Source: a candidate division WS1 bacterium (GTDB lineage: Bacteria > Armatimonadota > Zipacnadia > Zipacnadales > Zipacnadaceae). Taken from it: 39,740 nt of DNA. The DNA lies in assembly GCA_012523355.1 (NCBI GenBank), contig JAAYIR010000138.1, positions 1 through 39,740 on the forward strand. The letters run 5' to 3'. Position 1 is the first letter of the stretch; every line of letters begins with the position of its first letter. Position numbers and translations under genes: made by a program. The notes below the pieces were generated by a model. The model did no database searches and was not told where the DNA came from. It worked only from the letters and a program-made list of their open reading frames with translations. This document shows, piece by piece, positions 1-39,740 of this stretch.

Positions 1-117
1 CCGCGCCGGTGGTGGTGTTTTGAGCCAGTTGTCTCTGCTGTGCTAGCGTTGCTGGATGAGGTACTGCGGATAAGTGCTGTGGAGACTGTTCTGCTTACAG
101 TGAAGCTGACGGCTGGT

Positions 118-140
118 GACGGGCGAAAGCCCCGTCTTAC
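118..140. repeat. Short palindromic intergenic repeat, GGGC-N4-GCCC type
   Basis: The sequence reads GACGGGCGAAAGCCCCGTC followed by TTAC. It is a small hairpin (GGGC/GCCC arms with flanking GAC/GTC) that resembles the copy at 37758-37780 in arms, purine-rich loop and pyrimidine-TAC tail. The stop codon of the adjacent minus-strand gene lies inside the tail. Confidence 0.45.
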
Positions 141-559
141 CCGGTACGGGTGGCAATGATTAGCGCCTGCACCATCCGGTTACGCCAGTAATTCGCCAAC
201 CAGGTCACGTCACAGTTATTGGCTCTGGCGTCCGTACGGGTGACGGTCAGAAGCAGGTGGTCGGGAGTCCCGATGATCATGTCCTTGCCCCACTTCTTCG
301 CCACTACCTGCCCTACGAGATCCTGATCCTGTTGCGCGAACTGCCGCGCCATCAGGTTGTGCATGCGCAGTTGGATCTCGGTCTTGCGTTGCTGGGCGGT
401 CAACCCGCCACAGCCCACGCGCAGGCGCAATATGAGATAGCCGTCGTGCATCAGGGGGACCTTGTCCTGCCCCAGACTGGCGCAGGTCGGCGTGCCTAGC
501 ATGAAAACCAGCGCTGCGGCCAGCGCCGCGACGGCTGATCGCGTGTTTATGAACCGCAA
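137..559 (-). CDS. Small secreted protein resembling the periplasmic N-terminal region of some mechanosensitive-channel proteins
   Basis: This is a 140-aa exported protein of unknown role. An N-terminal signal peptide (hydrophobic run AVAALAAALVFMLG) is followed by about 110 residues. A GTG at 568 would overlap the Shine-Dalgarno AAGGGAGG (575-568), whereas the TTG at 559 sits 8 nt after it, so TTG is the preferred start. The mature part has an LTAQQRKTEIQLRM helix, a strand-rich middle and an ending of the type LTVTRTDARANN...LANYWRNRMVQAL. From memory, this is the pattern of the periplasmic region that precedes MscS-like channels in Cyanobacteria and Armatimonadota; here it stands alone without a channel. 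Two cysteines in the mature part could form a disulfide. The family assignment is inference; the reading frame and the secretion signal are well supported. Confidence 0.6.
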   Translation of the reverse strand: MRFINTRSAVAALAAALVFMLGTPTCASLGQDKVPLMHDGYLILRLRVGCGGLTAQQRKTEIQLRMHNLMARQFAQQDQDLVGQVVAKKWGKDMIIGTPDHLLLTVTRTDARANNCDVTWLANYWRNRMVQALIIATRTG

Positions 560-775
560 GTCTTTCACCTCCCTTCAGCTCTGAACCAAAGGGCGGACCT
601 TGCCCCCGAGGGCGCCGGCAGACAACCGGAGCCGCAGGGCAACCTCCGCCCGTGGGTGTTCATTGGTGTCTCGAGCAGGAAGCCCCTCAGCGGAAACTGC
701 GGAAGGCCTCCTGCAGACTGCTCCAGTGCATGCGGCGGGGGGCGGCCCCCCGCCTCCTGCCCGATAATGGCGTTG

Positions 776-1885
776 TCATTTCTTCTTGGCGGCCTCTTCC
801 TTGGCCTGTTCTTCCGCCTCAGCCTCCGCCGCCAGGTCGGGCACCGGCAGGGGCGCACTGCCGCGCTCGGCCGAGACGTGGGCCACCAGGCCCGGCACCG
901 TCATGTTCAGAGCGGTCGCGATGTCCACTGGCGGCCGAGTGTCGTCTAGCAGACTGCGCAGGAAAGCCCGGACCATGACGATCTCCGCAGTGCCATATCC
1001 CAGGGCCGCCACGGGCCAGGCCACGTTGGCGTGGGTCAGGCCGAGCGGCATCTTCATCATCCGCGGCAGATTGGGCACGTCGCGGAACATGGCCAGGGTG
1101 GTGCCCACCGGGTCCTCCGGACTGCGCGAGGTCTCCAGGACCCCGCGCGTGCCGTAGATCGAGTAATAGTGTAAGGGTGGGCGGCGCTCGGCGATGAGCC
1201 CGCGCAGCAGCTTGACGGACGCCCCCTGGGCGGTCTGGAACATGGCCACTTCCATATCTATCGGTCCGCCGGGAAGAATATTCGCCCCGGTGGAGAAGCC
1301 GACGGCCTTGACGCACCGATCCTCGGTCAGACTCAGAACCGGTCCCAGGCTGTGCGTGCAGTAATGGATCGGCGGCAGCACGGCCCGCCAGGTCGGCTGG
1401 CCGTCGGGCCCACGGATAAGTTCGCGCATGTCATGTATGTATTCGCACTCGGCGTGGAGGAGCTTGCCCAACCGCCCTTCGCGAACCATCTCGCGCCAGG
1501 CCTCCACGAAGGCCCAGAACACACCGTTCTCGGCCATCATGTACTTGCCCTTGCTGGCTCGTGCCGCCCGCAGGAGGGTGCGGCAGTCCTGCAGGTTGCC
1601 GGCCGCAGGTACCTCGCACAGGACATGGCGGTTGCGGGAGAGCGCTGCGACAGATTGCTCGACATGGCTCTGGACGGGAGTGGCGATCACCACCACGTCC
1701 AGGTCCTTGTCCACCATTACGTCATAGTCGGTATAGGCCGCGGCGCCGGGATGGGCCGCCGCCATGGCCTGGGCCAGATCGGCTCGGAGGTCGCAGACAG
1801 CCGTCACCTGGCACTCGGGCATGCGGCTGAAGATTTCCACAAACACACTGCCCCGCCGCAGACCAACGACGCCCACCTTTAGCAT
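776..1885 (-). CDS. Gfo/Idh/MocA family protein with degenerate nucleotide-binding motifs
   Basis: This 369-aa protein has the Gfo/Idh/MocA layout of an N-terminal Rossmann fold (about 1-120) and a C-terminal alpha/beta domain. The family normally oxidises or reduces sugars and cyclitols with NAD(P). Here the usual GxGxxG loop reads GLRRGS (residues 8-13) and the EKP motif that carries the catalytic lysine reads CEVPAA. Cofactor use or catalysis may therefore be altered, although family members with such changes exist. The C-terminus is a charged tail rich in Glu, Ala and Lys (ending KEEAAKKK). The start at 1885 has the Shine-Dalgarno AGGGAGGAT a few bases upstream. Only 12 bases separate it from the upstream oxidoreductase gene, so the two are very likely cotranscribed and may act on the same substrate. 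The substrate cannot be told from sequence. Confidence 0.85.
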   Translation of the reverse strand: MLKVGVVGLRRGSVFVEIFSRMPECQVTAVCDLRADLAQAMAAAHPGAAAYTDYDVMVDKDLDVVVIATPVQSHVEQSVAALSRNRHVLCEVPAAGNLQDCRTLLRAARASKGKYMMAENGVFWAFVEAWREMVREGRLGKLLHAECEYIHDMRELIRGPDGQPTWRAVLPPIHYCTHSLGPVLSLTEDRCVKAVGFSTGANILPGGPIDMEVAMFQTAQGASVKLLRGLIAERRPPLHYYSIYGTRGVLETSRSPEDPVGTTLAMFRDVPNLPRMMKMPLGLTHANVAWPVAALGYGTAEIVMVRAFLRSLLDDTRPPVDIATALNMTVPGLVAHVSAERGSAPLPVPDLAAEAEAEEQAKEEAAKKK

Positions 1886-1897
1886 GACGCATCCTCC

Positions 1898-2980
1898 CTA
1901 CAGCTTTGCCAGCTCTATGATCTCTCCCGTCTCCAGGCTCTGGTGCACCCCGGCGGCAATCCGGGTGGCCTCCAGGCCATCTTCGCCCGAGGGATATGGC
2001 CCGAGATCGCCGAGTGACTTGCCAGCCAGCAGTTCGTTGACGTTGAGCGCGAAGTCGGCGATGCTGTCAATGCCGTACCCCTCCCAGATCTCGCGGCCCT
2101 GTTTATCCTTCTTCATGCGCAGGAAGCTCTTATTATGGGTCTGCTGCACCGGCTGATCGTTGGTGCAGGCGGTCCGCGTGCCCCGATCCTGGCTGTCGCA
2201 TTCCAGGAAGCCCAGAGTCCCTACTAAGCGGATACCCTGATTCACCGTGGCCTCAAACCCTTCGGGGATAATCCAGGAGGTGTCGAAGGCCACGGTCGCG
2301 CCGTTGTCAAAGGTGACCTTGGCCGAGATGGAGTCCCAGGTGTCCACGCCGAACTCGCGCAGGCGGCTCTTCTGACCGGTAGCCCAGACCCTTACGCCTT
2401 TGGCTCCCAGCAGGAAGCAGGCCAGGTCATAGAAGTGCACGCCCAGGAACCAGGCCGGGGAGCTCTTGGTGGCCCAGCCGGGGAACCAATCACGCGGCAC
2501 CTCGATGCGGTCCTCCATGTGAGCGTAGCCATACTGGATCTGCCCCAGGTCTCCGGCCTGAATCTTCTCACGCATGGCCAGGTGGTACTCATCATAGCGC
2601 TTGTGGAAGTCCACCATCAGGAGCACACCCGCCTGGTCACAGGCCTGGATCATCTCCCGGCAGCCCTCGGTGGTAACGTCCAGCGGCTTCTCGCACAGCA
2701 CGTGCACGCCCGCCTCCGCTGCGGCCATGACGATGTCATGGTGGAAAGGGTCCGGGGTGACGACCGTGATCCCGTCGAGCTGTTCCTTCGCCAGCATCTC
2801 CCGGTGATCGGTGTAGGCTTGGATACCGAACTCCTGCGCGCGCTGCTGAACTAGCTCCTTGTTTACGTCGCAAGCGGCGACCAATTCCGCCTGACCCATG
2901 TAGCCCATCTGCTGGAAGCAGCGCAGATGATTAATGCCGAAGGTGCCGACTCCCACCACGCCGATACGAACTGGTGCCAT
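1898..2980 (-). CDS. Gfo/Idh/MocA family NAD(P)-dependent oxidoreductase
   Basis: This is a 360-aa predicted cytoplasmic dehydrogenase of the Gfo/Idh/MocA family. The N-terminus MAPVRIGVVGVGTFGINHLR has the canonical GxGxxG dinucleotide loop, and the EKP motif is intact (LCEKPLDVTTEGC, about residue 95), so this member looks catalytically normal. The C-terminal half carries the family's W-x-H/D-type substrate region (PAWFLGVHFYDLACFLLG). The frame stays open for about 145 more codons upstream, but ATG 2980 is chosen: AGGGAGGAT lies just ahead and the Rossmann strand begins at once. It precedes the degenerate paralogue at 776-1885 by 12 bases. An oxidoreductase plus a divergent partner suggests sugar or inositol-derivative metabolism; the substrate is unknown. 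Confidence 0.9.
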   Translation of the reverse strand: MAPVRIGVVGVGTFGINHLRCFQQMGYMGQAELVAACDVNKELVQQRAQEFGIQAYTDHREMLAKEQLDGITVVTPDPFHHDIVMAAAEAGVHVLCEKPLDVTTEGCREMIQACDQAGVLLMVDFHKRYDEYHLAMREKIQAGDLGQIQYGYAHMEDRIEVPRDWFPGWATKSSPAWFLGVHFYDLACFLLGAKGVRVWATGQKSRLREFGVDTWDSISAKVTFDNGATVAFDTSWIIPEGFEATVNQGIRLVGTLGFLECDSQDRGTRTACTNDQPVQQTHNKSFLRMKKDKQGREIWEGYGIDSIADFALNVNELLAGKSLGDLGPYPSGEDGLEATRIAAGVHQSLETGEIIELAKL

Positions 2981-3348
2981 AGAGAATCCTCCCTGAGATA
3001 TGTCGGATCGGGGAAAGACCAGTGGCGCAAAAACGTGGCACTGACCCTGGGCAGACCCAGGCGCGCCCGCGAGAGCGGTGAAGATAGCTGCGAAGGAAAC
3101 CTCGAAGATGCCCCGATATGCGCAGGGCGGTGATAAACCCGCCCCGGTTGTGCGACACATTTCACCGCCTGGTGCTGGGTCTCCTCCTCGGTGTGGTGGA
3201 AAAAGTGGAGGCGTCCGGTGGAAACGTTGGGGGATAACCTGGGCAAACTGACTCTTCAGCCAGGGGAGAAGAGTCTGCTCAGGCGGAAAGCTGGTTACAG
3301 GCCCGCCCGCCCTGAGACCACCTTGTCGGCCCCGGGCCACGTCGCCTG
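2981..3348. other. Gene-free spacer with one inverted repeat
   Basis: This 368-base spacer separates two minus-strand genes. The frame of the downstream oxidoreductase stays open through it, but there is no start with a ribosome binding site and no recognisable domain. An inverted repeat GACTCTTC-N10-GAAGAGTC lies at 3250-3275 without a following T-run. It could be an operator or a transcript hairpin. No confident promoter was found. Confidence 0.4.
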
Positions 3349-3972
3349 CTACCCGAGGTGCAGAACCAGGAGAACAACCGTCAGCAGAACCAGTACTCGG
3401 TGCGCCCAGGCCCATATGCGAGGATGGCGAGCCAGTGCACGCGGTGGCCGGACGCGGAGTAGACCCGATCCGACGAGCAGCACTGCGGCGCAGGTCAGCA
3501 GGAAGGCGGGCGGACTATCCAGGCTCAGAGCCCCAGCCTGGATGAAGCGCCCGGTGGCGTGAACCAGGGCCAAAGCTAACGCCGTCAGGCCCACCACATA
3601 GTGCCATTTCCGCATGACTTTGCGCCGCGGCAGGGCCAGCCGCTTGCGCCGGGCGCCCAGGAAGATCGCGCCACCGAGGGCCAGGTTAGCCAGTAGCAGG
3701 CCTCCGGCGGCGAGGCCGGGCATGTGAACCGCGTCCAACCGCCGCGTCCCCTTTCTCTCGGCTGCTGAACCCGGAGGCCCTGGGGGCAGAGCCTCCTCGC
3801 CGAACTTCTCCGCCCTCTCGTAGGCCTCCCTGATGTTCTTGGGCATTTGCCCTGGGTCAGACGCGCCGCCCGGCGCCGGCTCCTGGGCGCAGACGGGCAC
3901 GAGGGTCAGCAGACTAATGCAGGCGAGCCCAGAGAGCACTTTCAGCAGGGGTTGTGGTGGTTTCACGGTCAT
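3349..3972 (-). CDS. Small four-helix membrane protein, putative di-heme b-type cytochrome
   Basis: The product is a 207-aa membrane protein. Visible in order: a signal peptide (about 1-29, ending PVCAQE), a hydrophilic segment with many Pro and Glu (30-82), and four hydrophobic helices near 84-106, 122-144, 155-173 and 189-206. Helix 2 holds His124 and His138, and helix 4 holds His191 and His205. Both are exact H-x13-H pairs, the spacing that coordinates two stacked hemes in cytochrome b and ferric-reductase-type proteins. A heme-binding role in membrane electron transfer is inferred from this geometry alone; no flavin or NAD(P) domain is attached. GGAGG lies only one base before ATG 3972 but seven bases before GTG 3966, so the true start may be GTG 3966. 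The gene is divergent from the secreted-protein gene at 4074. Confidence 0.6.
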   Translation of the reverse strand: MTVKPPQPLLKVLSGLACISLLTLVPVCAQEPAPGGASDPGQMPKNIREAYERAEKFGEEALPPGPPGSAAERKGTRRLDAVHMPGLAAGGLLLANLALGGAIFLGARRKRLALPRRKVMRKWHYVVGLTALALALVHATGRFIQAGALSLDSPPAFLLTCAAVLLVGSGLLRVRPPRALARHPRIWAWAHRVLVLLTVVLLVLHLG

Positions 3973-4073
3973 GCCTCCGGTTGGGTTTCCTTCCTCGACG
4001 TACGGGCGACCAGGAAGTTCTGCCCCTGGCGGCAGCAGGAAAGCTTGAGTGACAGCGGGAATATGAAAAGACT

Positions 4074-6233
4074 ATGTGCCACCTGCGCTGGTCCCTGCTG
4101 GTAGTGTTGGCGGTCTGTCCGGGGATTTCTGCGGCGGGGCCGCAGGATTGGCAGACGGTGTGGCTACCCGAGGGCGCCCTCCAGCTTCAGATGCCGCCTG
4201 ATTGGCGACTGAGCGCGGATCGTTCCGGGAGCGAAGCCGTGCTCGACTCGCCTCGCGGTGAGCGGGTCCTGGTGCGGCTGTGGAAGGCGGCTCGTGACCT
4301 GACCGCCGCCGAGGCCCTGGCCCAGTACCAGGCCACCTTGCTCGCCGCCTCTGATGAGAGCTCAGTCCCGACCCCGGTCACGAGTGCCGATGGTCGTCCC
4401 GGCCTGTTGATCACCGGCGCCTGGCCCGTGAGTGCGCAGGGGCCGCCCATCACCGCCTGTGCGGTTTACGCGGCTGGTCCACAGGGCCTGGCGCTGGCGC
4501 TGCGTTGCGTTCCAGAGCGGCGCGCGGCCGCACGGCAGGAGTACTTTGACGCCCTGGTGGCCAGTGCGCGCTTGCCTCAGGCGCTCGCGCCGCAACCCGA
4601 AACGCCGCTTCCGGTCATCCGCCCACCAGTTGCTGCTCCGGCCGTAACGCCTGCTGTTCCCGTGGGTGCAACCTCCCCGGCCGCGCCAGATCCGGCCAGC
4701 CCGGCGGGGTCCGCCGCCCCGCTGTCTCCGGTAACCGGGTTGTCGCCCTCGGGGGCTACGCCGGTGACCTCCTCCTCGCCTCCGGGCTTGGCCTCGCCCG
4801 GAGGAGGGCTTCAGAGCGCTGCGCCGCCCACCACCTTGCCCGCCGCGCCCGAGCCTCCGGCCACCCCCACCCCCGCAGTTCCACCTGCGGCGGCTGAGCC
4901 GGTGCCGGTTCCCACGACACCTCCGACGCCCGCGCCTCCAGAGGTGCCGGAACCGCCGCCGACCACCTTCCTTCCCCCGCCACCCAGGACGCTCTCCGTG
5001 GCGGGGTTCGTGGTGCCGGACAACGAAGGCTGGCGGGCCTCCGTTTCTCAGGGCACGCTGTGGGTGGTGGATCCCGGTGGGGCCTCGGGGTACTTCCTCT
5101 GGCCGGGCCGGGTCCCGGCCGGTATGAAGGCGAGCGATCTGCTGGCAGTTTGGAGCCAGCAGGCCTCCATGAAGCTGGCTCTGGTGGAGTCTCGCCAGAC
5201 AGCGGGAGGGACCCTGCTCACTGCGAATCTGGAGGGGCCTCCCCCGCGCCGGGCTATCATCCTGGTCTGGCGGTCCGGGGAGCGGGCGCTCCTGCTGGGA
5301 TTCTACGCGCCCGTGGCTGGCTGGCGTGAACAGGCGGTGCAACTTTCCCGATGGTTGGGACAGGTCACCAGCTCCGGCTGGCACCAGACAGTGCCGGACT
5401 TCTCCCTCCCGACGGAGACCTGGGTGGGGGATCAGCAGATGCTCTCTCTAGCGCTACCGGCTGGCTGGCAGGCCCAGGGAGGGGCTCGCCGGCTTCCGAA
5501 GGTCAGCCTGCAGATTTCCCTGAACGCCCGCGGTGAGGACTACCAGTTTGCCTGGCAACAGCCGGCGACGCCCTTCTTCCGCCAGCTCACCCCCATTCTG
5601 GTCAGCCTGGGGGAGCAGGAAGGCAACACCTTTCGCGAAACCGACGGTGAGGACTACCTGCGCATTCTGAATCGGCGAACGCCCGCTGAGTATGTGCTCT
5701 ATCTGCTCCAGCAGCCTTCTGCTGGCCTGCAGAACGGTCAGATCGTGAGTGTGGAACCGAGCGAGGCACTGGCGGAGATGCTTCCGGGCGCCGATCCTCA
5801 GGGGGCGGTGGTACGTGTCTCCGGTACGCACAATACGGAGCCGCGGGAGCGGCTGTACCTGGTCGCCACGGCCTCGCTGCCCCTCAGCGCAGGGGCCTTC
5901 CGGTGGCAGGGCGCCTACTGCTATCTGGATTACCCCGCGGGAGAGAGCGCGGCGGCGCACGCCTGTCTGCGGACCCTGCTGGGCTCGGCTCGTCCCGTGT
6001 CCGCAACGGGAGAGATTGCTGGCGTCCTCACCGCCTATGCCGAACCCTTGCGGCAGGCGCTGAAGTCTATACTCTTGCCAGAGACGGCACTCACGGCGCC
6101 CATCTCGCTGCTGGAAGCCGGGTACGAACCGGCGGGGCAGGAATCGGTGCAGTTCTCAGTCGCCGCGGGGCTGGAGGCCTGGCGAGGTCTGCTGTGCGAA
6201 CCGGCCGGTCTGCCTGAGGTGGGCGATATCTAG
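4074..6233 (+). CDS. Large secreted protein with Pro-rich linker, function unknown
   Basis: This is a 719-aa exported protein that I do not recognise. A signal peptide (CHLRWSLLVVLAVCPGISAA) comes first. A globular unit at about 25-168 begins WLPEGALQLQMPPDWRLS. A Pro/Ala/Thr/Ser-rich, low-complexity linker covers about 170-304. A second unit at about 305-440 begins VAGFVVPDNEGWRASVSQG, and one or two more follow from about 447 (LSLALPAGWQAQGG). The units share a pattern of strand, P-x-x-W, acidic turn and strand, which suggests a repeated small beta-rich fold (DcrB/PsbP-like in general appearance, unproven). An in-frame stop lies 24 bases upstream, so ATG 4074 is the earliest ATG; its Shine-Dalgarno is weak. 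The protein is probably periplasmic or surface-associated. Confidence 0.7.
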   Translation: MCHLRWSLLVVLAVCPGISAAGPQDWQTVWLPEGALQLQMPPDWRLSADRSGSEAVLDSPRGERVLVRLWKAARDLTAAEALAQYQATLLAASDESSVPTPVTSADGRPGLLITGAWPVSAQGPPITACAVYAAGPQGLALALRCVPERRAAARQEYFDALVASARLPQALAPQPETPLPVIRPPVAAPAVTPAVPVGATSPAAPDPASPAGSAAPLSPVTGLSPSGATPVTSSSPPGLASPGGGLQSAAPPTTLPAAPEPPATPTPAVPPAAAEPVPVPTTPPTPAPPEVPEPPPTTFLPPPPRTLSVAGFVVPDNEGWRASVSQGTLWVVDPGGASGYFLWPGRVPAGMKASDLLAVWSQQASMKLALVESRQTAGGTLLTANLEGPPPRRAIILVWRSGERALLLGFYAPVAGWREQAVQLSRWLGQVTSSGWHQTVPDFSLPTETWVGDQQMLSLALPAGWQAQGGARRLPKVSLQISLNARGEDYQFAWQQPATPFFRQLTPILVSLGEQEGNTFRETDGEDYLRILNRRTPAEYVLYLLQQPSAGLQNGQIVSVEPSEALAEMLPGADPQGAVVRVSGTHNTEPRERLYLVATASLPLSAGAFRWQGAYCYLDYPAGESAAAHACLRTLLGSARPVSATGEIAGVLTAYAEPLRQALKSILLPETALTAPISLLEAGYEPAGQESVQFSVAAGLEAWRGLLCEPAGLPEVGDI

Positions 6234-6298
6234 GAGAGGAGACCACCCCGAAGGTCAGGGCCTGGGGCTGGCGCTTCACAACAAAGGAGCCTGTATCA

Positions 6299-6556
6299 AT
6301 GCAAAAACTGGTTGAGTGCGAACACTGCCACGGCGCAAAGATCTGTAAGGCCGATCGTGGACGAAGCTGTGAGGTATGCCGGACAGCGGCAGGACAGGGA
6401 CGCAAAGGCGCGCCCACGCCGGCGCGCTGTTCCTTTTGCATGGGCCGAGGCCGCATCTGGGTGGAGGCGCCCGAGGAGGAGGCGGCGGAGGCGGAGGGAG
6501 AAGGCGCCCCTGAGGATGCTGCGGAGTCTGCTGCCGAACCCCCCAGCGACAGCTAA
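6299..6556 (+). CDS. Small CxxC zinc-finger protein with acidic tail
   Basis: This 85-aa protein has three Cys pairs, CEHC (residues 7-10), CEVC (24-27) and CSFC (44-47), followed by GRGRIW. The last resembles the CxxCxGxG repeats of the DnaJ zinc domain, so zinc binding is likely and protein or nucleic-acid binding is possible. The last 30 residues are almost all Glu, Ala, Gly and Pro and are probably disordered. AAGGAG lies 9 bases before the ATG. The gene follows the 719-aa secreted-protein gene by 65 bases on the same strand and may be cotranscribed with it, although this product is cytoplasmic. Its function is unknown. Confidence 0.7.
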   Translation: MQKLVECEHCHGAKICKADRGRSCEVCRTAAGQGRKGAPTPARCSFCMGRGRIWVEAPEEEAAEAEGEGAPEDAAESAAEPPSDS

Positions 6557-6576
6557 CCTTGACTGCCACCCCCGGA

Positions 6577-6609
6577 CAGGGCCAGATGAGTGCGACGCAT
6601 CTGGCCCTG
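6577..6609. terminator. Perfect 12-bp hairpin between convergent genes
   Basis: CAGGGCCAGATG (6577-6588) pairs exactly with CATCTGGCCCTG (6598-6609) around a 9-base loop. It lies between the stop codons of the convergent genes 6299-6556 and 6650-7270. There is no clear T-run on either side, so it may terminate weakly or protect 3' ends. Confidence 0.5.
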
Positions 6610-6649
6610 CGCGCTTCTCCTTCTCTGGCCTCTCCTGCTCCGCTCGTCG

Positions 6650-7270
6650 CTACCAGACCACCAGCATATAGGCCGACTCGGTGTAGCCGTAGACGGCAAT
6701 GATGTACCGCCCTGGGCCCCCGAAGTCGTGGGTTATGAAGGATCCCACCTGTTCGTCCACGCAGCCCTCGTGAACGCTGTATCCCACCAGCAGCAGCGAG
6801 GCCTCGCCGTCACCCGTGGCCCCGCGCAGGGGGGAGAAGACATAGAGGTCCGGGTCTCCATAGCAGGGGCGCACGAGCACGTCCGTCAGATTGTCCCGGC
6901 TGGTCAGGTTGATCTCGTACCACTGGGTGCGACGCGGCCGGACCAGTTGGTGAAACAGCCAGTAGTCGAGATACAAAGGGGTCATGTAACTGGCCGGACG
7001 GACCTCCCCCGGGGCCGTCGAGGGCGCTGGGGAGGGGGCGTCGGGAGCCAGGAAGTCGGGCAGGGGTTTGCCCAGGCGGGCCAGATCAGCCTGCAGGGCG
7101 GAGAAGTCGGCCGGAGCAGTGATCTGAGTGCTGTGGGGCATGACCGCGATCGGAGAGCCTCCGCCGCAAATCACTTCGGGCTCCGGGTCCGCTGGACATG
7201 AGTCCCCGCCGCATCCTGCAACGATCAGCAAAGCTAGTGCCAGTCCCAAACAGCCATACACGGCTCTCAT
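6650..7270 (-). CDS. Lipoprotein with PPC-like beta domain
   Basis: This is a 206-aa predicted lipoprotein. The signal peptide ends in a lipobox (LLIVAGC), so the mature protein should be acylated at Cys. A Cys/Pro-rich stretch and a Pro/Ala/Ser spacer precede a C-terminal beta domain of about 100 residues. That domain contains RRTQWYEINL, DPDLYVFSP and YIIAVYGYTESAYMLVVW, the pattern of bacterial pre-peptidase C-terminal (PPC) domains that accompany secreted enzymes. No enzymatic domain is present. ATG 7270 is preferred over the in-frame GTG 7279 because GAGGTG ends 6 bases before it. The role is unknown, probably a surface or periplasmic accessory. Confidence 0.75.
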   Translation of the reverse strand: MRAVYGCLGLALALLIVAGCGGDSCPADPEPEVICGGGSPIAVMPHSTQITAPADFSALQADLARLGKPLPDFLAPDAPSPAPSTAPGEVRPASYMTPLYLDYWLFHQLVRPRRTQWYEINLTSRDNLTDVLVRPCYGDPDLYVFSPLRGATGDGEASLLLVGYSVHEGCVDEQVGSFITHDFGGPGRYIIAVYGYTESAYMLVVW

Positions 7271-7520
7271 CTTTCTCACCTCAGAACATGGATTGGCCAG
7301 TGGCGGGCCTTGCTACTACTAACAATAGTAGTTTTCTGCAGGTTCCCACAGCGGGAAAAGTGGATGGCGGCAGGCCTCCTGCTCGGCTGGCGGGACAAAC
7401 CCCGGGGAGGCCTGGAAGCTGGTTAACCGGGCCGGAGGCGGGTCATCAGGTCCGTGCGTGGCCGGCCGAGAATCAGGTTGGCCGCCAAACGAACTTTTCG
7501 ACGCCTGGAATGTCCAAGTA

Positions 7521-7550
7521 TTGACTTGCAGCGTTTGAAAGTGGTACACT
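7521..7550 (+). promoter_or_regulatory. Sigma70-type promoter of the SLH porin gene
   Basis: TTGACT (7521-7526) and TACACT (7545-7550) are separated by 18 bases. This predicts a transcript start near 7557 and a leader of about 280 nt before ATG 7838. The rest of the spacer 7271-7520 holds only a small palindrome (ACTACT-N6-AGTAGT, 7315-7332). Confidence 0.75.
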
Positions 7551-7561
7551 AAGCGCTGCCA

Positions 7562-7670
7562 GGGGGCATCAGGCCCCCACGTGTCGAGCGCTCAATCGTT
7601 CCGTCAACCAATTCCCGGCCGCAGAAGGGAGGGACCTCCAGGCCCGGTTGTGCGGGGGTCGACGATTGAG
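7562..7670 (+). promoter_or_regulatory. Structured 5' leader of the SLH porin mRNA
   Basis: The predicted transcript begins with hairpin GGGGGC-N5-GCCCCC (7562-7578). A second element is closed by CTCAATCGT (7591-7599) with ACGATTGAG (7662-7670). Nested inside are CAACC/GGTTG (7605-7609 with 7646-7650), GGCC/GGCC (7617-7620 with 7641-7644) and GGAG/CTCC (7628-7631 with 7636-7639). A 5'-terminal hairpin plus a nested element suggests control of mRNA stability or translation. It matches no riboswitch class I recognise. Confidence 0.5.
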
Positions 7671-7837
7671 GGCAGAGCAAGCAGCTACACGCAACCATGG
7701 TTGGGGGAGGAAACTATGGACACTCACCTCGACCCTTACCGTATGGCACGCTGCTCTGGAGAGGCCGATTGCCGAGCATGAGTCGCAGGCAGAGGTCTCC
7801 TCGACGGCCAACCAACGTAAGGAGGGTAATACACCCT

Positions 7838-9700
7838 ATGTCTAAAACGTTACTAGCCGTATGTCTTACACTAGCGCTGGCAGCTATTACGCTGCCCGCC
7901 CTGGCCGCTTCCAACCCGGCCGAGACGGTGCCTTTCGATCACTGGGCCTATGACGCAGTGCAGAAGCTCGTGGATCGCGGCATCATCATCGGCTACCCCG
8001 ATGGCACTTTCCGGGGTAATCGGGCCATGACGCGGTACGAGTTCGCCATGGCGATCAGCCGCATGCTGGACGCTCTGGCTCGCGATCCGAACATGCGCGG
8101 ACCCCAGGGTCCCGCTGGTCCTGCCGGTCCTGCTGGCCCGGCTGGTCCGGCCGGCCCGGCGGGTGCCGCCGGTGGTGCTGCTGGTCCCGCCGGCCCTCAG
8201 GGCCCGGCTGGTCCGGCTGGCCCCGCAGGTCCCGCGGGCACGGTGAAGCCCGAAGAGGTCCAGGCCATCTGCCAGAAGCTGCTTGACGAGTTCAAGAACG
8301 AGCTCAAGGACCTCAAGAGCGACGTCAACTATCTCCAGGAAGACGTATTGTTCCTGGGCGATCGTGTCACCGCGCTGGAGCAGCAGTCCGGTCCCAAGGT
8401 CACTGGTTGGGTCAACTACCGGATGGGCTTTGCCAGCAGCCTGTATGACATGGACGGCGGCGACTTCGACCTCTACAGCGGCGATCCCTATATGCCGGAG
8501 CTCACCGACCACCGGAACGACTTCGACAACATGACCGCCAAGGTCGGCGCCATGGGCAAGATCACTGATGATCTCAGCGCCCGCGTCGTCCTCAAAGTGC
8601 GGGACAGCGATCCGGCTCCCGTAGCGCTGGGCGTCTTCAGTTCCGTGGACGCCGTGGCGCCGGACCAGTACACCCCGTACTACTACTCGGAAGTGATTGA
8701 TGTTGATACTCACTGGGGCGAGGAGCTCTGGTTGGACGAGGCTTTGCTCGACTTCAACTTCAGTGCCTTGTCTAACTCCCGGGTGGTCCTGGGGCGTCAG
8801 TTCCAGTCCTACGGGCTGGGCGCGCTGGTTAACAACGCGCGTCAGTCCCAGCAGGGTCTTCGCCTGGCTTGGAGCAACATCCTCAAGACCAACCTCGACT
8901 TCGAGGGCTTCGTGGGTGGCTCCGACTACGACTTCGGAGACAGCTGCTGGCTTCAGAATGAGGGCGATGGCTACATCAGCGCGCGCTTGGGCTATGCTCA
9001 GCCGAGCTGGAGTGTCGCCGGTAACTGGCTGGTCGATGGTGTCGGCAGCGAGCGCGGCTGGGGCCTCGATGCTTGGGCCCGCTTCTGGGGCGGCCGGGAG
9101 CTGCAGGTTTCGTTCGGTCGGCTCACCCAGTCCATCCAGGGCATCGAATACGACAGCCCGTTGCAGCCGCACAGCGAGCCCATCGGTATCATGGGTATGG
9201 TGGACGTCTGGAAGGGCAACAACTGGGCCCTCCAGGGCTACTACTCCCAGGCTGATGCCGAGTACAATCCTTGGTACTCCAGCGTGAATCCGTACTTCGA
9301 GGCGTACAACCGCTTCGATACGGGTCTGGGCTGGGTCCAGTGGGGCCGCTGGCTCGACAATCCGCTGGTCATCCCGAACGTGCGGGCGATCGGTGGCAGC
9401 CTCGGCTTCCAGTTGTTGAATGCCGACTGGAAGGTCTGCTACTACAACCTCGACAACATGAGCGACAACTGGGCCAACACCATGTGGTACGAACTCCAGC
9501 CTTCGGGCGTGCCCTACAATCAACTGTGGGCGCTGCGCATGAAGAAGGAGATCGCCAATGGTGTCAGCCTGAACCTGACCTATGCCCAGCAGGTTGTTGA
9601 CGAAGACGTCTATGTCTTTGGCAACCCGAGCTGGACCATGGGTTCCGCAGACTTCGACAACGCCCAGCTGCTGATGGCGGGCGTCGCGGTTGGCTTCTAA
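7838..9700 (+). CDS. SLH-domain outer-membrane porin with collagen-like linker
   Basis: The product is a 620-aa envelope protein expected to tether the outer membrane to the cell wall and act as a porin. Domains in order: signal peptide (1-23, ending PALA); one SLH domain (about 28-82, with FDHWAYDAVQKLVDRGIIIG and YPDGTF); collagen-like Gly-X-Y repeats (about 87-134, nine triplets, a one-residue phase break, then six triplets, mostly GPA/GPQ); a heptad coiled coil (about 137-187); and an aromatic-rich beta-barrel (about 190-620) ending in Phe, as outer-membrane proteins do. The frame is open further upstream, but ATG 7838 begins a clean signal peptide and follows AAGGAGGGT (7819-7827). The gene has its own promoter, leader and terminator, as expected for an abundant protein. 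The collagen-like segment is the unusual part. Confidence 0.9.
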   Translation: MSKTLLAVCLTLALAAITLPALAASNPAETVPFDHWAYDAVQKLVDRGIIIGYPDGTFRGNRAMTRYEFAMAISRMLDALARDPNMRGPQGPAGPAGPAGPAGPAGPAGAAGGAAGPAGPQGPAGPAGPAGPAGTVKPEEVQAICQKLLDEFKNELKDLKSDVNYLQEDVLFLGDRVTALEQQSGPKVTGWVNYRMGFASSLYDMDGGDFDLYSGDPYMPELTDHRNDFDNMTAKVGAMGKITDDLSARVVLKVRDSDPAPVALGVFSSVDAVAPDQYTPYYYSEVIDVDTHWGEELWLDEALLDFNFSALSNSRVVLGRQFQSYGLGALVNNARQSQQGLRLAWSNILKTNLDFEGFVGGSDYDFGDSCWLQNEGDGYISARLGYAQPSWSVAGNWLVDGVGSERGWGLDAWARFWGGRELQVSFGRLTQSIQGIEYDSPLQPHSEPIGIMGMVDVWKGNNWALQGYYSQADAEYNPWYSSVNPYFEAYNRFDTGLGWVQWGRWLDNPLVIPNVRAIGGSLGFQLLNADWKVCYYNLDNMSDNWANTMWYELQPSGVPYNQLWALRMKKEIANGVSLNLTYAQQVVDEDVYVFGNPSWTMGSADFDNAQLLMAGVAVGF

Positions 9701-9725
9701 GCCTCCGCCACGGAAGCAGTAAAGC

Positions 9726-9760
9726 AAAAGGCCCCGGCTCAGCCGGGGCCTTTTGTTCTT
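9726..9760. terminator. Bidirectional intrinsic terminator
   Basis: AAAAGGCCCCGG (9726-9737), loop CTCAG, CCGGGGCCTTTT (9743-9754), then TGTTCTT on the plus strand. The arms begin with A4 and end with T4, so the hairpin can stop both the plus-strand porin transcript and the convergent minus-strand transcript. Confidence 0.93.
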
Positions 9761-9774
9761 ATGAGAGTGTGTCC

Positions 9775-9820
9775 CCCCTCACCGTGGTTTTCCGAGCGTC
9801 GGTGAGCGGCCGGTGAGGGG
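9775..9820. other. Long-arm inverted repeat downstream of cobO
   Basis: CCCCTCACCG (9775-9784) is perfectly complementary to CGGTGAGGGG (9811-9820). A small inner hairpin CCGA-GCG-TCGG sits in the loop. It has no T-run; it could stabilise the 3' end of the minus-strand transcript before it meets the terminator at 9726-9760. Confidence 0.45.
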
Positions 9821-9839
9821 CGAGAGTCTCGTTCCTCCG

Positions 9840-10379
9840 TCAGATTTCGAAGCCTTTGCGGGCGCCTAGCCCCTGAGCGTAAGGATGCTTGACCTCCACC
9901 ATCTCCGTGACCAGGTCGGCCAGCGCCATCAGCTCGGCAGGGGCATGCCGTCCGGTACAAATGACCTCCTGCCCCGTGGGACGTCCGCGGAGAGCAGCCA
10001 GAACTTCCTCCAGTGGGAGCAGACCCAGATGGAGGGTGTTGTCAATCTCGTCGAGCACCACCAGGTCGTAGGTCTCATTCCTCAGGGCAGCCTGTGCTTG
10101 CTCCCAGGTCCGCCGGGCATAGCGGCGGTCCTCCTCTTCCGGATGGCCCTGCATGAGGGCTTCGGTGAAGGGGTGCGCGGTATGCAGGAAGGTCAACTGA
10201 GGAGCAAAATGTGAGGCCGCGGCACGCTCGGAAGGAATCACGCCGCCTTTGAGGAATTGTACGACGCAGACGCGCAGTCCGGCGCCCAGGGCTCGCCAGA
10301 CGGCGCCTAGGGCAGCCGTGGTTTTGCCCTTGCCGTTGCCGGTGTAGACGTGCAGCAGGCCATGGCGTGGGGTGGTCAT
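9840..10379 (-). CDS. cobO: Cob(I)yrinic acid a,c-diamide adenosyltransferase (CobO/BtuR type)
   Basis: This 179-aa cytoplasmic enzyme is expected to transfer the adenosyl group of ATP to the cobalt of cob(I)alamin or its corrinoid precursors, giving adenosylcobalamin. The N-terminus LLHVYTGNGKGKTTAALG carries the P-loop of the CobO/BtuR/CobP family. VCVVQFLKGG, YDLVVLDEIDNTLHLGLLPLEEV and EVICTGRHAPAELMALADLVTEM follow in the expected order. The length matches the family. ATG 10379 is chosen because homologues begin just before the P-loop; in-frame GTG codons at 10400 and 10406 are possible, and no start has a clear Shine-Dalgarno. No other cobalamin gene is present and I see no cobalamin riboswitch upstream, so this may be a salvage function. 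Confidence 0.92.
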   Translation of the reverse strand: MTTPRHGLLHVYTGNGKGKTTAALGAVWRALGAGLRVCVVQFLKGGVIPSERAAASHFAPQLTFLHTAHPFTEALMQGHPEEEDRRYARRTWEQAQAALRNETYDLVVLDEIDNTLHLGLLPLEEVLAALRGRPTGQEVICTGRHAPAELMALADLVTEMVEVKHPYAQGLGARKGFEI

Positions 10380-10636
10380 GAGTACAGGAATCTTACGCAC
10401 TGGCACTAGAGCTTGTCAACCGCAGCGGCGTGGACCGGGCACGCTGCTCGGATAGACCAACAGCGACGTGGGCAGATATGGCGATGAGGCTTTTTTTTGG
10501 TAGGAAGGAAGGGCGGGGGCAAAGAGGGAAATGTAGCACACCGGAGCGGTGATCGCTTGCTGGCGAGAGTAGCCAGGGCAAAGCTCTGGTCAGGTGGTGG
10601 GTGCGCAACGCAGCAGGACTGTGGGTGACGATAAGT

Positions 10637-11431
10637 ATGATGGACGTAAAACGACTCGCAGAGATTTCAGGAGGCGGGGGCCGGCGCGCGGTGCAGGTAC
10701 AAGCTCAGATCAGCTTGCCGTGGTCGGAGGCAGTCCGCATCAGTATCAAGAACGTTATCCTCCGGCTGGGGCGCGCCGCGATCACCGGCACGGGGATCGT
10801 CCTGGGCATCGCCTTTCTCACCTATGTCTGGTCGGACGCGGTCTTCAGCGATGGCGTCAAGCGCGCCGCACTGGAGCAAGAACGCATCCTGGCCGCGGCC
10901 ACTGAGTCAGTGAAGGGGTCAGCAGTTGAGGGGCAGGAATCGGGGGCCTCCGCTGCGGAGGAGGCTCAGGAAACCAAGGCCAAGCTGTCCCTGCAGCAAC
11001 AAGAGGCCGCCGCCGAAGAGGAGCGCGGTGCTCGCCGCGCCTGGCTGGTGGTCATGGCCTTGCTGGTCTGTGGTATCGGGATCACCAACTCCATGCTCAT
11101 GTCCGTCACCGAGCGCTTTCAGGAGATCGGCACCATGAAGTGCCTGGGCGCGCTGGATACTTTTGTGGTGCGTCTGTTCCTGATCGAGGCCGCGGTCATT
11201 GGCTGTCTGGGTTCGTTCGTGGGATTGGTGATTGGGTTCCTGTTCGTGATGTTCTTCTACTCAATCAAGGCGGGGTTCTCGGTCATGGCGAAGGTGTCCT
11301 GGCCCCAACTCCTGCTGTACATGCTGCTGGCGCTGCTCATCGGCGCAGCGTTGAGTCTGATCTCGGCCATTCCGCCCGCAGTTCGCGCCTCGCGCATGCC
11401 GCCGGCGGCGGCGCTGCGCACCGAGATCTGA
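10637..11431 (+). CDS. Short FtsX/MacB-type ABC transporter permease with coiled-coil ectodomain
   Basis: This 264-aa inner-membrane protein has the four-helix core of the MacB/LolCE/FtsX permease family. TM1 (ITGTGIVLGIAFLTYVW) follows a typical ISIKNVILRLGRAAIT entry. The usual large periplasmic MacB domain is replaced by a charged helical stretch of about 75 residues rich in Glu, Gln, Ala and Lys, a likely coiled coil. TM2 then begins AWLVVMALLVCGIGITNSMLMSV, followed by ERFQEIGTMKCLGAL, the cytoplasmic coupling region, and TM3-TM4. It ends SRMPPAAALRTEI, a standard family ending. The start is uncertain: ATG 10637 and ATG 10640 are both possible and the Shine-Dalgarno is weak. It should pair with the ATPase at 11573 and probably with the giant permease at 12564 as a hetero-dimeric mechanotransmission-type transporter. 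Confidence 0.85.
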   Translation: MMDVKRLAEISGGGGRRAVQVQAQISLPWSEAVRISIKNVILRLGRAAITGTGIVLGIAFLTYVWSDAVFSDGVKRAALEQERILAAATESVKGSAVEGQESGASAAEEAQETKAKLSLQQQEAAAEEERGARRAWLVVMALLVCGIGITNSMLMSVTERFQEIGTMKCLGALDTFVVRLFLIEAAVIGCLGSFVGLVIGFLFVMFFYSIKAGFSVMAKVSWPQLLLYMLLALLIGAALSLISAIPPAVRASRMPPAAALRTEI

Positions 11432-11529
11432 CGTTGTTATTTTGGAGTCAATTGCAGAATCCGGTGATTGTGGCCGGGCCTGCCCCACCCCTGGCCGGCT
11501 CTCGGAGCGGGGGAGAACCAGGCAGGGGA

Positions 11530-11555
11530 GCGCCGGCAAGACGCCGGTGCCACTG
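11530..11555. repeat. Palindromic intergenic repeat, CCGGC-N5-GCCGG
   Basis: CCGGC (11533-11537), AAGAC, GCCGG (11543-11547), with flanking GCG and TGCCAC. It lies in the spacer before the ATPase gene and matches the repeats at 12481 and 17585 in arm sequence and spacing. Confidence 0.5.
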
Positions 11556-11572
11556 AAGAAGGAGCGTGCCTT

Positions 11573-12472
11573 ATGGCTAAATACGTATGTCCCCGGTGTG
11601 GAGAGAGCGTGGAGACCAGCGGGATCGTGACCGTCTGTCCCTCCTGCCACGCCGACCTGCGTGGCGTGGTGGCGGAGGAGCAGCACGCCCGCACCCGACG
11701 GGCAGCGGCGGAGCTGCTGCGCGACGACTCGGTGACCACGCACGAGTACATCGTCCGCACACGGGGATTGACCAGGATCTATCGCATGGGGGATGTCGAG
11801 GTGTCCGCGCTCAACGGCGTGGACCTGGACATCCGCCGGGGCGAGTATCTGTCAATCATGGGGCCCTCGGGGTCGGGCAAGTCCACCTTCTTCAACATGA
11901 TCGGCGGACTGGACAAGCCCACCGCCGGAAGCTGTTACATCAACGAGACCGACATGGCGCAGCTCTCGGCGCATGAGTTGGCCTGGCAGCGTTGCCATAC
12001 CATCGGATACATCTTTCAGACCTTTAACCTCATCCCGGTGATGACCGCGCTGGAGAACGTGACGCTGCCCATGATCTTTGCGGGCGCGACCAGCGACGAG
12101 ATGTTGGAGCGCGGGCGCTTGCTGCTGGAGCTCGTGGGTCTCGAGGGGCGGTTGCATCACAAGCCCAGTGAGCTCTCCGGCGGACAGCAGCAGCGGGTGG
12201 CAGTCGCGCGCGCGCTGGCCAACCAACCCGCCATCATTCTGGCTGACGAGCCGACCGGTAACCTGGACTTGCATACCGGTAAGGAGATCATCGACCTGCT
12301 CAAGGAGCTGAACGTGGAGAGCGGAGTGACCATCATCTCTGCTACCCACGATCTGAAGATGATTGACGTCTCCGACCGCATCGTGCATATCCGTGACGGC
12401 AAGATCGAGCGTATCGAACGCCGTGAGGATATCGAGCTGGAGGTCGGGACCCTGGGCGGGGAGCAGCAGTAA
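11573..12472 (+). CDS. LolD/MacB-type ABC transporter ATPase with N-terminal zinc ribbon
   Basis: This 299-aa protein powers the flanking permeases. The N-terminus holds a zinc ribbon, YVCPRCGES...VTVCPSCHADLRG (residues 4-29), not normal in LolD/MacB ATPases. A linker of about 30 residues leads to the ATPase domain (about 60-290). This has Walker A GPSGSGKST, a Q-loop region (GYIFQTFNLIP), the signature LSGGQQQRVAVARAL, Walker B IILADEPTGNLD and the switch His in ISATHD. ATG 11573 is preceded by AAGGAG with 8 bases spacing. The gene sits between a short and a giant permease gene on the same strand. The zinc ribbon could regulate ATPase activity, bind another protein or sense metal; that is inference. 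Confidence 0.93.
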   Translation: MAKYVCPRCGESVETSGIVTVCPSCHADLRGVVAEEQHARTRRAAAELLRDDSVTTHEYIVRTRGLTRIYRMGDVEVSALNGVDLDIRRGEYLSIMGPSGSGKSTFFNMIGGLDKPTAGSCYINETDMAQLSAHELAWQRCHTIGYIFQTFNLIPVMTALENVTLPMIFAGATSDEMLERGRLLLELVGLEGRLHHKPSELSGGQQQRVAVARALANQPAIILADEPTGNLDLHTGKEIIDLLKELNVESGVTIISATHDLKMIDVSDRIVHIRDGKIERIERREDIELEVGTLGGEQQ

Positions 12473-12480
12473 GAGTCGAG

Positions 12481-12500
12481 CCGGCCTCTCGCCGGCGCGA
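12481..12500. repeat. Palindromic intergenic repeat, CCGGC-N5-GCCGG
   Basis: CCGGC (12481-12485), CTCTC, GCCGG (12491-12495), followed by CGCGA. Read on the minus strand the loop is GAGAG, close to the purine-rich loops of the other copies. It lies in the spacer between the ATPase and giant permease genes. Confidence 0.45.
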
Positions 12501-12563
12501 CCTGACGCAGGCGCTGGCGAACAGTCGGTGCTATCGAGGCAAACAGGCGGTGACTTCGATCTA

Positions 12564-15500
12564 ATGAGATCACGCATGGTGCGGCCGGGCCTAGTTCTAA
12601 TCAGCATTATTTTGGGGACGACCTGTACCTGGTTCCCTGCCATCCCCCAGGAGGAGATGGAGGTCCAGTTGACCTCCGACACCGACTATGCCCGGGTGGC
12701 GGCGCAGATCTCCGCGCCACAGTTGAGTGAGACCGTTCGCGAGTTCGCGGCCCTGGGCAGTCGCGTGACCGGATATCCGGGCTGCGAGCAGGCGGCGGCG
12801 CTGGTGGAGCAGAAGTTCCGGGAGCTAGGACTGAAGGACATAACGGTGGACGAGTTCCCCGTGATGTCCCCCGTCACGCCTCCCGGCCAACCTCCCGCTA
12901 CCCTGGCGGTGGGCGACCAGGTGCACACCATCTACCCTCTGTGGCCCAACTTGGTGCGCACGCCTCAGACCCCGCCGGAGGGGCTCAGTGGTCCCCTGAT
13001 CTACGCCGGCGATGGACATCTCTCGGCGTTTAACGGCGCCAACCCCGTCGGCAGCCTGGTGCTGATGGACTTCAACTGCCAGTCCCAGTGGCTGAATGCC
13101 CCGGTGCTGGGGGCCCGCGCCGTGCTGTTCGCGGAGCCGGAGAACACGGTCCGTGGCGAGGCTGAGCAGAAGTTCCTGTCCATTCCCGCCGACATCCCGC
13201 GCTATTGGGTGCCGCGAGCCTTGGCCGACAGCCTGCGCGGAAGGCTCAAGGTCCAGGGCTCGATGCAGGCCACCGTGCACTGCAGGATGCGCTGGCAGGA
13301 GGTCACGGGCAAGAACATTACCGGAGTGATCGAGGGCACCGACCCGCAACTCAAGAACCAGCGCATCGTCATCGAGGCCTACTACGACTCCATGTCCATC
13401 GTGCCGGGCCTGGCGCCGGGAGCGGAGTCGGCAACCTCTATCGCCAGCCTGCTCCAGATCATCAAGGCCTTTCAGGCCCATCCCCCCAAGCGCACGGTGG
13501 TGTTCCTGGCCAGCGGCGCGCACTTTGAGGGGCTGACGGGGGCCAAACACTATATTTGGCAGCGTGTTCGGGGCGCTCGGGCCGACGGGTACGTCAAGTA
13601 CTGTTTCAATGTCGCGCGCGAGTCCCGGCAGAACATCGCGGATCTCACCAACCGGTTGTGGATGGAGAAGAAGACTGGGGGTCATGAGCCGCCCACCCTT
13701 GCGGAGCAGATACGTGGTCTTGGCCACCTCCTGGACCGCGTGCGCAGCGCAGCCTCCGATGCGGGCCGGATCGAGCGCAAGACCCGCCGAGGTCTGGCCG
13801 TCAATGACCCGAACGCTGGCCGGCTGCTGGTCTACCAGCTACCCCCGGAGGAGTTGGAGAGGCGCAAGGCACTCCTGGAGCTCTTTGCCGAGCGCGTGCC
13901 AACCATCCGCCAGGCCGCCGAGCAGGCTGAGCAGGCCATCCGCCAGGCTCAGCAGCTGAGCAGCGCCAGTGAGGAGGAGCAGCGGCGGGGCCTGGACCAG
14001 GTGCGGGAGACCGTGTATGCCCTCACACAGGCCCTGGATGTCTCCCCCGACGACATCACTGCATGGATGTCAGTGGACCTCTCCAGCCACAATCAGGCCT
14101 TTGGCATCTTCTACAAGGGCTACTTCTACGCAACCAACGAAGGCCAGCAGTGGAAGTTCTCCGACCTGGGCAAGAAGGCGCGGGAGTACGCCGTCCTCGT
14201 GGGCAACGCCCTCTCGGTGGATCCTGCACAACGTTTCGCCGATGGCATTAACGCCCTGCAGGGAAAGAGCTGGCAGGCCTACATGTCCGGCAAGCTGGCC
14301 CTGGCCAGTGAGGTGGCGACCCTGGCGGGAATCCCGGGGCTGAGTTTCGCCACTCTGAACGATAGCCGGCCATACGTGGACACTCCGCTCGACGTTCCCG
14401 AGCACATGAACGTGGATAACGTGGTGGAGCAGGTCCGGTTCCTAAGCTGTCTGCTCAGCGATATGGTCTCGGTCAACGACCCGCCGGACCTCTACAACGT
14501 GTCCCTCAACGACTACTTCGTGGAGGCCCGGGGACGACTGGTGCAGTTCAATCCCGCCAGAAGCACCTTCCCGGATGAGCCGGTGGTGGGCGGCCTCGCC
14601 ACTATCCGCTCGACCGAGAAGACCAACATGGGCGTGCGGACGGAGTTCTTCGACGAAACCGATGAAAACGGGCTCTTCAACCTCATCGGCGTGCCCAACG
14701 TGGGCTGTCTGGAGGTCCCCTCCACCCGGACGCTGGTCGAGGGCTTCCGCTGCAATGTCCTGGACGGCTCCATCGAAATGGCTCCCGACCAGGGGGTGAA
14801 CGGCGCCAAGGCGTATCCTATCGAGGTGCCGATGGACCTGGCGCTCAAGCCCACGACGGTGGTCATGTTTAACTGCAAACCCATGACCATCTTCGAGACG
14901 ATTGACAAACGCTTCTTTGACCCGCTGCAGCAGATCTACATCTACGATGCGGGCCTGGAAGCCGAGCCCTATGCCTATGGCTACGATCTGCCCAAGCCCT
15001 CCCGGAAGATGGAAAGCACCTACGAGCCGGTCTCGGTCGTGTACGCTGCGCCGGGAACCCGCCTGCGTGTCACCATGGCGGCCAGCCTGCTGGGCCTGCG
15101 CTTCCTACTGGTCAATCCCACCGAGGAGAAGCCGGAGGGCGTCGGCTATCTGGTGGATGAGACTCCCGCCATTCATTTCAGTCCCTACCTGGTAGCTCGC
15201 GACATGTGGAGGCTTGACGAGGACCGCACGGAAGCGCTGCGGCGCTATGGGATCACTAACAATCTGGTAGATGAGGCCCACGGTGCGGCCAAGGAACAAC
15301 TGGACCTGGCCCAAGAGAGCCTCAACGCGCAGCGGTATGATGACTTCATTACTGCTGCCCGTGCGGCGTGGTCCTTGGAGTCCCGCGCCTATCCAGCCGT
15401 GCGCTCCACTGCCAATGACGTGATCAAGGGGATCATCTTCTACCTGGCGCTGCTCCTGCCTTTCAGCTTCTTCCTGGAGCGCCTGTTGATCGGGCATCCG

Positions 15501-17516
15501 GACCTCAAGTGGCAGCTCTTCAGCACGGGCGGCATCTTCCTCGTGGTCTTTGTTATTCTGAACCTGGTGCACCCTGCCTTCGCCCTGGTTTACGCTCCGA
15601 TCGTGATCCTGCTGGCCTTCATTATCCTCGCTCTGGGCATGCTGGTCATCAGCATCATCGTGAACAAGTTAGAGGAGGAGATGAAGACAGTTCGCTATGA
15701 ACAGACGGGCGTGCACTCTGCCGACGTGGGCCGGTTGGGAGCTTCGGCAGCCGCCTTCAGTCTGGGCGTCTCTAACATGCGGCGGCGCCAGGTGCGGACG
15801 CTGCTCACCTGTCTGACGCTCATCCTGCTAACCTTCACTGTCATGTCCTTCACCTCGGTGGTGGAAAGCGTTCGCGCCAACAAGATCCTGGTGCCGCGCA
15901 TTGCCCCCTACAACGGGGTGTTGGTGCGCGACAAGACCTGGCTGCCGATGGGCGAGCTGGCCTACAGCCAGATGCAGACCGAGTATGGCAACCAATACAG
16001 TGTGGCGGGTCGCGCCTGGTACTTCTCAAGTGATGTGGGTAAGCAGTCGTTTGTGAATCTCACGCGCGGGCTCAAGAACTACGCGGCCACCAGCATGATG
16101 GGGATGATGCCCTCGGAGGCCGACGTCAGCCGCCCGCAGGAGTATCTGGCGGAGGGCAGCCGCTGGTTCCGCGAAGGGGATCGCAATGTTATCATTCTGC
16201 CCGAGGGTGTGGCCTCTGCCCTGGGGGTTACCAGTGAGGAGATCGGACTGGCCACGGTCAATCTGTTCGGCAATGAGATGCGGGTCATCGGCATTCTCTC
16301 CACCTCACGCTACAAGAGCGTGCAAGACCTCGACGGCGAGGTCTACACGCCGGTGGACTTCCTGCTGATGCAGCAGCAGATGGCAGGCGGGGCGATGGAG
16401 GAAGGTCGCAGCCGCACTACCCGGGGCGGAGAGATGCAGTACATCCACGTGGTGCCTGACAGTGCGGTGATCGTTCCCTACCAGTTCGTCATGGACCACA
16501 ACGGCAGCCTGCGCTCAGTGGCGATCGCCACGCCCGAGGGCACCAGCGCCATGGGAGTCCTGGACTCCCTTATCACTCGCATCGAGCTCAACCTCTACGC
16601 CGGCGTGGACGGCAAGACCTACCTGTGCAGCGCCGTGGGCGCCACCAGCTTCGGTGGGATGGCAGACCTGGTCATCCCCATCCTGATCGCCGCGGCCATC
16701 GTCCTGAACACGATGCTGGGCTCGGTCTACGAACGCGTCAAGGAGATCTACATCTACAGCTCCCTGGGCCTGGCGCCCAACCACGTGGCTGCCCTGTTCA
16801 TCGCCGAGGCCAGCGTCTACGCGGTGTTGGGGGCTATCGCCGGCTATCTGGTGGGGCAGACGGCGGCCAAGATCGTGACCAGCCTGCAGTTGAGTGCGGG
16901 ACTCAACCTCAACTACTCCTCGCTCTCGGCGGTGATCACTACGGTAGTCATCATGGCCACCGTGCTGCTCTCGGTAATGTACCCGGCGCGGCGGGCCTCG
17001 GATATCGCCATGCCCGGTATTGAGCGACGCTGGTCCTTGCCCGAACCGGAGGGTGATCTGCTCAGCATGGACCTGCCCTTCACGGTTACCGGGGACCAGG
17101 CGCTGGGCGTGAACATGTACCTGCGGGAGTTCTTCACCGCGCACACCGACTACTCGCTGGGGCAGTTCTCCACCGGGGAGATAACCATGTCCTATCAAGA
17201 CTACGAGAACGGCCAGGGCTACGAGCTATCCGCGATGATCTGGCTGGCTCCGTATGACCTGGGAGTGTCTGAGCGCCTGACCATCCAGACCGTACCCACG
17301 GAGGACCCGGAGATCTTTCGCATCCAGTGCAACATCCTGCGCACCAGTGGCGATGATGCCTCCTGGAAGCGGGTCACGCGCAACTTCATCAACATCATTC
17401 GCAAGCAGTATCTGCTGTGGCGCACCTTCCCGGCGGCTCAGAAGAGCGAGTACGGCCAACAGGCGGCGGCGTTGCTGAACGGTCAGCCAGAGGCGCAGGC
17501 CTCCAAACCGGCCTAG
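12564..17516 (+). CDS. Giant FtsX-type ABC permease with M28 aminopeptidase-like, probably inactive, ectodomain
   Basis: This is a 1650-aa membrane protein. Regions in order: an N-terminal signal/TM segment (about 8-28); an M28-peptidase-like domain from about 55 with a PA-like insert (about 140-195); a helical Glu/Gln/Arg-rich insert (about 415-490); an Ig-like or carboxypeptidase-regulatory-like segment (about 650-710, DENGLFNLIGVP); membrane helices at about 955-1035; then an FtsX core (NMRRRQVRTLLT near 1070, TM about 1079-1100, an ectodomain, three TMs between about 1366 and 1480, PARRAS). A cytoplasmic C-terminal domain of about 160 residues follows. Expected M28 metal and catalytic positions look replaced: AHYDS reads AYYDS (Tyr273), GADD reads GAES (Glu288), the EE pair reads HF (320-321), and the late His is Val605. 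It therefore probably binds rather than cleaves peptides. ATG 12564 gives the signal segment; the Shine-Dalgarno is weak. Confidence 0.85.
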   Translation: MRSRMVRPGLVLISIILGTTCTWFPAIPQEEMEVQLTSDTDYARVAAQISAPQLSETVREFAALGSRVTGYPGCEQAAALVEQKFRELGLKDITVDEFPVMSPVTPPGQPPATLAVGDQVHTIYPLWPNLVRTPQTPPEGLSGPLIYAGDGHLSAFNGANPVGSLVLMDFNCQSQWLNAPVLGARAVLFAEPENTVRGEAEQKFLSIPADIPRYWVPRALADSLRGRLKVQGSMQATVHCRMRWQEVTGKNITGVIEGTDPQLKNQRIVIEAYYDSMSIVPGLAPGAESATSIASLLQIIKAFQAHPPKRTVVFLASGAHFEGLTGAKHYIWQRVRGARADGYVKYCFNVARESRQNIADLTNRLWMEKKTGGHEPPTLAEQIRGLGHLLDRVRSAASDAGRIERKTRRGLAVNDPNAGRLLVYQLPPEELERRKALLELFAERVPTIRQAAEQAEQAIRQAQQLSSASEEEQRRGLDQVRETVYALTQALDVSPDDITAWMSVDLSSHNQAFGIFYKGYFYATNEGQQWKFSDLGKKAREYAVLVGNALSVDPAQRFADGINALQGKSWQAYMSGKLALASEVATLAGIPGLSFATLNDSRPYVDTPLDVPEHMNVDNVVEQVRFLSCLLSDMVSVNDPPDLYNVSLNDYFVEARGRLVQFNPARSTFPDEPVVGGLATIRSTEKTNMGVRTEFFDETDENGLFNLIGVPNVGCLEVPSTRTLVEGFRCNVLDGSIEMAPDQGVNGAKAYPIEVPMDLALKPTTVVMFNCKPMTIFETIDKRFFDPLQQIYIYDAGLEAEPYAYGYDLPKPSRKMESTYEPVSVVYAAPGTRLRVTMAASLLGLRFLLVNPTEEKPEGVGYLVDETPAIHFSPYLVARDMWRLDEDRTEALRRYGITNNLVDEAHGAAKEQLDLAQESLNAQRYDDFITAARAAWSLESRAYPAVRSTANDVIKGIIFYLALLLPFSFFLERLLIGHPDLKWQLFSTGGIFLVVFVILNLVHPAFALVYAPIVILLAFIILALGMLVISIIVNKLEEEMKTVRYEQTGVHSADVGRLGASAAAFSLGVSNMRRRQVRTLLTCLTLILLTFTVMSFTSVVESVRANKILVPRIAPYNGVLVRDKTWLPMGELAYSQMQTEYGNQYSVAGRAWYFSSDVGKQSFVNLTRGLKNYAATSMMGMMPSEADVSRPQEYLAEGSRWFREGDRNVIILPEGVASALGVTSEEIGLATVNLFGNEMRVIGILSTSRYKSVQDLDGEVYTPVDFLLMQQQMAGGAMEEGRSRTTRGGEMQYIHVVPDSAVIVPYQFVMDHNGSLRSVAIATPEGTSAMGVLDSLITRIELNLYAGVDGKTYLCSAVGATSFGGMADLVIPILIAAAIVLNTMLGSVYERVKEIYIYSSLGLAPNHVAALFIAEASVYAVLGAIAGYLVGQTAAKIVTSLQLSAGLNLNYSSLSAVITTVVIMATVLLSVMYPARRASDIAMPGIERRWSLPEPEGDLLSMDLPFTVTGDQALGVNMYLREFFTAHTDYSLGQFSTGEITMSYQDYENGQGYELSAMIWLAPYDLGVSERLTIQTVPTEDPEIFRIQCNILRTSGDDASWKRVTRNFINIIRKQYLLWRTFPAAQKSEYGQQAAALLNGQPEAQASKPA

Positions 17517-17557
17517 CGGAACGACGGGAAGTACCGAAGTAACCATCTCATATCAGC

Positions 17558-17609
17558 GGCGGGTCTAAGCCCCGCCCCAGCGCACCGGCGCGAGGCCGGC
17601 ACCGGCAGG
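17558..17609. repeat. Two adjacent palindromic repeats before the OPT gene
   Basis: GGCGGG-N7-CCCGCC (17558-17576) is followed by CCGGC (17585-17589), GCGAG, GCCGG (17595-17599) and CACCGGCAGG. The second hairpin belongs to the CCGGC-N5-GCCGG type seen at 11533 and 12481. Neither has a T-run. Confidence 0.45.
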
Positions 17610-17626
17610 TTGTAGTTGGAGGATCC

Positions 17627-19618
17627 ATGGCATATCACGACAAGGAACTAGACCTATACCGTAGTCTGATGGATCGGCCGGAAACCTACACCGACGGGTT
17701 TGATGGGCGGTCCATTGCGGGGGCACTGTTCGTCGGCTTCGTAATGATGCCCGGCGCCATCTACCTCAGCCTGGTCGCCGGTCTTACGCTGGGGCCGGCG
17801 GCGGAGTGGACGACGATCATCCTGTTTGTGGAGATCGCGCGTCGTTCCTTCGTGCGGCTCAACCGTGCCCAGATCTATATCCTGTACTACATCGCCTCCT
17901 GTCTGACCGCCATGATTGGCGGCCAGATGCTCTCCGGCGGAGTCTTCGCGCAGGCTATCTGGAATCAGTACTTTGTCCGCTCGCAGGCCGCCAAGAATCT
18001 GGGGATCGCCGACAAGATTCCTAGCTGGGTTGTCCCCCCGGAGAACTCGCCCGCTCTTATCAATCGCACCTTTTGGAGCGAGGAATGGATCTTACCGGGT
18101 CTGCTGCTGGTGTTGGGTACGGTCCTCAGCCGGCTGAACTGGTTTGGGATGGGTTACTTGCTGTTCCGTGAGACCTCCGACTACGAGCAGTTGCCCTATC
18201 CGTTTGCCACCGTCACCGCGCAGGGAGCCACGGCGCTGGCCGAGGTGGGGAGCAAGGAGGAGTCGTGGCGCTGGCGGATCTTCAGCATCGGCGCCATGAT
18301 CGGGATCATCTTCGGCGCCATCTATATCGGCATCCCTACCATCACCAGCGTCATCATGACGCAGCCGTTTCAGCTCATCCCCATCCCCTGGGTGGATCTC
18401 ACCCGGACCACCGAGTCCTTGCTGCCGGCGGTGCCGCTGGGTTTCATGACCGACCTGGGCACCATCATCTCCGGCTTCGTGGTTCCGTACTGGGCGGTCA
18501 TCGGCAGCGCCCTGGCGGTGGTGATCATGATGTTCGTCAACCCCAGCCTGCAGCGAGCCAACGTGCTGCGCTCCTGGACGCCGGGGATGGACACGATTTC
18601 CACCCAGTTTGCGAACCAGATAGACCTGTACCTGAGCCTGAGCATCGGCGCCACCCTGGCCATCTTCCTGATTGGGCTCTATGAGGTAGTGGCCAACTAC
18701 CGGGCGGCGGTGGCCGCTCGGCGCGCCGGCAAGCCAGAGGAGCGCTCCTGGGCCCCGCCCGTGGGTCGTGGCGACTTTCCCTTGTGGGTGGCGGGGGCCA
18801 TGTTCGTGGTTTCCACTCTGGGGTACATCTGGCTCTGCAAGTGGCTCGTGCCTGGCTTCCCGGCGTGGATCGTGGCCGTGTTCGGCTTTATTGCCACGCC
18901 GCTCAACTCCTATGTCAATGCCCGTATGATCGGGCTGACCGGTCAGTACGTAAGTCTCCCGATGCTCAAAAACGCTGTGATTATCTTCAGCGGCTACAAG
19001 GGCGTAGACATCTGGTTTGCGCCTATTCCCGACTTCAATCACGGTAACCAGGCGCAGAACTTCCGCATCCTGGAGCTGACCGGCAACAAGATCATGAGCA
19101 TCGTGAAGGCTGAGTTGATCGTCTGGCCGATCACCATCTTCTGCAGCCTGCTCTTTTGGCAGTTCATCTGGCGCCTGGGGCCCATCCCCTCGGCGGCGTA
19201 TCCCTACGCCCTGAAGATGTGGAACCTGGTGGCGCTCCAGCAGGGCATCTGGTTCACGGCTTCGCTCAACCCGGAGCAAAGTCTGTTCATGAAGGCCTGG
19301 AGCTGGAACTACGCACTCTGGGGTTTGCTCGGGTCTGTCGCGGTCTACCTGCTGCTGCGGGGCTTCCGGCTGCCGATCTTGTTGATCTATGGTCTGATCC
19401 GCAGCGCCACGGGTGGAATCCTACCGCACGCCGTTTTCCCGCAGCTCTTGGGTGCGCTGGTCAGCGAGTATTACTTCATCCCGCGCTATGGCGCCCGCCG
19501 CTGGAAGCAGTACGCCATGGTGCTGTTCGCCGGCTATTCCTGCGGCACCGGGTTGGTGGGGATGGTGACCGTTGCCCTGGTGCTCATCGGAAAATCCGTC
19601 TCGCAAATGCCGTACTAG
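17627..19618 (+). CDS. OPT-family (oligopeptide/metal-chelate) transporter
   Basis: This 663-aa polytopic membrane protein has about 14-16 hydrophobic segments. After a soluble N-terminus, the first membrane region reads MPGAIYLSLVAGLTLGPAAEWTTIILFVEIARR. Together with the conserved EQLPYPFATVTAQGATAL cytosolic segment and the overall length, this matches the oligopeptide transporter (OPT/YSL) family, proton-coupled importers of peptides, siderophores or metal chelates. The call rests on remembered family patterns and is fairly secure. GGAGGATCC lies directly before ATG 17627. It is 110 bases downstream of the giant permease gene on the same strand, with a palindromic repeat pair between. If the permease ectodomain binds peptides, the two could handle related substrates; that link is speculative. 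Confidence 0.8.
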   Translation: MAYHDKELDLYRSLMDRPETYTDGFDGRSIAGALFVGFVMMPGAIYLSLVAGLTLGPAAEWTTIILFVEIARRSFVRLNRAQIYILYYIASCLTAMIGGQMLSGGVFAQAIWNQYFVRSQAAKNLGIADKIPSWVVPPENSPALINRTFWSEEWILPGLLLVLGTVLSRLNWFGMGYLLFRETSDYEQLPYPFATVTAQGATALAEVGSKEESWRWRIFSIGAMIGIIFGAIYIGIPTITSVIMTQPFQLIPIPWVDLTRTTESLLPAVPLGFMTDLGTIISGFVVPYWAVIGSALAVVIMMFVNPSLQRANVLRSWTPGMDTISTQFANQIDLYLSLSIGATLAIFLIGLYEVVANYRAAVAARRAGKPEERSWAPPVGRGDFPLWVAGAMFVVSTLGYIWLCKWLVPGFPAWIVAVFGFIATPLNSYVNARMIGLTGQYVSLPMLKNAVIIFSGYKGVDIWFAPIPDFNHGNQAQNFRILELTGNKIMSIVKAELIVWPITIFCSLLFWQFIWRLGPIPSAAYPYALKMWNLVALQQGIWFTASLNPEQSLFMKAWSWNYALWGLLGSVAVYLLLRGFRLPILLIYGLIRSATGGILPHAVFPQLLGALVSEYYFIPRYGARRWKQYAMVLFAGYSCGTGLVGMVTVALVLIGKSVSQMPY

Positions 19619-19729
19619 ACATCGCCTGAACCCCCAGAGACCGGCGCCGGAGTGCCGAGGTGGGTGGCGCGCGGGGTTACCTGCGGGCTAGGAGGGGTAT
19701 ACATAAGGGAGGGGAGGAAGGAGAAGCGG

Positions 19730-20494
19730 ATGATACGATCAATGCGCCGGCCTTCAGGCTTTACAGTCCTTGAGCTCCTGGTCGCTATCGGCATCATTGT
19801 GGTGCTGTCGGCCATCCTGCTTCCGGTGCTGGCGGCCGCCCGCAACAACGCCCGTAAGGTGGAGTGCATAAGCCACTTGCACAACATCGGACGCGCCATG
19901 GGCCTGTACATCTCCGACCACTATGGCTACTTCCCGCCGTGGTGCTCCACCCACCCGGACCCCAACGCCGCTCCCACGCCCAAGAACGCCCCGGACCCCG
20001 CCATCCGGACCTGGGACATGTGCATGAGCGACTACCTCGAGAAGTGGGAGGAGGTCATGCGCTGCCCCAACAACCCGCTTCCCCAGGCCGTGATGGGGCC
20101 GGGGTCCAGCCGCGAGTTGGCCCGTGCCTACGCCCTGGCGCGACAGACACAGCGTCCGCGGGGCGTGAATTTCTACGGCGGCTACAAAGCGTTGATCCCC
20201 AACCCCTCCGAGACCGTGATGATCTTTGAGAAGGGGGCCAATCTGCCTGGCTCCTGGGGGGACGCGCTGGGCGAGAATGTTTACCAGAGCCACAACAGCA
20301 AGGGCCAGCCTGGCTACTCGGAGCTGCCCTTCCACAGTGGTGGGAAGAACATTCTCTATGTGGACGGGAACGTGAAGTGGCACGTGGCAGACACCGGCCC
20401 CTTCGCTTGGGACCCCAAGGGGGATGGCAGCCGCAAGGGCGCCTGCGAGCTCTGGGGAGTGGCCCCCACCGGAGACTGGCCCCCGCTGCGCTAG
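19730..20494 (+). CDS. Type II secretion-like pseudopilin with H-X9-DG motif
   Basis: This 254-aa protein begins with a short basic leader and the prepilin peptidase site SGFTVLELLVAIGIIVVLS, where cleavage after Gly and N-methylation of Phe are expected. The hydrophobic N-terminal helix is followed by a globular domain. The motif HSGGKNILYVDG near the C-terminus is an exact H-X9-DG, diagnostic of the large pseudopilin-like family (DUF1559 relatives) that is expanded in Planctomycetes and Armatimonadota. AAGGAG ends 6 bases before ATG 19730, which also places the leader correctly; the frame is open upstream but without a start signal. It probably forms or decorates a pilus-like or secretion structure. 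The GspE/PilB-type ATPase at 39214 is of the matching machinery, but distant. Confidence 0.88.
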   Translation: MIRSMRRPSGFTVLELLVAIGIIVVLSAILLPVLAAARNNARKVECISHLHNIGRAMGLYISDHYGYFPPWCSTHPDPNAAPTPKNAPDPAIRTWDMCMSDYLEKWEEVMRCPNNPLPQAVMGPGSSRELARAYALARQTQRPRGVNFYGGYKALIPNPSETVMIFEKGANLPGSWGDALGENVYQSHNSKGQPGYSELPFHSGGKNILYVDGNVKWHVADTGPFAWDPKGDGSRKGACELWGVAPTGDWPPLR

Positions 20495-20581
20495 CCGCGT
20501 CGCGCAGACGGAGAAATGACATTCCAGGCATGCCCACCGGGCTTCAGACGACGGGTGGCAGGTCCTTGGCTGTGAACTGAC

Positions 20582-20992
20582 ATGTCTGACACGCTTGACT
20601 CTAACTCGCGTCCGCCGCAGGCCTGGGCCAACTACGTCCTGGGCCTGGTTGTGTTTCTACTGGGTATCGGCCTGATGCTGCTGGCCTTCTTCTGGGGATA
20701 CCACTCGCTGGAGGCCTTCGACGCGCAACTCAATCGCGTACAGGAGGTTCAGGCCGTGACCACCCCGGCCACTCCTGATCCGGGTGGCGGCAAGGCCGGG
20801 AGCGGAGATTCTTCCTCCCAGGCTGGAAAGCCTCCGGCAGAGGTAGCCCAGGCCGAGCCATCTCCAGGTCCGGGGTTGGGGACCGTGGCCGCGGCGGCGG
20901 GGGTGCGTCTGCTTACGTTGTTGGTGCTGGCGGGGATAGGGGCGATGATCGCCAGCCGTGGCGCCCAGCTAGCAAGTTCTAGCCCTCGCTGA
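20582..20992 (+). CDS. Small two-helix membrane protein, unknown function
   Basis: This 136-aa protein has two hydrophobic segments, VLGLVVFLLGIGLMLLAFFWG (about 20-41) and LLTLLVLAGIGAMIASRGA (about 110-128). They are joined by a Pro/Gly/Ser/Ala-rich loop of about 65 residues (VTTPATPDPGGGKAGSGDS). No family is recognised. The Shine-Dalgarno is poor. Its 3' end overlaps the 3' end of the convergent glycosyltransferase by 14 bases. It may be cotranscribed with the pseudopilin gene, 87 bases upstream. Confidence 0.6.
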   Translation: MSDTLDSNSRPPQAWANYVLGLVVFLLGIGLMLLAFFWGYHSLEAFDAQLNRVQEVQAVTTPATPDPGGGKAGSGDSSSQAGKPPAEVAQAEPSPGPGLGTVAAAAGVRLLTLLVLAGIGAMIASRGAQLASSSPR

Positions 20993-22106
20993 TTGCCTCA
21001 CAGAGCCGCTCCGCCACTCGCTCCAGACTATATTCCCGCCGGACCACCTCACGTGCGGTCTGCGCCATGGCACGGGACCTCTCCGGGTCTCGGAGCAGTA
21101 TCTCGAGCCTTTCCGCGAGGTCCTCGCTATCGCCCTCGCGGAACACTAGCCCTCCACCGGTCTCGCGGATCAGCAGCGGAATGTGCCCCGAGTCTGAACC
21201 CACCACCGGCACGCCGTATCCCCACGCCTCCAGCAGCACCCGCCCAAACTGCTCCTTCCAGGCCGGAGTGGTCCGGGAGGGCAGGGCCAGAACGTCCAGC
21301 GCCAGGAAATACGGCGCTACCTGGTCGTGCGGCACGTACCCGGTGAAGTGCACCTGGCCGGGGAGGTCAGCCGCGGCCCGCCGTTCAAGTTCTGCGCGCT
21401 GAGGCCCCTCACCCACCAGCAGGAGGTGGATGCTGCGTCCTCGCTCCCGCAGGAGTTGCGCTGCCGCCAGCAGGTCCAGGAGTCCTTTCTCGGGCTCTAG
21501 CCTCCCGACGTATCCCACCACCGGGGGCTACAGTCCCAGCCGCTCCGACAGGTAAGGATTCGGCTCTGCCGCCTCCGGCAGCGCAAACGGATAGGGGAAG
21601 TGGTGGATAGGACGCTGATACCCCAACTCGCGCAGCACCTCCGCGCAGGCCTCGGTGGGGACCAGCATGCGCTCCGCCTGCCCCAGGACGCGCGCCCGGA
21701 GGCCGGCAAAAGGCGGGGGATATCGCCGCAGCAGATTCTGGTTCGTGTAGACCGCCAGGCGCGTCCCCAGTTTTCGGGCCAGGCGTGTGGCTTGCCCGGC
21801 GGCCAGGGAATAGGGCTCCTCAATCACCAGCAGGACCTCTGGCCGGAATGCTCTCAGTGCGCGCTCAAGGCGCGGCCCGTACCAGTGCAGGTTGATCTGT
21901 CCCGCCAGTCTCACCGGCAGGGGCCTGACTCCCTCTCGCCCTGCTGCCTGTAGCCACTTGCCACGGGTGAGGGAGTTGCGCCAGCGCTGGGGGACGATCA
22001 GGCGCAACTCCAGCGCAGGGTGAGCAGCAGCCAGCACTCTGTATACCGCCTGGTTGATCTCCAGCACCGCCGAATGGCTGATCACTGCCAAGCGCCTCAG
22101 CGCCAT
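20979..22106 (-). pseudogene. GT4-type glycosyltransferase interrupted by an in-frame amber codon
   Basis: Two open segments in the same frame, 22106-21531 and 21527-20979, together encode a GT4 glycosyltransferase of normal length (about 375 codons). They are separated only by a TAG at 21530-21528. The first part holds the acceptor-binding Rossmann domain (LAVISHSAVLEINQAVYRV...SERLGL). The second holds the donor domain (PPVVGYVGRLEPEKG, LLLVGEGPQRAELE, LLEAWGYGVPVVGSDSGHIP, GLVFREGDSEDLAERL). Nothing else is damaged, so this is a recent nonsense mutation, a base error or amber readthrough. No ribosome binding site for a restart is seen. The start ATG directly abuts the TGA of the upstream GT4 gene, so it is the last gene of the glycan string. 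Confidence 0.85.
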
Positions 22107-23315
22107 TCAGGAGGCCCTCCCCGCGCGGCTTGCTGTCTTCTCTAGGAAGAACTGCTCTATAGCTTGCGCCTGTTGGTCCCACCCCAGCGGGAGCACCGCC
22201 TCACGCGCTTGAGCCCCCATCTGTTCCCTGAGCGTTGGGTTTGCGGCCAGACGGTCCAGTCGCTCCGCCATCTCCGCCGGATCCCGCCCCACCAGGAAAG
22301 CGCTCTCCCCGTCCCGAAAGTAGTTGTCCGCCGGGTTCAGCAGGGAGGAGATCACCAGTGGCAGGCCGCTGGCGGCGGCCTCGGTGACGGCCAACAACAT
22401 CCAGCCCCCGATTGGCCAGGGCAAGGCGAACACATCCGCCGCCGCCAGGTAGCGCTCAACGTGCTCGCGCCGTCCCAGGAAGCACACCCGATCGCGCACG
22501 CCGGCCTCCTCAGCAATTCGCCCCAACAGGCGCTCATCCCCTTGCCCCAGGACCAGAAGCCGCGCCGGATGCTGCATCTTCCCCAGGGCCTGGATCGTTT
22601 GCGTCAGGCCCTTCTCCAGCCACAAGCCCCCCACAAATATCAGGACTACCTCTTCCTCACTCAGCCCTAGCTCCTGCCGCATCGCGGAGCGCCACGCGGT
22701 CCGGTTGCGGGGATGGAAAACCTCCGTGTCCACACCATTGTACGTTACCAGGATCTGCTCCAGAGGCACGCCATACTCCTCGGAGAGCATGCGGGCCAGG
22801 GGCGGGAAGACGGCAATCAGGCGGCCTGGGCAACGGCGGATGGCCCGGCGCTCCATGGCCACCGCCCAGCGGTTACGCAGTCTTAGCCAGCGCTCCCGAA
22901 GCGGCCCGACCTTACCCGGCGCCTGGGTGGCTTCCACCCGCCGCCGCGCGTGACAGGTGTGAGCCAGGACGAAGTTCTGAACCAGGCAGTTGCCCCCCTG
23001 GGAGAGCACCACGTCATAACGCCGGGGCCGCAGCGCCCAGCGGCTGGCGGGTAGCATCCACAGACTCTGAAACGCATGCCTGCGCAGAGGCAACCACAGG
23101 CGTCTGATGGTAAGGGGTTCATCGTCCAGGCCTTCGGCGGTGAAGCAGAAGATCACCACCTCATGCCGCTGGGCCCAGCGCCGGCACAACTCGGCCACCA
23201 CGCGTTCCTGCCCGCCGCGTTGGTTGAGGTCCTCGATCACCACCGCGATGCGGAGACCGCGGGGGGGCGGGTCGCCGGGGAACGCAGCCTTGTCCTGCGC
23301 GTCCTCAGAGACCAT
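22107..23315 (-). CDS. GT4 family glycosyltransferase
   Basis: This is a 402-aa cytoplasmic or membrane-associated transferase that probably adds a sugar to a lipid-linked glycan. The N-terminal domain starts LRIAVVIEDLNQRGGQERVV, the glycine-rich acceptor loop of GT4 enzymes. The C-terminal donor domain has VVLIFVGGLWLEKGL, LLVLGQGDERLLGRI, RVCFLGRREHVERYLAAADV and VTEAAASGLPLVIS, with the conserved Glu that contacts the nucleotide sugar. ATG 23315 is preceded by GGAGG at 7 bases; the frame is open further upstream into the preceding gene. It overlaps the O-antigen ligase-like gene by 11 bases and abuts the next GT4 gene, indicating translational coupling. Confidence 0.9.
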   Translation of the reverse strand: MVSEDAQDKAAFPGDPPPRGLRIAVVIEDLNQRGGQERVVAELCRRWAQRHEVVIFCFTAEGLDDEPLTIRRLWLPLRRHAFQSLWMLPASRWALRPRRYDVVLSQGGNCLVQNFVLAHTCHARRRVEATQAPGKVGPLRERWLRLRNRWAVAMERRAIRRCPGRLIAVFPPLARMLSEEYGVPLEQILVTYNGVDTEVFHPRNRTAWRSAMRQELGLSEEEVVLIFVGGLWLEKGLTQTIQALGKMQHPARLLVLGQGDERLLGRIAEEAGVRDRVCFLGRREHVERYLAAADVFALPWPIGGWMLLAVTEAAASGLPLVISSLLNPADNYFRDGESAFLVGRDPAEMAERLDRLAANPTLREQMGAQAREAVLPLGWDQQAQAIEQFFLEKTASRAGRAS

Positions 23316-24837
23316 GGCGCAGCCTCCGGACATACAGCCGGGATACCGGTCGGCTGCCTGCGGCAACCGCCTGCTGCTCCGTTGCCTCCTCCGCCTGCCG
23401 GTTCAGGGCCACGGCCTCCAGCTCCGGGAGCCGCATCGCCAGGGCATAGGAGAGATAGAAGAGCGAACCACCGGGGGCCAGATAGAGCGCGCTGCCCCCC
23501 GTCAACTGCGCGAGGGTACACACCATGGCTCCCGTGCTGGCCGCGGCCAGTGTCAGGAAGGCCGTGGTACGACACTTGCGGCAAGCGACTAGGCCGCCGT
23601 GAAGGGCGGTGAGCAGCAAAGCGATGAACAGGGTGGCACCGGGGATGCCCAGTTCGCGAAGCGCTCGTCCATACTCGTTCTCAACCATCCCCCAGGATTC
23701 CTGGGCGACCTCCAGGTTGCCCTCCGTTTCCTGCACGATGTTGGCGGCCCGCCCGAGGCCGACGCCGGTGGCCACCCCGGTGCCCAGGGGGTGATCCAGT
23801 GCCGACTGAAAGCCGCGACTGAAGGGCAGCATAATGCGGTGGATGATCAAGGGTGCGTTCAGCATCCTCAGGTTGTAGCGTCGCGCAAAAGCTCCGGAGG
23901 CCAGGGTAGTGACCATCAACACGCCTAGCAGCACAACGATCGCCACCGTCCACACGACGCGGGGTCGCCGCACCAGCAGGAGCATGGCCACTCCGCCCAC
24001 CGCCGCCGCCAGCAGAGGCGCTCGGCTGCCACTGGTCCCCAGCCCCACCACTCCGGCGGCTGCCGTGAGCAGAGCCAGTGCCTTCCCCGGCCAGTTCTGC
24101 AGATACCAGAGCGCGCCGAGAGCGATGATCACCATCAGGCTCATGGCGGCGCCAAAGGTTCCGGGACTTACAAAGGTGGAGGTGGCGCGTACGGTCTGCT
24201 CGTCCCAGCCAAAGCGGTTGTAGAAGGCAAATCCTGACCCCAGTTGAAATAGGTGGTCGAAGCCAATGTGGTATTGCACGATCCCATAGATGGAGGTGGA
24301 CACCGATAACGTCAGCAGGACGATCAACAGCCACTGGACATGCCACTGGTGCCGGATGGTGTAGTAGGCCAGGAAGGCGACCGGAATCCACACGATCCAG
24401 CTCCGCAGACCGGCCAGAGCCACGACCGACGACAGCGTAGTGGTGTTCACGACCTGGGCCGTGCAGTAGACGATGAACAGCACTGCCGGATAGACCAGGG
24501 GTATGCGCAACGAAGACCAGTCTCCCCGCACCAGATTGAGCCATCCCCATCTGACCAGCGCCAGCCCGAGGAACAGGTCCTTGGCGAATACCGACATCCC
24601 AGTGGGATCCAGGCCCTTGAGCATGCCATCGGTGAAGGAGAGGACGCACAGACACAGCAAGGCGATCTCCAGGGAGGCCATGGAGGCGAGTATCGCGATG
24701 CCCGCGAACAGGGCAATCAGGGCCACGGTGTACTGCCCGTGCCCGAGCAGGTTGATCAACCCCGCCGCCGCAGCCAGGGTAAAGGCTCCCAGCGCGATGG
24801 CGAACATGACCAGAGTGTCGTTGGCTCGTGCTCTCAC
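23305..24837 (-). CDS. O-antigen ligase/polymerase-like membrane protein
   Basis: This 510-aa protein has about 11-12 transmembrane segments and a large extracytoplasmic loop region, the topology of the Wzy/WaaL O-antigen polymerase/ligase superfamily. Its location inside a glycosyltransferase string supports a role in joining or polymerising lipid-linked glycans on the outer face of the inner membrane. Segments such as ALGTSGSRAPLLAAAVGG-like GLGTSGSRAPLL, the family's Arg-containing SGSR loop, support the call. The start is GTG 24837, overlapping by one base the TAG stop of the GT2 gene, with AAGGAGGA 8 bases upstream. Whether it is a ligase or a polymerase cannot be told. Confidence 0.82.
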   Translation of the reverse strand: MRARANDTLVMFAIALGAFTLAAAAGLINLLGHGQYTVALIALFAGIAILASMASLEIALLCLCVLSFTDGMLKGLDPTGMSVFAKDLFLGLALVRWGWLNLVRGDWSSLRIPLVYPAVLFIVYCTAQVVNTTTLSSVVALAGLRSWIVWIPVAFLAYYTIRHQWHVQWLLIVLLTLSVSTSIYGIVQYHIGFDHLFQLGSGFAFYNRFGWDEQTVRATSTFVSPGTFGAAMSLMVIIALGALWYLQNWPGKALALLTAAAGVVGLGTSGSRAPLLAAAVGGVAMLLLVRRPRVVWTVAIVVLLGVLMVTTLASGAFARRYNLRMLNAPLIIHRIMLPFSRGFQSALDHPLGTGVATGVGLGRAANIVQETEGNLEVAQESWGMVENEYGRALRELGIPGATLFIALLLTALHGGLVACRKCRTTAFLTLAAASTGAMVCTLAQLTGGSALYLAPGGSLFYLSYALAMRLPELEAVALNRQAEEATEQQAVAAGSRPVSRLYVRRLRHGL

Positions 24838-25817
24838 TACCGCGGTCCTCCTTGGGCCTCCGTCCGGAGTTCTGCCTGTGCCCCCCGCCAGTCGCGGACT
24901 CCCGCTCGCAGCCCGCGACAGGTGGCCAGGTACTGGCGTCCTGCCACTCGCGGTCCACGCAGCGCAGTCACGAGGAACTTAACCAGGCCCAGCCGGTTGC
25001 TGCTGCCCACCAGCAAGGCGTAGGCCATGAACACCGCCCGGCGCCAGGCCGGAAAGTGCTTGCAGATCAGGTATGCCCAGTTGTGCCCGTCAATGTAGGC
25101 CTGCTCCGGCCGGGACGGGTCCCGGTGAGTGATCCCATGACGCGGGGCCGGATGGTGGTCCACCTGCGCCTCCGGGTCGTAGAGCAGTCGCCCGCCGCCT
25201 TCGCCCACTGACAGCGAGAGGTCGGTGTCATTCATTGGCGAATCGCCGGGCCCCAGCACCAACCGGGGGTCCAGCGGAACCATCCGGCTGCGCCGGAAGC
25301 TCATGTTGGCCCCTTTGAGGTGCTGGACCTCCCGCAGCCCTGGCGGGAAAACCTCGTGGTGGCTGCCGAGAAGGCGTCCACACCCACTGATGCGCCCTAC
25401 CACGCGCCCGGCACGCTCGCTGCGTACGCCCTCGTGGTAAACCACGTCCCGCCCCCCGACGCCACTAACCTCCGGGTCAGCGTACGGTGCTGCCAGCCGC
25501 TCCAGCCAGTCTTCATGCGGCAGGCAATCGTCATCCGTAAAGCATACCACGTCCCCCCGTGCCTCCGCCAGCCCCGCGTTCATCTGTAGGACCTGTCCGG
25601 CCTGGGCTACCAGGATGGTGCGCAGGTTCACCTTCTCCGCTATCTCACTCAGCCCCAGAAGCGCCGTCTGGCTCGCCTCGTCCTCCTCGTGCAGGACTAC
25701 CAGCGTCTCCTGCGGCAGGCGGCGTCCCCGGGCCAGAGCCTCCAGGCAGTGGCGGAGATTCTCCGGCCGGTGATAGCTCGGAATGATCACCGTCATGGTG
25801 AGCGTCGAGTCAGACAT
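24837..25817 (-). CDS. GT2 family glycosyltransferase
   Basis: This is a 326-aa GT-A fold transferase. It opens MTVIIPSYHRPENLRHCLEAL and has the metal/nucleotide-binding acidic motif FTDDDCLPHEDWLERL. GVGGRDVVYHEG and a later acceptor region (PMNDTDLSLSVGEGGGRLLYDP, where the ED/ND motif is close to the family's) follow. It likely transfers a sugar to a growing lipid-linked saccharide at the inner membrane. Start choice is uncertain: ATG 25817, ATG 25796 and TTG 25835 are all possible and none has a clear Shine-Dalgarno. The stop overlaps the start of the next gene by one base. It follows uvrA by 55 bases. Confidence 0.88.
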   Translation of the reverse strand: MSDSTLTMTVIIPSYHRPENLRHCLEALARGRRLPQETLVVLHEEDEASQTALLGLSEIAEKVNLRTILVAQAGQVLQMNAGLAEARGDVVCFTDDDCLPHEDWLERLAAPYADPEVSGVGGRDVVYHEGVRSERAGRVVGRISGCGRLLGSHHEVFPPGLREVQHLKGANMSFRRSRMVPLDPRLVLGPGDSPMNDTDLSLSVGEGGGRLLYDPEAQVDHHPAPRHGITHRDPSRPEQAYIDGHNWAYLICKHFPAWRRAVFMAYALLVGSSNRLGLVKFLVTALRGPRVAGRQYLATCRGLRAGVRDWRGAQAELRTEAQGGPR

Positions 25818-25872
25818 GATCCGTGTCGCGGTCAAATCGATAGAGGCTCGCCTCGATCGGCAACGCCCCTGG

Positions 25873-28710
25873 CTAGGTCTCCCTCTTTAGCACCGGCGCC
25901 AGGTACTTTCCGGTAAGGGACTCTCGGCAGCGGACCACCGCCTCCGGCGTCCCCTGGGCCACGATCCGGCCGCCGTGCTCGCCGCCTTCCGGCCCCAGGT
26001 CCACAATATAATCCGCATTCTTGATGACCTCGAGGTTATGCTCGATGACCAGCACGGTGTTGCCCGCATCCACCAGTTGATGGAGAACCTCCAGCAGCTT
26101 CTCGATGTCGGCAAAGTGCAGACCGGTGGTGGGCTCGTCCAGGAGATACAGGGTGGCGCCGGCCTGCGGACGTGCCAGCTCCTTGGCCAGCTTCAGGCGC
26201 TGGGCCTCGCCCCCGGATAGCGTGTTGGCGGGCTGCCCCAGCTTCACATACTCCAGTCCCACTTCGCAGAGGGTGCGCAAGATGCGTGCCATCTGCGGCA
26301 CGTTCTGGAAGAACTCCAGCGCCTCCGCAGCCGTGAGGTCGAGGACCTCAGCGATGTTAAGGCCACGGTAACGAATCTGTAGGGTCTCCCGGTTGTAGCG
26401 CTTCCCCTCACATTCCTCACAAGGCACCCGCACGTCGGGCAGGAAGTGCATCTCGACCACTCGCGTGCCTTCGCCGGCGCAGGCCTCGCAACGCCCGCCC
26501 CGCACGTTGAAGCTAAACCTCCCCGGCGTGTAGCCACGGACCCGCGCCTGGGGCGTCTGAGCGTACAGCTCGCGCAGGTGGGTGAACAGGCCGGAATACG
26601 TGGCCGGGTTGGACCGCGGACTACGCCCGATGGGCTTCTGGTCAATATTCACCACCTTGCCCAGCGGCTCAGTGCCCTCCAGCCGGTCATACAGGCCGGG
26701 GTGGTCCTGTGAGCGATGCAGTTGCCGGCGCAGGGCAGGGTACAGGGTATCATTAATCAGAGTGCTCTTGCCTGATCCGGATACCCCGGTCACGCAGATC
26801 AGCAGCCCCAGCGGAATCTCCAGCGTCAGATTCTGCAGATTGTGCTCCCGGGCGCCAGAGATCTTGAGCCGGGCCTCACCACGGCGCCGGCGTCGCGCGG
26901 GTCGGGGGACCTCCCGCCGCCCGCTGAGGTACTGCGCGGTCAGCGAGTCCCGGGAGGCCAGAAGCTCCTGCACGGTTCCCGCGAAGGTGATCTCTCCGCC
27001 CCGCACTCCGGCGCCGGGCCCGAACTCCAGCACGTAGTCGGCGGCCAGGATGGTGGGCGGGTCATGCTCCACGACGATCAGCGTATTGCCCCGGTCGCGT
27101 AGCTCCTTCAGCACGCCCAGTAGCTGCTCGTGGTCCCTGGGGTGCAGGCCGATGGAGGGCTCATCGAGGATGTACATCACCCCGGCCAGCCCGCTGCCGA
27201 GCTGGTTGGCCAAACGGATGCGCTGAGCCTCGCCACCGGCCAGGCTAGGCGCTGAGCGGTCGAGGGTCAGATACCCCACCCCCACTTCCACCAGGAAGTC
27301 CAGCCGCAGGCGAATGCCACTGAGCAACTCTGCTGTCACCGTCTCCTGCGCGCCGCTGAAGGACAGGCCCTGGAAGAACTCCCGGGCGTGGTTCAGGGTC
27401 AGGGCGGAGATCTCACCGAGGTTCTTCTCGCCTACAGTCACTGCCAGCGCCTCCTGGCGCAGTCGCATACCCCCGCATTCGGGGCAGGTGTGCGGCGCCC
27501 GGAAGCGGTCCAGAAAGTCCCGCGTCGGCCAGGACTCCGTGCTGGCGTGCCGCCGGCTGACCCAGGCCACCAGCCCCTCAAAGGGGCGCTCGTGGCTGAT
27601 CTCCTTTCCCGAGCGCGTGCGGTAATGAAACCGCACGGGCTCGTCACCGGTGCCGAAGAGCAGTGCCTCGCGGGCCGGCTCCGGCAGGAGCGTCCAGGGC
27701 GTGTCCAGGTCAAAATGATAATGCTCAGCCAGGCCCTCCAGGAGATTGCGGACGTGCGGTGCCAGCGGCGGCTCCAGCAGGTGTAGCGCACCTTCCAGCA
27801 CCGATTTCTCTCGGTCCCGGATCAGTCGTCCCGGCGCGATCTGACGCACCACGCCCAGACCCCCGCAGTTGGGGCAGTAACCGGCGGGGTGATTGAAGGA
27901 GAACAGGTGGGGAGTTAGCTCGGGGTAGGTGATCCCGCAGCGGGGACAGGCGAAACGGCTGGAGTAGACACGGTCCTCCTCGCCCTCCACCGCGGCGAAG
28001 AGCATCCCGTCACCTTCCTCCAGCGCCAGTTCCACGGCTTCTGCCAGGCGCGGGCGCACGTCCGGACCCATGACCAGGCGATCAATCACCACCTCCACCT
28101 GGTGCTCGAGGTTCTCGTCCAGTCGCAGATTGTGCGCCAGGTCCTGCAACTCCCCGTCCACGCGCACCCGGGCGTAGCCCCGGCGCCGGATGGCGCGCAG
28201 CAGCTCCGCGTAGCGCTCTTCCGGGCGGTGGACCTGTGGCGCCAGCACGGTCAGCCGCGTCCCCCCGGTCAGTAGCATCAGGTCGTCGCAGATCTGAGTG
28301 GGGGTACGTGCGCTGATCATCTCGCCGCACTCGTAGCAGTGCGGCTGCCCGACCTTGGCAAACAACACCCGCAGATAGTCATATATGTCCGTCAGGGTGC
28401 CGACCGTCGAGCGGGGGTTGCTGTGCGAGGAGGATTGGTCAATCGCGATCGCGGGGGAGAGCCCGTCAATGTGGTCCACCGCAGGCCTCATCAGCTCACC
28501 CAGGAGTTGGCGGGTGCTGGCCGAGAGGGATTCCACATACCGGCGCTGCCCCTCGGCGTACAGCGTGTCATGGGCCAGGGAGGACTTGCCTGAGCCGCTT
28601 ACCCCGCAGAAGACGATCAGCGCGTCGCGAGGCAGTTCCAGGGTCAGGTTGCGCAGGTTGTGCTCTCTGGCCCCGAAGATGCGTATCGAAGAATCTTGAT
28701 GGTTGCGCAT
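25873..28710 (-). CDS. uvrA: Excinuclease ABC subunit A
   Basis: This 945-aa protein is the damage-recognition ATPase of nucleotide excision repair, working with UvrB and UvrC. Domains in order: first P-loop GVSGSGKSS (about 36-44); CYECGEMISARTPTQ and a UvrB-binding domain (RRRGYARVRVDGELQDL, VEVVIDRLVM); zinc Cys pairs (CPRCG...CPNCGG, then CPECGGMRLRQEA); the first signature LAGGEAQRIRLANQLGSG; and Walker B YILDEPSIGLHPRD. The second ATPase half has GVSGSGKSTLINDTL, zinc region CEACAGEG...CEECEGKRYN, signature LSGGEAQRLKL and LLDEPTTGLHFADI. All key motifs are intact; the first signature has Ala for the usual Ser. Length is normal. ATG 28710 is preferred to TTG 28731. The gene has its own promoter and reads into the glycan genes. 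Confidence 0.97.
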   Translation of the reverse strand: MRNHQDSSIRIFGAREHNLRNLTLELPRDALIVFCGVSGSGKSSLAHDTLYAEGQRRYVESLSASTRQLLGELMRPAVDHIDGLSPAIAIDQSSSHSNPRSTVGTLTDIYDYLRVLFAKVGQPHCYECGEMISARTPTQICDDLMLLTGGTRLTVLAPQVHRPEERYAELLRAIRRRGYARVRVDGELQDLAHNLRLDENLEHQVEVVIDRLVMGPDVRPRLAEAVELALEEGDGMLFAAVEGEEDRVYSSRFACPRCGITYPELTPHLFSFNHPAGYCPNCGGLGVVRQIAPGRLIRDREKSVLEGALHLLEPPLAPHVRNLLEGLAEHYHFDLDTPWTLLPEPAREALLFGTGDEPVRFHYRTRSGKEISHERPFEGLVAWVSRRHASTESWPTRDFLDRFRAPHTCPECGGMRLRQEALAVTVGEKNLGEISALTLNHAREFFQGLSFSGAQETVTAELLSGIRLRLDFLVEVGVGYLTLDRSAPSLAGGEAQRIRLANQLGSGLAGVMYILDEPSIGLHPRDHEQLLGVLKELRDRGNTLIVVEHDPPTILAADYVLEFGPGAGVRGGEITFAGTVQELLASRDSLTAQYLSGRREVPRPARRRRRGEARLKISGAREHNLQNLTLEIPLGLLICVTGVSGSGKSTLINDTLYPALRRQLHRSQDHPGLYDRLEGTEPLGKVVNIDQKPIGRSPRSNPATYSGLFTHLRELYAQTPQARVRGYTPGRFSFNVRGGRCEACAGEGTRVVEMHFLPDVRVPCEECEGKRYNRETLQIRYRGLNIAEVLDLTAAEALEFFQNVPQMARILRTLCEVGLEYVKLGQPANTLSGGEAQRLKLAKELARPQAGATLYLLDEPTTGLHFADIEKLLEVLHQLVDAGNTVLVIEHNLEVIKNADYIVDLGPEGGEHGGRIVAQGTPEAVVRCRESLTGKYLAPVLKRET

Positions 28711-28749
28711 GAGGCGAACGTCCGACGTCAAAACTCCAGCAGGTCGTAT

Positions 28750-28778
28750 ATGATATCACGCTGGAGCCGCAGGGTCAA
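28750..28778 (-). promoter_or_regulatory. uvrA promoter flanked by a palindrome
   Basis: On the minus strand TTGACC (28778-28773), 17 bases, TATCAT (28755-28750). An inverted repeat CTCCAGC (28734-28740) / GCTGGAG (28760-28766) brackets the -10 and probable start site, the usual position for a repressor operator. It does not match the known LexA boxes of E. coli or Bacillus. Confidence 0.65.
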
Positions 28779-28839
28779 CGCAGGGGCCTGCCGGTCTGTT
28801 GGACTCCGCCCCCTCCCTGTGCTCGCATTCTCGCCGCGC

Positions 28840-28868
28840 TTGCACTTTGATGTGAATTGCGGTATACT
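28840..28868 (+). promoter_or_regulatory. Promoter of the rimP-nusA-infB operon
   Basis: TTGCAC (28840-28845), 17 bases, TATACT (28863-28868), divergent from the uvrA promoter. The transcript should start near 28875. This places the in-frame ATG at 28873 upstream of the transcript and supports the later rimP start. Confidence 0.75.
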
Positions 28869-28897
28869 ACCCATGAGATCAAACCGGGACAGCGATC

Positions 28898-28930
28898 CTG
28901 GGAGTGGACTTCAGTCCACTCCCAGTTTGT
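28898..28930 (+). terminator. Attenuator-like hairpin in the rimP operon leader
   Basis: CTGGGAGTGGA (28898-28908), loop CTTCAG, TCCACTCCCAG (28915-28925), then TTTGT. An 11-bp GC-rich stem followed by a short T-run, about 25 nt into the predicted transcript and 45 nt before rimP, looks like a weak intrinsic terminator. It could set how much transcription enters the operon, possibly in response to NusA, which the operon encodes. Confidence 0.6.
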
Positions 28931-28974
28931 TCATAGACGAGCTTGTCCCGGAACAGAAAGTGAAGCAGAGCGCC

Positions 28975-29472
28975 ATGCGCCGGCATCCAATCGTGTCCAG
29001 GCTGTGGGAGGAGCTGGAGCAGACCGCCCAGAGCCTGGGGTTTGAGCTGGTACAGGCCACTTTCGGCGGACCGCTGGGCAACCAGAGCCTGACCGTGTAT
29101 GTGGACCGGGAGGCCGGCGTCAGCGCCGACGATTGTGCGGCCCTGGCCGAGCAGTTCTCGGTGTTGTTGGACACGCTGGACCCAATCGGCGGCTCCTACA
29201 ACCTGGTGGTTTCTTCGCCGGGGTTGGATCGGCCGCTCGGTCGGGATGAGGACTTTGAGAAATACGCGGGTGAACGGGCGGTGGTCCGGCATCTGACCGC
29301 CGGGGGTAAGACCCGGCGCACGCGGGGTCGGTTGATGGGGGTCCAAGCCGGTCGCGTGGTCCTGCAGACCGAGGGGCACAAGCTGGAGCTGCCCCTGGAG
29401 CAGATCACGGCGGCAAACCTGGAATATGACTGGGATGACACCGGCGCCGAGTCCGCCGGGGCGCCTCAGTAG
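28975..29472 (+). CDS. rimP: Ribosome maturation factor RimP
   Basis: This 165-aa cytoplasmic factor assists maturation of the 30S ribosomal subunit. It has the two-domain RimP layout: an N-terminal alpha/beta domain with LGFELVQATF, QSLTVYVDREAGVSADDCAALAEQ and NLVVSSPGLDRPLG (the family hallmark SSPGLDRPL), then an SH3-like beta domain (VVRHLTAGGKTRRTRGRLMGV). Length is normal for the family. ATG 28975 is chosen because the conserved part starts there and an upstream ATG (28873) precedes the predicted transcript start; GTG 28960 is possible. It is the first gene of the operon and is followed by nusA after 14 bases. Confidence 0.95.
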   Translation: MRRHPIVSRLWEELEQTAQSLGFELVQATFGGPLGNQSLTVYVDREAGVSADDCAALAEQFSVLLDTLDPIGGSYNLVVSSPGLDRPLGRDEDFEKYAGERAVVRHLTAGGKTRRTRGRLMGVQAGRVVLQTEGHKLELPLEQITAANLEYDWDDTGAESAGAPQ

Positions 29473-29486
29473 GAGTGATGGGAAGA

Positions 29487-30764
29487 ATGGATGGCGAGTT
29501 CATCGAGGCCCTGGAGCAGTTGCAGAAAGAGAAGGACATCTCCATGTCCTCCCTCCTGCAGACGGTAGAGGCTGCCATGTCCTCGGCCTATCGCAAGCAC
29601 TACGGAAGCCAGGAGGACGTGCGGATCGAGATTGACCCGGCGGCACGACGCGTGCGCATGTTCGCCCGCAAGGCGCTCTTGCCCGAAGGCGAGGAGCTGA
29701 TCCTCGAAGAGGGGCAGCCGCTGCCGCCCGACATCGAGTACGAGGAACACGAGATTGACACCGCCGAGTTTGGGCGGATTGCCGCGCAGACCGCCAAGCA
29801 GGTAGTGATGCAGCGCATCCGTGAGGCCGAGCGCGAGATGGTGTTTGACGAGTTCTCCGCGCGGTTGGGCGAGGTGGTGACGGGGGAGATCCAACGGCGC
29901 GACGGCCGCAACGTCTACGTGGCGCTCGGTCGAGTGGAAGCGATCTTGCCCGCGAGCGAGCAGATTCCGGGGGAATCCTACCGCTTCGGCCAGCGGCTGA
30001 AGGTATATGTCCTGGACGTCAAGAAGACCGCCAAGAGCCCGCAGATTGTGGTCAGCCGCACGCATCCCGCCCTGGTGACCCGCCTGTTCGAGTTGGAGGT
30101 CCCTGAGGTCTATGAGGGGATCGTGGAGATCAAGTCGGTGGCCCGGGAGGCCGGGGCGCGGTCCAAGGTAGCGGTATCCTCCAACGATCCACAGGTGGAT
30201 CCGGTGGGAGCCTGCGTGGGGCATCATGGCGCGCGGGTGCAGGCCATTGTGGACGAGCTGCGCGGCGAGAAGATTGATATTGTCCGGCACAACGACGAGA
30301 TCAAGGAGTATCTCAAGAGCGCGCTGTCGCCGGCGCGGGTGAAGGATGTGGTGCTGCACGAGGAGCTGCACTCCGCAACCGTGATCGCGCCGGACGATCA
30401 GCTTTCGCTGGCCATTGGCCGGCGAGGGCAGAATGTGCGTCTCGCGGCCCAGCTCACCGGGTGGAAGATTGACATCCGCAGCGAGGCTCAGTGGGCGGCG
30501 GAGAAGGAAGCAGAGGTGGCCGCTCCGGCCAAGCCGCCAGTCGAGACGCGACTGCGCGTCTATGAGTTGGCTCGGCAACTGGGCATCGAGAGCCGCGACC
30601 TGGTAGAGATTCTCCAGGAGCAGGAAATTGACGTTACCAGCCACGCCAGCACGATCACCCATGACCAGGCCAAAACGATCCGGGAACTGCTGATGGGTGG
30701 AACAGGGACTCTGGAGGACCTGGAGGCGGGGGCGCTACCTATCGAGTTGGAGGAGAACGTCTAG
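29487..30764 (+). CDS. nusA: Transcription termination/antitermination factor NusA with C-terminal IF2_N-like domain
   Basis: This 425-aa RNA polymerase-binding factor controls pausing, termination and antitermination. Domains in order: NusA N-terminal domain (about 1-125, MDGEFIEALEQLQKEK); S1 domain (about 130-200, VVTGEIQRRDGRNVYVAL); KH1 (about 205-275, VGACVGHHGARVQAIVDEL, GEKIDIV); KH2 (about 278-345, APDDQLSLAIGRRGQNVRLA). Unusually, residues about 351-405 (RVYELARQLGIESRDLVEIL...VTSHASTIT) match the IF2_N domain normally at the front of translation factor IF-2. ATG 29487 is chosen over ATG 29478 and GTG 29475 because it gives the canonical NusA N-terminus and better spacing from AGGAG (29471-29475). 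The small ylxR and ylxQ genes often found between nusA and infB are absent. Confidence 0.95.
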   Translation: MDGEFIEALEQLQKEKDISMSSLLQTVEAAMSSAYRKHYGSQEDVRIEIDPAARRVRMFARKALLPEGEELILEEGQPLPPDIEYEEHEIDTAEFGRIAAQTAKQVVMQRIREAEREMVFDEFSARLGEVVTGEIQRRDGRNVYVALGRVEAILPASEQIPGESYRFGQRLKVYVLDVKKTAKSPQIVVSRTHPALVTRLFELEVPEVYEGIVEIKSVAREAGARSKVAVSSNDPQVDPVGACVGHHGARVQAIVDELRGEKIDIVRHNDEIKEYLKSALSPARVKDVVLHEELHSATVIAPDDQLSLAIGRRGQNVRLAAQLTGWKIDIRSEAQWAAEKEAEVAAPAKPPVETRLRVYELARQLGIESRDLVEILQEQEIDVTSHASTITHDQAKTIRELLMGGTGTLEDLEAGALPIELEENV

Positions 30765-30801
30765 GCCGGTAGGCCAGGAGTGAGTACCGGGGGTGACACC
30801 C

Positions 30802-30808
30802 GGAGGTG
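30802..30808 (+). promoter_or_regulatory. Ribosome binding site that supports a TTG start for infB
   Basis: GGAGGTG ends 7 bases before TTG 30816, ideal spacing. A GTG at 30780 is also in frame and follows AGGAG too closely. The codons after TTG give [14 protein letters not shown], the usual IF2_N opening. Confidence 0.75.
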
Positions 30809-30815
30809 TCTTTCT

Positions 30816-32819
30816 TTGGCGAGCACGAGGGTATTTCAACTAGCAACCAAACTGGGACTGCGCAGCGAGGCGCTGATCGCCGCCCTGGAACAAATGGGGG
30901 TGACGGGCGCTAACCCGGCCACCACGCTGGATGAGACCACGACCACCGCGGTCGTGCAGTTGCTGGCTGAGCAGGCGACGCGGGCCCGGGAGGAAGCCGA
31001 GGCCCGAGCCGCCGCTGAGCCGCCAGCAGAGGAACCTGCGGAGGTTGCTCTCGCTGGCGAGGCGGTGGAGGCCGAAGAAGAGATCAGATCCGTGCCCGGT
31101 GCTCGCCGGGGCCTGGAGCCCGTAGTCGGGCTAAATGAGTTGGAGCGGCACATCCACGAGCTGGAGCAGACCGAGGAGGCCGAGCGCCACAAGGCACCAG
31201 TCGCGGAAACCTTGCGCGAGGAAGCCCGCCGCCGGCGAGGACCACGACCAGCCACGGCCGTTGACGGCGCGCCCATCGTCACCATCCTGGGCCACGTAGA
31301 CCACGGCAAGACCACCTTGCTCGACACCCTGCGCAATACGGCGGTGGCTGCCGGGGAACATGGTGGCATCACTCAGCACATCGGCGCCTCCGAGTTGGAG
31401 CGTGCCGGCAAACGCATTGTGTTCATTGACACTCCCGGCCACAAAGCTTTTACCGCCATGCGTGCGCGGGGCGCTGAGGTGACGGATATTGCCGTACTCA
31501 TCGTCGCGGCCAATGACGGCGTCATGCCCCAGACCGTAGAGGCTATTCAGCACGCCCGGGCGGCGCATGTCCCCCTCATCGTGGCCATCAACAAGGTAGA
31601 CCTGCCCAACGCCAACGTGGAGCGCGTCAAGCAGCAGCTCCTGGAGCATGAGGTCGTGCCCGAGGAATGGGGTGGCCAGGAGATCTTTGTGGAAATCTCC
31701 GCGCTCACCGGCCAGGGCTTGGACCAGCTTCTGGATACCATTCTGCTTGTGGCCGAGCTGGAGGAGCTCTGGGTGGATCCGGAGGCGGAGTTTACCGGTG
31801 TGGTCATCGAGTCCAGTCTGGATCCGACTCAGGGAGCGTTGGCTTCCATTCTGGTACGCAGTGGCTCCATCAAGGTCGGCGACGTGGTCGTGGCGGGCGG
31901 GGCCTATGGCCGTGTGCGGCGGCTACGCGACTGGCGCGGTAAGTCGGTCAAGGAGATGGGGCCCGGACGGCCCGTAGCTGTCATCGGCCTCTCCGACGTT
32001 CCGCGCGCGGGAGAGATCGTGCGGACCGCCAAAGACCCCAAGGCCGCGCGGCAGATGGCGGAGGAGTTCCAGGAAGCCGAGCGGCTCGGCGAGCTGCGCG
32101 GGGTGGCCGAGGTCCAGTTGCAGGAGCTCTATCGCGGCCTGCATCGTGGCGAAGTCAAGCCGCTCAACCTGGTCATCAAGGGTGACGTCTCGGGCACCAT
32201 CCAGGCGTTGGAGACCTCGCTCATGCAACTCTCTGAAGAGCTGGAGGAAGTGGAGATCAACCTGGTCTCGACAGGCGTGGGCGATGTCACCGAGTCAGAC
32301 ATCATGCTGGCTTCGGCCTCGCAGGCCATCGTCATCGGCTACAACGTGGAGGCGGACGAGCAGGTCATGCGCGCCGCCGCCGATGAGCATATCGAAGTCC
32401 GGTTGTACAGCGTCATCTACGAGATTCTGGAGGACATCCAGAAGGCCGCCCTGGGTATGCTGGAGCCGATCTACGAGGAGCAGTTCATTGGCCGCGCGCA
32501 GGTGCTGCAACTCTTCAAGATCTCACGTTGGGGTGTGGTGGCCGGCTGTCGCATCACCGATGGCCGCCTGCAACGCGGCGCGAGGATTGAGGTCAAGCGC
32601 GACGGGGAAATCGTCTTTGACGGACAGCTTACCAGTCTGCGGCGTCTCAAAGACGAGGTGTCCACGGCGGAAGCGCCCAACGAATGCGGTGTGTACGCTG
32701 CCAATTTCCGGGGCTGGGCCGAGGGAGACGTAATCGAAGCTTACGCTCAGGTGGAGATAGAGCGCAAGCGCCCGACCACCGACTGGCGAGTCTCGACCCC
32801 GGAGGAATCCAGAACCTAG
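30816..32819 (+). CDS. infB: Translation initiation factor IF-2
   Basis: This 667-aa GTPase places fMet-tRNA on the 30S subunit and promotes subunit joining. The N-terminus has one IF2_N domain (about 4-55, [20 protein letters not shown]), then an Ala/Glu-rich flexible linker (about 60-145). The G domain follows with [14 protein letters not shown] (G1), [11 protein letters not shown] (G3) and NKVD (G4). The C-terminal domains follow as expected, with [14 protein letters not shown] and the C2 tRNA-binding domain ([17 protein letters not shown]). It is on the short side for IF-2 because the N-terminal region is compact. The probable start is TTG 30816. The gene lies 51 bases after nusA in the classical operon. 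Confidence 0.96.
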
Positions 32820-32910
32820 GAGTCAGAAGGTGGAAGCGTACTGGCGCAGTCTTTCGCGTCCTGGTCGCCTTTCCACTCCGGAATGCTAGTCTCTAGCTTC
32901 TTCCACAACC

Positions 32911-33198
32911 ATGCCCGCTCACTGCGGCGTCATGACGATTGAGCTTCGCTTCCCCGAGGCGCAGACTCTCAAGGATAAGCGCCAGGTCCTCCACAGCCTG
33001 CTCGACCGGCTGGCCGCGCGCTTCAATCTCTCCGTAGCCGAAACGGACGGCAACGATCTGCACCAGCGGGCGGCGATTGCGCTGGCATGTGTGGCCAACT
33101 CCCCGGAGCACTGTCGGGAGGTGCTGGACAAGGCGCTGGCCCTGGTGGAGTCAGAGCCGCGGGCCATGGTCTTGAGCGTGGAGAAGGAAGTGGGTTGA
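32911..33198 (+). CDS. DUF503 (YlxP-like) family protein
   Basis: This 95-aa protein matches the DUF503 family, small alpha/beta proteins encoded between infB and rbfA in many bacteria and thought to act in ribosome-related processes. Seen in order: GVMTIELRFPEAQTLKDKRQV (the family hallmark LKDKR), LLDRLAARFNLSVAE, HQRAAIALACVANSPEHCREVLDKAL. Length is normal. ATG 32911 gives the usual ten residues before the first strand; ATG 32932 is an alternative. No Shine-Dalgarno is visible. The biochemical role is not established. Confidence 0.9.
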   Translation: MPAHCGVMTIELRFPEAQTLKDKRQVLHSLLDRLAARFNLSVAETDGNDLHQRAAIALACVANSPEHCREVLDKALALVESEPRAMVLSVEKEVG

Positions 33199-33270
33199 GA
33201 GCTCTTCCCGGTGTCATGCGGAACACTGCTGGCGGGCCCGTATCGCTGACTGCAAGCCGCCATCCCAACC

Positions 33271-33705
33271 ATGCCTACGCAACGCCAAATGCGCGTCAAC
33301 TCTCTCCTGCAGCAGGAGATCAGCCTCATCGTGCAGCGCGAACTGCTCGACCCTGAGCTGACCCTCACCACCATTACCGGCGTCGAGGTGGCGCCGGACC
33401 TGCGTACTGCCAAAGTCTATGCCAGTGTGCTGGGCGAGGAGGCCGCGGTGGAGCTGGCGCTCTCAGCCCTCAAACGGCACCGCAAGCATGTGCAGGAATT
33501 GTTGGGCGACCGTCTGGACTTGCGGTATACCCCGCGGCTCACCTTCGTCGCGGACCACACCCCTGCCCAAGCTCAGCGCATAGAGATGATCCTCCATCAC
33601 CTGGCCCAGGAGTCAACGGAAGCTGAGACCCCGGAGGACAGCGCGGATGATACCTCGTCCGACTCCCCTCCTCATCCCTCTTCGCCGGCCGGAGAGGAGG
33701 AGTAG
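33271..33705 (+). CDS. rbfA: 30S ribosome-binding factor RbfA
   Basis: This 144-aa factor binds the 30S subunit during late 16S rRNA processing and cold adaptation. A KH-like fold runs over about 1-105: MRVNSLLQQEISLIVQREL, then the family pattern LTTITGVEVAPDLRTAKVYASVLG and a C-terminal part with RLDLRYTPRLTFVADHT. The last 35 residues are acidic, Ser/Pro-rich and probably disordered. The order infB-DUF503-rbfA-nrnA-truB-ribF supports the call. Confidence 0.93.
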   Translation: MPTQRQMRVNSLLQQEISLIVQRELLDPELTLTTITGVEVAPDLRTAKVYASVLGEEAAVELALSALKRHRKHVQELLGDRLDLRYTPRLTFVADHTPAQAQRIEMILHHLAQESTEAETPEDSADDTSSDSPPHPSSPAGEEE

Positions 33706-33715
33706 AAGGCTCACC

Positions 33716-34672
33716 ATGCCGTGTATCAGTCTGCGACGACTGGGCCAGCTCCTGCACGAGGCTCCTGCCATCTTGCTGGCGATTCACCAGCATCCCGATG
33801 CAGACGCCATCGGGAGCGCGCTGGGCCTGGCCGCGGGGTTGCGCCAGGCAGGGAAGGCCGTGACCCTCGGCTGTCCCGATCCCGTGCCGGAACGCTATCG
33901 CTTCCTGCCGGGCTGGCAGGAGGTGCGCCAGCAGGTCAAACCCGCGGCCCTGGCCTTGGTATTGGACCTCAATGATCCCCGCCGCCTGCATGCGGTGGAG
34001 CAGGCCGTGCAGGCCTCCGAGCAGGTGGCTGTGTTGGATCATCACCCGGGCGCGCCGGACTGGCCGGCCCTCATGCACATCCGGACCACCGCGGCGGCCA
34101 CCGCCGTGCTGGTCTTCCAACTGCTGCGAGTCATGAAGCTGCCTCTGACCTCGGAAATGGCGACCTGCCTGTATTGTGGGCTGGGGGGCGACACCGGATT
34201 CTTCACCTTCCAAAACACCGGCGCTGAGGCGCTGGCAGTGGCGGCGCGACTCGTGGAGGCCGGGGCGGAGCCCTACGAGATCCACCGCCTGTCGGCGGCG
34301 GCGCTGCCCCTCTCCTCGCTCCGGCTGCGGGGGAGGGCGCTGATTTCTGCGCGCAGCGAGTATGACGGGCGGCTGGTGTACGCCATGCTGCGCCTGGAGG
34401 ATTTTCGCGAGACTGGTGCCGGGCCTGAGGAGACCGAGGGAGTGGTAGATGAACTCAAGTCCGTGGCCGGCGGCGAGGTGTTTGTCCTCTTCAAGCAGGC
34501 GGCGGAGCACGACTGGCGGATCAGCCTGCGCTCTGATAGCCTGGACGTGGGGCAGGTGGCGCGCGATCTGGGTGGAGGTGGCCACGCCGTGGCCTCCGGC
34601 TGTTCGCTCCTCGGCGCTGAGGAGACCGTAATCCAGACGGTGCTGCACAGGCTGTGCGCCCTGTGGTCGTGA
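33716..34672 (+). CDS. DHH-family nanoRNase/pAp phosphatase (NrnA-like)
   Basis: This 318-aa enzyme probably degrades very short RNAs and dephosphorylates 3'-phosphoadenosine 5'-phosphate. The DHH domain has IHQHPDADAIGSALGLA (metal ligands HxxxDAD), LVLDLND and VAVLDHHPG (the DHH motif). The C-terminal DHHA1 domain ends DLGGGGHAVASGCSL, the substrate-binding GGGH motif. Length fits the NrnA family. ATG 33716 lies 10 bases after rbfA; the frame is open upstream inside rbfA, but homologues begin here. Translational coupling with rbfA is likely. Confidence 0.9.
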   Translation: MPCISLRRLGQLLHEAPAILLAIHQHPDADAIGSALGLAAGLRQAGKAVTLGCPDPVPERYRFLPGWQEVRQQVKPAALALVLDLNDPRRLHAVEQAVQASEQVAVLDHHPGAPDWPALMHIRTTAAATAVLVFQLLRVMKLPLTSEMATCLYCGLGGDTGFFTFQNTGAEALAVAARLVEAGAEPYEIHRLSAAALPLSSLRLRGRALISARSEYDGRLVYAMLRLEDFRETGAGPEETEGVVDELKSVAGGEVFVLFKQAAEHDWRISLRSDSLDVGQVARDLGGGGHAVASGCSLLGAEETVIQTVLHRLCALWS

Positions 34673-34702
34673 GAGCAGAAAGGCAGCAGACGGCGGCGAG
34701 AC

Positions 34703-35596
34703 ATGAACGGCCTTCTACTCACGCTCAAACCCCCGGGGATGACTTCACATGACGTGGTGGCTCTCGTACGGCGGGAGACCGGCGAGAAAGCCGGGCATGT
34801 CGGGACGCTGGACCCCGCGGCGGCGGGCCTCTTGGCCCTCGCGCTCGGCCCGGCTACGCGACTCTCACGCTATTTGACGGGGCACGACAAGAGTTATCGC
34901 GCCGAGATCACCTTTGGGCTCAGCACCGACACGGGCGATGCCGAGGGGGAGATCACCGCGCAGGCCGAGGCGGCGGGTCTCACGGCGCAGGCGGTCGCCG
35001 ACGGTCTGGCCGCACTGACCGGCAAGCCGCGGCTCGCCGTGCCGGTGTACTCGGCGGTGAAGCAGGCAGGGCGCCCGCTGCACCGGCGACAGCGGGCGGG
35101 AGAGCAACTGGAGCCGCCGGAGCGGGAAATGCGGGTGGATGGCTGGCGCCTGCTGGAGTTCTGGCCCGGCCCCCGGCCCGTCGCGCTGACTGACCTGGAC
35201 TGCGCCGCCGGGACCTACGTGCGCAGCCTGGTGACCGCTTTGGGCGAACACCTGGGTGTGCCGGCCTACCTCTCCTTCCTGGTGCGCACCCGGCTGGGCT
35301 CCTGGCGTCTGGAGCAGGCCCGCACGCTGGAGGAGATCGCCGCGGCCGGTATGCTCGATGCGGTGGGCGAGCTGCTGCTTACGCCGGCGGAGGCCCTGGC
35401 CGACCTGGCAGCCTTTACTCTCCCGGAGGCGGAGTTGAAGCGGGTCCGCCATGGCAATCCCGTGTTCGTGAAGACAGGCGAACCCCCGGGGGAGCAGGCA
35501 TGTATTCTTGATAGCGCTGGCGAACTGGTGGTCGTGGCGCGAGTGACCTCCCAGGAGGGAGGCTATCTGCTGCAGCCGGAGACGGTTCTGAGTTGA
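34703..35596 (+). CDS. truB: tRNA pseudouridine(55) synthase TruB
   Basis: This 297-aa enzyme converts U55 in the T-loop of tRNAs to pseudouridine. The N-terminus LLTLKPPGMTSHDVVALVRR and the catalytic motif GHVGTLDPAAAGLLALALG (Asp of GTLDP is the nucleophile) are intact; then YRAEITFGLSTDTGDAEGE and VPVYSAVKQAGRPLHRRQRAGE follow as in the family. A C-terminal PUA-like part (LKRVRHGNPVFV) closes the protein. Length is normal. It starts 30 bases after the nrnA-like gene. Confidence 0.95.
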   Translation: MNGLLLTLKPPGMTSHDVVALVRRETGEKAGHVGTLDPAAAGLLALALGPATRLSRYLTGHDKSYRAEITFGLSTDTGDAEGEITAQAEAAGLTAQAVADGLAALTGKPRLAVPVYSAVKQAGRPLHRRQRAGEQLEPPEREMRVDGWRLLEFWPGPRPVALTDLDCAAGTYVRSLVTALGEHLGVPAYLSFLVRTRLGSWRLEQARTLEEIAAAGMLDAVGELLLTPAEALADLAAFTLPEAELKRVRHGNPVFVKTGEPPGEQACILDSAGELVVVARVTSQEGGYLLQPETVLS

Positions 35597-35633
35597 ACCC
35601 CCGACGCAGGCCAACGCGCGGAGTCCAGTTGTG

Positions 35634-36575
35634 ATGGACTACATAGTGGGTCTCGCCAATCTGCCCCCGGACTTGGGGCCGCATGTGGTGACCGAGGGCG
35701 CCTTTGACGGCGTGCACTGCGGGCACCGCGCGCTGGTGCACACCGCGCAGCAACTCGCGGCGGAAGTCGGTGCCCGTACTGCGGTGCTGACCTTTGAGCC
35801 CACCCCGGCCGAGGTCTTCCGGCGGCTGCCGCGCGAGGATCTGCGTCTGACCGTGGCTGAGGAACGCCGCGAGGCTCTGGAGGCCCTGGGAATTGATCTG
35901 CTGGTCATGGCCGAGTTCAACGAGGCCTTGCGCAGCCTGGAGCCGGAGCAGTTCGTGCGCCAGGTCCTGGTGGGCGGGCTGAACGCGCGGGTGGTCATGG
36001 CGAGCGAGACGCACACCTTCGGCCACCGGCAGAGCGGGAATATCTATACTCTCACCCGTCTGGGTTGCGAGTTGGGCTTTGAGGTACGCGTCCTGCCCCT
36101 GACCGCAGACGATGAGCACTCCGTTTCCTCGACGCGCATTCGCGAATTGCTCTGGGCCGGGCAGGTGGCGGAGGCCAATCGGCTGCTCTGCCGGGAGTAT
36201 ACCTGCTTCGGAGAAGTGGTGTCCGGCGAGGGCCGGGGCCGCCACCTCGGCTATCCAACCGCGAATGTGCAGGTGCCGCTACCCAAGCTGCTGCCCGCCG
36301 AGGGGGTATACGCAGGCTGGGCCGCCGTGCGCGGCGACCAATCACAGCGCTGGCCGGCGGCGATTGCCCTGGGGAGCGCGCCCACTTTTGAACTTCCCCG
36401 CGATCCGCGGCGTCTGGAGGTTCACTTGATCGGCTTTGGTGGTCAGTTGCTCGGCCAGGAGTTGGTGGTGGGTTTCCAACGGCGCTTGCGTGAACAGCGG
36501 GTTTTTGCCAGCCGGGAGCAGTTGGTGGAGCAGATCGCTCGGGACGTGGCGGAAGCCCGGGAGGTCCCGGGATAG
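35634..36575 (+). CDS. ribF: Bifunctional riboflavin kinase/FAD synthetase
   Basis: This 313-aa enzyme phosphorylates riboflavin to FMN and adenylates FMN to FAD. The N-terminal FAD synthetase domain has TEGAFDGVHCGHRALV (nucleotidyltransferase HxGH motif HCGH) and SVSSTRIRELLWAGQVAEAN. The C-terminal riboflavin kinase domain has GEVVSGEGRGRHLGYPTANVQ and GVYAGWAAV. The usual TF(D/E)PHP stretch reads TFEPTP, i.e. one His replaced by Thr. ATG 35634 or the adjacent GTG 35631 may be used; GGAG (35620-35623) suits GTG slightly better. It is the last gene of the operon. Confidence 0.93.
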   Translation: MDYIVGLANLPPDLGPHVVTEGAFDGVHCGHRALVHTAQQLAAEVGARTAVLTFEPTPAEVFRRLPREDLRLTVAEERREALEALGIDLLVMAEFNEALRSLEPEQFVRQVLVGGLNARVVMASETHTFGHRQSGNIYTLTRLGCELGFEVRVLPLTADDEHSVSSTRIRELLWAGQVAEANRLLCREYTCFGEVVSGEGRGRHLGYPTANVQVPLPKLLPAEGVYAGWAAVRGDQSQRWPAAIALGSAPTFELPRDPRRLEVHLIGFGGQLLGQELVVGFQRRLREQRVFASREQLVEQIARDVAEAREVPG

Positions 36576-36692
36576 TCGGTGCAGGAAGAAGATCACCAAT
36601 CTGCGGGTCCTGGCGTGTAATAAGTTATTGCGCCGCCCGTGTAACGTACGGGAAACTACTAAGAAAACATAGCAATTACTACCATGGGGGTC
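36576..36692. other. Spacer after ribF with small hairpins
   Basis: The ribF end is followed by short imperfect hairpins (GGCG...CGCC, 36612-36634; CCCGT-N7-ACGGG, 36636-36652) without T-runs. They may mark the operon end, but no confident terminator is visible. Confidence 0.35.
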
Positions 36693-36721
36693 TTGACATT
36701 GTTTGGCCCTTGCGGTATGCT
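36693..36721 (+). promoter_or_regulatory. Promoter of the PEP-CTERM gene
   Basis: TTGACA (36693-36698), 17 bases, TATGCT (36716-36721): a near-consensus sigma70 promoter. It predicts a leader of about 205 nt (36728-36932). In that leader I see no known riboswitch, only short complementary stretches such as GGCAA and TTGCC. Confidence 0.8.
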
Positions 36722-36932
36722 ACACGCGATCGAGATCGTTGGCGCTCACTGGGGGGGGCGCAGGCAAGTTGACGCAGGCACTTGAGGGGCTTGTTGCCCG
36801 ACCTAAAACTTTGTAGTACGGGGATGCACCGTGGCGATCTATGATTCACAGCTGATCGTCGGGAAACATCACTTCAGAGGCTCTGCTTAGCCATAGCTGG
36901 GACCGTACTCTGTCGGTCACGAGGGGAGAGCT

Positions 36933-37628
36933 ATGAAAAATCTAGTAGCCGTTGCCGTCCTTCTGCTGGTGGTCAGCAGCTTTGCTGCGGCCGACGACAT
37001 CAAGGCCATCCACTATGTGGCTCCCACCATCAATGGGGTCACTTCCACGTGGAGCGATACTTGGACCTTGCCCAAGTTTAACCCCGCCCTAGGCACACTG
37101 GACAGCATTGATTTCATCTTCAAGGGTGCCTTGGCCGGGACGGGATCCGTCACCAACAACCACAAGACGCGGGGGCTGGACCTGACCTTCAACTTCGCGG
37201 CGAATGTCACCCTGCAGAGACCGGACACTAGTACGGTGGCGACCCGAACGCCTTACGTCGAGTTTGGTACCGCCCCGGACTATTTATATGTTCCGGCGCA
37301 GACAACTTGGACCAGCCCGTTGCTGACGGCTGCCGACATGTCCATCACCAGCACGACGTTGGGTACTGACTTGACACTATTCACCGGGATCAACCCGGGG
37401 GATACCATCACCCTGCCGGTCATCTCCGTGGATACCTCGGACGACACATATCGGAACCCGAACCTAGGGGGCAATGTTTTCATCGAATCGAGTGGCAACA
37501 CCGCGGACCTGACCATCGTCTACCGGTACCACGCGGCGAACTTCATCCCCGAGCCCGGCTCGCTGGCCCTGATGGGGCTGGGGCTGCCGATGCTGGGGCT
37601 GTGGTTCCGCCGGCGCCGGAAGTCGTAG
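36933..37628 (+). CDS. PEP-CTERM protein, choice-of-anchor E-like
   Basis: This 231-aa secreted protein starts with a signal peptide (MKNLVAVAVLLLVVSSFAAA). A beta-rich domain follows, with WTLPKFNPALGTLDSIDF as in the choice-of-anchor E domain. The C-terminus is a PEP-CTERM sorting signal: FIPEPGSLALMGLG, a hydrophobic stretch and RRRRKS. Exosortase should recognise this signal and place the protein in the extracellular or exopolysaccharide-associated layer. No exosortase gene is in the window. GAGGGGAG precedes the ATG. The gene is monocistronic between its own promoter and terminator, so it is independently and probably strongly expressed. Confidence 0.93.
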   Translation: MKNLVAVAVLLLVVSSFAAADDIKAIHYVAPTINGVTSTWSDTWTLPKFNPALGTLDSIDFIFKGALAGTGSVTNNHKTRGLDLTFNFAANVTLQRPDTSTVATRTPYVEFGTAPDYLYVPAQTTWTSPLLTAADMSITSTTLGTDLTLFTGINPGDTITLPVISVDTSDDTYRNPNLGGNVFIESSGNTADLTIVYRYHAANFIPEPGSLALMGLGLPMLGLWFRRRRKS

Positions 37629-37650
37629 ATCGAAACTTCAGGCCAATGAG

Positions 37651-37685
37651 AACGGCAGGACCTCCCGGTCCTGCCGTTTTTGCTT
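37651..37685 (+). terminator. Intrinsic terminator of the PEP-CTERM gene
   Basis: AACGGCAGGACC (37651-37662), loop TCCC, GGTCCTGCCGTT (37667-37678), then TTTTGC. A perfect 12-bp stem with a T-run 23 bases after the stop codon. Confidence 0.93.
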
Positions 37686-37733
37686 GTCGCCATACTGGCT
37701 CGCACCAGGCCTCAGACCAAGTCGGATCCAGGA

Positions 37734-37780
37734 GACAGGCGGGACGCCTGAGCAGGGGACAGGCGAGACGCCTGTCCTAC
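37734..37780. repeat. Tandem palindromic repeat, CAGGC-N5-GCCTG
   Basis: CAGGC-GGGAC-GCCTG (37736-37750) and CAGGC-GAGAC-GCCTG (37760-37774), the second flanked by GA and TCCTAC. The two copies abut the 3' end of the minus-strand gene 37783-38994, as the copy at 118-140 does for its neighbour. Confidence 0.55.
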
Positions 37781-37782
37781 TT

Positions 37783-38994
37783 TCACGGGGCGATGACAGT
37801 CTGGTGGAACTCCAGACGATACGCCACCTCGCCGAGTCCCAGCTCCAGCAGGTGGCGGAGCACTTCCTCCCCGCGATAGCCGTCCACCATCTCGCGCGGG
37901 TTCGCGGTCTCCTGGTCCCCTCGCTGCAGGAGAACCGCTGCCGGAGCCGGCGACTCCCGCAGGACGATCTCGGCCGGGCCGCCCACGGCATAGCCGGAGC
38001 CGTGCGCCAGTAGATTGGCGCGTTGCAGGCATTCCCCTACTCCGAGCTCCTCCGCCCGCTCCCGCCAGCCGAGCGCTGCCATTTGCGTGGGGGTGAGGTT
38101 CGGCAGACCACGCAGCAGGTAGGCCGGAACATCGCGGTCCACCATGAAGGGCAGAAGAACTCCCTCCCGCGCTTCCTCCTGGCCCGCTGCGGATACCGCG
38201 GGCGAGGGTATGGGGTGGCAGCCCAGGTACATCTCCCCGGGCGAAGTCAACCCCTGGTGCAACTCGTTGCTGATGACTTCAAACTCCCCGAAGAGCGCGC
38301 GGGCGAAGAGCAAGCGCCGTTCGGCGGCGAACCTCTCCGCGTGCTGATGCGTGCGGTAGTACTTCTCGACCGCCTCGCCCAGGAGCACATCCAGCGCCCC
38401 CCAGGGGGTGTCAAAATGTCGAGCAGCCTCCATCAGGGCCGGGCTTTCGTCCCAGTACAGACCCCAGCCGAAGCGGTTGTCGGCCCGCAGTTCAGGAGCC
38501 GCGCCGTGCAGCACCAGCAGGTACGGCGGCAGGGAGGAATCCGGCGGGGAGGTATACAGGTTGGCGAAATGGTTGCTGCGAGCGAGGTCAAAGTCCAGCG
38601 GCACACCCTCGAGCGATCCGGGTTTCCGCTGCAAGCGCTCTACTCGCTCGGCAAGTACCTCCGGCGGCGGCACGCTTTCCACCCCGGCCACCAGCATCCC
38701 ACAGACATTGGGCTTGACCTGCAAGACGATCAGCGGTTCAGGGCCGGTCCAGTCGAACTTGCCGCCGTAGGCGAATCCGGCCTCCCAGCGTGCCAGATTG
38801 CGGGTGACGGTCATGTCCGGGCCGCCGATGAAGAGGGCCTCCGCGGGCAGGCCCAGGGCCTCCTGGACGAAATGAGTCTTGGCCAGGCCAATGGTGGTGT
38901 TGGCCAAGCACAGGTCAGTTGCCAGGTCGGGGACCCCTAGCGAGAAGATATGGCGTGCCGCTCGTTCCAGCGCTGCTGAGGGCAAAGGAATCAT
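37783..38994 (-). CDS. Unrecognised 403-aa cytoplasmic protein
   Basis: I do not recognise this protein. It has no signal peptide or membrane segment. Noticeable features are LCLANTTIGLAKTHFVQEALG near the N-terminus, FIGGPDMTVTRN, a central LARSNHFANLYT, HGAAPELRADNRFGWGLYWDESPAL, GALDVLLGEAVEKYYRTHQHAERFAAERRLLF, and a C-terminal YRGEEVLRHLLELGLGEVAYRLEFHQTVIAP. The order and balance of charged, Gly and aromatic residues look like a folded enzyme-like protein, and GC content is like its neighbours. It is probably monocistronic. The Shine-Dalgarno before ATG 38994 (AAGGG) is too close to be ideal. Confidence 0.75.
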   Translation of the reverse strand: MIPLPSAALERAARHIFSLGVPDLATDLCLANTTIGLAKTHFVQEALGLPAEALFIGGPDMTVTRNLARWEAGFAYGGKFDWTGPEPLIVLQVKPNVCGMLVAGVESVPPPEVLAERVERLQRKPGSLEGVPLDFDLARSNHFANLYTSPPDSSLPPYLLVLHGAAPELRADNRFGWGLYWDESPALMEAARHFDTPWGALDVLLGEAVEKYYRTHQHAERFAAERRLLFARALFGEFEVISNELHQGLTSPGEMYLGCHPIPSPAVSAAGQEEAREGVLLPFMVDRDVPAYLLRGLPNLTPTQMAALGWRERAEELGVGECLQRANLLAHGSGYAVGGPAEIVLRESPAPAAVLLQRGDQETANPREMVDGYRGEEVLRHLLELGLGEVAYRLEFHQTVIAP

Positions 38995-39026
38995 CCCTTG
39001 TCACGTGAGTTCGGTCCTACAGGGAC

Positions 39027-39043
39027 TACTATACCATATAGTA
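39027..39043. promoter_or_regulatory. AT-rich palindrome between divergent genes
   Basis: TACTATA-CCA-TATAGTA is a perfect inverted repeat with 7-base arms in the 219-base spacer between the divergent genes 37783-38994 and 39214. It may be an operator or overlap a promoter, but no good -35/-10 pair with it was found. Confidence 0.4.
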
Positions 39044-39213
39044 CGCAATGTGGGTAGAGGCAGAGGCAGGCCGCCCGCCTCGAGGAGTTGAGTCATCCTG
39101 CGCCCACGTCCGGGCAGCGACTCCCCACTGCGCGCCCCCACTCCCACTGGTATGCGAGGACCGAATCTTGTAAACTACACGCATTACGATGCCTCAGAAA
39201 GGGGTGCCGGATA

Positions 39214-39740
39214 GTGCCCACCATAGATGACGATACCCTGTCACAAGTTCTGCTCAGGATGGGGCTGGTGAACGAGGAACAACTCGACGAGGCCCGGCAG
39301 GAGGCCGAGACCACGGGGGGAACCCTGGTACAAACCCTGCTGCGGCTAGGATATGTGAGCGCGCATGAGGTGGCCTCGGCGGTGGAGTCTGCGGCCCCCA
39401 GCTCTAGAGACATGCAGAGCCAGGTGGAGATTGGCGGGGGCGCGCCTCCCGCGCCGTCCAAGGCGGCGGGCGGCAGGCTCTCGCTGGCCAATCAGGAGAT
39501 TGACCCTGCGGCCTTGCGGGCCATTCCTCGTGCCACGGCGGAGGAGCACCGGGTACTGCCCCTGAGCATCAACGATGAGAAGATCGTGCTAGCCATGGCC
39601 GACACCACCGATGTGATGGCGATTGACGCTGTGCGGTTGCACACCCGGCGGCGGGTGGAGCCGGTGGAAGTGGATCCGGGGGAGCTGGCCCGAGCCGTTG
39701 AGCAGCACTATACCGCCGCGGCCCGGGCCCGGGCCGCGGC
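39214..39740 (+). CDS. GspE/PilB-type ATPase, N-terminal part (runs off the window)
   Basis: This is a 175-codon 5' fragment of a type II secretion/type IV pilus assembly ATPase. The start is GTG 39214 (VPTIDDDTLSQVLLRMGLVN) with AAAGGGG about 9 bases upstream. Residues about 6-50 form a first helical module (LVQTLLRLGYVS). Residues about 95-165 form the GspE N-terminal (T2SSE_N) domain, with IPRATAEEHRVLPLSINDEK, IVLAMADTTDVMAIDAVRLH and VEPVEVDPGELARAVEQHY. The ATPase core is outside the window. The matching pseudopilin at 19730 suggests this machinery is present in the organism. Confidence 0.88.
   Translation, partial: MPTIDDDTLSQVLLRMGLVNEEQLDEARQEAETTGGTLVQTLLRLGYVSAHEVASAVESAAPSSRDMQSQVEIGGGAPPAPSKAAGGRLSLANQEIDPAALRAIPRATAEEHRVLPLSINDEKIVLAMADTTDVMAIDAVRLHTRRRVEPVEVDPGELARAVEQHYTAAARARAA

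Follow-up and report, generated by a model that had tools for sequence, protein, structure and literature searches.

An unusual question of function is raised by a giant gene in the window, the 39,740-nucleotide stretch of DNA analysed here: is the M28 aminopeptidase-like domain that heads its product, in which the catalytic residues are altered, an enzyme in decay, or does it serve a different purpose? Pseudo-peptidases are usually recognised through decay. The window's nearest named relatives belong to Candidatus Zipacnadia/candidate division WS1 of Armatimonadota; the class Zipacnadia is described elsewhere (PMC10290634).

Architecture of the giant protein

From N- to C-terminus, the protein consists of a signal peptide, an M28/PA-like ectodomain, three transmembrane (TM) helices, a MacB/FtsX-type permease and a C-terminal domain, with Pfam matches to Peptidase_M28 (2.2e-10), MacB_PCD (1.9e-6) and FtsX (1.9e-13). 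Its main parts are located as follows.

12564..17516, + strand: giant protein, 1650 aa, open ORF, numbered from the ATG at 12564
12663..14480, + strand: M28-like ectodomain, residues ~34-639, including a PA-type insert at ~105-245 (AF2, Foldseek, HMMER)
13620..14048, + strand: helical/coiled-coil insert of ~140 aa, residues ~353-495 (AF2 secondary structure)
15420..15656, + strand: three TM helices joining ectodomain and permease core, residues 953-1031 (hydrophobicity)
15798..17000, + strand: permease core, residues 1079-1479, comprising FtsX TM1, the MacB_PCD periplasmic domain and FtsX TM2-4 (Pfam, HMMER)

Hydrophobic segments were located at residues 9-27, 953-971, 981-999, 1013-1031, 1082-1100, 1363-1381, 1408-1426 and 1454-1472, the first of which resembles a signal peptide in its hydrophobicity, and their topology would place the M28-like head outside the cytoplasm and the C-terminus on the cytoplasmic side. 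The C-terminal ~170 residues past the last TM helix (window 17003-17516) are conserved among relatives and probably cytoplasmic. The stretch between the M28-like domain and the TM helices (window 14541-15764) has no Pfam match, and a carboxypeptidase-regulatory-like beta-sandwich motif was judged by eye at residues ~655-720. Sequencing error and a pseudogene were both rejected for the giant gene, because the ORF is open and its pocket residue set is common to more than 100 proteins.

The AlphaFold2 (AF2) model of residues 34-700, based on an alignment of 58 homologues, reached a pLDDT of 93.2 and a pTM of 0.92, and Foldseek comparison of the ectodomain with the PDB returned AAP-S 2ek8 (5.7e-19), BSAP 6hc6/6hc7, TfR1, PaAP and GCPII. 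Profile HMMER likewise matched AAP-S 2ek8 (1.4e-21), with TfR1 and nicalin also among the profile matches. The M28 alpha/beta fold and PA-type insert proposed in the initial annotation are thus confirmed by Pfam, AF2, HMMER and Foldseek, and chance similarity is ruled out by the Pfam match, the model and the Foldseek results. The span first given for the domain, 13100-14460, is indeed M28-like, but begins too late, the start lying nearer residue 34 (12663).

AAP-S (from Aneurinibacillus) and BSAP/YwaD (6hc6, from B. subtilis), both M28 aminopeptidases with a PA domain, share with the head the fold, the PA insert, the PGA loop, GIPG and the DTPxD strands (HTPxD there), whereas in the giant protein H97, E152, H256 and the catalytic E151 have become Y, F, D and H, and a coiled-coil insert and the permease fusion have been added. 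This insert sits between D505 and the other pocket motifs and differs or is missing in other clades, distant relatives being gapped at 330-490. TfR1, nicalin and nicastrin are M28-fold proteins generally known as non-peptidases, and resemble the head in having this fold without an intact di-zinc site; they differ in being eukaryotic, in the residues replaced and in having no ABC permease.

The permease and its gene cluster

About 1,000 further residues of the same protein form an ABC permease, which the initial annotation did not mention. Both Pfam matches exceed their cut-offs (FtsX 51 vs 25.5 bits, MacB_PCD 28.7 vs 27 bits), the four-TM core has helices starting at 1082, 1363, 1408 and 1454, the first and second of them flanking MacB_PCD, and HMMER matches this core to LolC/LolF/MacB/YtrF structures. 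The gene is third in a four-gene cluster, in the order small FtsX permease, LolD-like ATPase, giant gene and OPT/YSL-fold transporter.

10601..11431, + strand: small FtsX-type permease of 276 aa that lacks a large periplasmic domain (Pfam FtsX 2e-18; synteny)
11573..12472, + strand: LolD/MacB-type ATPase with an N-terminal CxxC..CxxC zinc-ribbon-like segment (NCBIfam LolD, sequence, synteny)
17627..19618, + strand: polytopic OPT/YSL-fold protein, 663 aa (AF2, Foldseek, synteny)

The gene adjoining the giant gene provides a MacB/LolD-type ATPase (2e-69 against NCBIfam LolD) with Walker A, signature and Walker B motifs intact by eye, and the small FtsX permease is the likely heterodimer partner of the giant protein. 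Curated cut-offs for the LolCDE exporter are not reached by LolC (23.1 vs 473 bits), lolCE (17.4 vs 362.45) or LolD (233.3 vs 307.75). The giant protein is best explained as the large permease subunit of a previously undescribed Type VII (MacB/LolCDE/FtsEX-like) ABC system of Armatimonadota. LolCDE, MacB and YbbAP-TesA resemble it in the permease core and LolD-like ATPase, LolCE also in being a heteromeric permease and YbbAP in pairing with a hydrolase, but they have neither an M28 head nor an OPT partner, and the window's subunits fall below the curated Lol/MacB cut-offs. A review of MacB that covers heteromeric and fused permeases contains no occurrence of the word 'peptidase' (PMC5985334), and a literature search on M28-FtsX fusions, DUF6785 and Armatimonadota ABC/FtsX found no papers.

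The AF2 model of the 663-residue neighbour (pLDDT 79, pTM 0.81) has entries of barley YS1 as its only significant PDB matches in Foldseek (5e-9 and 9e-9, TM 0.59-0.69); the likeness to OPT/YSL lies in the predicted fold, with an identity of 13-15%. Pfam OPT is matched by one of 16 members, an orthologue (5.8e-7), the window's own protein being below the cut-off, and searching the PDB with a profile of the OPT-like alignment gave no match. In 53 of 57 loci (the window's type and its phylum-wide counterparts) the OPT-like gene lies downstream of the giant gene in the same orientation. Of the 24 close loci having enough upstream sequence, 21 contain the genes for the small FtsX permease and the ATPase. 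It is this gene order that points to a link between the giant protein and the OPT transporter. Elsewhere in the window, a DUF1559-type pilin-like protein is encoded downstream (19652-20494), often but not always syntenic, and an SLH-domain porin-like protein encoded at 7697-9700 contains a stretch of collagen-like Gly-Pro-Ala repeats.

The altered pocket and its conservation

Relatives were gathered from 61 same-phylum genomes, from a genome-collection scan (best 80 of 220) and from a phylum-wide search of 291 genomes, 266 of which gave a match at E<=1e-8, many of those in family f21 scoring like ordinary M28. A set of 117 representatives below 80% identity, with 503 comparable columns, was used to evaluate conservation. 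In the numbering from ATG 12564, the altered motifs read A272-Y273-Y274-D275-S276, P285-G286-A287-E288-S289, H320-F321 and V605, exactly as the initial annotation had them (AYYDS with Tyr273, GAES with Glu288, HF at 320-321, Val605). The pocket positions, with counts among the representatives, are as follows.

13380..13388, + strand: Y273-Y274-D275, Y273 (107 of 117) standing for a metal-ligand His, D275 being the second-shell Asp (117 of 117)
13425..13427, + strand: E288 in place of the bridging Asp (E 104, D 11, S 2)
13521..13526, + strand: H320-F321 where the catalytic Glu and a metal-ligand Glu stand (H320 117 of 117, F321 99)
14076..14078, + strand: D505, retained M28 metal ligand (117 of 117)
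14361..14393, + strand: D600-x-R602-x3-D606-T607-x2-D610, with D606 opposite the sixth-ligand His (D 110, N 6, E 1)

In AAP numbering, H97 corresponds to Y273, D99 is kept (D275), D117 corresponds to E288, E151 to H320, E152 to F321 and H256 to D606. The five M28 metal ligands (H, bridging D, E, D, H) are thus faced by Y273, E288, F321, D505 and D606, and the EE pair, a catalytic Glu beside a ligand Glu, by H320-F321. E288, a conservative D-to-E change, pairs with the bridging Asp across a one-residue deletion in the alignment, and D505, in MSVDLSSHN, which the initial annotation did not list, would from motif and order be the ligand Asp D179 of AAP, according to our reading. For the last ligand, the HMMER alignment to 2ek8 and 6hc6 sets PWYHTPNDT of AAP-S opposite PYVDTPLDV, making D606 the equivalent of the His; this position is altered, as had been claimed, although the Val605 then chosen is one residue off. 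The further claim of loss at every visible position, correct for H97, E152, H256 and E151, is too strong, because D505 alone among the five metal-ligand positions is canonical and the bridging position is acidic in 115 of 117 representatives (E288 here), giving carboxylates at three of the five. H320, E288, D505 and D606 could bind metal.

These substitutions are strictly maintained. H320 ranks first in conservation of all 503 columns; D600, R602, T607 and D610 are conserved at ~99-100%; conservation in the pocket columns exceeds that of the remaining domain (Mann-Whitney p 3e-5), and a level of at least 90% is reached by five of the seven pocket columns against 60 of all 503 columns (hypergeometric p 4e-4). 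A search of the aligned homologues for ligand-retaining members yielded the AHYDS His in just two of 117, both without the other ligands, and the complete ligand set in none of the 117. Recent decay in a single lineage is ruled out by conservation over the 117 representatives. In related genomes, eleven M28 proteins that are not fused still have AHxD, GADD/GADN and EE where aligned, their C-terminal ligand strands being unaligned and unscored, and in a tree built after masking the pocket columns the fused proteins form one clade against unfused M28 (SH-aLRT 92, with gappy outgroup rows). Given this strict conservation, the alignable motifs kept by unfused M28 proteins and the single fused clade, the substitutions most likely arose once, before the family radiated, and then froze. 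What the sequences show in the pocket is not simple loss: a new set of residues, just as strict, has taken over in the head of an ABC permease.

Paralogues and distribution

Paralogue B is ~40% identical and has the same pocket. None of its 22 loci carries the OPT-like gene, and in 16 of 22 a polytopic DUF6785/DUF6784 gene lies nearby; two such proteins (L124:5704-7797, L165:5796-7823) are encoded directly upstream of B-type giants, and are possibly the transporter partner of this paralogue. That the OPT-like protein is homologous to DUF6785 is not claimed, the hhalign result being weak (probability 17.8%, E 0.0014). A third, divergent giant paralogue is found in both other genomes of the window's genus (L072:1774-6294, - strand; L073:2306-7381, + strand). 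Its pocket motif is lost (STYDA, AGVV), and in L073, where the operon is seen whole, it is accompanied by separate copies of the OPT-like, FtsX and ATPase genes; since it keeps this operon with a decayed pocket, the pocket is not indispensable in every copy.

Restriction to Armatimonadota was ruled out by sporadic members in at least two other phyla. In two such phyla, represented by L159 and L169 (genomes outside the 291), the family occurs in 4 of 45 and 3 of 7 genomes, suggesting transfer or deeper ancestry. Most of these relatives keep D275, H320, D505, D600, R602, D606 and D610 where aligned; Y273, E288 and F321 vary, E288 being T in two relatives of another phylum.

Possible functions of the head

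A non-peptidase role of the head is well supported by sequence comparison, since no relative has either zinc ligand set unbroken, a His (H320) stands for the catalytic Glu in all 117 representatives and the unfused M28 proteins keep their alignable motifs. This portion of the binding or sensor role initially suggested holds up, binding or sensing itself being the best guess. On balance, and with modest confidence, we favour a head acting as the non-aminopeptidase ligand-binding part of a Type VII ABC machine working for the OPT transporter. Type VII ABC systems pass ATP-driven motion to periplasmic domains; by analogy with FtsEX-EnvC and YbbAP-TesA, and from the conserved former catalytic cavity, we infer that the head binds a ligand and that the ATPase moves or reads this head. 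The di-zinc pocket of an M28/PA aminopeptidase ancestor would have been rewired once, before family radiation and with presumed loss of hydrolysis, into a pocket consisting of Y273, D275, E288, H320, D505, D600, R602, D606, T607 and D610. There the head would bind its ligand, most likely a peptide or amino-acid-like chelate, as suggested by its M28 ancestry and conserved OPT/YSL neighbour. The LolD-like ATPase would hydrolyse ATP on a permease heterodimer made up of the small FtsX protein and the large subunit, and mechanotransmission would induce a conformational change of the head, which may then hand over, release or sense the ligand for its OPT partner, with a putative direction and coupling. 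Several points weigh against this reading: E288, D505, D606 and H320 may yet form a metal site, which would allow catalysis; the tie to the OPT protein comes from gene order; the third paralogue has a decayed pocket in a kept operon; and the B paralogues lie away from the OPT-like gene.

It is unlikely, though worth weighing, that the head is instead a metal enzyme, in which H320, D505, D606 and E288 hold one metal (1-His/3-carboxylate), H320 or a Tyr acts as general base, and a permease-presented substrate is processed, as by TesA for YbbAP. These four residues stand where ligands or the catalytic residue used to be and show the conservation of an active site, at about 90-100%, the core D275/H320/D505/D600/R602/D606/D610 is kept by most relatives in the two further phyla, and YbbAP, a Type VII ABC system, works with the periplasmic hydrolase TesA (PMC12646458). 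Yet neither canonical zinc site is intact (H97 to Y, E152 to F, H256 to D), the Glu that served as general base is gone, and neither E288 (T in two relatives of another phylum) nor D606 (N in 6 of 117) is invariant. A bolder conjecture, to which we likewise assign a low probability, is that the M28 pocket was rebuilt as a single-metal or metal-chelate site (H320, D505, D606 and E288, with R602 and D610) for non-peptidase chemistry or capture of a metal chelate or peptide, driven by the Type VII ABC system and feeding the OPT/YSL transporter; if true, this would be a binding-protein-in-permease, dual-motor import system with no described counterpart.

A pseudo-peptidase head that switches on an envelope enzyme by contact upon ATP hydrolysis, similarly to FtsEX-EnvC, is more doubtful still. 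FtsEX drives the LytM (M23) domain of EnvC, in which catalytic residues are missing (PMC7668044); both systems couple a Type VII ABC permease to a dead-looking peptidase fold, and EnvC has a coiled coil, as does the giant protein's own clade in its insert. EnvC, with its M23/LytM fold, is made as a protein of its own, and the M28 head is part of the permease chain. Against the activator reading, the coiled coil is missing from distant relatives, the interior of the former catalytic pocket is highly conserved, and the conserved neighbour is a transporter, not an enzyme. Least probable is a pure structural scaffold, its fold kept for dimerisation or spacing as in the transferrin receptor and its pocket ligand-free, for although TfR1 is among the closest folds and one divergent paralogue without the pocket motif retains the operon, a scaffold would allow drift, and the pocket columns surpass the domain average with H320 first of 503.

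Implications

To our knowledge there is almost no experimental biology of Armatimonadota, and an automatic 'M28 peptidase' label on such proteins would mislead inventories of protein degradation in this phylum. The catalytic set of the giant protein appears to have been swapped once for an equally invariant set, not decayed, and the resulting M28-like head resides inside an ABC permease, kept across most of the phylum, beside an OPT-fold transporter. Because a strictly conserved, replaced pocket goes together with a conserved four-gene cluster, the head probably serves a transport machine not described before, as its binding or sensing component, and is not an enzyme in decay. The Type VII ABC superfamily would thereby gain a new kind of periplasmic head, one in which a few residues are testable.
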